The notes beneath the pieces are model-generated. The model searched no databases. It had not been told where the DNA came from and was given only the letters and a program-made list of their open reading frames with translations. Below, piece by piece: positions 1-64,000 of a DNA stretch of 64,000 nucleotides (within the stretch, counting starts at the first letter, position 1; each line of letters begins with the position of its first letter). Made by a program: the position numbers and the translations under genes. The stretch covers positions 85,249,969 to 85,313,968 of the forward strand of contig JAQMRL010000003.1 in NCBI GenBank assembly GCA_035578175.1. The letters are read 5' to 3'. This DNA is from Catonia carolina (lineage: Eukaryota; Arthropoda; Insecta; Hemiptera; Achilidae).

Positions 1-113
1 TAGAATTTGGTAATGTTTTTTTGTTTATTTCTAATGTTTTATTATTAATATTAGGGTATATTGTTAATTATTTGCATTGGCAAAAGAAAGTCGTCTGCGT
101 GTTTCACACCAGA
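1..113 (+). mobile_element. HINE-like element, 3' end only
   Basis: This is the last ~110 bases of the dispersed ~950-bp family whose fuller copies lie at 17768-18718, 22849-23783 and 27710-28656. It contains the 3' subterminal repeat (GGCAAAAGAAAG) followed by the terminal hairpin region and ends CAGA before a T, as in other copies. The rest of the copy lies left of the window. Confidence 0.7.
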
Positions 114-209
114 TCTTTACTTCTGTAGAATATTATACGATATTTTATATTTATTTATTTTAGATCGTATCAACGATGTATCGATGTAAAATTTATCAAT
201 CACAGTTGC

Positions 210-246
210 GTTGTTTAGGTTATAAGCCGAAAGGCTGGTTTGAACT
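210..246 (-). mobile_element. 397-bp retroposon family, 3' tip fragment
   Basis: About 37 bases match the 3' end of the retroposon seen whole at 1760-2156 and 35320-35716 (complement of CCAGCCTTTCGGCT plus the CTAAACAA tail). It is either a severely 5'-truncated insertion or a relic. Nothing else is recognisable in 247-900. Confidence 0.55.
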
Positions 247-904
247 TATTATAACTTAGATATAGGTAAACAAGATATAAGGTTCTTCTCGTTATTTAAT
301 AGCCACACCTCGTATAACGATATTCCAGTAAATAAACCAATAATATTGTTACACAATTTTTAAAAATCCTTTACAATATTGAACATCTAACGACCCGTGA
401 AAAAGAACTTTTTGTACTTTTGATATTTTTGGCTTCGATGATTCAACTGTATTTTCACATCCGTTTATTTGTTTGTGTCTTTTGTTCTTCCGTTTCAATT
501 TCCATTACAATTTTCTTAATTTTTCTCCGGAAAATGTCTGACATTTTTGATATGCTCTCTAAATGAATCTCAGTTTTTAATTTCCTTCTCTTTGATGTTC
601 ACTATCTCAAGACATTTTTACATCCAATAAAAAGTTTTATTTTATTAATTTTTAAACTTTTATTGGAGTACTAAAATATTCCTCTAGCTTTTCTCTACTC
701 CATTCCCCATGAGCGATATAACAAAAAAAAACAAAAAAAAAAAACAAAAACAAAACCTTTGTTTCAATGTCGGTCCGGCCGGTTCATAAAATCCTTATCC
801 AATAATTACTAACTATTTTTTCTGTATTACACAATAACTCATATATAATGCATTATTTTCATTCAAGAGTGTTTCAATAAAAAAGTTTTATTTAAACATT
901 TTTA
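247..904. other. AT-rich interval, nothing recognised
   Basis: No gene, RNA or repeat recognised. An A/C-rich simple stretch lies near 720-757. Confidence 0.5.
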
Positions 905-2367
905 ATATTTTACGATCTACCCGTCCCGTGTTCACCCGGGTATAATTATGTTTTATTTCAATAATTTTAAATTAGGGTTATAATTAAATAAAAAATAAAA
1001 TTTTCTGATTGGGAAAATCTGATGTAGGACAAATCCACCGACTTTCAGCCAAACAAAAAATTTGATTTTAAAGTTGAACGACGTTTTCAACCCCTTACGG
1101 ATACACTTTTGTAAACGTTAAGGAGTAATTATTTTAGGTGGACTATAGGCAACATCTCCACCGAGTTTCAGCCATCTAGCTCTTCTGTAACTAAGTAAAC
1201 TGAAAATATTGATTTAAGGTTGGAACACCCTTTTTAACCCCTTACAGATACATTTCTTAAATTACTAAAATTCAGTATTTTTATCGTTACTATACTTAAC
1301 ATCTCAACAAAGTTTCAGCTGTATAATTCGTCCGGAACTTAGTAAATAAAAATTATTGGTTTAAGGATTTTATATCCTTTTTAACCCTTTAGAGGTACAT
1401 TTTGAAAATTGTTAAAGGGTATTTCTTTATTTTCACTATAAATAAAATCACCAAAATTTAGCTATATAACTCGTCTAGAACGTCTTATTAAACGATAATA
1501 TTGGTTTAAGGGTTGAACACTACTTTCATCCCCTTAGGGGTACATTTTGGAAATAGTAAGGGGTAATTTTTGTAGTTGAACTATAAGAACTACAAGTACA
1601 ATTTGAACTATCCATTCCGGGCAAAAACAAAACTTTTTATTTTATTCAATAAAGGAGTTATGGTCATAAAATACAAAAAAATACAAAAAAGTTAAACAAA
1701 ACTGAGAGGTATCTGCTTTTATTTTTGGTATGTTTTCCGTTTACTATGTTCCATAGTAATATGCCCAAAACGGGCATGTGGAGTGTTATTTTAATTGCAC
1801 TCTATCTGTTTGGTCCAGGGCTAAAAAAATAGTTCTGTTTCTTATCACATAGTCAGCCACTTGTATGACTGAACTATTTAAGAACAGAAGAGGTAGAGGT
1901 GTAAAAGACACTAGTCAGAGTTATCTCCTCTGAGAGTAATGAATTTCACTATGCAGCCAGACCCTGTGGTGAATGAAGTGAAGGTGTCATTTACAGGGTG
2001 GAAAGTGAATGCTTTTCGGAGGGCCTGGCATGCTGATAAGCATACTCTTTCAACTCAGTGAGGAAGGCAATCGTAAACCACCTTACTCCTCGTTTTTACT
2101 TAGTAAAACCTCTAGAGGTTCAAACCAGCCTTTCGGCTGTTGACCTAAACAACAACATGTTCCATAGTAAACAAAAAATATCGGTTTTAGGATTGAACAC
2201 CTTTTTCAACCTCTTAACGGTGAATTGTTGAAATCGTTTATGTTTAACTTTCCTAAATACCCTAAAGGGAATAATCCCTCTAAATTTCAGCTTTCTAACT
2301 ATTGAGCTAGTAGGAGAATTTGTGAAGAATCAGTCAATCAGCCGAAGAGGGCTTTCGTATTTATATA
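905..2367 (+). repeat. Dispersed repeat with ~150-bp degenerate tandem units
   Basis: A block containing TTTTTAACCCCTTA-type motifs recurs near 1084, 1230, 1376, 1530 and, after the retroposon insertion, 2199, a period of about 146-154 bp. Each unit also carries a TTTCAGCTATATAACTCGTC-like stretch. The right end (CAGTCAATCAGCC then GGCTTTCGTATTTATATA) resembles a repeat terminus widespread in insect genomes. A retroposon splits it at 1760-2156. Class is uncertain. Confidence 0.5.
1760..2156 (+). mobile_element. 397-bp retroposon, full-length, with 14-bp target duplication
   Basis: The insertion is flanked by perfect 14-bp direct repeats (ATGTTCCATAGTAA at 1746-1759 and 2157-2170). It begins with a small hairpin (TGCCC-AAAAC-GGGCA) and ends in an AACAAC tail. 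The copy at 35320-35716 also measures exactly 397 bp between its target repeats, so this is the unit length. The long target duplication and 5'-truncated relatives indicate LINE-type target-primed reverse transcription. I see no convincing Pol III A/B boxes at its 5' end. It inserted into the ~150-bp tandem repeat. Confidence 0.85.
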
Positions 2368-2887
2368 AACTTTATATTATACTGATTACAAGTATAATAA
2401 CATAATTTTGCTTTAACATTCATTCATTCCCTTGCCTATTAAATAAGTTTTAAACCTATTTTTTTATCATTGTGAGCTACACTAAACATTCAAAGCGTAA
2501 TGCAGTCTTCATTTCTTTTTTTAGAAATAATATAATTCATAACACCTAACTTATATAGCTTATTTATATAAAATTAATACAAACGGTATACTTGTAATTT
2601 TACTTACAAAAGAGATTTCAAACAAGAAAACTTCAAATTGCCACATTCGTCGACGACTCACCTGTTGAACAAAAAAATTTCTATTAGTAATTTTATTGTT
2701 ATATTTAAAAATAAAATACACTTTTTATGTTACTAAAATAGTGGATTTTATTCCATTACTTATCAATGAGTAACTTGATTTACCTTTTTCTGCCAATTTT
2801 TTCCCTGGCCCATCCAGAAATTGTTTCTTTGCGAAATTATGAATAAATAAAGTTTGATAAAACAAAAATCATTTGTACATTTTTTTA
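2368..2887. other. AT-rich interval, nothing recognised
   Basis: No coding frame, inverted repeat or known repeat recognised. Confidence 0.4.
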
Positions 2888-3074
2888 AATTTATTTATTT
2901 AACGTCGCATATACTGCAAGGTCATTAGCGACAACGTTGGGGGTGTAACTGTGCGTAATAAGGATGAAATGATTTTTTGTAACGTATGAAAATATGCCGT
3001 GCCTGAGTGGGATTCGAACCCAGGACCGAATGATGAGAGGCGAGCACGTTACCAACTACGCCAATGCGGCCGGC
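2888..3074 (-). mobile_element. tRNA-derived SINE (SINE-1)
   Basis: Read on the minus strand, a tRNA-like head (GTAGTTGGTAACGTGC box-A-like; GGGTTCGAATCCC matching box B) is followed by a ~100-bp body (CATATTTTCATACGTTACAA). Relatives lie at 24000-24125 and 26244-26415. The 3' part here differs from those copies, suggesting a variant subfamily. The open frame across it (2994-3197) is incidental. Confidence 0.75.
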
Positions 3075-3539
3075 ATTGTACATTTGTTCAGAAAAGTTAA
3101 ACGAATTAAAAAACGGTGGGGGGTATTTTTAAGATTTTTTTATGCTGAAATCACCGGGCTGCTTCCAACCCCTAGTCCGCAACTGGACGCCAATTAAAAC
3201 GCAAGGATTTGAATTGATTAAACTTTTATTTTGAATCTTTAACTGTACTTTAACCAAAAGATGAGAGAGCATCGATATTACATTAAAATTAACATGAACA
3301 GGCACCAATATAAATACAGCATTCACCAATGTTAAATTTGGAATAAAAGAATTATCAAAAGAATGTACTAAAGTATGAAAAAATTAAAACAATAAAAAGT
3401 TCAAAATGTTGAAGAAAAGTTATTATCAATAGTAATAAAGGATTTAAAAAAATAAAAATTATATCTAATATTTTTCACATTTATCTTTTTCGACTAGGTG
3501 TTTACATCCTAGGTTTATGTATTGATTACTTTTAACAAC

Positions 3540-3700
3540 ACTAAATTATTGTTTGAACAGAAACCTATTTATGCGGGGAGAAAATACTTTAACAAATTAC
3601 CACTTGAGTTAAAAAGTCGCGGTAATCTGTATTTACTAAAAAAACTATTCTCAAAAGTATTATCAGGGTGTATTTTGGATGATCCCCCTAGATGTTTAAA
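3540..3700 (+). pseudogene. LINE reverse transcriptase tail, remnant
   Basis: The translation contains IYAGRKYFNKLPLELKS followed by LYLLKKLFSKVL. This matches the short domain often found at the C-terminus of arthropod non-LTR retrotransposon polymerases (pattern Y.G.K.YNKLP..LK). No polymerase core lies upstream, so it is a fragment at best. Confidence 0.4.
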
Positions 3701-3739
3701 TATTATTTTAATTAGTATATTTATTTTATTAAATTAATA

Positions 3740-4587
3740 ACGTAAACAAAGAAAATACTCGTAAATTAAATTTTTCACAGGGTGACTACTGCGTTTCAGA
3801 GTCACTACAACAAACACAATCTGTTTCGTAGAGTACACAGTACTCATACAGATTCATTTTATCCAGTAGGGCTGAATGTTTGTTGGATGTAGGCCCATAA
3901 TCTAACCCAATCCATCAATGTACATTTTAGTCTCCAATCAGCCCTGAAAGCTTTAACGACCCGATCTAGAGTGGATTGCATTTTAATATCATTCTCGATG
4001 AGTGAAGAGGAGCAAGGGGCGGGAAATTCATTGAATTTCACAATCTGTGACTACAAATGAATTATTGAGAAAAAATACGAGTACATGACTGTACGAGCAC
4101 GAATGGAAACGTTATGCAATGGGATTTAAATAACAGGAATTTTTAATGAATACTCTCAACCCTGCGTTAGCGTTACGAATCACTTAATCTACTTATCAAT
4201 TCGTTCCACTAAAATTATTGCAAAATGAAAAACGAAAAATATATTCCATCGTTTAATAATTCAAATTCAATTCTCAAGCGGTTTAATTTTAAATTTACCA
4301 ATTAGCAATAAGATTGTATTCATTACAATAACAATAATATTTGTCTCGAAGAGTTGGCCTGCTTTATCAATGTACATTTCAAGTAACCTTTAAGGAGATT
4401 CAGAAGAGTCTATACTTGCATTGTTACATTTTGGTATATTTCATGTTCTTTTTTGAGCTCTGGTTGCAATTAGGACTTTTCAGTTTTTTTATTTACAAAA
4501 GTTACACTTCAAAATTCATTACTTTTTGTTTAAATATTTTCTAATTTGTTTAATTTTTACAATCCGTTTGATGAATATTTTTGAGAA
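3740..4587. other. AT-rich interval, nothing recognised
   Basis: Only short unrelated open frames (3859-4041 minus, 4341-4544 plus) with no recognisable motifs. Confidence 0.4.
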
Positions 4588-4787
4588 TACAGTATAATCC
4601 GCTTAATACGATTTTCATCGGCCCGACACATATTAGCGTCTTAGGAGGAAAATCGTCTAGCCGAGAAGCGGCCAAGACAATCTTAAGAGAGTGTTTTTTA
4701 ACGAAATTAATATTGAAGGCAGAAAAGTGTTATCGTTTTAACACTGCGTTATGTGAAAAAGTATTAATAAAAGTGATTATATAGGTA

Positions 4788-6094
4788 TATACGAGGGCGA
4801 ATCAAATATAAACGGTAATTTTTAAAATTATATTTATTGAATAATATTATACAAAAACTATGCCTTCAACATTTTTCAATATAGTCTCCTGCATTATCTA
4901 CACACTTCTGCCACCGATTTGGAAGCTTGAATATGCCTGTTCATAAAAAGATTGAGGGAGAGTTGTCAACCAATCGCGCACGTGCTTCTCGACATCTTCA
5001 TTGCTTTCAAATCGTTTTCCTCCAAGTGATTCTTTCAGAGGCGCAAACAAAAAGTAGTCACAAGGGGACAAGTCTGGACTGTAAGGAGGGTGTTTGAGAG
5101 TTTCCCAGCCCATTTCTTCCAATTTATCCCTTGTCAACAATGCGGTGTGAGGCCTTGCGTTTTCATGAAGAAGGATGACATCTCTAATGGGCACACCTCG
5201 TCTTTTGTTTCGGTAACTGGTTTTTGCCGACTGTAGCACCTGGCAGTAGTAAGCCACATTCACTGTTCGTTGATCGTGAAGAAAATCAATGAGTAGAACT
5301 CCCCTTGAGTCAAAAAAAATTGTTGCAAGAACTTTTCCGGCTGAGACAAGTTTTGGCTTTCACTGGGCAGCCTTCATCCTTCCTTCACCACTCCTTACTT
5401 GCCATTTTCGATTCGGGAGTGCAATGGTGGACCCACGTCTCATCATATGTGACGATGTGCCTCAAAAAATCTTCACCTTCTTCTTGAAATCGATGCAGAA
5501 GTCTCCCGGCGATCTCCGACCTGACCTGTTTTTGATTTCCGGACAGCAACCTCGGAACCCATCGAGCACTAATCTTTCTGAAGCCAAGGTGGTCTGTGTT
5601 TGCAGACTGAACACTCCCGTAGCTGATACCAATTTCTGACGAGATTTCTTGAACAGTTAACCAGCGATCACCTTCAATAAGCTCTCGAACGGCACTAATG
5701 TTGTCATCTGTGAGACTTGATCTTGGGCGTCGACGGTGACTTTCGTTTTCAACACGTTCTCGCCCACCCCTAAATTCTCTGGCCCACTTATACACTCGAT
5801 TCTTAGACAGAGTAGTGTCCCCAAACTGTGCCCGCAAACAAGTAAAAATTTCCGAAGGCTTAACACGTTCATTTGCTAAAAATTTTATGACGATTCGTTG
5901 CGCAACAGATGGATGTACCTCTCGCTCGGTTATGGCTGTACTGACGGCAGAACGCAACAATGCTGCAAAGTAAGCTGTTCCCCCAACTCCTATTGAACAA
6001 AACAACAACTGCTCACCGCCACATCTGGTCCGAACGTGTTTGGTACAGTCAACAGCAAAATAATTACCGTTTATATTTGATTCGCCCTCGTATA
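4788..6094 (-). mobile_element. Full-length mariner element
   Basis: Terminal inverted repeats of about 30 bp (TACGAGGGCGAATCAAATAT inward from both ends) are near perfect and flanked by TA. The length of ~1.3 kb is standard for mariner. The transposase lies on the minus strand and is broken. The near-identity of the ends suggests a fairly recent insertion relative to the surrounding pogo-like element. Confidence 0.9.
4866..6008 (-). pseudogene. Mariner transposase, frameshifted
   Basis: The enzyme cuts and rejoins the element at its inverted repeats. An N-terminal helix-turn-helix region (RVYKWAREFRGG, then RRPRSS, 5385-6008) leads to WVPRLL and the first catalytic Asp (HIVTYDETWVHH). After a frameshift near 5385 and an in-frame stop, the frame resumes at GKVLATIFFDSRG. 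The second catalytic motif reads ILLHENARPHTA, with Glu where mariners have Asp. The third, YSPDLSPCDYFLF, is intact. Spacing is 34 residues as in DD34D mariners. A second frameshift near 4920 restores the usual C-terminus (RWQKCVDNAGDYIEK) to about 4866. At least three lesions plus the catalytic change make it inactive. Confidence 0.9.
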
Positions 6095-6119
6095 AATAAA
6101 AAAAATATAAAGGTTATAT

Positions 6120-6266
6120 ATTTTTTTTTTTGGTCTTACGTCTGACTGTTTTGCAATTGCTGCCAATGCAGACAATGAGAAGGGTGATACGTGAAGATGA
6201 GTGATGAAAAATGCCAACCTGACCGGGAATTGAACCCGGGACCCCGGTGTAGAAGCCAGTTGCATG
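6120..6266 (-). mobile_element. tRNA-derived SINE (SINE-1b), 5'-truncated
   Basis: On the minus strand, a box-B-like CCCGGGTTCAATTCCCGG is followed by a body ending in TTGCAAAACAGTCAGACG and an A-rich tail. The 5' half of the tRNA-like head is missing; fuller relatives are at 38104-38273 and 49395-49552. It sits just right of the mariner, inside the pogo-like element. Confidence 0.7.
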
Positions 6267-6495
6267 TAGGAACATAATTAAACGTAAAGATATATACGTT
6301 TTTGAACATCACATTTAATTAAAAACAAAACCAAATAGCAGCACTAATACATATTATGCACATAAATACTGTAATAACGAAATTTCCATTATTACTTATT
6401 TTTAAAATAGTCATCAATTTTGAGTGCGTAAGGGGGGAATTTTAATGCGTATGTCACCGGATGGCGACATTAAGTGGCAACCTTATTAATTTGGT

Positions 6496-6511
6496 GGCCC
6501 TGAAAAGGGCC
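6496..6511 (-). promoter_or_regulatory. Histone mRNA-type 3' stem-loop (in L-A)
   Basis: Minus strand reads GGCCCTTTTCAGGGCC followed by ACCAA: a 6-bp stem (GGCCCT/AGGGCC), UUUC loop and ACCA flank, matching the metazoan replication-dependent histone stem-loop. No histone coding sequence is present. Confidence 0.6.
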
Positions 6512-6894
6512 GTTTAAGCGGTGGTCGTCTGTCGTAGTCGTCGTGGCGGTCGGAGGCTGGGCGACACGGCGTGTCGTCGTCCAGCGGAGACGTCATCTTC
6601 TTCCCTCGCAGTAGTGCGTCGATGGCTGCTTCGTCGGGTCCGGTGGGCGTAAGGCTCGGTCGAGGGACCGCTGTGGGCATCGCTCGCGTCAGCGGGCGAT
6701 GACGGTCCGGTCGACGGCCTACGGTGACGGGACGGCGAGCGAAAGCAGCATCTTCTCTCTTGCGGGGTCGTCGATTAGTTCTCGCTGGAGTCCGGCAGCC
6801 GTGTGCGGTGGTGGACGTTTCGTCTGCTGTCTGGTGGAAGTGAATCCCTCGGTGTCTTGATTGGAATTGATTCAACCCGGCTCAGTGCAGCACT

Positions 6895-6903
6895 CTTTAT
6901 ATA
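6895..6903 (-). promoter_or_regulatory. TATA box of L-A
   Basis: TATATAAAG on the minus strand, about 186 bp inside the element, followed by AGTGCTGCACTGAGC, which is nearly identical in L-B. Confidence 0.55.
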
Positions 6904-7244
6904 CCTGCTGTTGTAGAGAGCGGCTACTGCTTTGGCCTTGATGACAAAGGCAGCCGGAAGGTTTGTCGGGCGCCGCTACAGGGCTTTGTCGCTTCGCCGC
7001 TAAAGAGCCCATCGCGCCGACAAAGGCCGGAAGAAGTATTGAAGGCCGGCAACACAGTAAATTATTAATTACAAGGGGTGGCGGTGACAATTATTAAGCG
7101 GAAACATATGTACACGTGTTTTGTGAAAAAGTTACACTTATTCACAATCAACCTTAATAAACCTTATTAATCAAGGGACTCACGAAAACCGCGTTTTAAG
7201 CAGAAAATCGTTTTAGCCGTGAGCGTATTAAACGGACACTACTG

Positions 7245-8566
7245 TAATTCTAAAAGTACAAAAAAAATTAAAAAAACTGTTCCATCGCTTTGTAGAGCAA
7301 TACAAGAAGTAGGCTATGTATCTGCAAAGTTTCATTCCTTAATCTCCTACCAAAGCATCAAAAAGGAACATTGAATCGGAAAATAATCCATTTTCGATAA
7401 ATTGACCTCATAGCATACGGTAATGGTTTTTGTTGAATAGTTCTACTCGTATCAGTGCTTGCAATCACACTAGGTGATAGTTCCACATTTTCACTGATTA
7501 CTTAATTCATTTTTTTTAAATTCTTTTTCTTAGCCCTATTAAAATTTTTCCTAACTTAAGAAAAACAAAATTTACCAACTGAAACTCCTTTGCTTTTACA
7601 AGAAATGTAAGAAAAAAGTTACGAAAATATCAGTATAACGTAGCTTTTAGTCGATACAGCTGTTATATTAAAACAAATTATTACACAATTTCTAACCATT
7701 AGCTTTTTGTAAATTATTCATCATTTTAAAGATAAAATTCTGGGTAATATAATTTTTCCGCAAAAAGTAATTTTTCGTCCAAAATGACCTTCTGACCCCC
7801 CTTAAAAAATACTATGTCACCAACCAATACGGAAAAGTAAAATTAACCGTAAAACCCCATAATAATGGCCGCCTTTATTGTCCCAAATATTGCCTAATGC
7901 CACAATTTATATTTTTATCATAAAATGAGTCAATTAATTTTTATTTTCATCTGTATTTGTTCATCATTTTTACGCAAAATTATGTAATAAAAATGATTAA
8001 AACATGTAATTGTTTCTTTTATCCAAAAAATAAGTTATTTGAGTACGTTAAACTTCACCATGAATTCTCATCGTGATAAATGTTAGGTTAACAAATAATC
8101 AAATGGGTTTTAAATGTAGAATATTTTTGTAGTGTTATATTTGCATACCGATAATTTTTCAAAAATCATTTTACTTCAAAATTCCGAAATATTCCTTTGA
8201 TTTTGTAGCCTATATAAAACTGAGATATATATCCTCAACTGTTGCACTTTTCGTAGGAAAATGTAAAAAAAAAAAACAAAATAAGAAAACACTCTGGTTG
8301 GTATAATTTAAAAGTAGACCAGCCTTGTTGTAACTTGAAACTCTTATTCTCGCTTTTTACTTTTACTTGACTCAGCAGTTACGCACGGCTTTTCCTGTCA
8401 CTCAGTATAATTCAAGTGGGTAGATAAAATTGCAATTTACTGCGAAAGGGTCAAAGAAAAACTGGGAGAGATAAAGAGAGTGTGTGAGTTTCAAAAGTAA
8501 AGAACTGGTGACGTCATGTTCTATAAAACTATCCAAATGTTTTCGTTCGTTTCTAATAAAGAAAAA
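7245..8566. other. AT-rich interval, nothing recognised
   Basis: No gene or repeat recognised; frames are short on both strands. Confidence 0.45.
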
Positions 8567-8702
8567 CGTCGTACTTTAGTGTAATAATTACACTAAAGTA
8601 CGCCGTAAAATTACTAAGTAATTTTATTACTAAAATTACTTTAGTACACTATAGTACGCCTTTTTATGCGTCATAAAATAATTATGATTTTAATGACGCA
8701 TT
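8567..8702. repeat. Cluster of palindromes
   Basis: 8571-8601 is a perfect 31-nt palindrome (arms GTACTTTAGTGTAAT, one-base centre), extending outward with one mismatch. 8667-8702 holds a second inverted repeat (ATGCGTCATAAAAT against ATTTTAATGACGCAT). AAATTACT-type repeats lie between. It may be a small inverted-repeat element or a cruciform-prone site. Confidence 0.6.
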
Positions 8703-9094
8703 TTTATTTTAACGATGAATACCGGAACTTATTTAGGCCTACGTACTGTACATACTTTTTTGAAAATAGCTTCGTTATGTCCACTGAGCAAATTAAATTA
8801 TGAAGACAGTAGTAATAAAAATTTGTAGTACCTGCATAGGTCCGAAACTTATCTTTTTCACTTCAATACATTTATTTAAACGGAAATTGTTGACAATATT
8901 AATTTATTAAATCAACTGTAACAAGACTTTCAGATTCTTTTTTTTTCAGAACTTACCTTACATTATTAAGTGTCTTTAAAAACTAAAAAGCTAAATTCTG
9001 AAATATTCTCCACAAATTTTTGTAGCATATTAGCATATAAGTCTAGGTTCGTTTGAATCTGGAAAAAATAATAAACAGACTTCCTTAAACTTCT
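8703..9094. other. AT-rich interval, nothing recognised
   Basis: No coding or repeat signal recognised. Confidence 0.4.
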
Positions 9095-9450
9095 TCTTCT
9101 TCCAAACAAGGATTAGGCCGCAGCCTGTTCTAAACTTACACACTATATCATCTATCTCCATCTTCTCCTAGATCTACCGACATCCCTTTTCCCTTCTGGA
9201 GCATACCAGTGCGCCTGCTTAGGTATCCTGTGATCTGGTATCCTTTCCATTTGATGTCTCAAACTTTGGCGATAACCCTTTATCTTTTCGTTCAAGTTGT
9301 AAATACCCAAATCTAACCTTAGTTCCTCATTCCTTTTTCTGCCCAAGCGTGTACATCCCTTAGTCCTTGGCAGAAATCTCATCTCTGCCATCTGGATTCT
9401 CCGCTCTTGGGTTTCTGTAGTTGTCCATGCCTCACTTCCATACAGAATAA
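9095..9450 (-). pseudogene. Non-LTR retrotransposon polymerase C-terminus
   Basis: The translation carries LYGSEAWTTTETQERRIQMA, EMRFLPRTKGCTRLGRKRNE, RIPKQAHWYAPEGKRDVGRS and RRRWR, the conserved tail after the reverse transcriptase domain in a common arthropod LINE group. A GAAGAAGAAG-rich 3' end follows, as usual for these elements. It is a 5'-truncated fragment with no catalytic core. Confidence 0.8.
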
Positions 9451-9597
9451 ACTTAAACTTGTAACAATTATTTATTGTGCTTAGATTACTCAAATTACAA
9501 TTACATTTATTCAATTAAATAAATTATTACGAAATGTAAAATTTAAAATCGACTATAAATAAGATTTTGTATCTGAACAATAAAAAGAAGGATTTAC

Positions 9598-9841
9598 CTG
9601 TCCACAACCACTTGTTACCACCTGCACAATTAAGCACTATTAACGTAATTCAGAACCGGTCCAGTAACTATGTTGTCTATAATTATTCTTGGTTGTAACG
9701 TAGTTTGTTTCTTTTTAAATTCCTTGATTTTGTCTATTTTTTCTTGCAGATCATTTATTATATATAATATAACGTTACTTGAACGTTTTGTGTTATTAAC
9801 GTAATCTGATACAAAAACTAACGTGTTCTTATTTAAATAAC
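9598..9841 (-). other. Exon-like segment, related to 39040-39266
   Basis: A minus-strand open stretch follows a pyrimidine-rich AG (TTACCTTTTAG) and ends at CAG|GTAAAT. It encodes DNIVTGPVLNYVNSA and then, after a frameshift, NKWLWTG. A homologous peptide (VVTGQLLNYVNSALRTDG, KWLWTG) ending at the same donor occurs at 39 kb. Function not recognised. It could be a duplicated gene exon or a spliced transposon exon. Confidence 0.35.
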
Positions 9842-9860
9842 CTAAAAGGTAAAGCAACAT

Positions 9861-10483
9861 TCTTAACTTAGGTTTTAAGATGTTTTATAAATACTTAATG
9901 TATTATCAAGTCACCAAACGCTCTGTAGGTACGTGAACTCATAATATGGTTCGGTTCACCTCTTTGCTACATACGGGTACAGCGATAATGTTAATAGCGA
10001 TGGGTATATATCAGTTCCGTCGCGCGGAAGTTTAAATAATAAATTAAAGGTAGAAAGGTAAAACGCAATAAAATTAGAGGTGCGAGCGAAGGGAGGGGTA
10101 AGAAGTGATGGAGCGTTGGTGTGGAAAGAGGAGAAGTGTTGTAGTGCGTCGTAAGGATGTAGTGTGAGGTAAAGCTGTGGATTACGTCATCCCAAGGGGA
10201 TGTGTAATTTCCAAGAGGCAAAATGAGAAGGCCCAATTTGCTTCTTCGCGCAAGGAACCTTTATAATCAACATGTGTAAGTCTTTCTCTTGTATTCGAGC
10301 TACATCTACTTCTACTATTCTTTATTCCCCAACTTAAATGTTATTTCTTAATAAAATACATAACAAACACAGGAAAGTTTAATTGCAAATATAAAGTTAT
10401 GTGGTTCTTTTAATACATAGAGTTAAAAAAAATTAATTAGTTCAAGAAATATAAATTAAATATGCCATTATTTAAGCTGTACA
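9861..10483. other. Intergenic interval, nothing recognised
   Basis: No gene recognised. 10020-10240 is purine-rich on the plus strand and gives only an unrecognised short minus-strand frame. Confidence 0.4.
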
Positions 10484-10798
10484 CCCACCGGGTTGGTTTA
10501 GAGAAGTCGACCAGCTGTTTAACAGCTGATTTTCGGAGGCGAAGGTTCCTGGTTCAAATCCTAGTAAAGGTAGTTACTTTTATACAGATTTGAATGATAG
10601 ACAGTAGTTACTGGTGTACTTTGATGGTTTAGGTTCAATTAACCATACTCTCTCAGGAATGTTCGGCCTGAGTCTGTACAAGAATATATCTCATTTACAC
10701 GTCATAGATATCATCCTCATCTCATTGGGTCATGGGGTTGCTTATTGTTCTAAATTGAACAGAACTGCAACGTACCGACATTAGAGATTAAAAAATAA
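10484..10798 (+). mobile_element. tRNA-derived SINE (SINE-2), near complete
   Basis: A tRNA-like head (GGGTTGGTTTAGAGAAGTCG, then box B GGTTCAAATCC) is followed by a ~200-bp body (GTGTACTTTGATGGTT, TTGGGTCATGGGGTTGCTTA) and an A-rich tail. Relatives: 15100, 22070, 38558, 55503 and 58725. Confidence 0.8.
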
Positions 10799-10967
10799 AA
10801 TCCTAGTAAATGTAACTACAGTCCGTTCGAAATAGCATGATAGTATTACTTAAATGGAATAAAGAACAGAGTGAATTTCGTAATGTACTCATGCGTCAGT
10901 GCTACCACTTAAGAGATTTTTTTGTGTTAACTTCTTTTTTAGTGAATGACGTATACACCTAACATGA

Positions 10968-11319
10968 TATCAACCTGCCAGTTCCACGGCTACAAAAAAT
11001 AGTTGTGTTTCTTATCACATGTTCAGCCAGTTATATGACTGAAGCATTTAAGAACAGAAGAAGTGGAGGTGTAAAAGGCACTAGTCACAGTGATTTTCTT
11101 TAAGAGTAATGAGTTTCATTATATATACCGAGACCCTGTGGTGGATGAAGCGAAGGTGCCATTTGCAGGGTGGAAAGCAGATGCTTTTCAGAGGCCCGGC
11201 ATCCTGATAAGCATAGTTTTGCACTTAGTGAGGAAGGAAATGTAAACCACCTCAATCCTCGTTTTGCTTAGTAAAGCCTCTAGAGGTTTGAACAAACCTT
11301 TCAGCTGATGACCTAAACA
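10968..11319 (+). mobile_element. 397-bp retroposon family, 5'-truncated
   Basis: Bounded by 13-bp near-direct repeats (ACACCTAACATGA at 10955, ACACCTAATATGA at 11320) with one mismatch. The first ~45 bp of the unit are missing, consistent with incomplete reverse transcription. LTR-like L-B begins 7 bp after the right repeat. Confidence 0.75.
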
Positions 11320-11339
11320 ACACCTAATATGAAATGTAT

Positions 11340-12252
11340 TGTCACCGCCACCCCTTCTAATTAATCATTTACTGTGTTGCCGGCCTTCAATACTTCTTCC
11401 GGCTTTTGTCGGCGGGACAAACCCTTTAGCGGCGCACCGACAAACCTTTCGGCTACGCACCGACAGAGGACTTTGTCATTAAGGCCAAACCAGTAGCCGC
11501 CTCTTACCACAGCGCTCTCGGCGACTATATAAAGAGCGCTGCACTGAGCTGAGATATCCACTTCCGATTCAGACAGAAGAAGACGAGCTCAGCCGAGACC
11601 GGACGCACCATCCCTGGTCTACGCTACCGGTGGCGGACGCTACATTCCCGCACCGGTCAGACTTCGCCGGCTCGGAGAAAGCCACCTCGGCCGCGCTATC
11701 GGCAGACGGCCGACCCGACACTGCGGGGCTCTGGGGGGCGCCAATGTCACGCTGCAGTGGAGACCCAACTGCCGCTGAGGGAAGGCTAGGCCTGAACCCG
11801 GTAGCCGAGCCGTCACTCTTCGGGCTCCGCTTCCACCACGCCGGCTCGCCACTTCCGATCCAGACAACGACAAGTTGTCCACCACGACACACGGCTGCCG
11901 GACTCTAGCGAAAACTAATCAACGACCCCGCAAGAGAGAGGAGATGCTTCCGCTTGCCGACCCGTCACCGTAAGCCATCAACCGTACCGTCATCGCCCAC
12001 TGACGCGAGCGATGCCCACAGCGGTCCCTCGACCGAGCCTTACGCTCACCGGATCCGACGAAACAGCCATCGACGCACTACTGCGAGGGAAGAAGATGAT
12101 GTCTCCGCTGGACGACGACACGCCGTGTCACCCAGCTCCTCGACCGCCAGGACGACTACGACCGACGCTTCTCCAAGATGACCACCGCTTAAATGGAACT
12201 TTTTAGGGCCACCAAACAAATAAGGTTTGCCACTTGTCGCCATCCGGTGACA
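11340..12252 (+). mobile_element. Solo-LTR-like repeat L-B, mosaic, with 4-bp target duplication
   Basis: 913 bp, begins TGTCACCGCCACC and ends CATCCGGTGACA, flanked by GTAT on both sides. TATATAAAG lies at 11526, at the same 186-bp offset as in L-A. The outer parts match L-A, but 11571-11850 matches L-C. This extra block is bordered by an 18-nt near-direct repeat (11558-11575 and 11849-11866). The stem-loop at 12195-12210 is degraded. No AATAAA is visible. The open frames inside (for example 11630-11908) are not recognised and probably non-coding. Confidence 0.65.
11526..11534 (+). promoter_or_regulatory. TATA box of L-B
   Basis: TATATAAAG followed by AGCGCTGCACTGAGC, conserved with L-A in sequence and position. 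Confidence 0.55.
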
Positions 12253-12256
12253 GTAT

Positions 12257-13799
12257 GTAAAATAAAAATAAAATATTTTATTATTTAAATTAAAATTTTA
12301 TTAAACTTAAAATTTATCAGTTTTATTGAATTTAGTTCATATATTGTATTCTTTTAAGTTCCCTTGAAAATAAAACCAAAACCTACCATTCACTTATAAC
12401 AGTTGGTTCTCTGGCTCGAATTTTCGAAAAATATTTTACAATTTGAAATTTTCATTAATTCGGACTGAGGTGCCTCCCATATAGTCCGAATTAGAGCTTT
12501 CTCACGGTATGTTCAACAAAATGTTTGATTTTCCCAATGAAATGTTCACTTTCATAAGTCATCTAAAAGGTTTCTTACTGATTAACAATTGTTAAATAAC
12601 AGAGACAATAAATTAATAAACTAATAGTAAATATAAAAGTACACACAAAATAAAAAAAGATTCATAGATTGGCCATTAGAAACACGTCCTTTGACTGGTC
12701 GATGTAACACCTTTTCTGATTGGTTGAAGTAGACAGATTCATCAGTCTGAACTTGCTGACACATAAGTGCACGGTTTTCTTTGCAGAGAGATGCAGCATT
12801 TTTCAGTCACTTAAAAGGATTGCTCCAGGTCGGTCAAGCACTTTCCAAAATCTTAAGGAATTGTATTTCCCTATGGACCTTACGTGTAGATTTATATCAT
12901 GATATATTTATGAAGTAAATTAAACGTACCAACAGAGGTTTAAATTTACGTAACAATACGAAACAATAGGTTTTGTTTTCATTTAACATGTGTCTTATGA
13001 TATTAAATGAAGTAATATACAGAGAAACAATTCGGCCTAGTGTTATTAAGTTAGTACAACCGAACCTCGGGCGGAATTTTGGTTTGGTTTATATTTTGTT
13101 TCTCCTCTATTTCATTCTTCTATCAGGAACAGAAGGCGGGTTGGCAGAATGTAACTGAGTTTTGTTATTCATGGCTTTGAGCAGATAAATTTCATATACT
13201 GTACAGTATAGTGAAATTTAATATGAATAACGTAGAATAATAGAGTGGAACCGTTGTAAGCGCGCATATATAAATATAGCACACTGTAGTAAACTATATA
13301 TAGTATATATATACTAAAGTGGACCAGCAAGCAGCGCACATTGCTGGTGGGTGTGTATAAACCAGTGTTACAATATTATACCCTTGAGTGTAACCCTTTC
13401 TGTCCGCCCGCTTTTCATCTCTACCCCTCCCAAAAATCCCTTTCCACTCCTCACCTAAACTTTTCTCTTTTCCACTGTTTTTCTCATAAAGTGTCGTCGT
13501 CTTGCCCGCATGTCGGACTTTCACACATTTTCTAATAGTATCAAGTTGTCCAAAAATATTATATTCATTCAAATGGAAACACAAACAAAAATAAAATAAT
13601 TTCCTGTAAAAATATGGTTTAATGCTCCATAAACTTTATTAATTAAAAAGCATTGTATTCAACATCTGATTATCAGTATTTTTACGGATGATCTTTGAAT
13701 AAGGCAAAACAGTAAGTTTGAACAACAAAAAAAAACAAATTCAAATTTTTTTCTTTAGTTTTCAATTACCTACATTAAATTAAACATGTTTCATAAATT
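12257..13799. other. Interval without recognised gene or repeat
   Basis: Short open frames at 12720-12902, 12973-13158 and 13294-13584 carry no motif I recognise. Confidence 0.4.
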
Positions 13800-13885
13800 A
13801 ACAATTTACGACACAGTCATAAGATCAATCTGGACATATGGAGTTCAACTTTAGGGATCTGCTAAACTTTCACACACGAAACGTA

Positions 13886-14358
13886 TAATCATAATTTTTA
13901 TTTTTTATTTTTTTTTATTGGGGGGGCTCCCAAACTCCCCTAAACCCCGCCGTCTCCACCCACTACTATGGCTGGTCGCAAGGATGCGAGGTGGTACAGT
14001 AGAACAGCAAGATAATATCGCCTCAGTATACCGCACCATTACAACTTAACGTAGTCATTCTTTCTTCTCTAAAAAACAGTCAGCCGCCGAGCTTAACATA
14101 CACCACATAGACACAAATAACACATAAAAATACATAAAATAACATAAAGATCACGCAGTATTTACAGCCTTCCTTCACAGTATCCTGTACAGTTTTTCTT
14201 TAATTTTACTATCTCTGTGAAACAGATCTAGCTCTCCATTTATTTCATTGGCTGTAGCTATACATCAATTGATTGGAGCTATTTTACTTTTTGTAGCTCC
14301 AGCAAACAGCCTAAAACTTCTTAAAGCTGTTCCAGGTACTCTCAGAAAAATCTTCGAG

Positions 14359-14403
<45 letters not shown>

Positions 14404-14495
14404 TGTTTATTTTAAAATTTAATTTTACAATCAGTTTCTTAAATTACAAATAAGTACAATTCAATATATATGACAATTTTACTGAAATATTACAT
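13886..14495 (-). mobile_element. I-type LINE 3' end inserted into the jockey relic
   Basis: Bounded by GAAACGTA direct repeats (13878-13885; 14496-14503). The minus strand is closely similar to 17320-17730 of the plus-strand LINE: the last polymerase codons, then a 3' UTR ending in an A/T-rich tail next to 13886. A (TAA)n tract and ~95 bp of unassigned AT-rich sequence lie at its 5' side, still within the target duplication. Confidence 0.75.
14361..14402 (+). repeat. (TAA)n microsatellite
   Basis: About 13 ATA/TAA triplets at the 5' boundary of the inserted I-type LINE. TAA tails normally mark the 3' end of I-type LINEs, so this may be a relic of a second, oppositely oriented insertion. Confidence 0.8.
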
Positions 14496-14934
14496 GAAAC
14501 GTACACAAGTGATCCAAAACAAGATTCTACGAGCAATAACGCAATGCCTTTTACGACACAAACTTAATGTTGCACAAAGACTTACAAATCCCGTAAGTAA
14601 ATGACGTGTGAAACATTTATAGAAGACGATGCACGACAAATTTGAATTACATGACAACCCTTTCATACAAAACGTGTACACTAAGGAGATACCGGGTACT
14701 CAGCAAAGAAATTTAAAACACCTCTGGCGTAGGGATCTTCTGGCTAATTTCAGAACTGTTGTGATGACTGCAAGTTCCAGGAAGTAACACAAGTTTTGGA
14801 ACCTTCAGCGTCATATTTAGAAATTGTTATAATATTATAATAGCAGGTACTAAATTTTCAATAAAAATTGGTCAAAAAAATATTTTCTCAAGCAATTTAG
14901 TCGATTAAGGGAACCCGTAACCAGTTTCTAGACT

Positions 14935-15528
14935 CATCTTAAAATGTAACCCATAAAAAAGTGAAAAGTAGCACGAATAATTTACAACTTCCGGTTGCCT
15001 TATTTTGATGAAATTTTTTGTTTTGCGTCCCCTAGTGATACGTCACTTAAGTTTCAATTTTATATATGATATACCGTTCTTCATTTCATTTTTCATTCAT
15101 TTTTTTATCCCTAATGTGTACGTTGCCATCTGTTCAATTCAGAACAATAAGCAACCCCATGACGCAATTAGATGAGCATGATGTGTATGACGTGGAAATA
15201 AGGTGTAGTCTTGTGCACACCCAGGCTGACTAAGAGAGAGAGTTTGGTTAATTGAACCCCAACCATCAAAGTACACTGGCAACTACTGTCTAGCATTACA
15301 ATCCGTATAAGAGTAACTATCTTTACCAGGATTTGAACCAGGAACTTCGTCTCCAAAAACCAGCTGTTAAAAAGCTGACTCTTGGCAACGACTTTACCTC
15401 TAGACTAACCCAGGTGGGTTTTTGCGTTAAGTGAACCCGAAAAGTGTAATTCAGGGGAAAACTCGATCTCGGAAAATCGAAATGAAAATAATACTACCAT
15501 ATATATTCATACAGGGCAAAAGAAAGTA
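14935..15528 (-). mobile_element. HINE-like element fragment interrupted by SINE-2
   Basis: 14935-15095 (ACTTCCGGTTG, TTTTGATGAAA, GTTCTTCATTTC) and 15419-15528 (AAAACTCGATCTCGGAAAAT, ATATATTCATACAG, AAAGAAAGTAA) are consecutive parts of the HINE-like unit, separated by a SINE at the position where other copies have the CA microsatellite. The 3' (hairpin) half is absent. Confidence 0.7.
15100..15418 (-). mobile_element. SINE-2, near complete
   Basis: Matches 10484-10798 in reverse: A-rich tail complement at 15100, AGCAACCCCATGACGCAATT, CATCAAAGTACACTGG, box B complement GGATTTGAACC, and the tRNA-like head to about 15418. It is inserted in a HINE-like element. Confidence 0.8.
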
Positions 15529-16570
15529 ATTAATTAGATAAGAGATTAAATCAGCTTTTAGAAAAATATAGGTTGGTGAAAACTAATAATGTGTTGTCAT
15601 TTAGATTAATTAAATTATGCAGGATACTTTTAAATACTTATTCATAGATCAAAGAAATATAAAGGATTTAACCTATCTTAAAAGAAATATTATACATTTG
15701 GAAAAATGGTTGTAGAAATAAATGTGTAAGAATTCATCCTTTTAAAGAAAAAGTTTTTCAGACTTTTTACCATTTTATTGTTACAAATAATACAAAATGA
15801 CTATTAGTACTCAATCATACATAAAATAACTTCAATAAATAAAAAAAGGATGTGGAATTTTCGTTTTTCTTTGTGTGTATGAACAACACAAAACGTACAA
15901 AAAGTAATGATTTATTTATAAATACATTTTCTTCTCTTTTTCAATTCCGAACAAAATCCGAGAGTGTTTATTCGAAAGTTTTTAGGTAGTATTATGTAGT
16001 TGAACATATAAAAAATACAAGGGAAGAAAAAAAGAAGGTCGCGTTTTGGTGATCCTGGTAGGCTATCACTGGTGGTGAATAGCCACATCAGCGCTTTCTC
16101 TCCCCGCTAACCCTTTAAAATACACCCAGTGAATGACTTCCTTTTTCTTCCTAATACGAATGTGAGCGTGCCTTCTTCGACATTAATCCTTTTTATCGTT
16201 TTCTTTTATGTTAGTGTGACTTATATCAGAATAAAAAAAGAAACAAGTGTGTTAGTACAAAAGTATTATTAATCCCACTCCATTTTCATGCACATTATTT
16301 TGAAAATCAGATTACTTTTAATTGTGGAATAACTAAGTATCAGAAATAAAATTTAACTTTTTATGAGACATAAGATTTTGATGATTTTTCTAGATTTTAT
16401 TTTTTCCAAAATAACCTGTGTCTTCGATTCGAGGGTGTCTTAGAATCAAGGATATACGGTAATAGTAATCTAGCAACTTAATGCAAATATTTGAATAATT
16501 TAATTGTAAATTCTTAAATAAATGGAGTATGTTCTTTTACCCGATCAGCTCTTTACAATGAAAATAAGTA
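15529..16570. other. AT-rich interval, nothing recognised
   Basis: No gene or repeat recognised; frames are very short. Confidence 0.4.
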
Positions 16571-16655
16571 ATGAAACAATGCCCGACTTTACAGAGAATT
16601 GAATCCGGAACCCCTAGCATAGAAGCCAGTTGCTCTGACCATTACATCAATTAAT
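16571..16655 (-). mobile_element. SINE-1b head fragment
   Basis: About 85 bp matching the tRNA-like head region of SINE-1b (complement of GGTTCCGGATTCAATTCTC, then AGAAGCCAGTTGC). Body and tail are missing. Confidence 0.5.
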
Positions 16656-16689
16656 TTATAAATTTATTAATTATAAAGTGATATTATTG

Positions 16690-17732
16690 TAAATAAATTT
16701 ATTATAAATGAACGCAGCTGAGTGCAGGGTACTTAAGAGAGATATTGATTTAATACAGCTATGGTCACTGCAAAACAGGCTCTCTTTAAACTCAACTTAA
16801 ACTTTTGTTACGACATATTCTAGAAAAACGATGAGCTATGTATACAAGTACACCCGTGGTCATGATGAAATCATAAGAAACACCAGCACTACGGACCTCG
16901 GTGTGTTGTTTGACTTCAAGCTATTATTCCGCGAGCAAGTAGCTTCAATAGCTGGAAAAGCCCGAAGGAATTTAGGACTCATAGCTTGGATTAGTCGTGA
17001 TTTCAAATTTGAGAAGTCAGTACTTAGATTTTATAAGAGCCTTGTGCGTCCTGTCCTCAAATATTGTTCGACGGTATGGAACTATAGAAGAGACGTCACA
17101 GAAAATGAACTGGAGAGTGTGCAAAAGACTAAAGACTAATTCATAAGTTGGAATGTAGATCTGGGAGAAAATTTGATGGCTATGAGAATGCTTTCTTATT
17201 CTACGGGCTTCAGAGTCTAAGCACGCGGCGTAGAATGATGGAAGATCTATACATTTACATCATTTTGCATTCACCAGTTGATGTTCCGGATATCTCGGAG
17301 ATTTCTCTGAGGGTGCTTTGCACTGCTTTAAGAAGTTTCAGGCTATTTTCTGGCGCCACAAGAAGTAAAATAGCTCCAATCAATAGATGTATAGCTACAG
17401 CAAATGAAATAAATGGAGAGGTAGATCTGTTTCACAGAGATAGTAAAATTAAAGAAAAACTGTACAGGATACTGTGAAAGAAGGCTGTAAATATTGCGTG
17501 ATCCTTATGTTTTTTTTATGGATTTTTATGTTATTCGTGTCTATGTGGTGTATGTTGGGCTCGGCGGTTGACTGTTTTCTAGTGAAGAAGAATGACTATG
17601 TTAAGTTATAATGGTGCAGTATACTGAGGCGATATTCTATTGCTGTTCTACTGTACCACCTCGCATCCTTGCGACCAGTCATAGTAGTGGGTGGAGACGG
17701 CGGGGTGTAGGGGAGTTTGGAAGCCCCCATAA

Positions 17733-17760
<28 letters not shown>
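16690..17760 (+). pseudogene. I-type LINE polymerase C-terminus and 3' UTR with (TAA)n tail
   Basis: The translation holds TTDLGVLFDFKLLFREQV (16831-17139), FYKSLVRPVLKYCSTVWNY, and then, in another frame (17148-17477), FYGLQSLSTRRRMMEDLYIY and further to KLYRIL. These are the conserved C-terminal blocks of jockey/I-group LINE polymerases. The frame change and stop at 17139 make it a pseudogene. The 3' UTR ends in (TAA)n at 17731-17760, the usual I-type tail. 13886-14495 is a second copy of this 3' end. Confidence 0.8.
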
Positions 17761-17765
<5 letters not shown>

Positions 17766-17767
17766 CA

Positions 17768-18718
17768 TCTGGTGTGAAACACTTACACAACTTTCTCTTG
17801 CCAATGCAAATGATTAACAATATAACCTAATTTTAGCTATAAAACATTAGAAATAAAGAAAACACTAACCTCAATAAAAATAACCTTATTTTAATCGTGA
17901 GTGAAAGACGGAAAATGAAAATCGACCTGTTTGGCTTAAAAATATGGAAAATCACTCTTTCAAGCTAAACTAGGCTCTGTAGAGAAAAATGCTCTAAATA
18001 AAAGTTGTAGATCTTTTAATTTCCTACAAATTTTATTATACACTTTTGTCGTGAACTGCATACTAAGGCAGAAATCTTAAAAAATCAATTTTTCACACGT
18101 TTTCGTGAGAAAAAAACCGAAAATCGCTAATTACCGCTAAATTAAGTGTTATACAAAAAAATGTTTGAAATAAAAGTTGTAAAATTTTTAATTTTCTACA
18201 TTTTTTAATGTATAAATTTTTGCGCTATAATACACATTAAAGCCGAAATCTTTAAAAAACACTTTTTTTACGTAAAAACAGCCTGACCAAGAATTTCAGC
18301 AAACATGGCGCCTACCCTATCTTGTAGAGAATAAAAAATTGAGTAAACCAGGCGATTTTAAAAAAAATCGTAGGACCAGTTTTTGAGAAAATCGCAAAAA
18401 AGTGAACAATTACACGAATAAACTACTACTTCCGGTTGACCGATTTAGATGAAAATGTTTGTGTCGGGTCCGGTAGTGGTATGTAACTTAAGTTTCAAGT
18501 TCGTACGATGTTCCGTTCTTGAGATATTTTGTACACACACACACACAACAGACACTCACACACACACACACACACACACACAGACCAATCGCTAAAAACA
18601 TGTTTTTTGGGTTCAGGGGGTCCGAAAACGTGTAGATCCAGTGAAAACTCGATTTCGAAAAATCGACATGAAAACAATACTTTCCTTCCTATATATTCAT
18701 ATAGGCAAGAGAAAGTAA
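17768..18718 (-). mobile_element. HINE-like (DINE-1/Helentron-type) element, full-length
   Basis: The 951-bp unit recurs at 22849 and 27710. Minus strand layout: 5' end TTTACTTTCTCTTGCC (subterminal repeat), a small palindrome CCTATATGAATATATAGG, a (GT)n microsatellite, a long AT-rich body, then the inverted subterminal repeat GGCAAGAGAAAGT and a terminal hairpin of the type GTGTGAGTGTTTCACAC, ending CAGA before T. Paired subterminal repeats, internal microsatellite and 3' hairpin are the published layout of non-autonomous Helentrons such as DINE-1. No protein is encoded; the frame at 18495-18881 is incidental. Confidence 0.65.
18534..18582 (+). repeat. (CA)n microsatellite inside HINE-like element
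   Basis: CA dinucleotides interrupted by AACAGACACT, at the position where all family copies carry a CA tract. Confidence 0.9.
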
Positions 18719-19532
18719 AAATGATAATAACAGTTTTGTATTGAACATTTTGAAATTGAAGAGGTACATAAAATAAGTGGCTTACAGTTGGATAGATAAA
18801 GAGAAACACCAAAAGGGAAGAAGAAATTTTGTGAGTGAACGTACGCCTAAAGAAAGAAAAACAATAATACAACCCATGCAAAAATTAATTTTTGGGCAGG
18901 TTTTTCATACAAAATATTATTTTAATAAAAATACAGACAAGAGTATAACACACTTAGTATAACTACACGCCGACGAACGCTCACCACCCGCTTATCGAAG
19001 CTTCAAGGGAAACGTTTATGAAATTCCTTTTATCTGGCTTCGAAATAACAACATTAATAACTCTAAGCAAACTCTTGAAACTTTATTAAGTAGTATGTTT
19101 AATAAGAATAATACTGCATTATTAACAAAGTAAATAAGTTATGAAAATACGTTACGAAATAAAACTAAGATAATTGTTGTAAAGTTAATTCCATGAAATA
19201 CAGACGTTTCATTTTTCAGATTTAACTTTCTTTTAATTTTAAATATGAATTGAGAAATTACTATAACCATAAATATTTCGGTAATAAAATTTAAACAAAA
19301 TTTATTGTTTTATGAATCCTAGAAGATGAACAAGATTAATAGATTTACGCACCCTGGTTTATGTGTAAATAGGCTACAGAAAATGCGAAAAGTGAGGTTT
19401 CAACCCGTTAAATTATTTTAAGCTTGTTTATATACTATAAATACTTTTTTATTGTTCTATCATTTGATTGTCTATTATCAAAATTAGTAAATAGTATATG
19501 CATAATTACATATTATTTTACATAATTACATA
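18719..19532. other. AT-rich interval, nothing recognised
   Basis: No gene recognised. A direct repeat CATAATTACATATT occurs at 19501 and near 19521, just left of the next retroposon. Confidence 0.4.
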
Positions 19533-19932
19533 TTGTTTAGGTCAACAGCCAAAATGCTGGTTGAACCTCTAGAGGTTTTACTGAGTAAAAACGAGGAGTG
19601 AGGTGGTTTACTATTGTTGCCTTCCTTACTGAATTGAAAGAGTAGGCCTACGCTTATCAGCATGCCGAGCCCTTCGAAAAGCACCCACTTTCCACCCTAC
19701 AAATGACATCTTCACTTCATTCACCACAGGTTCTGGCTGTATAGTGAAATTCATTACTCTCAGAGGAGATTACTCTGGCTAGTGTCTTTAAAACCTCTAC
19801 CTCTTCTGTTCTTAAAAATAGTTCAGTCATAATTAGCTGACTATATGATAAGAAACAGAACTATTTTTTGTAGCCCCGGAACCAACAGATCGAGTACAAT
19901 CAATTTAACACTCCACCTGCCCGTTATGGGCA
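19533..19932 (-). mobile_element. 397-bp retroposon family, near full-length
   Basis: Matches 1760-2156 in reverse over its whole length, from TGTTTAGGTCAACAGCC to the 5' hairpin TGCCCGTTATGGGCA. Target duplications are not evident. Small indels disrupt the reading frame kept in some other copies. Confidence 0.8.
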
Positions 19933-20900
19933 GATAAATATATATCAATATATAAAATTAATGCAGCTCATTTTGCAGTACTGTAATAAAAATTAAAAAA
20001 AAAAATTAATTAAAATTTTAAATTCAGAAACTATTACTTCTACAAAGTGGTGTATAAAATGGTTGGTGGATTAAGTTTATTTTGTTTTAAATTAAAATAC
20101 ACACTTATAGTGACATCAAAAGTGTGGTGTTATATCTTCAAAATGAAATGAACTTTATACAGAATAAAGTGTAAGGTACACTTTATAAATACTACAGTAC
20201 GTTGAATCTTTTTCATTAAAGTTAAACCTTCATTATAAAAGAAAAAGTAAATTAATTTCTTATAAGATTTCGCTTGGCAATAAATTCATTATATATACAA
20301 TTACACTTAGAAAGATAGTTTTCTTTATGACGGTATCTATTTAAGTTGTTGAATTGAAATTTCTATTTCACCTTGGGTTTTTTAAATTGAATCTGATAAT
20401 CCGAAAATACTTGATGAGACAACCTTTTTGAAAAATAAATATTTTTAAAATCGCCTCAACTTCTACTTTATTACTAACCATTACAGTGTAACCTATGAAG
20501 CTGACAACTCGTGTAAATTTATCGCACAGTATATTGTGACATAAACAATATGTAAAACAATGGTAGGTGGCTCTTGTGTGAGTTTTGACAGGTGTAGCAT
20601 GATTTATTAATTGATTATTAATTACTCAGAGAAAATAAAAAAAAGACAACTGCACTTACCGGTAACCAGCAACCGACATACAAATTTTTATAAATATTAG
20701 ATTTAAATTTAGAATAATAAATAACATTTAATTTAATAAATTAATAATATTTTAATAATTTCAATAACATTTATTTTGAAACTTTTTTAAAATTATTTTT
20801 ATACTAGAATAAATGTCATGTTTTACAATAATGAAACCTCAAAACTGGCTGCTACACAGGTATAATTTATTGTTTTTCTGGACTAGCAATACTAGTCTAC
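19933..20900. other. AT-rich interval, nothing recognised
   Basis: No coding or repeat signal recognised before the GC-rich L-C repeat starts. Confidence 0.4.
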
Positions 20901-21410
20901 TGTCGCCGACTACCCTACCAAAATAGCGCCTGCAGACGGTCCCACTACCTACCTGCCTCGCTGATCGCTACAGACGCGCAGAGCTTACAGCGCCTCCCCA
21001 CCACTATGAAGTGGACTCGCCTGAGGGCGATTTAAGCGACAGCCCTAGCCCGCGAGAGTGACTCTTCAATCAACTCTCAACCGGAGAAGACCAAGAAAGA
21101 AGAGCTCCAGACAGAAGAAGAAGAGCCCAGCCGAGACCGGACGCACCATCCCTGGTCTACGCTACTGGTGGCGGACGCTACATTCCCGTCCCGGTCAGCC
21201 TTCGCCGACCCGGAGAGAACCGCCTCGGTCCCCCTATCGGCAGACGCCGACCAGACACTGCGGGCCTCTGGGAGCCACCACTGCCACGCTGCAGTGGGGA
21301 CAACCCCAACTGACGCTGAGGGAAGGCTAGGCCTGAACCCGGTAGCCGAGCCGGCACTCTTCGGGCTTCGCTTCTACCACGTCGGCTCGCCGCTTCCGAC
21401 CGCCAACAAC

Positions 21411-21426
21411 GGCCCTTTTCAGGGCC
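21411..21426 (+). promoter_or_regulatory. Histone-type 3' stem-loop 1 (in L-C)
   Basis: GGCCCTTTTCAGGGCC, identical to that in L-A, preceded by AACAAC and followed by ATTAA in place of ACCAA. Confidence 0.55.
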
Positions 21427-21442
21427 ATTAACACAATTAAAC

Positions 21443-21458
21443 GGCCCCTTTCAGGGCC
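21443..21458 (+). promoter_or_regulatory. Histone-type 3' stem-loop 2 (in L-C)
   Basis: GGCCCCTTTCAGGGCC followed by ACCAATTTTCC. The loop-closing pair is C-A; the remaining five pairs, the loop and the ACCA flank agree with the histone consensus. Confidence 0.5.
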
Positions 21459-21501
21459 ACCAATTTTCCAAACAAGATTTTGCCACGTGTCGTCGGCGAC
21501 C

Positions 21502-22069
21502 TTCCCTTCCCTTGACATAACTTCTAGTACATGGTATGATATTTAGAGTGTGTATTGTGTTTAATAATGCTGTTGTTAGTTATTGGTAACAACTTTTAAA
21601 TTGTCATCTATCATTTTGTTTTTTCTGTCGTCCGTCACACCCAGATGTCAGAAACAAGAAATAATAAAAAACGGTTTTAGGATCAAGAGAAACTATGGTG
21701 GGGAATGGAAGTGGAGTCATATCGAAAAGAAGAGGAAGATTTGGAACGGGCATGCGAAAACGGCGGTCGGAGGCACACGAGTTGCTCGGGTAACGGATTG
21801 GAGTCTAGTGGGAAGATCCAAGAGAGCAGTTTCCAACTGACCTTAGTAGACGAGGTGGATGAAGCCATGGAGAAAGAGAACTTAAGGAAAAAAATTGAAT
21901 AGAGCAGGTTAAACAGAAACAGAGGTTGGGAGAGGTCAGGCAGTGATAACCGTAGAAAACATTAAAAAAACCAATTGAAGCCTTTTTCTCTTTGCTGACT
22001 GACTGAGCACTCCCAAAGGTTGCAAATTAAAAAACGAAGATTCAGGATGTTTTGTTATATTTACAGTTA
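21502..22069. other. Interval with unrecognised short frames
   Basis: 21583-21902 holds two overlapping frames (for example MEVESYRKEEEDLERACENG) in a locally GC-richer stretch. No family was recognised and no gag-like zinc knuckle is seen, although the position just after an LTR-like repeat makes a gag remnant conceivable. Confidence 0.3.
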
Positions 22070-22385
22070 CTAGGTTGTTGTAATGGTAAAGTTGTTCGGC
22101 GAGTCAGCTGATTTTCGGAGGTAAAGGTTCCTGATTCAAAACCTTGTAAAGGTAGTTACTTCTATAAGGATTCGAATACTTAGAAGTGGTTACCAGTGTA
22201 CTTTGATGGTTGGAGTTCAATTAACTATACCCTCTCAGGATTTACCGGCCTGAGTCTGTAGGCCTACACGACTACACCTTATTTACACCATAAATATCAT
22301 TCTAATCTCATTGGGTCATGAGGTTGCTTATTGTTCTTAAATTGAACAGATGGCAAAACACACACATTAGGGACTAAAAAAAAGT
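22070..22385 (+). mobile_element. SINE-2, near complete
   Basis: Shares with 10484-10798 the head (GTCAGCTGATTTTCGGAGG, GGTTCCTGATTCAAAACC), the body (TGTACTTTGATGGTTGGAGT, CATTGGGTCATGAGGTTGC) and an A-rich tail ending at ~22385. Confidence 0.8.
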
Positions 22386-22848
22386 TAGAACAGAAAACTG
22401 TATGAACCAACAATTTTACTGAATTAGTAATTCATTAATAGTTACATTACTGGAGTAGTAATATGAAGTAGTTTGTTTCTTAAATAGAGGATAAATTTCA
22501 CAACGAAAATTGAAAGCTGAGGGAAAAGAAACACATTATAAATCCATACAGTTACTGACAAATTTCACACCTCAGTTAAAAATATATATTAAAAAAATGT
22601 AGAATGTTATACTTAACTGGTGATATGGTTCTCAATTTTAAAGCAGATGGCGCGTGCCTTCAACCTCTCGGTTCTACACGGGTGTGAATTTTAATATAAA
22701 CCCTTTCCCAAAATAACTATCCGAATCCATCACATTTTATCTATCTGTTTCTCCTTACAAAATAATTTTCTCTTTGTCACTTTTGAAGCAGTTTTATTTA
22801 GTTAGAAGGTATGGCCAAATAGAGCGAATTAAAAAAAAATATTAAAAA
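22386..22848. other. AT-rich interval, nothing recognised
   Basis: No coding or repeat signal recognised. Confidence 0.4.
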
Positions 22849-23783
22849 TTTGGTGTGAAACACTCACACGACTTTCTCTTGCCAATGAAAATAATTAACA
22901 ATATACCAAACATTAGTACTAAAACATTAGAAATAAACAAAAAAACTAACCTCAAAAAACATAACCTATTTTTAATCATGAGTGAAAAACTCAAAATGAA
23001 AATATACCTCAGTGTGGCTTAAAAATATGGATAATCACGCTTTCACGCTAAACTAGACTCTGTAGAGAAAAATTCTCTAAATAAAAGTTGTACATCCTTT
23101 AATTTTTTATAAATTTAATTATATAAACTTTTGTCGTAAAATGCATACTAAGGCCACCATCTTAAAAAAACCGATTTTTCACACGTTTTCATGAGAAAAA
23201 ACAGAAAATCGCTAATTACCGCTAAACGAAGCGTTATACAAAAAAATGTTTGAAGAAAAAGATGTAGGATTTAAAATTCTCTACAAATCTTATTATATAA
23301 GTTTTTGCGCTAAAATGCATATTAAAGCCGCAATCTTAAAAAAAAACAACTGTTTTACGTGAAAACAGCCTCACCAAGAATTTCAGCAAACATGGCGCCA
23401 ACTCTATCTTGTAGAGAATAAAAAATTGAATAAACCAGGCGATTTTTAAAAAAATCGTAGGACCAGTTTTTGAGAAAATCACAAAAAAGTGAAAAATTAC
23501 ACGAATAAACTACTACTTCCGGTTGACCGATTTTGATGAAAATGTTCGTGTCGGGTCCGGTAGTGGTATGGAACTTAAGTTTAAAGTTCGTATGATGCTC
23601 CGTTCTTGAGATATTCTTTTCACACACACACACACACACACACACAGACCAATCGCTAAAAACATGTTTTTTTGGGTTCAGGGAGTCTGAAAACATATAG
23701 ATCCGGTGAAAACTCGATTTCGAAAAATCGACATGAAAACAATACTTTCCTTCCTATATATTCATATAGGCAAGAGAAAGTAA
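22849..23783 (-). mobile_element. HINE-like element, full-length
   Basis: Same unit and order as 17768-18718: complement of the terminal hairpin and subterminal repeat at 22851-22880 (CTTTCTCTTGCC), CA tract at 23620-23645, and the opposite subterminal repeat GGCAAGAGAAAGT at 23769-23781. The first base pair of the 3' terminus is changed (TTTGG for TCTGG). Confidence 0.7.
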
Positions 23784-23999
23784 AAATACTAAAATATTTG
23801 TCTATTTATTTTGTTTTTAAAAATTTTGGAACTGCTACCTTCAAATTTTAATAAATATTTACAATATAACGAATCCTGAAATTAATTCAACTAAAGTATA
23901 TGGCTTGAATTAAGTACATGAAATACCTGTGAAATCGTTAAAATGTTTTTAATTGCAATGCTGTCTTTCAACGGCGTTTACACGAATTAAAACGAATAC

Positions 24000-24125
24000 T
24001 TTTTTTTGGTTTAACGTCCGACTCTTCTGCAATTACTGCTAATGCAGACGGTGAAGGATGAAATGATTTTTGTAACGTATGAAAATATGCCGTGTCTGAA
24101 CGGGATTCGAACCCAAGACCGAATA
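24000..24125 (-). mobile_element. SINE-1, 5'-truncated
   Basis: Minus strand: box B GGGTTCGAATCCC, the CATATTTTCATACGTTACAA body, the shared 3' end CAGTAATTGCAGAAGAGTCG and an A-rich tail at 24000. The box A half of the head is missing. Confidence 0.75.
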
Positions 24126-24515
24126 TACGAGTAGAACTTTTAAAAACAACAAAATATTTCTCAGAATACAATACTCGTTCTAGGCGTTTTTTTTGTAGTT
24201 TTTTATTCCATGTACCTACATTAGTTTATAATACTGTGTTTAAATCAAGATTAAGAGAGATTATGATTTGATTTTAGTTGTATTGGAATTCAAGTAACAG
24301 AAAAGGTTTTAGAATTTATTTTATAAATTTTCTTTAGAAATGAAATAAAATTTTCTCATTTATCCTGATGCGGTTTTGTTATGTTAGTGGAAAATATTAC
24401 AGTGAATCTTAGAGTTTAACTAAAATAACAGAACAGTGTAGAAAATATCAGTAAACACAAGATACAACACTTTTTGATTCGTTACTATATTTTTTCTAAT
24501 ATAAATGTTTATGGG

Positions 24516-25083
24516 CCGTATCGCGTGGGAGACACCGACAGAATTGAGAAAATAGAAAGAAGAATACTGAGGAAGTGCATAAACAAAAAGCATATGGTGG
24601 AAGGACAGTGGCGGTTAATCCCAAACAAAGAAATCTACAAGCTAATCACCTCACTAACAAACAACTTCAGAAGGAAAAGAATATCATTCCTAGGATACCT
24701 ACTCAGAACAGAAAACTCCAGACTTGTGAACCGGTTGATCAACCATTTTTGGGATAAGGTGTCGAGACGTAAGTGGCTGAAAAATGTACAGCAAGATATG
24801 GAGAAACTTAAAATCACTAAACAGGACCTACTAACGAAATCAACAGAGTACGACCAACTGGTCAAGGCTAACATGATAACATTTGCACCAAAACCCAGGA
24901 GAGTATACAACAGGGTGTTTACCGATGAAGACCGGAGACAAAGATCGGAGCGTCTTAAGAAAGTATGGGCCAAACGAAAGGAAGGCGGTCTCAAGAGGGC
25001 GTGCTTCTTAAAGAAACCCAACCCTGGAACAAACCTGAATTTGAGCCAAAGTGATCCTATGGGGTCTCAAAAATTAAAAAAAA
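24516..25083 (+). pseudogene. 5'-truncated LINE with poly(A) and 13-bp target duplication
   Basis: Perfect 13-bp direct repeats AAATGTTTATGGG lie at 24503-24515 and 25084-25096, and the insert ends in an A-rich tail. The open frame encodes DRIEKIERRILRKC, QWRLIPNKEIYKLI, RRKRISFLGYLLRTENSRLV, KWLKNVQQDMEKL and RQRSERLKKVWAKRK. This is the conserved C-terminal region after the reverse transcriptase domain of an arthropod LINE group. The frame is open throughout and continues into flanking DNA, so the insertion looks young. It is non-functional because the catalytic domains were never copied. Related tails: 34735, 41655 and 58030. Confidence 0.85.
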
Positions 25084-25096
25084 AAATGTTTATGGG

Positions 25097-26234
25097 TTCT
25101 GAGAATTAACCTGGGTGGGCTTCGGGTCCTGCAAATGGGAGTGATGTACCGTACGGCACGTACTGATTAGTACTGGTTAGTCACGAAATGAACTTTGTTT
25201 GAGACGAAGTGTAAGAGGGGAACAATCTACTGCACATGCCCAGTTTCTCTATTACAGTCCCAAAAACATACTGACACTCATAGTTCATTGGAAGTGAACA
25301 CAGTCCTTATTTTATTAGGCGACGAGTAGTACAGGAAATATTGTTTTGATTTGGCTATTCTGTTTTTACATTTTAGGCTACATTTATACAAATAAAAGTA
25401 TTTTAATTTGTTAAAACTCATTCTGTTTCTTTTCATTTTAATTCTTCACATTTTATTCATTATTCTGTAGTTATAAATTAGTTATCTATCTGTGTGTTAT
25501 AAGTTTATCACGTTGACCGTTCGAAAGCAGGGTAAAACAATTCGAAGTGCGGATGGAATGTTATTTTAAATGTTACGAGTTTGTGCCCCTAGAATAAGGT
25601 AAGTAGGCCTATATACTACACAGTTGCTGTTTTTAGAAATGTACGTGCAATGCTAGCAGCAGCGCATTGCCCACACTGAGTCCCAGGTTCATCTCGTCAT
25701 TACATATCAGTACCATTAGTGTCATATAATATATTAATTAATCAAATAAAATATTCTAGTCTCGCTAACTTCAACCCAGAAACTAATCTACAAGACGTAT
25801 ATACTAAACCTATAGACCTATAGATACTAAAGTCATGAGATTGCCTTTTGCGTATGGATGAGCTGTGAAGAAGAAAGTGAAAACTTGACAGTGCTGCCAA
25901 CCTCAACAGTCAGATACTACTCGTACATTTCAGTACCGTGCAGTTTCTACTTACGTTTTGTAAGCTGTGGTTTATTCCGAGAAAATGTTTTCTTCATAAA
26001 CCTTATAAGAAATAAATGTGACCTGTAATATTGCCTATAGATTAATTACATGACTAGAAATGTTCGATTTACTGTAATTACCAGCTATCTTATTCCATTG
26101 GAACAAAATTTTCTACGAATAAGTCGCTTTCTTAGCCAATAGCTGTCACCGGCGTCTTCACTATAAGTCTCACTATTTAGTATTTTTACAGAACCGTTTC
26201 CTTTTTTTACCGGTCGTCAACACTTTAATTTTCG
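25097..26234. other. Interval without recognised feature
   Basis: No gene or repeat recognised on either strand. Confidence 0.4.
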
Positions 26235-26243
26235 AATTGTGGA

Positions 26244-26415
26244 TTTTTTTTTGTTTAACGTCTGACTCTTCTGCAATTACTGCTAATGCCAGACGGTGAA
26301 GGATGAAACGATTTTTGTAACGTATGAAAATATGCCATGCCTGAATGGGATTCGAACCCAAAACCGCATGATGAGAGGCGAGCACATTACCAACTACGCC
26401 AAAGCGGCCGGCCCA
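26244..26415 (-). mobile_element. SINE-1, full-length, with 9-bp target duplication
   Basis: Direct repeats AATTGTGGA at 26235-26243 and 26416-26424 define a 172-bp insertion. Minus strand: tRNA-like head (GGCGTAGTTGGTAATGTGC, then GGGTTCGAATCCC), body, CAGTAATTGCAGAAGAGTCA and an A-rich tail. This copy defines the SINE-1 ends; the other copies can be judged against it. Confidence 0.85.
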
Positions 26416-26424
26416 AATTGTGGA

Positions 26425-27480
26425 AAGAGAAAAAACATCACAGTAGGAAGCCACTCGCTCATGGCTTTTGTTAAGAGGCAGGGAAAGGCATTTTTGTTTA
26501 GCTTCAACTTCACAGCATTACTGCATATTAGATTTCGTTCAGTACTGTGAATAGTCTGCCAAGCCAACGTTTTCGAGAAACTGACATTTCTGTTTACAGT
26601 AACGAACAGTTATATTCGTATAGTTAACCTACAAAAGGTTCTGCGATATACTTTATATGCTCTGGGTATAGTATAAGTTATGTTTGTCATACTGAAATTA
26701 AAGCAGTCGCGCATGCGCACTGACGCTTTTCTCCCTTTACCCCTCATTGCAAACTCGTGACTCAGTGACTATACCTGCTAAGCCGAGTAATCCAGTGGAA
26801 CGTTAGGTGGAAATTGCAGTAAAAGACTAAGTCGAAGAACAGATTTGTATCGGGGGCTGGATTAACTTGTTTAAGTTATGGGTACAAGATGATATCCTGG
26901 GGAAGCTTTCACATGACAAAACCAGTTAGTTCACAGTAACAGTGGAATGAAGAACAAAATTACCGGAACAAGTATTGGAAACGGAAAACATCATGATCTT
27001 TGGAAGTTGGGATATTTTCTTTCTAATCGCAAAAATATTTAATAAAATAAGTACAGAGAAGAATGTGAGACTGCAAGAAGTGAAAAGAATGACTTCGGGT
27101 AGAAGAAAGTTTGATACTTGGCTGGACATTTCGATAATTAGAGGCACATAAGGAGTGAAGAAAAAGAAGAAGGAAATGGGTAAAAATTTTTGAAACTTGA
27201 TTAGTACATTTTCTTTGCGTTATTGCCCGATTATCAAAATATTTTTCCAGTATTGCTTTATACCTCTGAACGTCATCGAATAAAATTATTATCACTGAAA
27301 AGTTTCTTTTATTGTTTATGAGAATATAAATGTATTTGGTTGTAGTCTAACTAAAAACGACTTGATATTTTAATAAAACTTTTTTCGTAAAAGTCTTTAA
27401 AGTAAAGACTATTTTTTTCGTAAAGTCTTTGGTTCTTTTTATCAAATATTTGATCAGGTTTTGTGCCAATGAAAAAATAT
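26425..27480. other. Interval without recognised feature
   Basis: Short frames only (26926-27147, 27023-27295, both minus) without known motifs. Confidence 0.4.
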
Positions 27481-27490
27481 TTTCAGGCCG

Positions 27491-27558
27491 CTTCCGTAGC
27501 GTAATGGTAGCGCGCTAGCCTACCACGCGGAGGTCGCGGGTCGATTCCCGGCCATGGT
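27491..27558 (+). pseudogene. tRNA-Gly-like sequence, degenerate
   Basis: Resembles tRNA-Gly(GCC) from the D arm (GTAATGGTAGCGC) through the anticodon arm (CTAGCCTACCACGCGG) to the T arm (GGGTCGATTCCC). The anticodon position reads ACC for GCC, one T-loop base is missing, and the acceptor halves do not pair. It is a pseudogene or the head of an unrecognised SINE, not a working tRNA. Confidence 0.55.
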
Positions 27559-27709
27559 CTGGAAATTTTTGCAAGTTAAAACCCACTGTAGTCGCTATTG
27601 ACTGAGCTGTTGATGCGAATTTAAATAAACTAAAAAAAGTACTTCAAAATTTTTAAATCAGTATTATAATTCTATTGAGAACCAATGTCGTTTTTAATCA
27701 ATTTAAAAA

Positions 27710-28656
27710 TCTGGTGTGAAACACTCACACAACTTTCTCTTGCCAATGCAAATAATTAACAATAAACTTAACATTAGTAATAAAACATTATTTAAAACAG
27801 AAATAAACAAAAAACTAACCTCAATAAACATAACCTAATTTTAATCATGAGTGAAAGACGTAAAATGAAAATCAACCTCAGCTTGACTTAAAAATACGGA
27901 AAATACTCTTTCACGCTAAACTAGGCGCTATAGAGAAAATGCTTAAACAAAAGTTGTAGCTCTTTTAATTTCCTATAAATTTGATTATACACTTTTATCG
28001 TAAAATGTTATTGTACTAAGGCCGAAATCTTAAAAAAAATCGATTTTTCACACATTTTCGTGAGAAAAAAACAGAAGATCGCTAATTACCGCTTAACTAA
28101 GTATTAGTATACAAAAAAAAATGTTTAAAATAAGAGTTGTAGAATTAGTTTTCTACAACTTTTATTAAACAAATTTCTGCGCTAAAATGCATATTAAAAA
28201 AACAATTTTTTTACTTGAAAACAGCCTCACCAAGAAGTTCAGCGAACATGGCGCCTACCCTATCTTGTAGAACATTAAAAATTTAGTAAACCAGGTGATT
28301 TTTAAAAAAAATCCTAAAACCAGTTATTGAGAAAATTGCAAAAAAGTGAAAAATGACACGAATAAACTACTACTTCCGGTTGACCGATTTTGATGAAAAT
28401 GTGCGTGTCGGGTCCGGTAGTGGTATGTAATTTAACTTTCAAGTTTAAAGTTTGTATGATGTTCCGTTCTTGAGATATTCTGTTCACACATACACACGCA
28501 CACACACATGTGCGCGCGCAGACCAATCGCTAAAAACACGTTTTTTGGGTTCAGGGGGTCTGAAAACGTGTAGATCTGGTGAAAACTCGGTTTCGAAAAA
28601 TCGACATGAAAACAATACTTTCCTTCCTTTATATTCATATAGGCAAGAGAAAGTAA
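27710..28656 (-). mobile_element. HINE-like element, full-length
   Basis: Third long copy (947 bp), colinear with 17768-18718. It ends TCTGGTGTGAAACACTCAC at 27710 and GGCAAGAGAAAGTAA at 28656. The microsatellite at 28486-28520 mixes CA and CG (CACATGTGCGCGCGCAG). Confidence 0.7.
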
Positions 28657-30738
28657 TAAAATTTTATTAATATTATGTACTTATTAATACTGCATCTAAC
28701 GAATATATAAAAATTGCATAAATTTTATTGGACATATTAAACGGAATGTGTTTCGAGCGCTATGCCTGGCGGTACCACAATATACTAGTACAACCGCCAC
28801 CTGTATGAAGTGACGCGAGATGTGATGGAGCTCCACCGACCCGTCTGTTCTCCTGTTTTCCCTTTAACCCTTCAATTCGTATTATTCTGATCACGTAAGT
28901 AAATGCCGCGCTTTATTCAGAATTCTATCGAGACAGATGCCTACCTAAACCTTCTTTATCTCTTCCCACCTCTGCTCGGAATCCCAACGTCAGATTGACT
29001 TCCTAGACCTTCTAGTAGGCTGTACATGGCCTACGTACGACAGAACTGTCTTTTCATTTTACTTATTCCTGAGCTTCGAGACAGCTCGCTCTCTTTTTTA
29101 CTTCTCTAAAAATCCTTTACGTAGAATTATATTAAAAAATTGGAAATAAAAACACGTACCTCTAGTTACTATAGCCTATATTTGTGTAAAAAATGTAATT
29201 ATAGAAATTTCACGCAAACACACACACTCTCTCTCTCTTTCTACCTACCCTCCTCTATAATTCTCTCTTTCCCCCTCCCACTTACTCACTGACAGATACA
29301 TCCTATAACATATTGGACGTGATATCTGTAACATTCCAAAATAAACTGCATAATATATTCAGAAGAAGAGATGACAGAATTTCGTCCCAGAGTGTCAAAA
29401 ACCGGGGTTTAAAAATTTATTATTTTCCAGTTTTCTGAGTGGGTTTTGGTATTTAAAACAATTATAAAATATCTGTTGAAATTCATATAGCTTACCTATT
29501 CACCGCAAGAAGAATAATTTTTTTTTAAAATTTACTGGTAGCGCAACCAATTCTGAAGCTTGTTCGTATAGGACCGATGTATGGACTACGAGCTATTCTA
29601 CTATCATTTAACATAACATTCGCTTATTACAAAATGGTGAATGGGCCTACATAAGATATGATGTCTCCACCCACCCAACTCCGCCCATTTCTTTTATTAT
29701 TTTTTTCTGTGGTTAATCTCGTTTCCTGAAAATCCATTGTTATTCTCAATCGCTAAGATTAGTATATTTTTCAACGTCGGCAGTTGTTAATGAGTTTCGT
29801 AAAATTAATTTATAGTACGTCTCACCGAACACTTGTCAAAGTCTAATCCCGTTGCAGGCTTTTCACGAGATTTAGATTTCCTTGGAAAAACGAAAGAAGT
29901 TTCTGCTGGATTTTTGGCTAAATTTTTTGTTTTTTATTTTCTTTTCCTACTCTTTGAACTTGGGATTGCAACACTCCACACGTACCTGTTTATCGATCTT
30001 CGCATTTCTTAATGTTATTCAGGTATCTTTCTTCCTTTTACGTATACGGAAATCGATCATGTTATTTACGGTATATTTAAGTTCATTCATAATTTATAAA
30101 AACGAAATAATCACAACCGATTACCTACACAACGTGACTGCCTTTTCTTAATCAAAACGCTAATAAAGACACAAAATTCGCACAAATACTCAGAAGACGA
30201 TCAAAAAAGATTGCACAGTGATTCACTGGACACGCGCCCTGAATTACTATAGACGTACATGTAATCATTCATTTTTAAACAATATTGCAAACAGGATGGT
30301 TTTATTGATACGATTCATGACCCATTTCCTCAGTTCTAATTACTTAGCTGGAGGTGAAGAGGGTGCAGTTTTGAAAATGCTTGTGTAAATAAATTGTAAA
30401 AATATTATAATAATTTTTTGATATTAATAAAACTCATTATTATTAATAGTATAACACTTGTTTAAAACCAGGCCTACAAATTTGGAACTTGATTATATTC
30501 TATAACTGAATAATTTTATAAAATATATAAAGGCGGCAGAATTAAAAAATCCTTAAAAGTAATCCATAATTAATTTCATCTGTAACATAAAATAATGAAA
30601 TGCATTTATATGAAGCCATTTACTTCAGATCTTTAAAAATTAAAGCGGATGTTTCCTGTTTCGATAATGGACACCTCACTATCCGCCGTACGGCAAACAT
30701 CAAGGTTATAATTTCGATACCTGTACTACTCTAAGTTA
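28657..30738. other. 2-kb interval without recognised feature
   Basis: A CT-rich stretch lies at 29225-29290. The 89-codon frame 29882-30151 is rich in Phe/Leu as expected from AT-rich DNA and has no known motif. Nothing else recognised. Confidence 0.4.
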
Positions 30739-32888
30739 TTACTTTCAATTGCCCTATATGAATTATTATGGAAGGAAAGTGTTGCTTTTACGTGGATTTT
30801 TCGAAATCAGTTGTCACTGAATATAGGTTACACGTTTTCAGGCTCCATGCGCCAAAATAACATGGTTTTAGCGATTGGTATGTGTGTAAATAATACATCT
30901 CATGAACAGAATACCGTACGAAGTTGGAAATTGCACTTAAATTAGGCACCACTAGGGAATCCAATACGAACATTTTTACCAAAATCGATCAACCGAAGTA
31001 GTAGTTTATTCGTAAAATTTTCACTTTTTTGCCATTTCTCGAAAATGGCAACTACGATTTTTTTTAAAAAATCGCCTCAATTACTATATTTCTTATGGTC
31101 TACAAGGTAGGAGGATATGCGGCATGTCTGCTGAAATTCTTGTGAGTAGTGCTATCGTGGTAAAGAAATTTTTTTAAGATTAGAACTATACATTTTAGGG
31201 CAAGATATATATAAAATTAGAAAACCGAAAACTTTTATTTCAAATATTGTTTTCTAAAATTTTGTTAGTTTAACGTCAATTTAAAATTTTGAGTAATCTG
31301 GTCATTAGAATGGGTAATTTTTAAAAATTGGGGCCTTAAGTATGCGTTTGATGACAAAAATGTATAATTCAAGTAATAGGAATTAAACAAGCTACATCTT
31401 TTATTTCAAGAATTTTTCTTCCTAGCGTTCTTTAGCGTCAAGTAATGATTTACGTATTTTTATGTCCTAAAGACGTTGATTTTCATTAAGCTTCATTCAC
31501 ACATGATTAAAATTAGGTTATGTTTTTTATATTACATTGTTTACTTATTTTTAAACATAATTTATAAAATATCAAAACACTTTTTTTAGACCTGTATATT
31601 TTTTAAGATTAAAACAATCACCGGGAGTTATCTTGGCGCCCGGAGTCCATCTTGTCATGCCTCACCAATACGCGAGTACACCGAAGAGGCGGTACCAGCG
31701 TAATAAACACATTTTTACGTACTAACTATTCCCAAATACGAAATTTTCGAAATTTACTTAAAATTTATCACCAAAAACATATATAAAAACACTTTTTTTA
31801 GACTTGTATTTTTTTTTAAGATAAAAACAATTACCGGGATTTATCTTGGCAAACGGGAGTCCATCTTGTCTTACCCCACCGATACGCGAGTACACCGAAG
31901 AGGTGGTACCAGCGTAATAAACACATTTTTACGTACTAACTATTCCCAAATACGAAATTTTCGAAATTTACTTAAAATTTATCACCAAAAACATATACGT
32001 ATAAAAATACTTTTTTTAGACTTGTATTTTTTTTTAAGATAAAAACAATTACCGGGATTTATCTTGGCAAACGGGAGTCCATCTTGTCTTGCCCCACCGA
32101 AACGCGAGTACACCGAAGAGGTGGTACCAGCGTAATAAACATATTTTTACGTACTAACTATTCCCAAATACGAAATTTTCAAAATTTACTTAAAATTTAT
32201 CACCAAAAAACATAAAATCAAAACACTTTTTTTAGACCTGTATATTTTTTTAAGATTAAAACAACCATCAGGATTTATCTTGGCAAACGGGAGTCCATCT
32301 TGTTGTCTGCCCCCAAAATGCGCGAGTACAACGAAGGGACGGTACCAGCGTACCAAACATATTTTTACTTACTAACTATCCAAATACGAAATTTTAAAAT
32401 TTATTACCTAGAAATATAATTATATCAAAATACTTTTATTAGACCTGTATATTTTTTAAGATTAAAACAACCACCGGGAGTTATCTTGACGACCGGGAGT
32501 CCATCTTGTTGACATGCCCCACCAATACAAGAGTAAACCGAAGGGGCGGTACCAGCGTACTAGACATATTTTTATTTACTAACTATTCCTAAACACCAAA
32601 TTTTTAAAATTTATTACCTAGAACCATGTATCAAAACACTTTTTATAGACCTTTATTTTTGTAAGATTGAAACAACCACCGTGAGTTATCTTGGTGACCG
32701 GGTGTCCATCTTGTTGTCTTGCCCCACCGAAAGGCGACATACAGTAGAAGGGGTGGTACCAGCGTACGAGACATATATTTACTCACTAACTATTCCCGAA
32801 TACGAAATTTTTAAAATTTATTACCCAAAAAAAATATGTTTTATTATTTACTTTCAAAGAGAAAGTTGTGAGTGTGTTTCACAACAGA
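30739..32888 (+). mobile_element. HINE-like element with internal satellite array
   Basis: Starts TTACTTTCAATTGCCCTATA (5' subterminal repeat and palindrome region) and is colinear with the family to ~31530 (ACATGATTAAAATTAGGTTA). It then holds ~1.26 kb of ~210-bp tandem repeats and resumes at 32855 with AGAGAAAGTTGTGAGTGTG and the terminal CAGA at 32888. The array therefore sits between the body and the 3' hairpin. The usual microsatellite is reduced to a short GT run near 30880. Confidence 0.65.
31574..32840 (+). repeat. Tandem array, six ~206-218-bp units
   Basis: Units start with AAAACACTTTTTTTAGAC or close variants at about 31574, 31786, 32004, 32220, 32427 and 32633, with a partial end near 32816-32840. 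Each carries a GC-richer core (CGAGTACACCGAAGAGG, GGTACCAGCGTA) and a GGAGTCCATCTTG block. Units 1-3 are almost identical; units 4-6 are more diverged. Confidence 0.9.
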
Positions 32889-34734
32889 TTTTTTTATAGA
32901 AAAAAATATGTTTCAGGGCTAGCCTAACCTAATGATATAAGCGGACTCTCGGGGTGAAGTTCAGTCGATTTAAACACTAATAAATCAATATTTAGTAATG
33001 TATTCCCTTTGGTCTTAACGAAACATACAAGCTTCAGTAATGACCAAAGGGTTGTATACTTATCGTATTCCTAGTTGACATGCGTTTGCTGTTTCGCCAG
33101 TCCTAAAAACCCGGATACCTACATACAGAGACCAAACATTGAATAAAAGACTGTACCTTTTCTGTCACCTAAATCGATTTCAGACGCAACTGAACATTCT
33201 TACTCGTTCTAACTCTCACTCTCTCTTTCTCCTTTAGTCCGAATCTCTTTTCCGCCGGTATTGTTACTCTTGTGTGTTATGAAAATCTCTCTCGACCTCA
33301 GCGTTTTTCCTGGCAATCCTTTTTCTAAATAACCAGCCTATGTGTACACGCGTACAAATAATACTATTTATATATATATTTTTTATTTATTTATTTTTTG
33401 CTTTTTCAACGTTCTTTTTTGTGCTGATCTCATGTAATACTCAATCCTTTAGGTGATCTTCTATCTCAGTGAAAAATAAAATTGCGCATCTGTTGAAGTA
33501 TGTTTTTATATTTTATTCAATTTTGTATTGTGCAGGTCTTACTCAGTAATTCCTTTTTTTTTAAAGATAGGCTTGAACAAAATTTAATTTCATAAAAATA
33601 AGCTTCATCTTTCTTTGCAATGTATTTTTCTTTATGTTGTATTTATTATATTTCTGTTGTTTTGTAGAGCAGGCTATTTTTATAAAATTTTTGTTGATGT
33701 TCAAATTATATTAGGCTATTATATTTCTCTTTGAAGAGACTTCTTTTCTTTCAAAAGTTTTATCTTGTTTTTCAACTCATTGATTTCTTTTAAAAATTAA
33801 GGAGGGAAAGAACTTCTTTTGATTATCAATACAATTCAATTTTTATATTATAAATTTATTTAACGTATGTAAAAGATATGTTGGAGATTTATGCAATTTT
33901 CTGTAACAAAAACTCTTTCTCGAAATAGGCTAAACTAATTTCTACAATTTTCCTTTAACCGTTCTTTTTAGAAACTCAAAGATAAATTTTGTAATTCTAC
34001 AACTCTGAGGCAATGGAAAAGACAATTCACTATTATAAATGTTATAATAGTTTAGTTTTTCTAAAGGGTCCATTGAACTTAGACTTATAATTTCAAACAT
34101 AAATTTTGTTTTTAAATTTGGAACTGAACGACTTCCTTTCAATAAAATTACATCACTAAATTTGAGTATAAATCTCGTAAATTACCTGATAAAACGAAAA
34201 TGTTCGTTTCTGTAGCCTATAGCTATTTAAAAGTCTGTGCAGAACATTTAATAACAAAAATTATATTTTTTACCCTGAAGCCAAACCGGTTGTCATTTGA
34301 TAAGTTAAAGAAAATAAATTTTATAATAAATTCACGAATTCTTTGATATTCTTCTTTTTATTGATCTAAGTAGAAAAGAGAGTATTGGTTTTATAATTTA
34401 AGAACTGATATATATTTATTTATAATTTTATGTAGTTTATTTATTTGTTTAACGACAATAAAAACACATGAGATAACTTAATAAAAAGTTTTCGTTGAAC
34501 TATTTTTACAGCAAATATCCAGAACACTTTTTACAGCGGATTTTTTTTATTTTTTCCAATTACCCTCCATTTAGCTTTTACTCTTTTCTGAAGCTCCTAA
34601 ACTTTTAATATGTGATTAATTCAGCTAAAACTTATTAATTTTTATTACAGTGCAATAAAATACATCCATTTATTTATTAGCAGATAATTTTTTCACTGCT
34701 GACAATAGTAAATAAGGGTTTCATTTCCGTTTGT
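32889..34734. other. AT-rich interval, nothing recognised
   Basis: T-rich low-complexity stretches (for example 33360-33400); no gene or repeat recognised. Confidence 0.4.
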
Positions 34735-35005
34735 TTCTCAGATTGGGCCAATTTTAGACCACGTCAGGTGACTTTAGACGTTTCTGGATGCTCTTTTTGC
34801 AGCCTATTTTTTCAGCATTCGCTTACTCCTTTTCTTCTTTCTTCTTTCAACCCAGTGTTCTGTTTTTTCTCTTCACGGAAGACCTTAAAGTCCGTAATTA
34901 GTTGTCTGAATTTGGTTCGGTTTATTAAGTTTTCTCAGTTTTTTTTCTGGATGTCGTTAACCAATTTACCCGAGACGTTAGGTCTATAATTTAGTGTCTT
35001 AAAAA
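34735..35005 (-). pseudogene. LINE tail remnant, homologous to 58030-58285
   Basis: The minus strand shares with 58030-58285 the stretches CTGAGAAAACTTAAT, GAACCAAATTCAG, GGCTGCAAAAAG and ACGTGGTCTAAAATTG. Broken frames resemble the WF..VK.DL..LN region of the LINE tail seen at 24516-25083. Confidence 0.5.
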
Positions 35006-35319
35006 TTTGTCTTGTCAACCGGTTGTCATCAATTTTATACAGGTGTATAGATTAGGAATTAGAAATAAATGATTTTAAAATGGGTTTTAGGAAAAAAGAA
35101 AGAATTGGTCTGCATATATCTCTTAAAACAAGGAAGGTATAAGTCATTAAAGAAGGATCCAGAAAAAATATAGAGAAAAATAAAAACACCCTGACAGGTC
35201 AACTATCGCACTTCAACACCAGATAAAAATTCATACAAGATTGGCAGAAAAAGGGTGTTCAAAGACGATTAAAATAAAAAACTCACATGTTACATTTACA
35301 CTTCCGCACATATATATTA

Positions 35320-35716
35320 TTGTTGTTTAGGTCAACAGCCGAAAGGCTGGTTTGAACCTCTAGAGGTTTTACTAAGTAAAAACGAGGAGTGAGGTGGTTT
35401 ACTATTGCCTTCCTCTCTGAGTTGAAAGAGTATGCTTATCAGCATGTCAGGCCCTCCAAAAAGCACCCACTTTCCACCCTGAAAATGACACTTTTACTTC
35501 ATTTATCACAAGGTCTGGCTGTATAGTGAAATTCATTACTCTCAGAGGAGATAACACTAACTAGTATCTTTTACACCTCTACCTCTTCTGTTCTTAAATA
35601 GTTCAGTCATATAATTGGCTGACTATGTGATAAGAAACAGAACTATTTTCTGTAGCCCTGGAACTAACAGATCGAGTGCAATTAATTTAACACTCCACCT
35701 GCCCGTTTTGGGCATG
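35320..35716 (-). mobile_element. 397-bp retroposon, full-length, 11-bp target duplication
   Basis: CATATATATTA is repeated at 35309-35319 and 35717-35727. The insert is exactly 397 bp, as at 1760-2156, with the TTGTTGTTTAGG tail complement at the left and the TGCCC-hairpin 5' end at the right. Confidence 0.85.
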
Positions 35717-35924
35717 CATATATATTAACAACACACAAATTCCTCTCACAGACACAGAAACTATTTAGCTTTGATCTATGATTACACCTAGACACCTAAA
35801 TTGAAGACAAAATTGAAGTTATTTGTTGACTTTTTAATTTTGCAGTGACATCAGTACTTGAAGTAACAAAAACATATAACTGACATAGTATAAGTGTTTA
35901 TGATAATTATTAAACGAAAACGAA

Positions 35925-36585
35925 TATATTGTGCAGCAGCAAGAGTGGTTTAGAAGAGATGGGAAATGTGAAAGTAGGTAACGAAAACATACAGGAAGTT
36001 GGGGAATTCTGCTATCTAGGCAATAAAATAACAAAGGATGGTAGAACCACAAGTGATATCAAAAGTAGAATTGCTCAAGCTAGAAAAGCCTTTGAAATAA
36101 AAAAAACAGCTTACTGACTACAAACATTGACTTACAGATAAGGAAAAATTTCTTAAAACACTATGTTTGGAGTGCATTATACGGGAGTGAAACGTGGTTG
36201 ATAGGGGCTGTAGAAAAGAAGAGGATAGAAGCTTTTGAAATGTGGTGTTATAGGAAATTGTTAAAGATAGGTGGGTAGACAAAATAAGTAATTTAGAGGT
36301 TCTTAGGCGAGTGGATGAAAAAAGAAGTATATGGAAGCATCTTACCAGAAGAAGGGATAGACTAGTGGGTCATATCTTAAGACATCCAGGTATTGGGCTA
36401 TCAATAATGAAGGGTAATATTAAGGGAGTAAATTGAAGGGGGAGGCAAAGATTAGAATATGTAAGGCAAATTACAAAAGGTGTAGGGTGTTACAGGTATG
36501 TAGATATGAAACGACTTGCGTAAGATAGAAAACATTGGAGAACTGCATCAAACCAGTCGAGAGACTGATGACAAAAAAAGGAAGA
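35925..36585 (+). pseudogene. LINE polymerase C-terminus (RTE-like), degenerate
   Basis: The first frame encodes EVGEFCYLGNKITKDGRTTS and DIKSRIAQARKAF, the typical post-catalytic segment of RTE-like LINE polymerases. After frameshifts: SALYGSETW, then AFEMWCYRKLLKI, RRRDRLVGHILRHPG and finally HWRTASNQSRD before a short A-rich run. Several stops; the catalytic core is absent. Confidence 0.8.
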
Positions 36586-37446
36586 TAATTATTTGTGTGT
36601 GTGTGTGTGTATCTATGCTTCCAAAGTACACTACAATACTTCATCATTTATTTAAAAAATGCTGAATAGTCCTAAAATCCATTTTGTTACGTCACCGTAT
36701 TTCTGTACACTGCGTTACGCCTTTAGTTTTCTATAGCAGCTACGTATCCGTTATACTGTTCAGTTTCTGCTTGCCTGCGTTTTCATAAACTTGTTTTGTG
36801 TTTTGTCTCTGTCCAAAACACTCATGAAACCCCTAACACTCTACATGTATTTAGATTCCTATGTATACACACACCTATCTACAAATTCAACCATACAATA
36901 AAACAATTTATTTTATTTTGGTTTTGTTTTTTGTTGCAGTTACTACAATTGAATATAAAAAAATGGATGTGTGAGATATATTGTATTGAAATCTGAATAC
37001 AAATCTAGACTCTTTTTTTATCATTCTATTAACAGAATGAAAACGGAAAAATTAAAAGCAAAAAAACAATAGTTTGAAAACAATAGTATTTTTATAATTT
37101 TTTAACTTTGTTTTTATGAGCGCGTTTATTAATTGTTTATACCTATCATAGACACAAAGAGTTAAAACACAAAACCCAATTGCAATTCTACGATGTTTTT
37201 ATTAGATGTTATTGAAAACCCCACTAGGCTCCTACTTCTATCCATACCATATTTTAACTCATTTTTTGCTGATTCTAATAATTTATGTTTCCGCTTTTGA
37301 TGAAATTTTATATGTACACTTGGTAGGTCTAAGAATAGGTTTTTATCTATTTTTTGTACCCCTAAGTGATAAGGGTGGTCCACCCAAAAACAAATTTTTT
37401 TAACTTTTTGGACAAAATTTTTTTTTTAACTTTTTTATAATGTGGC
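36586..37446. other. Interval with a short (GT)n tract
   Basis: (GT)n at 36594-36610; no gene recognised. Confidence 0.4.
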
Positions 37447-37460
37447 ATTAAAAAATATAT

Positions 37461-37795
37461 TGTTGTTTAGGTCATCAGCCAAAAGGCTGGTTTGAACCTC
37501 TAGAGGTTTTACTAAGTAAAATGAGGAGTGAGGTGGTTTACCATTGCCTTCCTCACTGAGTGGAAAAGTACACTTATCAGCATGCCGAGCCCTCTGAAAA
37601 GCACATATTTTCCACTCTGCAAATGACACCTTCACTTCATTCACCACAGGGTCTGGCTGTATAATGAAATTCATTACTTTCAGATAAGATAACTCTGATT
37701 AGTGTCTTTTACACCTGTACCTCTTCTGTTCTTAAATGATTCAGTCATTTAATTGGCTGACCATGTGATAAGAAACAGAACTATTTATTTTAGCC
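37461..37795 (-). mobile_element. 397-bp retroposon family, 5'-truncated, frame intact
   Basis: The 3' ~335 bp of the unit. The family's readable frame (MNFIIQPDPVVNEVKVSFAE) is open here from 37674 to 37435. An approximate target repeat (ATTAAAAAATATAT / ATTAAAAATACAT) flanks it. Confidence 0.75.
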
Positions 37796-38103
37796 AAAAT
37801 TAAAAATACATACACTCCTAAATTTTCACCCTTCTACCACCAACCCCTATGTCTTTTATAGCAATATTAGTAATTTAATAATTTTCTACTCTCGGCGGTC
37901 GATAACTGATCAGTTGTCACTCGATCAGTTATTCCCGCCAGGCGTCTAACGGTGTCACTCTCACTTCGTAAACAGCACATAGTAGGGATGAGAACTTAGC
38001 TCTCACACAATAAGCTTTCTTTCATTTCCTATACTGTTTTCGGCCGTTCTTATTGTTTGTAGTAGTTACTTTGACAATTATCATTTTATGCCCCTGGCAT
38101 TAG
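37796..38103. other. Interval without recognised feature
   Basis: A local inverted repeat ATAACTGATCAGTTGTCAC / GATCAGTTAT occurs near 37905-37935; nothing else seen. Confidence 0.35.
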
Positions 38104-38273
38104 TTTTTTTTTTTGATTTACGTCTGACTGTTCTGCAATTTCTACTAATACAGACAGTGGATAATGATGGTAATGAAAATGAGTGTTGAAAAAATGCCAA
38201 ACCTGACCATGAATTGAACCCGCTACCCAGGCGTAGAAACCACTTCCGTTAACCACTACGCTAACGGGGCTTA
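38104..38273 (-). mobile_element. SINE-1b, near full-length
   Basis: Minus strand: GCCCCGTTAGCGTAGTGGTT (box A region), GGGTTCAATTC (box B), body, CAGAACAGTCAGACG and an A-rich tail at 38104. Confidence 0.7.
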
Positions 38274-38557
38274 GATAAAATAAAATAAATTTCGTATTTT
38301 CCATAAAAACATGTTTTCTGTTCTTGGGGGTAGCAACGCGCGCCGGGTACCGCTAGTTTTTAATATAATTTGAAGTTGCTACTAGAGTTGTGTTAATGTA
38401 TCATATCTCTCCTCCTATAGCGTTTTAGTCATCTGTGTGCAACCAGGAGTCATCTGGTAGATTGGAAAATTTGTGTTGGGTATTAAGGAATTATTATGAC
38501 TTCGAAGTGTGTTTCTGAACCTAAAGTACTGTAACATTTGGCTATAAATACTTTTCT

Positions 38558-38772
38558 TTAAATCCTAATGTGTGTTTGTTGCAGTTACAATCTGTTCAAT
38601 TTAAGAACAATAAGCAACCCTATGAGCCAACGAGATGAGAATGATGTGTATGACGTGTAAATAAGGAATAGTCTTGTGCAGATTCAGGCTGAACATTCAT
38701 GAGAGAGTATGATTAATTTATTAACTAATCAAAACTCCAACCATCAAAGTACACCGGTAATCACTATCTACA
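38558..38772 (-). mobile_element. SINE-2, 5'-truncated
   Basis: Body and tail of SINE-2 in reverse (AAGAACAATAAGCAACCC, CCAACCATCAAAGTACACC); the tRNA-like head is missing. Confidence 0.75.
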
Positions 38773-39039
38773 AATAGTTAAGGTAAGATGATTAGGTGAG
38801 ACCCGGTATTGTATGAAATGAGTGTGTTGTTATGTGACTAGAATTACTACCTGGAAAGGGTGGAGTTGGGGTGCCAACCCTTGTCACTGTCACTTTCTGT
38901 ATTCTGTTGTAAGTTTCATACAATTTCTAGTGTTTATGATTTATTTAAAAGTTTTTTCAAAATCCGGTAATTTCGTTCTTTCTCTTACCATCCACCTTTT
39001 AATTATTGCCTATTATTGATTATTTGTTCTATGTTGTAG

Positions 39040-39266
39040 ATTGTTCTGGTAAAGCGGAGAAAGCATCAAAAAGGTCTCGATTGTTTAAAAAACTATCAGA
39101 CGCAGGTATAAAAACAGTTATCGCCATTGTAGTCAGTGAGTTAGTAATTGGAAAGTGAATGGAATTAGTGTTGTCGGGCCGATTTGAAATAGTGTCGTTA
39201 CGGGACAGCTTCTGAATTATGTTAATAGTGCGTTGCGTACAGATGGTAGCAAGTGGTTGTGGACAG
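39040..39266 (+). other. Exon-like segment, related to 9598-9841
   Basis: Begins after GTTCTATGTTGTAG and ends at GGACAG|GTAAAC. The last ~75 bases encode VVTGQLLNYVNSALRTDG and KWLWTG, homologous to the 9.6-kb segment with the same donor position. An in-frame stop lies just upstream at 39185, so it is broken or joined differently. Function unknown. Confidence 0.35.
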
Positions 39267-39289
39267 GTAAACCATTGTTTTGATTGTTA

Positions 39290-40563
39290 AGTTACTCACT
39301 TATAGTAAAATTTTGTTTAAGCTTTAAGTTTTGTAATTAATTTCATTGAAGTAATCTACCTTTTTAACTGAAGTAATCTCTATTAGTGGTCTAAGCTTAA
39401 TATTTAGCTAATTTTAATTACTAATCGAGTCAATAAATAACTGTTATAAGTTTAAAGGAACTTTGTTTATTAGTTTATGTATATATATAGACGAGCGAAT
39501 TTAGGCTAAAGTGTTAATATATATTATAAAATTTAGCCACGAGAAAATGTATGAAGTTTTGGATATTTATCTTAAGGTAAATGACTATTTATGAGAGACA
39601 TTTTAATACATATTTGGAAAGTAAGAAGAACTTTTAAACCGTCTGCGGATAACAATAGATGATAACAAGATTTACATTATAATTTTTTATTAACCCTGAA
39701 CAATTTGAATGAAAAATTTGTGAGAATCGTATAGAAAATAAAGTGTTTATGTGAAAAACCATAAATCTTTTAATTTTGACGGTTTGGTGTAAATTTAAAA
39801 TTTAAAACATGCGATAAGATAAATAAATACAATACTTGGCACCACAACATAATAAATTATAATGCATTGCACTCACTATTGATCAATAAATACAGTAAAT
39901 AAATGTATAGTGTCAGTATTGCAGCAGGAATTTACACAATATGGTAAAAGTTAAATCCTGCAATAATTCTGGCTCCAATTCAAAACAACATAGGATAACA
40001 ACATGTTAACATTAACGGGAGCGTTACAACAACACAGTAGATGTCTGTCTAGTGTACTAGATGTAACATTACTAATACTGTAGCGCTACATTTTGACATA
40101 AAACCCTTCTGCTGCGCTGTAATTAAATTGTTCAACTAGGCCTATATCCAGATTATAATATACGTGAGCTTATATATATATATATATATATACACACCAT
40201 GGTATAAAGGCTTTCTCCTATTTCTAATTGACATGATTAATAGTAGGGCTGCCAGGAAAGTCGGTAGAGGGGTAGGAAGAGTGAAGGATTGCTCAGTAAT
40301 TTGTTCACATTAATTATTGCACCATATACTCTTCTATCTCTGTTAGATTCGATTTGACGCTTTTGCTTTTTTACCTCACCTTTTTCATTTCCTATTTAAA
40401 ATATATATTATTTAGGTCTAACTCAATAAACTTTTTATCAATTAAATTTCAAACTATAATATTTTCTTTTTAATAAAAAAATTTGGGAAAATTATTATTA
40501 TTATCATTAAAGTTTACTTCCTGTTTAAGAGGGGATAAGAACTTGATCCGTGTTTCATTCTAC
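39290..40563. other. AT-rich interval with (TA)n
   Basis: (TA)n microsatellite at 40171-40192; no gene or repeat recognised otherwise. Confidence 0.4.
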
Positions 40564-41647
40564 AGCAGCGTGCACATTGGATATGTTCCGTTACGTCAGG
40601 TCTCTATAGTGCTCGGAGACGGTTAAGAGACGTGACGTGACGGAACGGTGTAAAGTCGCTCACTAAATGCGTCTCTTTCAGTCTGGTTTGTGACTTGGGT
40701 TGCCCTCCTAGAGAGTATCTCTTCGTTTGAAACAGTAATGGTGGTGGTTTCGTCGTAGTTTTAAAAGTTAAATTTGTTACTTTGCTCTATTGGAATTTCA
40801 CCATGGACCTTTCTTCTGATGAGGATTTCCTTTTAATAGAGAGTATTGCAGATGAGGAAGAGAAAAAAGGAAAACAACGTTTATGGGTTCATAACATTAT
40901 TGCAAAAAGATATATGAAGATTGAGAATTTCATACATTATTTGCAGACTTTCTTTAGGATGAGTCAAAAGTTTTTGAATACTTCCGGATGAGTTCGCAAA
41001 TATTTTTTGAATTGCTTCACATACTGCCGCAACTACAAAAGCAAGATACGAATTTCAGACGTTGTATTCCACCAGATGAAAGATTGGAAATCACCCTAAA
41101 GTAAATGCTTTAAGTAATTAATAATTAATCAAAAAAGTGTTGTTGTTAATGCTTATAAGCGCTATTATATAGATACGTGATCAAAATTTAAAAAAATGTT
41201 TGTAATATTATCAAAGATTTTATTAATTTTAAAATTACAAAAACAATTGAAATATTCATTAGAATTATTAGACATGAATAAAAAAGGATAACATTTAAAT
41301 GTGTATTTATTATTTATATAAACATATATACAGTAATTATTTAAACATTCAATTAATACTTCCATCTTCCATATTAAAAGTGTTACACAAACAATAAACT
41401 AATTAAATTACAATTTGTGCAGCAAAGAGAAGAAATATGTCGAAATATTATTGGGAGTGGCTTCGCTGTCCGTCAATTTTGCCCTGAACTGCAATGTATC
41501 CGTCATCTAATGTCTAAGAGACGCGATGCGACGTAACGTGCCGTAACCTGTGAGCGCCTGTTCATAAGAATATGTAGTAGGCAAAGCTTCCGGTTCGACG
41601 GAAGCCGCGATGAGACGTGACGGAACGTATCCAGTGTGCGCACTGCT
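40564..41647 (+). mobile_element. PIF/Harbinger-type element, degenerate
   Basis: About 36-bp imperfect inverted repeats: left AGCAGCGTGCACATTGGATA, right complement AGCAGTGCGCACACTGGATA, both continuing into GTTCCGT.ACGTC. The flanking 3 bp, TAC and TAA, are near the TWA preference of this superfamily. AGACGTGACGTGACGGAAC-like motifs recur near both ends, possibly transposase-binding sites. A single exon-like transposase piece lies inside; the rest of the coding region is missing. Confidence 0.65.
40803..41101 (+). pseudogene. PIF/Harbinger (HARBI1-like) transposase, first exon remnant
   Basis: Starts at ATGGACCTTTC (MDLSSDEDFLLIESIADEEE) and continues KQRLWVHNI, the conserved RLWVHPI-type motif of HARBI1-like proteins. 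After a frameshift the alternate frame reads EFHTLFADFL, stop, DESKVFEYFRMSSQIFFELL and RRCIPPDERLEITLK. This matches the family up to the usual junction after ITLR, where a GTAAAT donor is present. The DDE catalytic part, normally in the next exon, is not found. At least one frameshift and one nonsense change. Confidence 0.7.
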
Positions 41648-41654
41648 TAATTTT

Positions 41655-42052
41655 CTCGACCGTCCGTTTCCACCCAAATTCTCTCATGTATTCACTGAGA
41701 TCTCTCCGTTCATCTGTCCATTTTATGCCTCTCCTCACTATGATATCTTTTCAAAATTTGTTTTTTAATGTTTTTGAATTTTCTCCGATAACTGATGTCA
41801 GTTTCTGTGATCTTTTACTGTTCGAGAACTCCTTGTGTTTCAGTTATTCATTTTTGCTGTTGTTTGTATTGTCGAAGATTTGTTTTGTGACTCCATTCTG
41901 TAAATGTCTCTGTAAAATCTTTCTCTTCTTTATCTGAACGTGTCGGTGAGTTTGTAGATTTCTGATGATGATTGTTTAATCCATATTTCGTCTTTGTTGA
42001 CTAGGTCAAATATGTTCGTTAGGATTTTTCTATTGTTTTTCAATCCTTTTAT
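41655..42052 (-). pseudogene. LINE polymerase tail, degenerate
   Basis: Minus-strand frames give EIWIKQSSSEIYKLTDTFR, then RRERFYRDIYRM and, further on, KWTDERRDLSEYMREF. This is the same order as WRL.SNKEIYK, RRK.I.FLGYL and the R..SERLK tail of the LINE at 24516-25083. It has several stops and abuts the right end of the Harbinger element. Confidence 0.65.
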
Positions 42053-45000
42053 TAATTTGTAAAATGAAATAAATAAAACTAAATAAATAACGAAAAAACT
42101 AAAAAAAAATAATAAATAAATAATTTTATATAGAAATATTATAAAAACTATCCATTCATTTAACGTTGCAATAATTACGTGTTTAATTACTAACCACAAA
42201 AATGAGCGTTGATGATCAACTGAAAAAAAGTTGTGGCAGATTGAGAGACCCTTACAATTCAAGCATTCAAAGGGTCCATTTTGAGCCACACTTTTATCCC
42301 TATTTAGCCAACATAGCCCAAAAATGCATTCGCGTACAATAGCCGAAACCCCTGGGGCAACTCTTGTGATGACAGTATTTTATATTCTTCAATTAAATTA
42401 TCAGGAATGATGATTGAGTTGTTACAGGGTGAAAGTGCTGGTCAGTCGAAAGTTAAATGGGTCCCTGTTTCAAAATCCAGCCCGTAGTACCTAATCAACA
42501 ACCTACTCATTTATAGTTCCATATTGCCAAAAATTTGTAGCAATAAAAAATAAGTTGAAGAAAACTAAATTATCCTCACGAGGGATCAGCCAAATTTGAA
42601 GAGAACTATTATTTCTCCCCACAAGGATATGCCAAATTTGTAAGAAATTAAATTTATATTGTATTCTTTATTGGTGTTGTATCAGCTTTCAAGTTTAATC
42701 TTATTATTTTCCGTTTACCTTGTCTCTTATCTCACTCAATAAAACATCATTCACATTAATACATTATGATTTTATTTAATTATTGTTTCATCATTACATA
42801 ATATCCTTTATAGTTATCATCATATTAATTTTCATAATCTTTAAAAATGTCTGTTTTGAAATGTAGGTTAAATATACATGTATTTTTATTATTTGTTAGT
42901 TGTTCATTAATTTGTTTTTCTATTAAATGAGTCTTTTCCTTATATTGCAATTATGATATACTCGTATTTAAATCATATTATAGTTATGATTTGTATTTAA
43001 AATAATATACTTATTACTGTTTTTTAAGAACGAATGAGGGATCCACTCGCTTGGTTTGGCCTCCAGTCCCCCACTAAAATAATTTACTATTACTATTTCT
43101 TCTTCTTAGTTGCCTAGTAACCATATTCTGTTAATGTAAATTAAATAATTTTTTAAAATATTTATCTTAATCAGCTGGAATCATTCAGATTTATTTAAAT
43201 AGATTCAAATGTAAACAACACCAGGTGTGCACTAAATTTGTCTCATTACAAAGTTTAATTAAATGGATGAAACCATACAAATTTCTACCCCGGCATCGAA
43301 TCTTGAACCTTTTGCTTCGCTTTCAATAAAATTGTACTAGGGACGCAACCAAAAATCTTGACTTAAATACAGCTCAACTGAACGTCCTCTGACCACTGAT
43401 TAAAGATTTTTTACAGTTAAACCATTTTTAGAAAATTAACGAAAATTCTAGCATCAGTAGAAAAAAAAATGCAAAAAATTTAATTACGTGCTTATTTCTT
43501 TTTATTCAAGTTGTGAACTTTTCATAGAGGAGTGTTCACGATCAAAAGTCTGGGTACCGTTCTTCATAATAGCGGGACAAAAGACAAATTGCACCTCTTT
43601 CAGATTTTTAAGCGAAATAATAAGTCTTCGGCCAGGTGTATGACATCCTTCCTTCTTCTCATTTAGTAGTAACTGTAGCAACCAGTACTTCGGATTTCTC
43701 ATAATGTGAAAAAGGTATTATTTTTGAATTTACGGGTCTGAACTATCTTTAAACATACCTTACTCTTCTCTATAATTTTCAACACTTGCACGTTAATGAT
43801 CCTATACAAACTCAAGGTGTACGACTCATCCTGGAGTTCAAGTTAAGTAATCGAACATTAACATTTTTTTCAAAATGCAATTAAATTAAAAAAATTACTT
43901 GTGATATTATATATATATTTATATTTCACCTTTAATCTAGTAACATGTTATTCTTTTACTCTTTTATGCTCAAACGTGCATTTTATCTAAAAATTTATAA
44001 TGAATAAAATAAACATAGAACATTTTGACAGGTAGGCCAATTCAATTTTTGAAGGTCGTAATTCATTTAAGAATATTACTCGTATACACTTGGAACATTT
44101 TTTCCTTATTTTTTTCGTAAAAATTAGATTAAACTAATTTTACGATGTTCAGTTATTTTTGATAGAAACTTAGGGTAAGGTAACAGGGCTGAGAGACAGT
44201 CTTAAGAAAAGTGAAGAAGAGTGTCACGTGGTAGTCATGTCAGTAGATTGCCTGTCTATGTTCTTAACCCTCCTCCCACTTCCCCTTACTTTTACATTTT
44301 CCACCAAAAAGAGTCCTCTCCATCTCGCACCCTCTTCGTCAGTTCCTTTAATACAACCAAGTCACGTAAAATCCACCACTCTCTGACTCCTTAGTTCCTG
44401 ATTTTCATTTGCAAAACCCTTAAAGGGTTTTCAAGAGATGGGGTCGGTCGGCTAAGATCTATTTAAAATTCCTTCCGACCGATATGCTTCTATACATATT
44501 TTTCTTCTTCATTTTTTGACAATTATTAGAATTCGATGAAAAAATAAATTTTTGTTGAAAGTAACAACGGATTAGCCGTAGGTTTTAAATATTAACCTTG
44601 TAAGAAGGACGGAAGAGTCCTCCACGCTGGTGAAGGAGAAGAATAAAGTAACAGACAGACAGACAAGACGACGTTACTTGAATATCTTGTGCAACCTTGT
44701 TTAATGGTTCTACTGCTGACAGATCCGCCCTTCCTAAAATCCTACCTAACCTCCATCCTCTTCACCCAGATTGAAATATATATAGCAACACAAGGAAAGA
44801 TCTGAAACGAACCGGGCCATTTGTAATGCAAAGTATGTTACCGGTTTTATTGAACAGCTGGTGCAGGTCTTCCAACCTACAACCCCCTCCCCTTCAAATC
44901 ACCTTTCAACTCCTCCCCTTAACAAATCACCCCACCCAACACGTCTTCTCGTTATACTTAAAATGAAGTCGCTTTTTTATTTCTTTCTTTTCATTGAATA

Positions 45001-45424
45001 TTACCAATAAATAAAACCAATTTCTATTTCATAGTCGGGCTGAAAACAAATTTAATTTTAAATTCAGTTTGTCAGTATTCTCTGTTAATATTATTTCACT
45101 AATACACAAACACACATACCTTAGGAAAGAAAATTAAGATTGAGAAAAATATATATTGTAAGAAAAATGAAGTGTACCTGTTTTTCTTTCGTAACTAAAG
45201 GAGGGCGAGAAAAGTGATAAAAAGGGAGAGAGAATTTTCTGTTTATATTAATGTACCTCTCACCTAATACCAACCAATTTCTTCTAGAACTGGAACTAGT
45301 TATTGTGTTATACCTTACATGAAATTCCTTAAAAGGGTTCACTAAATCAACCCATACAATACTAAATTTGATTTGTCTTCCTTAAAATTAAATCTATAGT
45401 ATTTTTAGACATTTTAACATGATG
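42053..45424. other. 3.4-kb interval without recognised feature
   Basis: Scattered short frames only; no gene, SINE or inverted repeat recognised. A short palindrome AAAACCCTTAAAGGGTTTT lies near 44415-44433. Confidence 0.4.
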
Positions 45425-45850
45425 TATTTTATTCAGTCACGTCCTCTTTATCCCTCTTCTGAATTTTATCGGGTCGGGCGCAACGTTACTCCTCTTCACT
45501 TTTCTGTATCTCCTCCGTCACTCTCTTGGGTTCTCATCTCTTTCCCAATATTTCTATCAGTGAACCCATCACTTTACTCTCGGTCTACCCTTATATTCTT
45601 TTCCCATCCAGCTCTAAGTACCCATCATTTTAGCCAAACTACCCTCTTCCATTCTACTGATATGATCGTAGCTTTCTCTTTCTAACTCTTCTTATCAGTC
45701 TATCCATTTGTGTTCGAATTACACCATTCTATCTTTTCTTGTCTTTCCTATTATATTCCTCTTGAATACTTATTCTGTCACCAGCCATTCATTCTCTACC
45801 TTCCTTGCACCTATCCATGATTCAACTGCATAAGTCAGAAGAAGCATAAT
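45425..45850 (-). pseudogene. LINE polymerase C-terminus, degenerate
   Basis: Minus-strand frames read LLTYAVESWIGARKVENEWL, then MDRLIRRVRKRKLRS, YDHISRMEEGSLAKMMG and YKGRPRVK. They match in order the LLYG.E.W, RRRL..YGH..RM and KGRPR.RW blocks of non-LTR polymerase tails. Frameshifts and stops throughout. The plus-strand 88-codon frame here is a shadow. Confidence 0.65.
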
Positions 45851-45894
45851 TTAGATATATATAATTATGAATTTGTAATTAATACCATAATATT

Positions 45895-46090
45895 AAAACG
45901 ATATAGATCAGGAGGTCAAAGGGTGTTTGATTATATAACACCAAAAATTTTTAATTTTTTGCCTTCTGACTTACTTAAATTATATTTTACTGCGTCGAAT
46001 GGTGTTATTAAATGCAAAATTAAAAATACTTGGTTGGTCTGGGAGATGATTGAGCTCATCCATGGATCGGTTGGTTTAGGTTTGCCTTGT
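45895..46090 (+). pseudogene. LINE polymerase extreme C-terminus, remnant
   Basis: RSGGQRVFDYITPKIFNFLP and IKCKIKNTWLVW fit the P.IFN.LP...K / FK.KIK.WL pattern at the end of some arthropod LINE polymerases. No upstream domain. Confidence 0.4.
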
Positions 46091-46143
46091 ACATTTATAG
46101 TTAAGTAATAACTAATGTAGTAATTTACTTTACAATTAAAAAA

Positions 46144-46497
46144 ACTGGTTTGAAACACTCACACAACTTTCTCTTGCCATCGCAAATAATTAACAATAAA
46201 CCTAACATTAGTAATAAAACATTAGAAATAAACAAAAAAACTAACCTCAATAAACATAACCTAATTTTAATCATGAGTGAAGACGCAAAATGAAAATCAA
46301 CCTCAGTTTGGCTTAAAAATACGGAAAATCACTCTTTCTCTCTAAACTAGGCTCTGTAGAGAAAAATGCTCTAAATAAAGATGCAGATATTTTAATTTCC
46401 TATAAATTTAATTATATAAACTTATATCGTAAACTGCATACTAAGACCGAAATCTTCAAAAAAATCGATTTTTCTCATGTTCTCACGAGTATGAGAG
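46144..46497 (-). mobile_element. HINE-like element, truncated
   Basis: The hairpin-proximal ~350 bp of the family (GAAACACTCACACAACTTTC to CGATTTTTC), ending at a G-run (46499-46510) where L-D begins. The rest of the unit does not resume after L-D. Confidence 0.7.
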
Positions 46498-46511
46498 GCG
46501 GGGGGGGGGGA

Positions 46512-46996
46512 AATCTTAAATATTTGGGGGTCCTAAAAGGGCCATTTAAGTGTGTGCGTGTAGGTGGGAAGAGTCGGTTGTTGGGCGCCTGTGGCGGTGG
46601 TAGTCGTAGTATTGGTTGAAGAGGTGGATGACAAGGCGTTTCGTCGTCCAGCGGACGTCATCTTTTTCCCTCACAGAAGTGCGTCGATGGCAGCTCAGTT
46701 GAGGGACTGCTGTAGGTGTCGGGTCAAAGAGTGAAAGCATCAGCTTCTCTCTTGAGGGCGTGGTCGATGGATCTTCGTTGGAGTACGGCTGGTGTGTGCT
46801 ATTGGTTGGTGTCTGGTCGGAGCTACAGAGCGGAGTAGAATGATGGTCTAGCCGAATGTACTCGCTTATATAATGTTCAGAGAGCAGGAGTGGGAGCAGT
46901 TACTCGCTCTCTAGATTTTGTCTTTTGGCACTGTCGGAATCATTATCAACCGACAGCAGAGAAGACCCTACCTAATCAAAGGGGGTGACGGTGTCA
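46512..46996 (-). mobile_element. Solo-LTR-like repeat L-D, truncated
   Basis: The minus strand begins TGACACCGTCACCCCC and shares with L-A ACTCCAACGAAGATCCATCG, AAGAGAGAAGCTGATGC, AAAAAGATGACGTC and CGCTGGACGACGA. A TATATAAG box is at ~46866-46873. The stem-loop region (46529-46543) is degraded and the 3' terminus is missing. Confidence 0.5.
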
Positions 46997-47030
46997 ATAG
47001 AAATAAAAATTTCCTTTATAAGTACTCGGG

Positions 47031-47705
47031 CAGTTTGCTGAGTACCGCGGAACAGACATGCGCACTAGCAGCCGAACGTTCCGCTCCTCGTCTTTCCTAT
47101 CACGTACAGTCACGTAGGCATACGTAAACAATCCTGTGCTGAATCATGCTGAACAACAGTATTTACAAAACCCCTTGATTGTTTACAAAGTCGACTGACT
47201 GATACCCATGATGCCATTTTAGTAGCGTCTGTTTTTTAACCTCTATTTTGAGTTGCCCGTGGTGGCTTACTAAAGCAAATTGCATGTATACTTAGTGCAC
47301 AATTTTAAAATGTAATTGATTTAACATTTGTGACTTCTTTTCTTTGGATGTGATTTTTCCGTCGAATAGTGTATTTGTTTATTTATATTTATATTTGCGA
47401 AATAATACGTACATTAGTCACATTTCATCCTTCACCGTTTGTATTAGCAGTAATTGCAAAACAGTCGGACGTTAAACCAAAAAAAAAACTATAAATGCGT
47501 ATAATTATTACAATATTATTTTATACTTCAGGGACAATAATACAAGAATGTAACTAATAAAGAATAACAATTATAAAAATAGTACTAAGTTCCGCGTAAC
47601 CAATAAATCCAAGTAACGCATGAGGTCTAGTTTAGCACGAGCCATTCTGTACTGCATGTAGCGGTGTGACTCGCAATGTCTGTTTCACGGTTCTCAACAA
47701 AACGC
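47031..47705. mobile_element. Possible DNA element with ~30-bp inverted ends
   Basis: Left TTGCTGAGTACCGCGGAACA and right complement TTGTTGAGAACCGTGAAACA continue into GACAT(T)GCG. Family and target duplication are not identified. A SINE-1 fragment lies inside. Confidence 0.4.
47415..47490 (+). mobile_element. SINE-1 3' fragment
   Basis: CATCCTTCACCGTTTGTATT, AGTAATTGCAAAACAGTCGG and an A-rich tail; the tRNA-like head is missing. Confidence 0.7.
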
Positions 47706-49019
47706 ATAAACTATACTAGGTAACGTAGAAACAATTGTACGAAAACTAATCTTAAGTATTAGTTAGTATTAGTTATTATCTTAAGTTAAGTACTTTTTCA
47801 ATTTCAATAAAGAAAAATGAAGAGTATCTTTTTATCGTAACTCTACAATTTTACAATTTTGTTGATCCGGTATTTAGTATCTAAAATATTTTTTTTTATT
47901 AAATTTAAACAAAAATTATATCCGAGACAAAATATAAAGAAATTTTTAACTGTAGGCCCTAATGTCATTAAAGTTAAGTTAACTTTTCATAATATTGCAT
48001 ATTACATCTTTTTATCCAGTTTGTTCCTCATTGTAGGATCTTTAGTAGGCCTACAGATAACAATTTAATAAAGTTAAATTAAATTGCCTTGGGGTTGCTC
48101 TACGAAAGAAAGGAATATTTAGGAATATTTAAAAGTACTGTATTTTAAATCTGGGTATATTATTTTTGAATAACAAGAATTTCAAAGCTGACGAATAATT
48201 CCAAACCCGTCTCCATAATGTGTGTGTGTGGGTGTGTCTGAGGCGTATGCTAAAATAAATAAGGTACAACTTGTATTATATTTAAAAAAAAAATATAACT
48301 AGTATACGTATATTTTACCAGAAAATATAAGATCTGTTTAAAGGAAAGAATTTTTTTTATTAATTCTGTGGGTTTTAAAAGTACAGTATATATTCATACA
48401 TTTTTAACAATATAAAAACTTAAAAAATATCTTGGGGGAAAAATTCATCTTGATATAAGGCAACTTTAAAAAAAGAAGCTTAAGTATAGCTAAGAAAATG
48501 TAAATGATGTTGATTTATGAGAATTTGTAATTTAAATTAAAAAACCATAAATAAGAAAAGTGAATGCAGAATTAAATGGTTAACACAGTCTAAAAAAGAA
48601 AACCGAAAAAGTAAACATATTCATGAACAATAAAAAACTGTGAATAATTTAAGCAAATAAAGTAAGAAAAATTATGTGGGTGTCAGTGAATATGAATAAA
48701 GTGTTAAAGACGAGAAGAGAGTTTGGTTACGAAGAGAAAATCTGTGAGGAAGGATATATGTATGTAGTAGAAATAAATGAATTGATGTGTGAGGATGAAA
48801 CCTAATACTGTTTTTTATCAGAATTTTCGTAGGATATAGGAGAGTTAAAATTAGGGAGAATTTTAAAGAGAACACACAGTTTGTACTAAAAAGGAAGGCA
48901 GTAGCTAAGGAAAACACTCATCAGATTGCCGCTGAGCGGTACCGCTCTATTCTCTCTCTTTGTAAAACGTGCGGCGCGGTTCAGGTCACACGGCTAAGTA
49001 TGAACTGGATAAGTCTTCT
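47706..49019. other. AT-rich interval, nothing firmly recognised
   Basis: A short GT tract near 48222-48240. A plus-strand stretch at 48684-48800 is open for ~38 codons (VNMNKVLKTRREFGY) with no firm homology. Confidence 0.35.
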
Positions 49020-49300
49020 TCTTCTCATAATCAAGGATTAGACTTCCACTTGTTCCGACTCACAACAAAGAAAAACTATTGAATTATTGCCATCTTTTGC
49101 GTGGTCTCTCAACACCTCTCCTCCCCCCGGTCTGTATTGCAAAACACAGAGGGGTATCCTTCCCTCAGGCATTCTCTCTAAGTGCTCCCTTCATCGATTT
49201 CGATATTCTGCAATCTGCCCACTAAGGTTGTAAACATCCAGTTCCGTTCTTGTGTTCTCAAAATTGGGTAAGAGTGTATTTCTAAATTTTCTCTATAGCG
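49020..49300 (-). pseudogene. LINE polymerase C-terminus, degenerate
   Basis: The minus strand encodes IAEYRNR, stop, REHLERMPEGRIPLCVLQYR and PGGRRGVERPRKRWQ in one frame. This matches the HLERM...RIP...YRP.GRR.VGRP.KRW terminus of the LINE group at 9095-9450. The 3' end carries the AAGAAGAAG motif typical of the group. Confidence 0.75.
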
Positions 49301-49394
49301 GTTCCAAAGATTAATTAATTTATTGTATGGTTGATATTCAAGCATAATTTATTAATTTTAAATGGAAAGAACAAATAATGTATTCAACTGTGAA

Positions 49395-49552
49395 GCTGTT
49401 TTTTGGTTTCACGTCCGATTGTTAAGTACATTAAAGGTTATTATAGATATTAAAGAATGATTAATAATTGATAGAACTGACCGGGAATCGAACACGGAAT
49501 CTCTGGTCTAGAAGCCAGTTGCACTGACCACTAGACCAACGTGTCGGTCCAA
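49395..49552 (-). mobile_element. SINE-1b, near full-length
   Basis: Minus strand: CGTTGGTCTAGTGGTCAGTG (box A region), TCCGTGTTCGATTCCCGG (box B), a shortened body and an A-rich tail. Confidence 0.65.
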
Positions 49553-49796
49553 GAGGTGGAACACTACAATCAAACTAATAGTTGGTTTCTCCTGAGATTT
49601 AAAACCAAATTATTAAGGACCATATCAAGTGCTGTATGGGTTTTACAGAATGATGAAATTCATGGATACTGTAAAAACTAACCCACAATTCCTTCGAAAA
49701 CATAGTGAAATGAAAAAAAATATAAAATAAATTAAATGCATAAATAAAATAAAATAAATTACATAACTAGTGCGCTCTTAAAAGGGCTATACAATT

Positions 49797-50247
49797 AAAA
49801 AAAAAAGTTGAAGAGAATTTAAAATCCTACAACTTTTATTTAAACATTTTTTTGTATAACGCTTAGTTTAGCGGTAATTAGCGATTTTCTGTTTTTTCTC
49901 ACGAGAACGTGTGAAAAATCAATTTTTTTTAAGATTTCGGCCTTAGTATGCATTTTACGACAAAAGTGTATATAATACAATTTACAGGAAATTAAAAGAT
50001 CTACAACTTTTATTTAAAGAATGTTTCTCTACAGAGCCTAGTTTAGCGTCGAAGAGTGATTTTCCGTATTTATAATCCAAACTGAGGTTGATTTTAATTT
50101 CGCGTCTTCCACTCATGATTAAAATTAAGTTATGTTTATTGAGGTTAGTTTTTTTGCTGAAATCTAATGTTTTATTACTAATGTTAGGCTATATTGTTCA
50201 TAGTTTGCATTGGTAAGAGTAGGTTTGAGTTTTTAACATCAGATTTT
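49797..50247 (+). mobile_element. HINE-like element, 5'-truncated
   Basis: The 3' ~450 bp of the family: TCTACAACTTTTATTTAAAG, TTAGTTTAGCGGTAATTAGC, ATGATTAAAATTAAGTTATG, ending AACATCAGA before T. Confidence 0.7.
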
Positions 50248-50267
50248 CAGTTTTATAACAATTTTTT

Positions 50268-50661
50268 TGCCCATAACAGGCAGGTGGAGTGTCAAATTAT
50301 TTACACTCAATCTGTTCGTTGCAGGGCTAAAATAAATAGTTCTGTTTCTTATCACATGGTCAGCCAATAAAATGACTGAATCATTTAAGAACAGAAGAGG
50401 TAGAGGTGTAAAAGACACTTAATCAGAGATATCTTCTCTGAAAGTAATGGATTTCATTATACAGCCAGACCCTGTGGTGAATGAAGTGAAGGTGTCATTT
50501 GCAGAGTGGAAAATATGTGCTTTTCAGAGGGCCCGGCATGCTGATAAGCATACTTTTCCACTCAGTGAGGAAGGCAAGGTAAACCACCTCACTCCTCGAT
50601 TTACTTAGTAAAACCTCTACAGGTTCAAACCAGCCTTTTGGCTGATGACCTAAACAACAAC
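50268..50661 (+). mobile_element. 397-bp retroposon family, near full-length
   Basis: From TGCCCATAACAGGCAGGTGG to the AACAACAACAA tail; about 20 bp after the HINE terminus at 50247. An imperfect flanking repeat (ACAATTTTTTT / ACAATAATTTTTT) is possible. Confidence 0.8.
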
Positions 50662-50664
50662 AAT

Positions 50665-51772
50665 AATTTTTTATTATCATTTTTAATCAGATTAATAAAA
50701 TGATGTGGTTGTTATCACCCTATCGCAACATTATGAAGATGTTACCGACGTAGATGATGAAGTATTAAAGACGTAATCATTTACAGAGTAATTTGTCTGT
50801 TGTCATTTCCAGCTTTGATAAGTTATGGTAATATAATTAAAATATAGAGGAATATAATAACTATAAAGTTCATAGCAATTTAGTTTATTCCTAAGTCAGC
50901 ATATTCGTTTCTTATTTGAATTGTACAGTCGTAGATTTTGATCAAAACTAAAATTAGTATTTTAGTCATTATTTGATTAATGAGGTTTACTGACAGAACG
51001 GAATAACAGTTCACTACAAGTAACATTCATGAATTCATTTTTCTCTGCCAGCCGCACTGTCCCGCATTAACGCCAGATGGGCGTTAAGGTTAAGAAGAAG
51101 CCAATTTAATAAGAAAGAAGGAAAGGATGCCGAAGAAGAACGAGGCGAGGACATGTTATAATTTGATGAGAAAGGGTGAGTTAAATGGTGGAGGATAGTA
51201 TGGTTTTACATTACGTTACTACGGCGTCTTCCTCCTCGCCTTTTCTATTATAAACGACGAAGACTGCTGTCGTACCGCATTATAAATTGTCAACGATTAA
51301 TCGGGGAAATTCAGATCCCCCACTCTATAACTAAATAACCATCTATCCACCCTTAGGCTGGAATCTGGTCGAAATGCTTTTCCCCTTCCGTAAGTTCACC
51401 CTTTACAATCCTATACATTCACAGCCTGATTCAAAAACACGGACTCCATTTTTAAAATAGTTTACATTCATACGAAACATTTAACAAAAAAAAAAAACCA
51501 CTGGGGTGATTTAACACCCCATACATTTTTATTCACTCTATTTAATTAAATTTACAATTCCGCAACTCTGTGCGACCACTAAATATATTTTTACCTTATT
51601 TTACCACCTTTGAAGAGAACACCATTCATAGCAGGATCCTCATGTTCAAATTCCATGTCAATAATAAAATTGATGTTTAAAAATTACAAAATAAATTAGT
51701 TTATTAATTTATTTTTACTCAGATTGGAATAACCTGGTAACACGATTGGGGTAACCACTCACATTAAATCTG
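50665..51772. other. Interval without recognised feature
   Basis: No gene or repeat recognised. Confidence 0.4.
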
Positions 51773-51774
51773 TA

Positions 51775-52526
51775 GTGATAGGTATAAAGGTCTTAACTAG
51801 AAAATAGTCATTTTTCAGGAGAAGCAAATAAAAATTTGTGACAGTATAATATATATTTGTTATTATCTAACAATATTTTTTGCAATTGTCTCTTCCAAAA
51901 TTGTTTTTATAATTTGTTATCAATTTCTTTTGTTTTCTACTTATCAACGAAAATAAAAATTCCTTTTACGTCTACGCTGTGGCCCTCTTTTCGGGGGCAA
52001 TTCATGACTTTACCGTTCATGACCTTTACCGTTTACAGTGTAACTTAATACCTTTTGACCTGGTTAATTCTTACTGTAGTTGCTTAAGTCACAGTTTGCC
52101 TTTGGTTTCTTGTCATTTCGACCACTTTAATTTGTTTTTTCCCATTTGATCTCAACAATTGGTGAAGTAATAAACTACTATTGGTATAAAGGTTAACTCA
52201 ACTTAATACCTTTTGTACTACTAAACAAGACTGAGAAACTAAATAAATTACTATTGGTATAAAGGTCTTAAATCAACGTAAGACCTTTTGTACAACTAAA
52301 AAAGACTGAGAAACTAAATCTAAAGGTATCATTTACATTATGACTTTTACAGCGTTACGTGTAGAGAAAATTTTTATAAAGCCATTTAGACCAATCAACA
52401 TAACTCACTTCAGGAGTTAGCTACACTTATGTCCATTGTACCAATTTAAAGAGCAAATTTTTCTAAACTAGGTAGTACTTAACTCAAAACCGACAATTTT
52501 TTACTTAAGACTTTTATACCTATCAC
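51775..52526. mobile_element. 752-bp inverted-repeat element (MITE-like) with internal repeats
   Basis: Ends GTGATAGGTATAAAGGTCTT and, complemented, GTGATAGGTATAAAAGTCTT, each flanked by TA. The terminal motif recurs inside in both orientations (GGTATAAAGGTCTTAA, TAAGACCTTTTG). 52169-52318 holds two ~80-bp tandem units (CTACTATTGGTATAAAGG, GACTGAGAAACTAAAT). No transposase, so it is non-autonomous. Confidence 0.6.
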
Positions 52527-52859
52527 TACACAAATATACTCGTATAAAACAATATACGGTATAATCATCATCAAAAAAAAAATACGGTTGTGTCCTGGCC
52601 TGGTTCAGATTTAAACTTAGTACTCTGCTATTTTACGAATATGAAGTTGGGATCCCCATCTCTTCCAAGGTTGTTTGTAAACACCTTTGTGGCGTTCAAT
52701 CATCTGCCACCTGAAAAAAATACTATACCACTCTTGCTTGTGTTTTCGAATAATTGATCTACCCCTGGGACATAAAATTCATGCCTAAAATCTTCCGTTC
52801 GTTTATGGTGTAGAAAATGATACCTTATTAAAAGTCTTAACAAGAACATTAATTCAACA

Positions 52860-52990
52860 GCAACCTATATTTTTTATGTCTACAGAGCAGTCAGGGTCCA
52901 ACACTCTCAACCATACAGTAAAACAGGCAGAATCAGGGTGTCATCAAATTTTAAAATTTGTCTCCTTCATACTTTACCGACCAGCGTTTC
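52860..52990 (-). pseudogene. LINE polymerase fragment
   Basis: The minus strand encodes DDTLILPVLLYG, stop, ECWTLTAL, matching the L..PVLLYGSE.W motif of LINE polymerases. Neighbouring blocks are too eroded to place. Confidence 0.4.
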
Positions 52991-53068
52991 CCTCAAAGTG
53001 CATATTAACCTTTAAAACTCCTCCGGTTACTCCTTCGTTAGCTCTTTAAATGTTATAAAGAACTGACG

Positions 53069-53448
53069 CACCCTTAACAGGCAGGTGAAGTGTTAAATTT
53101 TTGCACTCAATCTGCTAGTTCCAGGGCTACAAAAAAATAGTTCTGTTTCTAATCAGCCAATTATATGACTGAACTATTTAAGAACAGAAGAGGTAGAGGT
53201 GAAAAAGACACTAGTCAGAGTTATCTCCTCTGAAAGTAATGAATTTCATTATTCAGGCAGACCCTGTGGTGAATGAAGTGAACTCGTCATTTGCAGGGTG
53301 GAAAGTATGTGCTTTTCAGAGGGCCTGGCATGCTGACAAGCATTCTTTTCCACTCAGTGAGGAAGGCAAGTGTATACCAATTTACTCCTCGTTTTACTTA
53401 GTAAAGCCTCTAGAGGTTCAAACCAGCCTTTCGGCCGTTGACCTAAAC
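53069..53448 (+). mobile_element. 397-bp retroposon family, 12-bp target duplication
   Basis: Near-direct repeats AAAGAACTGACG (53057-53068) and AAAGAGCTGACG (53449-53460). The readable frame MNFIIQADPVVNEVNSSFAG runs open from 53239 into flanking DNA. Confidence 0.8.
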
Positions 53449-53460
53449 AAAGAGCTGACG

Positions 53461-54119
53461 ATGTGGTAAAACAACGAAAGTGCTACTCAATAGAAAAGTG
53501 TTCTTACTTATTCATTGACTATTCTGGTGGTTTTAAATATTTTTATTTAAAATAAAAAAACAAAATATATATCTGAAATTTCAAGGGGTCTCAAGATAAC
53601 CAATTACAACGTTCAACAAGAACTCGTTATGGCCATACTAATCACGTTAAATTATATAAAATTCTTTTGTTACGAACCAGTAGGGATCACGTTTACATAG
53701 TTTAGAAGTTCAGGTTACCTTCTTTTCTAAGACTCCTCCATTCTTAAACTGCGTTATTTCTTCATTTTTCCCGTTTATTTTTACGATTCTCTCTTTTATT
53801 TTTCTCTGAAAATATACACAGAATTTTTTCCTAAAATTTTCCGATCTTTAATTACCCGTAGTTCTTTTGAAATATTTTTTATTTTAAAGTCCTTTTAAAT
53901 TTCAGTAAATAATGTCGGTTTGATGTGTTTTTTCATAAAAGTTAAATATTTTCTGTATTTATATATTTTTATTTATTTTATTTGTGTCTGAAAAAAATTA
54001 ATATTTTATTTTTTCACAATAGCTATTAATAAATATTTCTTCTGATTTTTCTTAATTTATTTACTCCATTCTCATACATCGGTCAACGAATTTTACTTAA
54101 AAATTTATTTTTCACTTTT
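53461..54119. other. AT-rich interval, possible LINE continuation
   Basis: May hold eroded downstream parts of the LINE at 54120-54545 on the minus strand; no firm motif. Confidence 0.3.
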
Positions 54120-54545
54120 GACTGCTTTTGTTCCTTTCTCTGAACATATTTAAAAAAAATTATGCTCCAGAACTACAGTTTTTAAAGTAAAATAATGAAT
54201 TTTTAGATAAAGATTTTTATTATAAATATATTTCGTTAAGGTGATATGCAAATTACCATTTTCTGTACTTTGTTTTTCATACCGAATTTTTGTATATTAG
54301 TTATTATTTCTCCTAAATATAAAAATTTCAGTACTTTCATTATTTATTTAATTTCTGAGATCGAAATACTTAATATTTTATTATTTTTACTGTTTGAGAA
54401 CCAATCTGTTTTGTTCATGTCAGATTTATAATCCGATTCTATTTGCACACTCTTCAGTTCTTTTAATATTTTATTTTTAGTATCTTTTACCGAAATTGTA
54501 TCGAAAGCAAAGGTCAATAGATTCGTATTAAAACAAAGCTTGTTT
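54120..54545 (-). pseudogene. LINE reverse transcriptase fragment including catalytic-motif region
   Basis: The minus strand reads NTNLLTFAFDTISVKDTKNK, where functional relatives have FADD, so the motif is altered. It continues DMNKTDWFSN, SEIK, stop, LKFLYLGEIITNIQKFG and LTKYIYNKN. This matches the order FADD...EKTEFM...IKRV.KFKYLGE.I...LTKNIYNKK of an arthropod LINE group. It is the only piece in the window reaching into the polymerase palm domain. Confidence 0.6.
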
Positions 54546-54577
54546 TCAGTTTGTAAATGATATGTTACTGAAAACAT

Positions 54578-55502
54578 ACTTACAAAAATTCAACCACATC
54601 AGATTACATCAAGGTAATCAGAGTTTAGATTTTTCAAGAAAACATGTAATACATCTCAACTTTCTGAAAGGTAATCTTACATCTATCAGAAAAGAAGACA
54701 AGAACTGTGAATGTATCCCAACTTTAGTTAATATTAGAAACTTACCACTAACTGATATCATTTTAACGAACGAACTTTTATTTTTCGTCACATCTGACCT
54801 TATCGAATAAACCAGTGAGTGTACTAACAACTTTTTCATAAAATTCTAAAACTATTTTAATAATTATGTTTTGAAAGTGTTAAAATACTACATCATAGGA
54901 GAATAGGTAAAAATCTCGAAGGCTATAAGTTTGACACTTAGCGTATGCTGTTCCTCAAAGAACATTTGATGGAATTTAGCCAGTTTATCAGAAAAATGTA
55001 TAAAGTATGTAAATTATACACTTTAGTACACTTATTTGTTAATTTCAAATATTTTGTCTGGTATTAGAGAAATGTCTTTGAAAAATCTGTAGAAAAAAAT
55101 CACTTTTTGCAATTCTGTAGGGTTTGATTACATCACATATCGGTGTGAGATATTATTTTCTTTAATAAATATGTCAGGAAAACTTTATATTACATTTTGT
55201 TTAGAAGATTTGAAGGGGGAAATAATAATAATTAAAAAAATAATTTAATTTACTCATTGGAAATAGAAACGTGTGTGGGATTTTAATTAAATATAAAAAA
55301 ATGTATAAATTTTGATTAAGAACTTCAAGTTTTTATTATTAAAAATAAGTTATTGTGAAAGTTTTCATGATGGTCGGACCAGAATGAAAGGGTCATCTCG
55401 ACATCGAATTTATTTAAAAATTTAAATATAAATGAGTATAAGAGTTTTTTAATCATGTATTGTATTGTTTGAGTATAAGAACTAATAAATACTTATGCAG
55501 GT
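54578..55502. other. AT-rich interval, nothing recognised
   Basis: Overlapping short frames at 54562-54839 without motif. Confidence 0.4.
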
Positions 55503-55782
55503 TTTTTTTAAATCCTAATTTGTGTACGTTGCAATCTGTCCAATTCAGAACAATAAGCAACCCAATGACCCAATGAGATGAGGATGGTGTGTATGATGTG
55601 TACATGAGGTGTAGTCTTGTACAGACCCAGACCGACCGTTCCTGGGAGAGTATGGTTAATTAAACCCCAACCATCAAAGTACATCGGTAACCACTGTCTA
55701 ATATTCAAATCCGTATAAAAGTAACTACCTGAACCAGGAACCTTCGTTCCTCGTTCAAATCCTAGTAAAAGTAGTTACTTTT
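55503..55782 (-). mobile_element. SINE-2 with fold-back head
   Basis: A minus-strand SINE-2 body and head (to ~55738) is followed directly by a plus-strand piece of the same head (TCAAATCCTAGTAAAAGTAG, 55754-55780). ATAAAAGTAACTAC and TAGTTACTTTTAT pair across ~40 bases. Confidence 0.7.
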
Positions 55783-55789
55783 ATATGCA

Positions 55790-57030
55790 GGTTAGAACAT
55801 AAATATTTGTCATTTAAGAAAATAATAAAATAATTTTAATATATTTGTTGTGTATAAACAAGAGAGAGAATACTACAGTTCGAATCTGGAGGACTGCATC
55901 AACATACAAATTGTTTCTTCTCAATAAGTCTGTAAACAAGAAGCGGCTAATTTTAAAACCAGTTTTTCTTTTTATAAAATATCTTTAATGTGTTCTAAAA
56001 CATTTTTAAATCTATGAACTATTATTGCACATGGCCGTGTAAGAAAATACAAATTTAGAATAACTCGGAAAACTTTTGATTCATTCCAATGTATAGGACT
56101 AATACAACTCGGACGACAAATTATTTAATATTAAAAAGATTTAAATACAAAATTTACACTTTAAAATTCCACTAACGGAAAAAACCAACTAAAGACCTTA
56201 ATAAAATATTTTCTTTCCGTCGATGTATCGAATAATATTTCAATATTAAAAAAAAATTGTTAAGCCATATTGCCACCTTTTTTCATTGAATGGATTTATG
56301 GAGAGATAAAAATAATCTTTTATCTTTGTACATCATTCTATTTATTTCTATGGTCTTTATATACAGTACATTGGAATTTCTTGTGTTACAGAATTTATTA
56401 TAAAGTAAGCTTCCTGAAGCTACAAATTCTTATCCCTACCCCTTTCTTAATTCTCCCGCTCCTTTTATTCGTCATTTTCTCTGTTACCAGTAGCTCTCTC
56501 GCATCAAAAAGTGCTTCTAACCTCAATCCTTCTCTCCTTAAATCCCTGTACAATAACGTTTAACATCAGAGTTTATACTCACTCTTCTTCTCATCTAGCT
56601 ATCTTTCTTTTTAACCAATTTAATCTAGTTTTTATTACATAAAATTTAAAAGATTGAAGCATTTATACCATCAAATTAAATTAAAGTGTTCTAATACAAT
56701 ATACAATAAATTAAAGGGTATATTGTGTTCCGCTTATATGTAATATCAGATATTTCACTGTATTTTAACTTGGTGTTGGATCTTATCCCACATACCATAC
56801 GCTATTTATATAATATTTAACCATATATTATTAACTAATTTAAAACCGTTCTCTTATATGTATAATTTTATTTATATGGAGTATTTTATATTAAGTATTT
56901 CATGTTCTCAATAAATTTAAAAAGCATTAAATTTTTTTTCTAATTTAATAATTAGAAAAATAATTATAATTAAATAATTGAATTATAATTAATTCAAAAG
57001 ATAAAAAATTAATTTTATTACTAGAAAAAC
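55790..57030. other. AT-rich interval, nothing recognised
   Basis: No gene or repeat recognised; the 97-codon frame at 56270-56563 has no known motif. Confidence 0.4.
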
Positions 57031-57127
57031 TTATCCATAGCAGGCACGTGGAGTGTTAAATTATTTGCACTCGATCTGCTTGTTCCAGGGCTACAAAAAG
57101 TTTTTACTTATTACTTGATCCACCAGT

Positions 57128-57181
57128 TCTTCTGTTCTTAAATGCTTCAGTCGTATGACTGAAGCATTTAAGAACAGAAGA
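57128..57181. repeat. Perfect 25-bp inverted repeat
   Basis: Arms TTCTGTTCTTAAATGCTTCA... at 57128-57152 and their exact complement at 57157-57181, with loop GTAT. The right arm is normal retroposon sequence; the left is an inverted copy replacing family sequence. Confidence 0.9.
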
Positions 57182-57192
57182 GTTAAAGATAT

Positions 57193-57457
57193 CAGATGAA
57201 TTAATGTCCCATAGCCGAGCGAGTGAGACGGAGATATGTGGCATAACTACGCATGCGCCCAAAGGTCTATACCGTTATAATCCAGATCTGAAAACGTACT
57301 ACAGTCGTTATCTTACTTGTTAGTTTACTGTGTGCATAAACGCTTGCTCACAACAATGAGTAAAATACAATGTTATTAGAATGGCGCGTATGGCTTGTGC
57401 GAGTAAGAGCGTTATGCATTCTCTCAATCTCACGGCTAGGGGACTTTAGTTCATCTG
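57193..57457. mobile_element. 265-bp MITE inside the retroposon
   Basis: Left end CAGATGAATTAATGTCCCAT and complement of right end CAGATGAACTAAAGTCCCCT continue similar for ~30 bp (TAGCCGAGCGAG / TAGCCGTGAG). No coding capacity. The target duplication is not resolved. Confidence 0.6.
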
Positions 57458-57739
57458 AGTACTATAGCCTAGAGGTATAAAAGACACTAGTCAGAGTTAT
57501 CTCCTCTAAAATTAGTGAATTTCATTATTATACAGCCAGACCATGTGGTTAATGGAGTGAAGGTATCATTTGCAGGATGGAAAAAGAAGATGCTTTTTAG
57601 AGGGCCTGGTATGTTGATAAGCATACTTTTCTACTCAGTGATGAAGGCAATTGTAAACCACCTCACTCCTCGTTTTACTTACTAAAGCTTGTGGAGGTTC
57701 AAACAAGCCTTTCGATTAATGATCTAAACAACAACTAAA

Positions 57740-58029
57740 AAAATAGCTTTATAATACTCGTATTAATGGTTTTTTTAATATCCGCTAAAATAAATTTTTG
57801 TAAAACTAAGTTCAACGGTTTTGTTCGAATGAATGTTCATATGGGTTTGTGGAAATGACCTACATTTCTATCTAATGAAATTTAAAAAAAATAAAAGGAA
57901 CGTTTTGTTAAATGTTTACTTTTTTAATGGAAAATAGAAAAACCAAGGCTAAAATTTTACGAACACCTGTATAATGGATAACGGATATCTGTATGGATAA
58001 CAAATGGTTGACAAAACACGATTTAGACA
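57740..58029. other. AT-rich interval, nothing recognised
   Basis: No feature recognised. Confidence 0.35.
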
Positions 58030-58285
58030 CTAAACAATAGATCTAAGATGTCGGATAAATGGTTTAGAAGTCAGAAAAGACACTGAGAAAACTTAATGAA
58101 CTGAACCAAATTCAGATAAATAATTACGAACATTAAAAGCAACCATGAAGAATAAAAACAGAACATCAGGTGGACAGAAGACAAGAGAAATCCTGTAGTG
58201 AGAAAATGCTGAGAATGCGGGCTGCAAAAAGTGCTTTCAAAAATTTAAAGTCACCTTACGTGGTCTAAAATTGCCCCTATACGAG
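58030..58285 (+). pseudogene. LINE tail remnant, homologous to 34735-35005
   Basis: Contains DKWFRSQKRH-like residues, then broken frames, then SEKMLRMRAAKSAF, in an order resembling the KWF..V..DL and R..SE.M sequence of the LINE at 24516-25083. The two remnants are colinear over ~250 bp. Confidence 0.5.
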
Positions 58286-58724
58286 GAAAAAATAATAAAA
58301 AATATATTTGTATAATTATTTACTTTATTTCTTGTTATCTTCAGTTTCTATGTAATTGGTTTTTCTTTTTTGTAGTTATTGGTTATTTCATACGTAATGT
58401 TCAGTTTATGTTAATTGAGTTTTTGTGTATTTTTATTATTTACAAATGTTCAATCATTTTTAAAGTTTTACTTTTACCTGATACATTCATAAAAAAAGTT
58501 TATTCGTACAATTGCTAGGCTTATTTAATATTAAATTATTTTTATTGTTAAATAAAATAATAAACTACAATAGTGTTTTTGGATTCTATTTTTTAATTTA
58601 ATTTGAAAACAAGTTATCTTCAAATTTAATCAAATTTATGTTCATGGACGCGTATAAAATTGTTATCAAACGGTTTTGTCATATAATTGTTTTATATGCT
58701 ATTTTTTGTTAATTAAAATTTCTT
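58286..58724. other. AT-rich interval, nothing recognised
   Basis: No feature recognised. Confidence 0.35.
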
Positions 58725-59145
58725 TATAATCTGTTCAATTTAGAACAATAATCAACCCCATGACCCAATGAGATGATGGTGATTATATGTATGACGTGTA
58801 AATGAGGTGTAGTCTTGTATAGGCTTTGGCCGACCATTCCTTTGAGAATATGGTTAATTGAATCCCAACCATCAAAGTACACCGGTAACCACTGTCTGAC
58901 ATTCAAATCCGTATAAAAGTAACTACCTTTTGTACGGATTTGAATGTTAGACAGTGGTTACCGGTGTACTTTGATGGTTGGGATTCAACTAACCATACTC
59001 TCAAAGGAATGGTCGGCCAAAGCCTATACAAGACTACACCTCATTTACACGTCATACATATCATCATCATCTCATTGGGTCATGGGGTTGCTTATTGTTC
59101 TGAATTGAACAGATTGTAAAACACACACATTAGGGATTAAAAAAA
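58725..59145. mobile_element. SINE-2 inverted pair (hairpin)
   Basis: A minus-strand SINE-2 body (58725-~58927) abuts a plus-strand one (~58932-59145), forming a near-perfect hairpin with ~190-bp arms. Both arms share variants absent from other copies (CTTTGAGA; GGCCAAAGCCTATACAAG), so they derive from one molecule rather than two insertions. tRNA-like heads are missing. Confidence 0.85.
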
Positions 59146-59324
59146 AAACTGTTTAATGGACAATTAATAAGTTGAATAAATATGGACACTATGGACTATT
59201 GAAAATTTGCAGTCATTTAGTCTTAGCAAATATTTGGCTGGGCTGGTCAAGCTTATCGTTCAGTTTCTCAGGCACTCTAAGCAAACACCTGACCAGTCTC
59301 TTGTTTTTCTTCTGAGCAATAGTA

Positions 59325-60075
59325 CCGGGTGTTTGGAAAAGAACTTCCTAGTTTCAATGTGTCGTAAAATCTGTACAAAGCGACATACACTATTGTAGTT
59401 TGTGGTGTTTGATTCATCAACTCTCCAAGTTTTGCTCCCATGCAGTTGGCAGGCCTACTTGACCTTGAGAAGCAGCAATGCTTAGTTCAGTTCAGTTTGA
59501 TGGAAGATCGTGTGATAGGTCCTTTCATTTTTATAGAAGGAACAATGAACGGGAACATTTACCACGACCTGTTGACTGAGTATGTCTTTCCCCAAATAGA
59601 CGATATTGAGGCAGAAAAAGGGCTAGTGTTTTCCAACAAGATGGCGCCCCACCTCGTTACAGTAACCAAGTGCGTGCGGCTCTTGATACTCGCTTTCCGG
59701 GAAGGTGGATAGGCAGGTCTGGCCCAATCGCTTGGCCACCACGAAGCCCAGACTTAACCCCACTGGATTTTTTCTTTTGGGGCCACATAAAAAATTTAGT
59801 GTATGGTGAAAAGATTCGAAACATCAATCATTTACGGGAAAGAATCGTCGCGGCGGTTGGGACAGTTACACCTGTTATGTTGGTGAATACGTCGAGAGAG
59901 GTGGAATATCGTCTCGACGTGTGCAGAGCTACAAATGAATCCCATGTTGAAGTCTTTTAACATTAAACAAAACTTGAAGGTACACTCTTTAATTGTATGT
60001 ACACATTGATGTATTTTTTAATTAATTTCAGCCATAAATTTTACTTAAAACTAGGGAGTTCTTTTCCAAACACCA
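59325..60075 (+). mobile_element. Internally deleted IS630/mariner-type element, DD41D spacing
   Basis: Terminal inverted repeats of 27-28 bp (GGTGTTTGGAAAAGAACTTC at 59328 and the complement at 60047-60074) differ by one base, with TA nearby on each side. Length is ~750 bp against ~1.3 kb or more for a complete relative. The remaining transposase covers only the C-terminal part of the catalytic domain. Confidence 0.8.
59440..59960 (+). pseudogene. IS630/mariner-type transposase, truncated and frameshifted
   Basis: Reads VIGPFIFIEGTMNGNIYHDL and then, after a one-base frameshift near 59630, FQQDGAPPRYSNQVRAALDT, PGRWIGRSGPIAWPPRSPDL and TPLDFFFWGHIKN, to the stop at 59960. The second and third catalytic Asp (QQDG and PLDF) are intact with 41 residues between them. 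The N-terminal DNA-binding part and the first catalytic Asp are deleted. Such WPPRSPDLTPLDF proteins are abundant in hemipteran and ant genomes. Confidence 0.85.
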
Positions 60076-60077
60076 TA

Positions 60078-60456
60078 ACCATAACCTTTTTTCTTTTCTT
60101 TACCATAACCTTTCAATTTCCTATCCCAAACATTTTGGCTTGTCATATAATATAATCTACGAGTCCATATTTTATGTATATTTTTATAACCTCGTATATT
60201 ATTTTATGTGAAATAAAAATTTATTTATTTATTTATTAATTAGTTGATAAAGTTTTCAAACAAACAAGGGAGGTTTATGTTTGAAGAACAATAGTTTAGG
60301 GAATACATAAATACAAATATTTTTAATGATAAAGTAAAAGTTTCGCCTTAGAAAATTTACTCTGTCACCAACTGCCTTTTAGTTGCTTCTTTCAGTTACG
60401 AAGTGCTTTTAACATGGTTAGCTTTAATTTTATTATTCAGGAAGGCACAAGGTACG
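60078..60456. other. AT-rich interval, nothing recognised
   Basis: No feature recognised. Confidence 0.35.
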
Positions 60457-60465
60457 ATACAGTAT

Positions 60466-60874
60466 GTTGTCTAGGTCATTAGTCGAGATGCTGGTTTGAA
60501 CCTCTAGAGGCTTTACTAAGTAAAACGAGGGGTGAGGTGGTTTACTATTGCCTTCCACACTGAGTGGAAAAGTATGCTTATCAGCATGCCGAGTCATCTG
60601 AAAAGCATCTACTTTCCAACCAGCAAATGACACCTTCACTTCATTCACCACAGGGTCTGGCTCTATAATGAAATTCATTACTCTCAGAGGAGATAACTCT
60701 GACTTAGTGTCTTTTAAACCTCTACCTCTTCTGTTCTAAAATGATTCAGTCATATAATGGGATAACCATTGATAAGAAACAGAACTATTTTTGTAGCCCT
60801 GGAACTAGCAGATTGAGTGCAAATAATTTAACATTCCACCTGCCTGTTATGGGCACATTTGCCCATAACAGGCA
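60466..60874 (-). mobile_element. 397-bp retroposon with 9-bp target duplication and 5' fold-back
   Basis: ATACAGTAT is repeated at 60457-60465 and 60875-60883. Between them lies the full unit plus ~15 extra bases at the 5' end that are an exact inverted copy of its 5' terminus (60841-60874: TGCCTGTTATGGGCA, 4-base loop, complement). The family frame is open at 60678-60433. Confidence 0.85.
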
Positions 60875-60883
60875 ATACAGTAT

Positions 60884-62286
60884 ATCACCTTGCAATATGT
60901 ATCCTATTTTGTATTCTTTCTTTCATTATAAATTTTAAAATTAATATTTTGAAACATTTATTCTGTTGCAGGAATAATTAGCATTTATATAATTTAATCA
61001 AAATAAATAGAATGAGAACTAAGTTAATTATAACAACAAATTATTTCAAACATTTTGGTTACCTCACAATTAAATAACATTGTAATATATACGAATTAAA
61101 TAAATAAAATTAACAATGTTTAGTTAGGAAACTCAAACTTTACTGATTTTATATACCTTTGTAGATAAATGTACTTAAATCAAGAGATTCAGAACTAAAT
61201 TTAACAGAAATAGAATAAGTTTTTCATCTATTCTGATGTTATTTATACATTTAAATAATATAATAGTATAATAATAATATATATAATAGTGTGTTGAATA
61301 GAGCAACAGAGCAGCTGAAGAGAATTGCCTTGGGGTGCAATACATGCTTAATTGTGGTGAAATACGACCTCAACCCTTATACTCACCACACATAACATTC
61401 GTTCACACAAACACACACAAACAGTAAGCATATATAAGAGGAGACAACATTGTAAATATACATCGTTAAATTCCAGTTTGCAATTAGCAGAGAGAATAAA
61501 TTATTGCAATTCCTCCTTCCTCTACATTTCTCTCTCACATATTCTCCTTCTCTAACTATCTAAATGTTATCTAGAATTCTAGATTTTATCCCTTCCTCTT
61601 GTCCTTTCATCCCCCTCATTGTATTGTGTTTACGATTAAATTCCAAACTACTTATGTACCCTAAATTTGTGATCGTTGTATGCGTGGTTACTGCGGTATA
61701 TACTTGTGCATTGCCCTCGTTAAATTGAGCGCAAATATGTTTTGTGGTGTAATTCTCTAATGGCGTTTTTTTTAGGGTTTCGTTAATTAAAGCTCGAGGA
61801 TCAGCTTTCGAATTCTTTTGTCAAGTTTACTTTTTACCTTTTTTTTTTTGTAAAACTTGAATGATTTATTTAATTAGTACTGTAAAAAATAAAAATGAAA
61901 ATACAAAAGTACAAAAATGTACCACTTTTCCTCACATGTATTCAGTTTTTAAGTCACAATACATTTAATTAATTTAAAAATTACAAACGATAATCGTAGC
62001 CGTTTTAATGACATTTATTTATTTAACCGTGATATCACACATTATGTGGTTTTGGTGTTGAAAATAAAAACCCTTTTTTATTTATGTAGGCTACTATTTT
62101 AAAAGATCTAAGACTAACGATCAATTTTTTCAATTCTAAACTTTTGTTTAATATTATGGTTAAAACAATAGAAAATGTTAACAGACAAATGTCGTATGGA
62201 ATTGCATGTTAGGGTAGTACATACATTACTCACATTAAATCTGTGATTAATCTTTTCTATACGCTATTAACGGATACAAAAAGTGC
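60884..62286. other. AT-rich interval, nothing recognised
   Basis: No gene or repeat recognised. Confidence 0.4.
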
Positions 62287-62410
62287 GATCGTATGAGCCT
62301 ATTCCAGGAATTTGGAGTCCTTCCTTTAAGGCATTTGTTTGTTTACAAGGTACTGATACAGTTCTTTTGGGCTTGTGGTAACCGTGAAGTAATAATTGGT
62401 CTCAATGAAA
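62287..62410 (+). pseudogene. LINE polymerase C-terminal fragment
   Basis: Encodes DRMSLFQEFGVLPLRHLFVY and KVLIQFF, fitting the L...L.ILP...L...K.L.F.F pattern near the end of some LINE polymerases. No flanking domains. Confidence 0.45.
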
Positions 62411-63004
62411 CCAATTATGGTACTTAAACAAATAAATAAATAAAATAAACTAAATCCTCTGGAAGATTTTTAGAGAAGCGAGGGCTTCCTACCTATCATA
62501 TACAAGTTATTTGAAGTTAATACACAGACACTGTGATTATAATTGATAAAGAAAAAGGTTTATTAAATGAAATTTTTATTAATAAGTTATTACTAACATT
62601 CTTTTAATCGAATAGAAATCATTTTATCAATCCGTTATACATTTAAGTCATAGCTTCTTCCTGAATACAAATTTGTTTGCTGATGAGTATTAATAACCGA
62701 GTCTTAAGGTAAGATCCAGATAGCCGTTTTTCTTTTCAAGAATTTATGCAGTATATACAAACTGTGTATATCCAGCCGAAAAACAAAAGTAACAGCTTTT
62801 GTATGAAGGGACTCAATAAGATCCACGATTGGGATTAATAACTGTCTTAATTAACAGGAGAATATTTAATTATTTCGGCTGCCAATTGGTTTTGAGAAAG
62901 AGCTTGATGTTGAAAAGTACATCGTTTCCAATCAATATGCGGAACGATTGTTAGTATACTAAAGAACAGAGCTTATACTTTCATTAGATTTTATAACGTA
63001 TTAT

Positions 63005-63310
63005 GACGTAATGGTAGTTCCAAAACTTTTATGTGCAGCGAAATTTGGGCTCTTGCAGGAAGAAAGAAACAGAAGAAATTGGAGACTGCAAAGATTCGTT
63101 TTCTACAAACTGTCAAGAATTTACGAGGGAGAACAGAAATCAAAATTACGATAAAAGAGAAGAACTGCAGGCTATGCGTAAATTAGAGAATGAACTGTTA
63201 TCGCAATGAAGCATCTTCAAAAATTTAGTGAAATAAAATTTCAAAACGGGTTCTTGAATACAGGCTTCGTCGGAAGAAAAGCTCGGGACGGCCTCTTCAA
63301 CGCTGGGAAT
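63005..63310 (+). pseudogene. LINE polymerase C-terminus, degenerate
   Basis: One frame gives SEIWALAGRKKQKKLETAKI-like sequence and RFLQTVKNLRGRTEIK. A later frame gives SKRVLEYRLRRKKSGRPLQR and W. The order matches SE.W.L......IE.AEM.FLR...G....D..R and the YKP.GRR..GRP..RW terminus. Stops between the blocks. Confidence 0.6.
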
Positions 63311-63495
63311 AATTAATTTTATTTACAGCTTTCCGATTAAAAAAATTATTCATGCAGGAACAGGCTAGATGCCTTATGTTGTGAAGAGCTGATCAGAACT
63401 AATCTTAAGCAAAGCATTTTACTGCTGATTACTTTAACTCTGTAAGGATATACAGAAGGCAAATGGAATTTTCTCAGGAAGGCCGCGGTTCAATC

Positions 63496-63744
63496 TTAAA
63501 AAAAATATTTTTTTCTACGAGAGCACATCTTCTCCAAGAATTTCAGCAGACATGGTGCCTACCCTATCGTGTAGAACATAAAAATTGTAATAAATGAAGC
63601 GATTTAAAAAAAAATCGTAGGAGCCATTTTTGAGGAAATCATAAAAAGTGAACAATGACACGAATAAACTACTAATTCTGGTTGACCGATTTTGATGAAA
63701 ATGCTCGCGTCATTTGTTTTTGAGATATTTTGTTCATAGACGCA

Positions 63745-63775
<31 letters not shown>

Positions 63776-64000
63776 GCACACACACACACACACGCACATA
63801 AACACACACACACACACGCGCGCGCGCACACACACACACACACATACACACACACACACACACGCACACACACACACACGCATACACACCACATATTTAC
63901 AGATAAATCGCTGAAAAACATGTTTTTTTTGGGTCAGGAGGTCTGAAAACGTGTATATCCGGTGAAAACTCGATTTCAAAAAATCAACATTACAACAATA
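63496..64000 (-). mobile_element. HINE-like element, truncated by the window end
   Basis: Colinear with 18290-18690: CAAGAATTTCAGCAGACATG, AAATCGTAGGAG, ATTTTGATGAAAATG, the microsatellite, then GTGAAAACTCGATTTC. The hairpin half is missing at the left; the 5' end lies beyond 64000. Confidence 0.7.
63737..63893 (+). repeat. Compound (CA)n/(CG)n microsatellite
   Basis: About 155 bp of alternating purine-pyrimidine: CA runs with two CG runs (63770s and 63820s). Expanded relative to the CA tracts at the same place in sister HINE-like copies. Frames through it are artefacts. Confidence 0.9.

What the first reader, a model, noticed from the sequence alone, without database searches (positions are those of the whole stretch)
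6452..7089. LTR-like repeat family carrying a histone-type mRNA 3' stem-loop
L-A ends are TGTCACCG...CGGTGACA, with a TATA box 186 bp in and no AATAAA anywhere. On the sense strand, 44 bp before the 3' end, stands GGCCCTTTTCAGGGCC+ACCAA. That is stem, UUUC loop and ACCA flank of the metazoan histone 3' stem-loop, which binds SLBP and replaces polyadenylation. If these are LTRs, R would run from the TATA start to the stem-loop and leave ~40 bp of U5. That is inferred: an LTR element using S-phase, histone-type 3'-end formation. I know of no described family like this but could not search.
Basis: partly seen in the sequence, partly recalled or inferred. Interest (0 to 1): 0.78.

Follow-up and report, generated by a model that had tools for sequence, protein, structure and literature searches.

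The report
Retrotransposon ends copying histone mRNA signal
In this insect genome, families of virus-like jumping genes carry, near the end of their terminal repeats, the same RNA hairpin and downstream tag that histone genes use to finish their messages without a poly(A) tail, which suggests these elements have borrowed the histone machinery to make their RNA ends.

Summary
6452-7089 is a solo LTR of a Ty3/gypsy family, minus strand. The host genome (1.47 Gb; nearest named H1 relatives leafhopper and spittlebug) has 5,784 exact copies of the hairpin GGCCCTTTTCAGGGCC, 0 of its reverse. An unknown share are histone genes; in those examined AGGTT follows at 15-18 nt, so AGGTT is the likely local histone downstream element. 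LTRs have it too: 3,838 of 5,784 hairpins have AGGTT at 8-22 nt, against 6 for the reversed word. Elements with identical or nearly identical paired LTRs, 4-bp target duplications and tRNA-Lys primer sites, three of them with gag-pol, carry the hairpin once or up to six times per LTR. Two families with pol 43% identical share only hairpin segments in their LTRs. Rfam scores lie in the range of the host histone genes. Among 40 PBS-selected sites, 10 have the hairpin and no AATAAA/ATTAAA; 18-23 of the other 30 have that signal, depending on how it is counted. Best reading: these LTRs end their RNA by SLBP/U7-type cleavage. RNA ends were not testable; U7 was not found. The papers searched describe no such family.

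The parts
6452..7089 (-). L-A: solo LTR of a Ty3/gypsy family (TGTCACCGCC...TCCGGTGACA)
   Evidence: 97% identical over its whole length to the LTR of paired element L014, which has PBS, PPT and a 4-bp target duplication
6895..6903 (-). TATA box TATATAAAG, 186 bp into the LTR; inferred start of R about 30 nt downstream
   Evidence: sequence; TATA at LTR position 165-209 in the other delimited L-A type LTRs. The transcription start itself is inferred
6496..6511 (-). histone-type 3' stem-loop GGCCCTTTTCAGGGCC
   Evidence: Rfam RF00032 31.3 bits, E 4.8e-7
6491..6495 (-). ACCAA flank; inferred cleavage site, R/U5 border
   Evidence: same flank in host H2A and H4 genes and in the fifth, unidentified histone-cluster hairpin; cleavage after it is inferred from histone genes
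6479..6484 (-). AAGGTT, putative histone downstream element in U5
   Evidence: host histone genes have AGGTT 15-18 nt after the hairpin; here 12 nt
6452..6490 (-). inferred U5
   Evidence: from the inferred cleavage site to the LTR end (inference)
11340..12252 (+). LA2: related solo LTR with L-A ends and an L-B-like block 11570-11858; target duplication GTAT
12195..12210 (+). decayed stem-loop GGAACTTTTTAGGGCC, followed by ACCAA and AAGGTTT
20901..21500 (+). LB: solo LTR of a second family (TGTCGCCGAC...GTCGGCGAC); right end uncertain, no target duplication seen
   Evidence: 81% identical over 608 bp to the L018 LTR region; full L-B element is L127
21411..21426 (+). first of two stem-loops, GGCCCTTTTCAGGGCC
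   Evidence: 25.9 bits
21443..21458 (+). second stem-loop, GGCCCCTTTCAGGGCC + ACCAA
   Evidence: 31.2 bits, E 5.2e-7
46500..46900 (-). F: old L-A relative with TATA and decayed stem-loop (46529-46543)

Best explanation
The feature is a solo LTR of a group of Ty3/gypsy retrotransposons in which the poly(A) signal that defines the R/U5 border has been replaced by the replication-dependent histone 3' signal: stem-loop, ACCA flank and downstream element. Proposed cycle: Pol II starts about 30 nt after the LTR TATA box; the RNA is cut about 5 nt after the stem-loop of the 3' LTR by the SLBP/U7 snRNP/CPSF73 machinery; the genomic RNA therefore ends in a stem-loop without poly(A). R runs from the start site to ACCAA (about 380 nt in L-A) and U5 is the last ~40 nt (about 100 nt in L-C). 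Minus-strand strong-stop DNA primed by tRNA-Lys then jumps by R homology as usual. Shown: LTR nature, paired elements, PBS, PPT, gag-pol, histone-type hairpin, downstream element shared with the host histone genes, survival of the hairpin across families. Inferred: start site, cleavage, lack of poly(A), SLBP/U7 use. The same signal lies in the 5' R, so premature cleavage there must be tolerated or suppressed, as with retroviral poly(A) signals (recalled).
For: (1) Full elements (target duplications read by eye from the printed flanks): L010 (two 1128-bp LTRs 100% identical, ACCT, PBS TGGCGCCCAACGTGGGGC, PPT, gag and pol ORFs with Pfam gag, protease, RT, RNase H, integrase); L127 (662-bp LTRs 100% identical, GTTT, gag + 1111-aa pol); L128/L129 (765-bp LTRs 100% identical, ACAC, window-type ends, pol split over two frames); miniature elements L014 and L015 (LTRs 99.8% and 100% identical, CAAA and TAGT). 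(2) Host H1, H2A, H3 and H4 genes (ORFs seen) and a fifth hairpin of the cluster carry the same 16-mer; AGGTT follows at 15 (4), 17 (7) or 18 nt (4) in 15 of 16 hairpins of L012, L013 and L020. (3) Genome-wide 3838 of 5784 exact hairpins have AGGTT 8-22 nt downstream, histone genes included; the reversed word TTGGA gives 6. (4) Rfam: the hairpin nearest the LTR end scores 31.1-37.5 bits in the ten LTR loci scanned (L003, L005, L006, L009, L010, L014, L015, L018, L019, L028); host histone genes 29.3-40.7. (5) L010 against L014 LTRs: one 29-bp match, the hairpin and its flank; L127 against both: hairpin segments of 19-35 bp only, with pol 42.9% identical between L127 and L010. (6) Selection by PBS, not by hairpin: 10 of 40 sites have an exact hairpin within 260 nt, comprising all 8 L-A, 1 L-B and 1 L-C type ends; 0 of these 10 have AATAAA/ATTAAA in 420 nt, against 23 of 30 others, or 18 of 30 if signals within 12 nt of the PBS are left out. 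(7) Compensatory stem variants: pair 3 U-A 7, C-G 5, U-G 1 among 13 distinct hairpins; covariation 0.280 against 0.187, 4 of 500 shuffles as high.
Against: No RNA data: 3' ends, poly(A) state and SLBP binding are unknown. No U7 snRNA was found that would pair with AGGTT; the Rfam U7 search also rang in none of the control genomes, so it says nothing. Of 34 LTR hairpins first examined, 11 lack AGGTT at 8-22 nt: 6 are non-terminal members of arrays, 5 are terminal without the exact word. The PBS comparison rests on few independent families, and the hairpin LTRs are GC-rich, so AATAAA is expected rarely anyway (0.09-0.47 per LTR). It also weakens as counted more strictly: Fisher p 2.3e-5 for any AATAAA/ATTAAA in 420 nt, 8e-4 without those within 12 nt of the PBS, 0.003 for AATAAA alone (16 of 30), 0.02 for the last 260 nt (12 of 30). 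7 of the 30 LTRs without hairpin have no such signal either, 5 of them one family (GGTGGCGACA ends). 2 of 12 delimited hairpin LTRs, and LB in the window, hold one AATAAA/ATTAAA. LTR spacing hairpin-to-AGGTT (10-19 nt) is wider than in histone genes (15-18). Two of the five covariation measures do not exceed shuffles. In the window two of four copies have a decayed hairpin.
Confidence: 0.82

Rival explanations
1. The hairpin binds SLBP for another purpose (export, translation, S-phase stability or packaging of the genomic RNA), while 3' ends are made by cleavage and polyadenylation at weak, non-canonical signals.
For: SLBP acts in export and translation as well as processing (recalled). Some LTRs carry arrays of up to six hairpins, more than one cut needs. 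LB in the window and 2 of 12 delimited LTRs hold one AATAAA/ATTAAA.
Against: The hairpin comes with AGGTT near the histone spacing, which is needed for processing. The last hairpin sits 40-125 nt from the LTR end, where R should end. AATAAA/ATTAAA is absent from the 10 PBS-selected hairpin LTRs.
Confidence: 0.1
2. The hairpin is a neutral passenger: a histone 3' end captured once by an ancestral LTR and copied since.
For: All families could share it by descent; decayed copies exist in the window (LA2, F).
Against: LTR families whose pol is 43% identical and whose LTRs give no other BLAST match keep the hairpin segments; young elements with identical LTRs have intact hairpins; compensatory stems exist.
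Confidence: 0.03
3. The palindrome is a DNA-level site (protein binding or integrase-related) and its likeness to the histone hairpin is accidental.
For: It is a GC-rich inverted repeat at a fixed place in the LTR.
Against: Loop, U-A closing pair, AAAC and ACCAA flanks and AGGTT match the host histone genes on one strand only; U-G pairs occur; the three hairpins of L127 lie in two reading frames of the open frame there, so a peptide is not what is kept.
Confidence: 0.02
4. Not an LTR but a short repeat or a histone-derived retropseudogene.
For: The 6452-7089 copy alone has no target duplication and no partner.
Against: Same sequence paired round PBS and PPT, with gag-pol in one window-type element, and 4-bp duplications in 5 paired elements, one solo copy (L075) and LA2.
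Confidence: 0.01

Closest known systems
Ty3/gypsy (Metaviridae) LTR retrotransposons with a canonical poly(A) signal
   Same: LTR, tRNA-Lys PBS, PPT, gag, protease-RT-RNase H-integrase order, 4-bp target duplication
   Different: Benachenhou et al. 2013 (PMC3601003; [quoted passage not shown] the LTRs of the gag-pol elements here (L010, L127, L128) have no AATAAA/ATTAAA and carry the histone signal
Replication-dependent histone genes (stem-loop + HDE; Rfam RF00032)
   Same: hairpin, ACCAA flank, downstream AGGTT, strand and order, as in this host's own histone genes
   Different: placed in an LTR, so present at both ends of a retroelement RNA and not after a histone gene; sometimes in tandem arrays
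Cassandra, Helenus, Ajax (TRIMs with 5S rRNA- or tRNA-derived LTR parts; Kojima 2024, PMC10886601; abstract and passages seen)
   Same: an LTR that has taken over a regulatory part of a host RNA gene; miniature forms occur
   Different: those are Pol III promoters in non-autonomous elements; here a Pol II 3'-end signal, in elements with gag-pol too. 'Histone' occurs 0 times in that text
Planarian LTR elements under-represented in poly(A) libraries (PMC6884822; passages seen)
   Same: retroelement RNAs that, with histone mRNAs, rise in rRNA-depleted libraries; that paper states, citing another, that LTR elements lack poly(A) tails
   Different: no hairpin or histone-type processing is proposed in the passages seen

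Membership tests
Ty3/gypsy LTR retrotransposon | paired LTRs with TG..CA ends and short target duplication | tested here: met
   L010, L014, L015, L127, L128/129
Ty3/gypsy LTR retrotransposon | PBS after the 5' LTR and polypurine tract before the 3' LTR | tested here: met
   TGGCGCCC(G)AACGTGGGGC and G-rich tracts GGGGGGG/GGGGGGAG
Ty3/gypsy LTR retrotransposon | gag and pol with integrase after RT-RNase H | tested here: met
   Pfam order on L010 and L127
Ty3/gypsy LTR retrotransposon | clade within the superfamily | not tested
   no reference tree built; nearest named pol is Agrilus planipennis K02A2.6-like, 47%
Histone-type 3' end signal | 6-bp stem, 4-nt loop, ACCA flank | tested here: met
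   RF00032 31.1-37.5 bits for the hairpin nearest the LTR end; cut-off 34 passed by L018 (37.5) and reached by both LTRs of L010 (34.0); the window copy (31.3) and the other LTR loci scanned are below it, as are host H1 and two of three H3 copies
Histone-type 3' end signal | downstream element shared with host histone genes | tested here: met
   AGGTT, 3838 of 5784 against 6; host cluster 15 of 16 hairpins; 23 of 34 LTR hairpins examined
Histone-type 3' end signal | downstream element pairs with host U7 snRNA | tested here: inconclusive
   U7 not found
Histone-type 3' end signal | RNA ends after ACCAA, no poly(A), SLBP bound | not testable with these tools
   needs RNA
TRIMp3 (Cassandra/Helenus/Ajax) | Pol III promoter from a small RNA gene in the LTR | tested here: not met
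   TATA box in L-A and L-C LTRs; Rfam at E up to 10 lists the histone hairpin and no tRNA or 5S in LA or LB; ARAGORN finds no tRNA in the window; members with gag-pol exist

The most novel reading that the evidence does not exclude
A whole lineage of autonomous, recently active Ty3/gypsy elements has exchanged polyadenylation for histone-type 3'-end formation. Its genomic RNA is then a non-polyadenylated, SLBP-bound RNA made mainly in S phase and in germline or embryo, and its solo LTRs have scattered thousands of histone-type processing sites through a 1.47-Gb insect genome, where they can cut host transcripts and compete with histone mRNAs for SLBP and U7.
Probability: 0.7. Interest if true: 0.92.

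Novelty: new variant of a known kind. Interest (0 to 1): 0.84.

Why it matters
LTR elements and retroviruses are understood to define R by a poly(A) site, and SLBP's unique known targets are histone mRNAs (stated in PMC9709290, passage seen). A retroelement RNA with a histone 3' end would be a second class of SLBP/U7 client. It would tie element expression to the cell cycle, hide the RNA from poly(A) libraries, and give a natural series of thousands of histone-type signals for testing what stem, flank, spacing and downstream element require. It may also bear on why some LTR RNAs are missed by poly(A) selection.

Tried and rejected
Rfam gathering scan of the window found nothing: the hairpin scores just under the cut-off; the E-value scan shows it. 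The exact hairpin + ACCAA in viral contigs gave 0; in genome contigs 1, inside a bacterial coding frame, chance. A protein search with the 131-aa open frame of L-A found nothing at E 0.01. The open frame through the LTR, hairpins and PBS into gag in L127 and L128 was tested as coding: mismatches by codon position 0.143/0.098/0.126 in 14 L-B type copies and 0.077/0.094/0.071 in 24 L-A type copies, most indels not multiples of 3; not coding-like, set aside. U7: RF00066 search 0, with 0 in the 14 control genomes too; patterns AAACCT..AATTTGTCTNG (25 places; 16 viewed) and AACCT..AATTTNTCTNGG (53 places; 7 fetched): no candidate with a convincing 3' hairpin. Genome counts of compensatory against broken stems could not be had: the machine did not answer. 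A pol search of the genome and an LTR DNA search also did not complete and not repeated.

Full report
WHAT WAS CHECKED. The stated features are at the stated places. The LTR is on the minus strand, 638 bp, TGTCACCGCC...TCCGGTGACA; TATATAAAG 186 bp in; GGCCCTTTTCAGGGCC + ACCAA 44 bp before the end; no AATAAA/ATTAAA on either strand. With up to 2 mismatches the hairpin occurs 3 times in the window against 0.02 in shuffles. Rfam names it Histone3 (RF00032, 31.3 bits, E 4.8e-7), just under the curated cut-off of 34.

THE WINDOW'S RELATIVES. BLAST within the window finds three: 11340-12252, with L-A ends, a block from the second family and target duplication GTAT; 20901-~21500, a second family (L-B) with two hairpins 32 nt apart; and a copy near 46500-46900. 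The first and third have decayed hairpins, as old solo LTRs may.

THE GENOME. The window lies in a genome of 1.47 Gb. It holds 2887 + 2897 exact copies of the 16-mer, and none of the pattern read backwards. Of the roughly 100 listed places, 25 lie at C1:21.01-21.28 Mb. Loci from there (L012, L013, L019, L020) contain ORFs of H1, H2A, H3 and H4 followed by the hairpin, and a fifth kind of hairpin whose ORF was not identified and which I take to be H2B. How many of the 5,784 are histone genes genome-wide is not known. The best named relatives of the H1 protein, below several unnamed ones, are from Macrosteles quadrilineatus and Clastoptera arizonana, a leafhopper and a spittlebug (recalled), so the host is probably an auchenorrhynchan insect.

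THE DOWNSTREAM ELEMENT. In 15 of 16 histone-cluster hairpins of L012, L013 and L020, AGGTT starts 15, 17 or 18 nt after the stem. In 34 LTR hairpins of the first fetched loci and the window (both LTRs of pairs counted; histone genes left out), AGGTT starts 8-22 nt after it in 23, while 15-nt control stretches downstream have 0-1 and upstream 0-2. Of the 11 misses, 6 are inner members of arrays and 5 are terminal. Genome-wide: 3838 of 5784, histone genes included, against 6 for TTGGA. Usual spacing is 12 in L-A, 16 in L-B and 19 in L-C.

REAL ELEMENTS. Target duplications were read by eye from printed flanks. L010 (family L-C): LTRs of 1128 bp, 100% identical, ACCT, Lys-type PBS, PPT, gag (361-aa frame) and pol (1111-aa frame) with protease, RT, RNase H, integrase; one exact hairpin and an inner one with a broken pair per LTR. 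L127 (L-B): LTRs of 662 bp, 100% identical, GTTT, three hairpins per LTR, one with a U-A for C-G exchange; gag with Ty3 capsid domain and pol of 1111 aa. L128/L129 (window-type ends): LTRs of 765 bp, 100% identical, ACAC, six hairpins per LTR alternating between stem types, four AGGTT; pol in two frames. L014 and L015: miniature elements with L-A LTRs (window copy 97% identical to L014, L014 95% to L015), duplications CAAA and TAGT. L075 is a solo copy with duplication GTAC, inside a segmental duplication. The near-identity of paired LTRs means recent movement, so these LTRs make working RNA ends by whatever signal they hold.

SELECTION ON THE HAIRPIN. L010 and L014 LTRs share one 29-bp match in 1128 x 637 bp, the hairpin with its flanks. 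L127 shares with each of them only hairpin segments of 19-35 bp, while the pols of L127 and L010 are 42.9% identical. Among 13 distinct hairpins anchored by the neighbouring AAGGTTT (20 distinct, 7 off-register ones dropped), 93.6% of cells pair; pair 3 is U-A 7, C-G 5, U-G 1 and pair 4 C-G 7, U-G 3, U-A 1, other 2; covariation 0.280 against 0.187 in shuffles, 4 of 500 as high; two of the five measures do not stand out. The anchor required a loop-like core, so the set is not wholly free of selection for hairpins. The L127 hairpins lie in two reading frames of the open frame there, so no common peptide is being kept.

A SURVEY NOT CHOSEN BY THE HAIRPIN. The pattern for the tRNA-Lys PBS has 731 places. 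I fetched 40 of them in listed order on C1, leaving out those in L010, L014 and L015 and the other members of tandem clusters. An exact hairpin lies within 260 nt upstream in 10 of 40: all 8 ends of L-A type, 1 of L-B, 1 of L-C (types assigned from the printed LTR ends; two of the ten are the elements L127 and L128). None of these 10 has AATAAA/ATTAAA in the 420 nt before the PBS; 23 of the other 30 have (Fisher p 2.3e-5). Five of those 23 have only an ATTAAA that straddles the LTR end; without them 18 of 30 (8e-4). AATAAA alone: 16 of 30 (0.003). Last 260 nt only: 12 of 30 (0.02). The sites fall into a few families and differ in GC, so these p values overstate the case. Seven of the 30 have neither signal, five of them one family (GGTGGCGACA ends). 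Among 12 delimited hairpin LTRs (L004 and L006 could not be delimited), 10 have no such signal and 2 have one; 0.09-0.47 are expected by composition.

SCORES AGAINST REAL HISTONE GENES. In one Rfam run over 11 loci the host histone hairpins score 29.3-40.7 bits and the hairpins nearest the LTR end 31.1-37.5; the inner hairpin of L018 scores 24.8. By this measure the terminal LTR hairpins and the histone genes cannot be told apart.

HOW IT MOST LIKELY WORKS. Established knowledge (recalled; abstracts): SLBP binds the stem-loop, U7 snRNP pairs with the downstream element, CPSF73 cuts a few nt after the stem. Applied to the LTR this sets R as start site to ACCAA and U5 as the rest, and gives a genomic RNA without poly(A). 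Reverse transcription needs only R at both ends, so nothing in the cycle forbids this. The 5' R carries the same signal; in retroviruses such 5' sites are silenced (recalled), and a like device, or loss of part of the RNA to early cuts, is predicted. Arrays of hairpins might raise efficiency or bind several SLBP.

LITERATURE. Ten searches of the PMC library listed no paper that, by title and abstract, describes histone-type 3' ends in a retrotransposon; the longer result sets were seen only in part (10-20 listed). 'Histone stem-loop' with 'retrotransposon' gave 0 papers. I saw passages of PMC3601003, PMC6884822, PMC9709290 and PMC4053861 (the last had nothing to the point) and the abstract plus passages of PMC10886601. 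Repbase and most subscription journals were not searchable, so a prior description there is possible.

LIMITS. No RNA evidence, no U7, unknown taxonomic spread, clade within Ty3/gypsy not determined. Many genome searches did not complete, among them the stem-variant counts and the pol survey.

Noticed in passing
L127:595-2067 and L128:361-1476: One open frame runs from inside the LTR through the hairpins and the PBS, into gag in L127. Codon-position test of LTR copies is not coding-like, so a gag N-terminal extension is doubtful but not excluded.
   Followed up: partly
L081, L089, L103, L104, L105: Another tRNA-Lys PBS LTR family (ends GGTGGCGACA) has neither the histone hairpin nor AATAAA/ATTAAA in 420 nt; it is rich in GCTCC..GGAGGC repeats. 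How its RNA ends is unclear.
   Followed up: no
L128/L129 LTRs, L073, L060, L019: Arrays of histone-type hairpins alternating GGTCC..GGACC and GGCCC..GGGCC with AAGGTTT between them, spaced 36 and 87 nt; up to six per LTR.
   Followed up: partly
window 11340-12252: Mosaic LTR: L-A ends with a 289-bp L-B-like block in the R part, suggesting recombination between families.
   Followed up: partly
window 4898-6113 (-): mariner-type transposase remains in two frames (Pfam Transposase_1, 3.7e-11).
   Followed up: no
window 31568-32830: At least six tandem copies of a ~210-bp unit.
   Followed up: no
window 58775-59071: Near-perfect inverted repeat, arms 145 nt, 96% complementary, 7 nt apart.
   Followed up: no
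C1:6524199 and 6524272; C1:28364137-28364465: Tandemly repeated tRNA-Lys PBS inside some elements, 73-104 nt apart.
   Followed up: no
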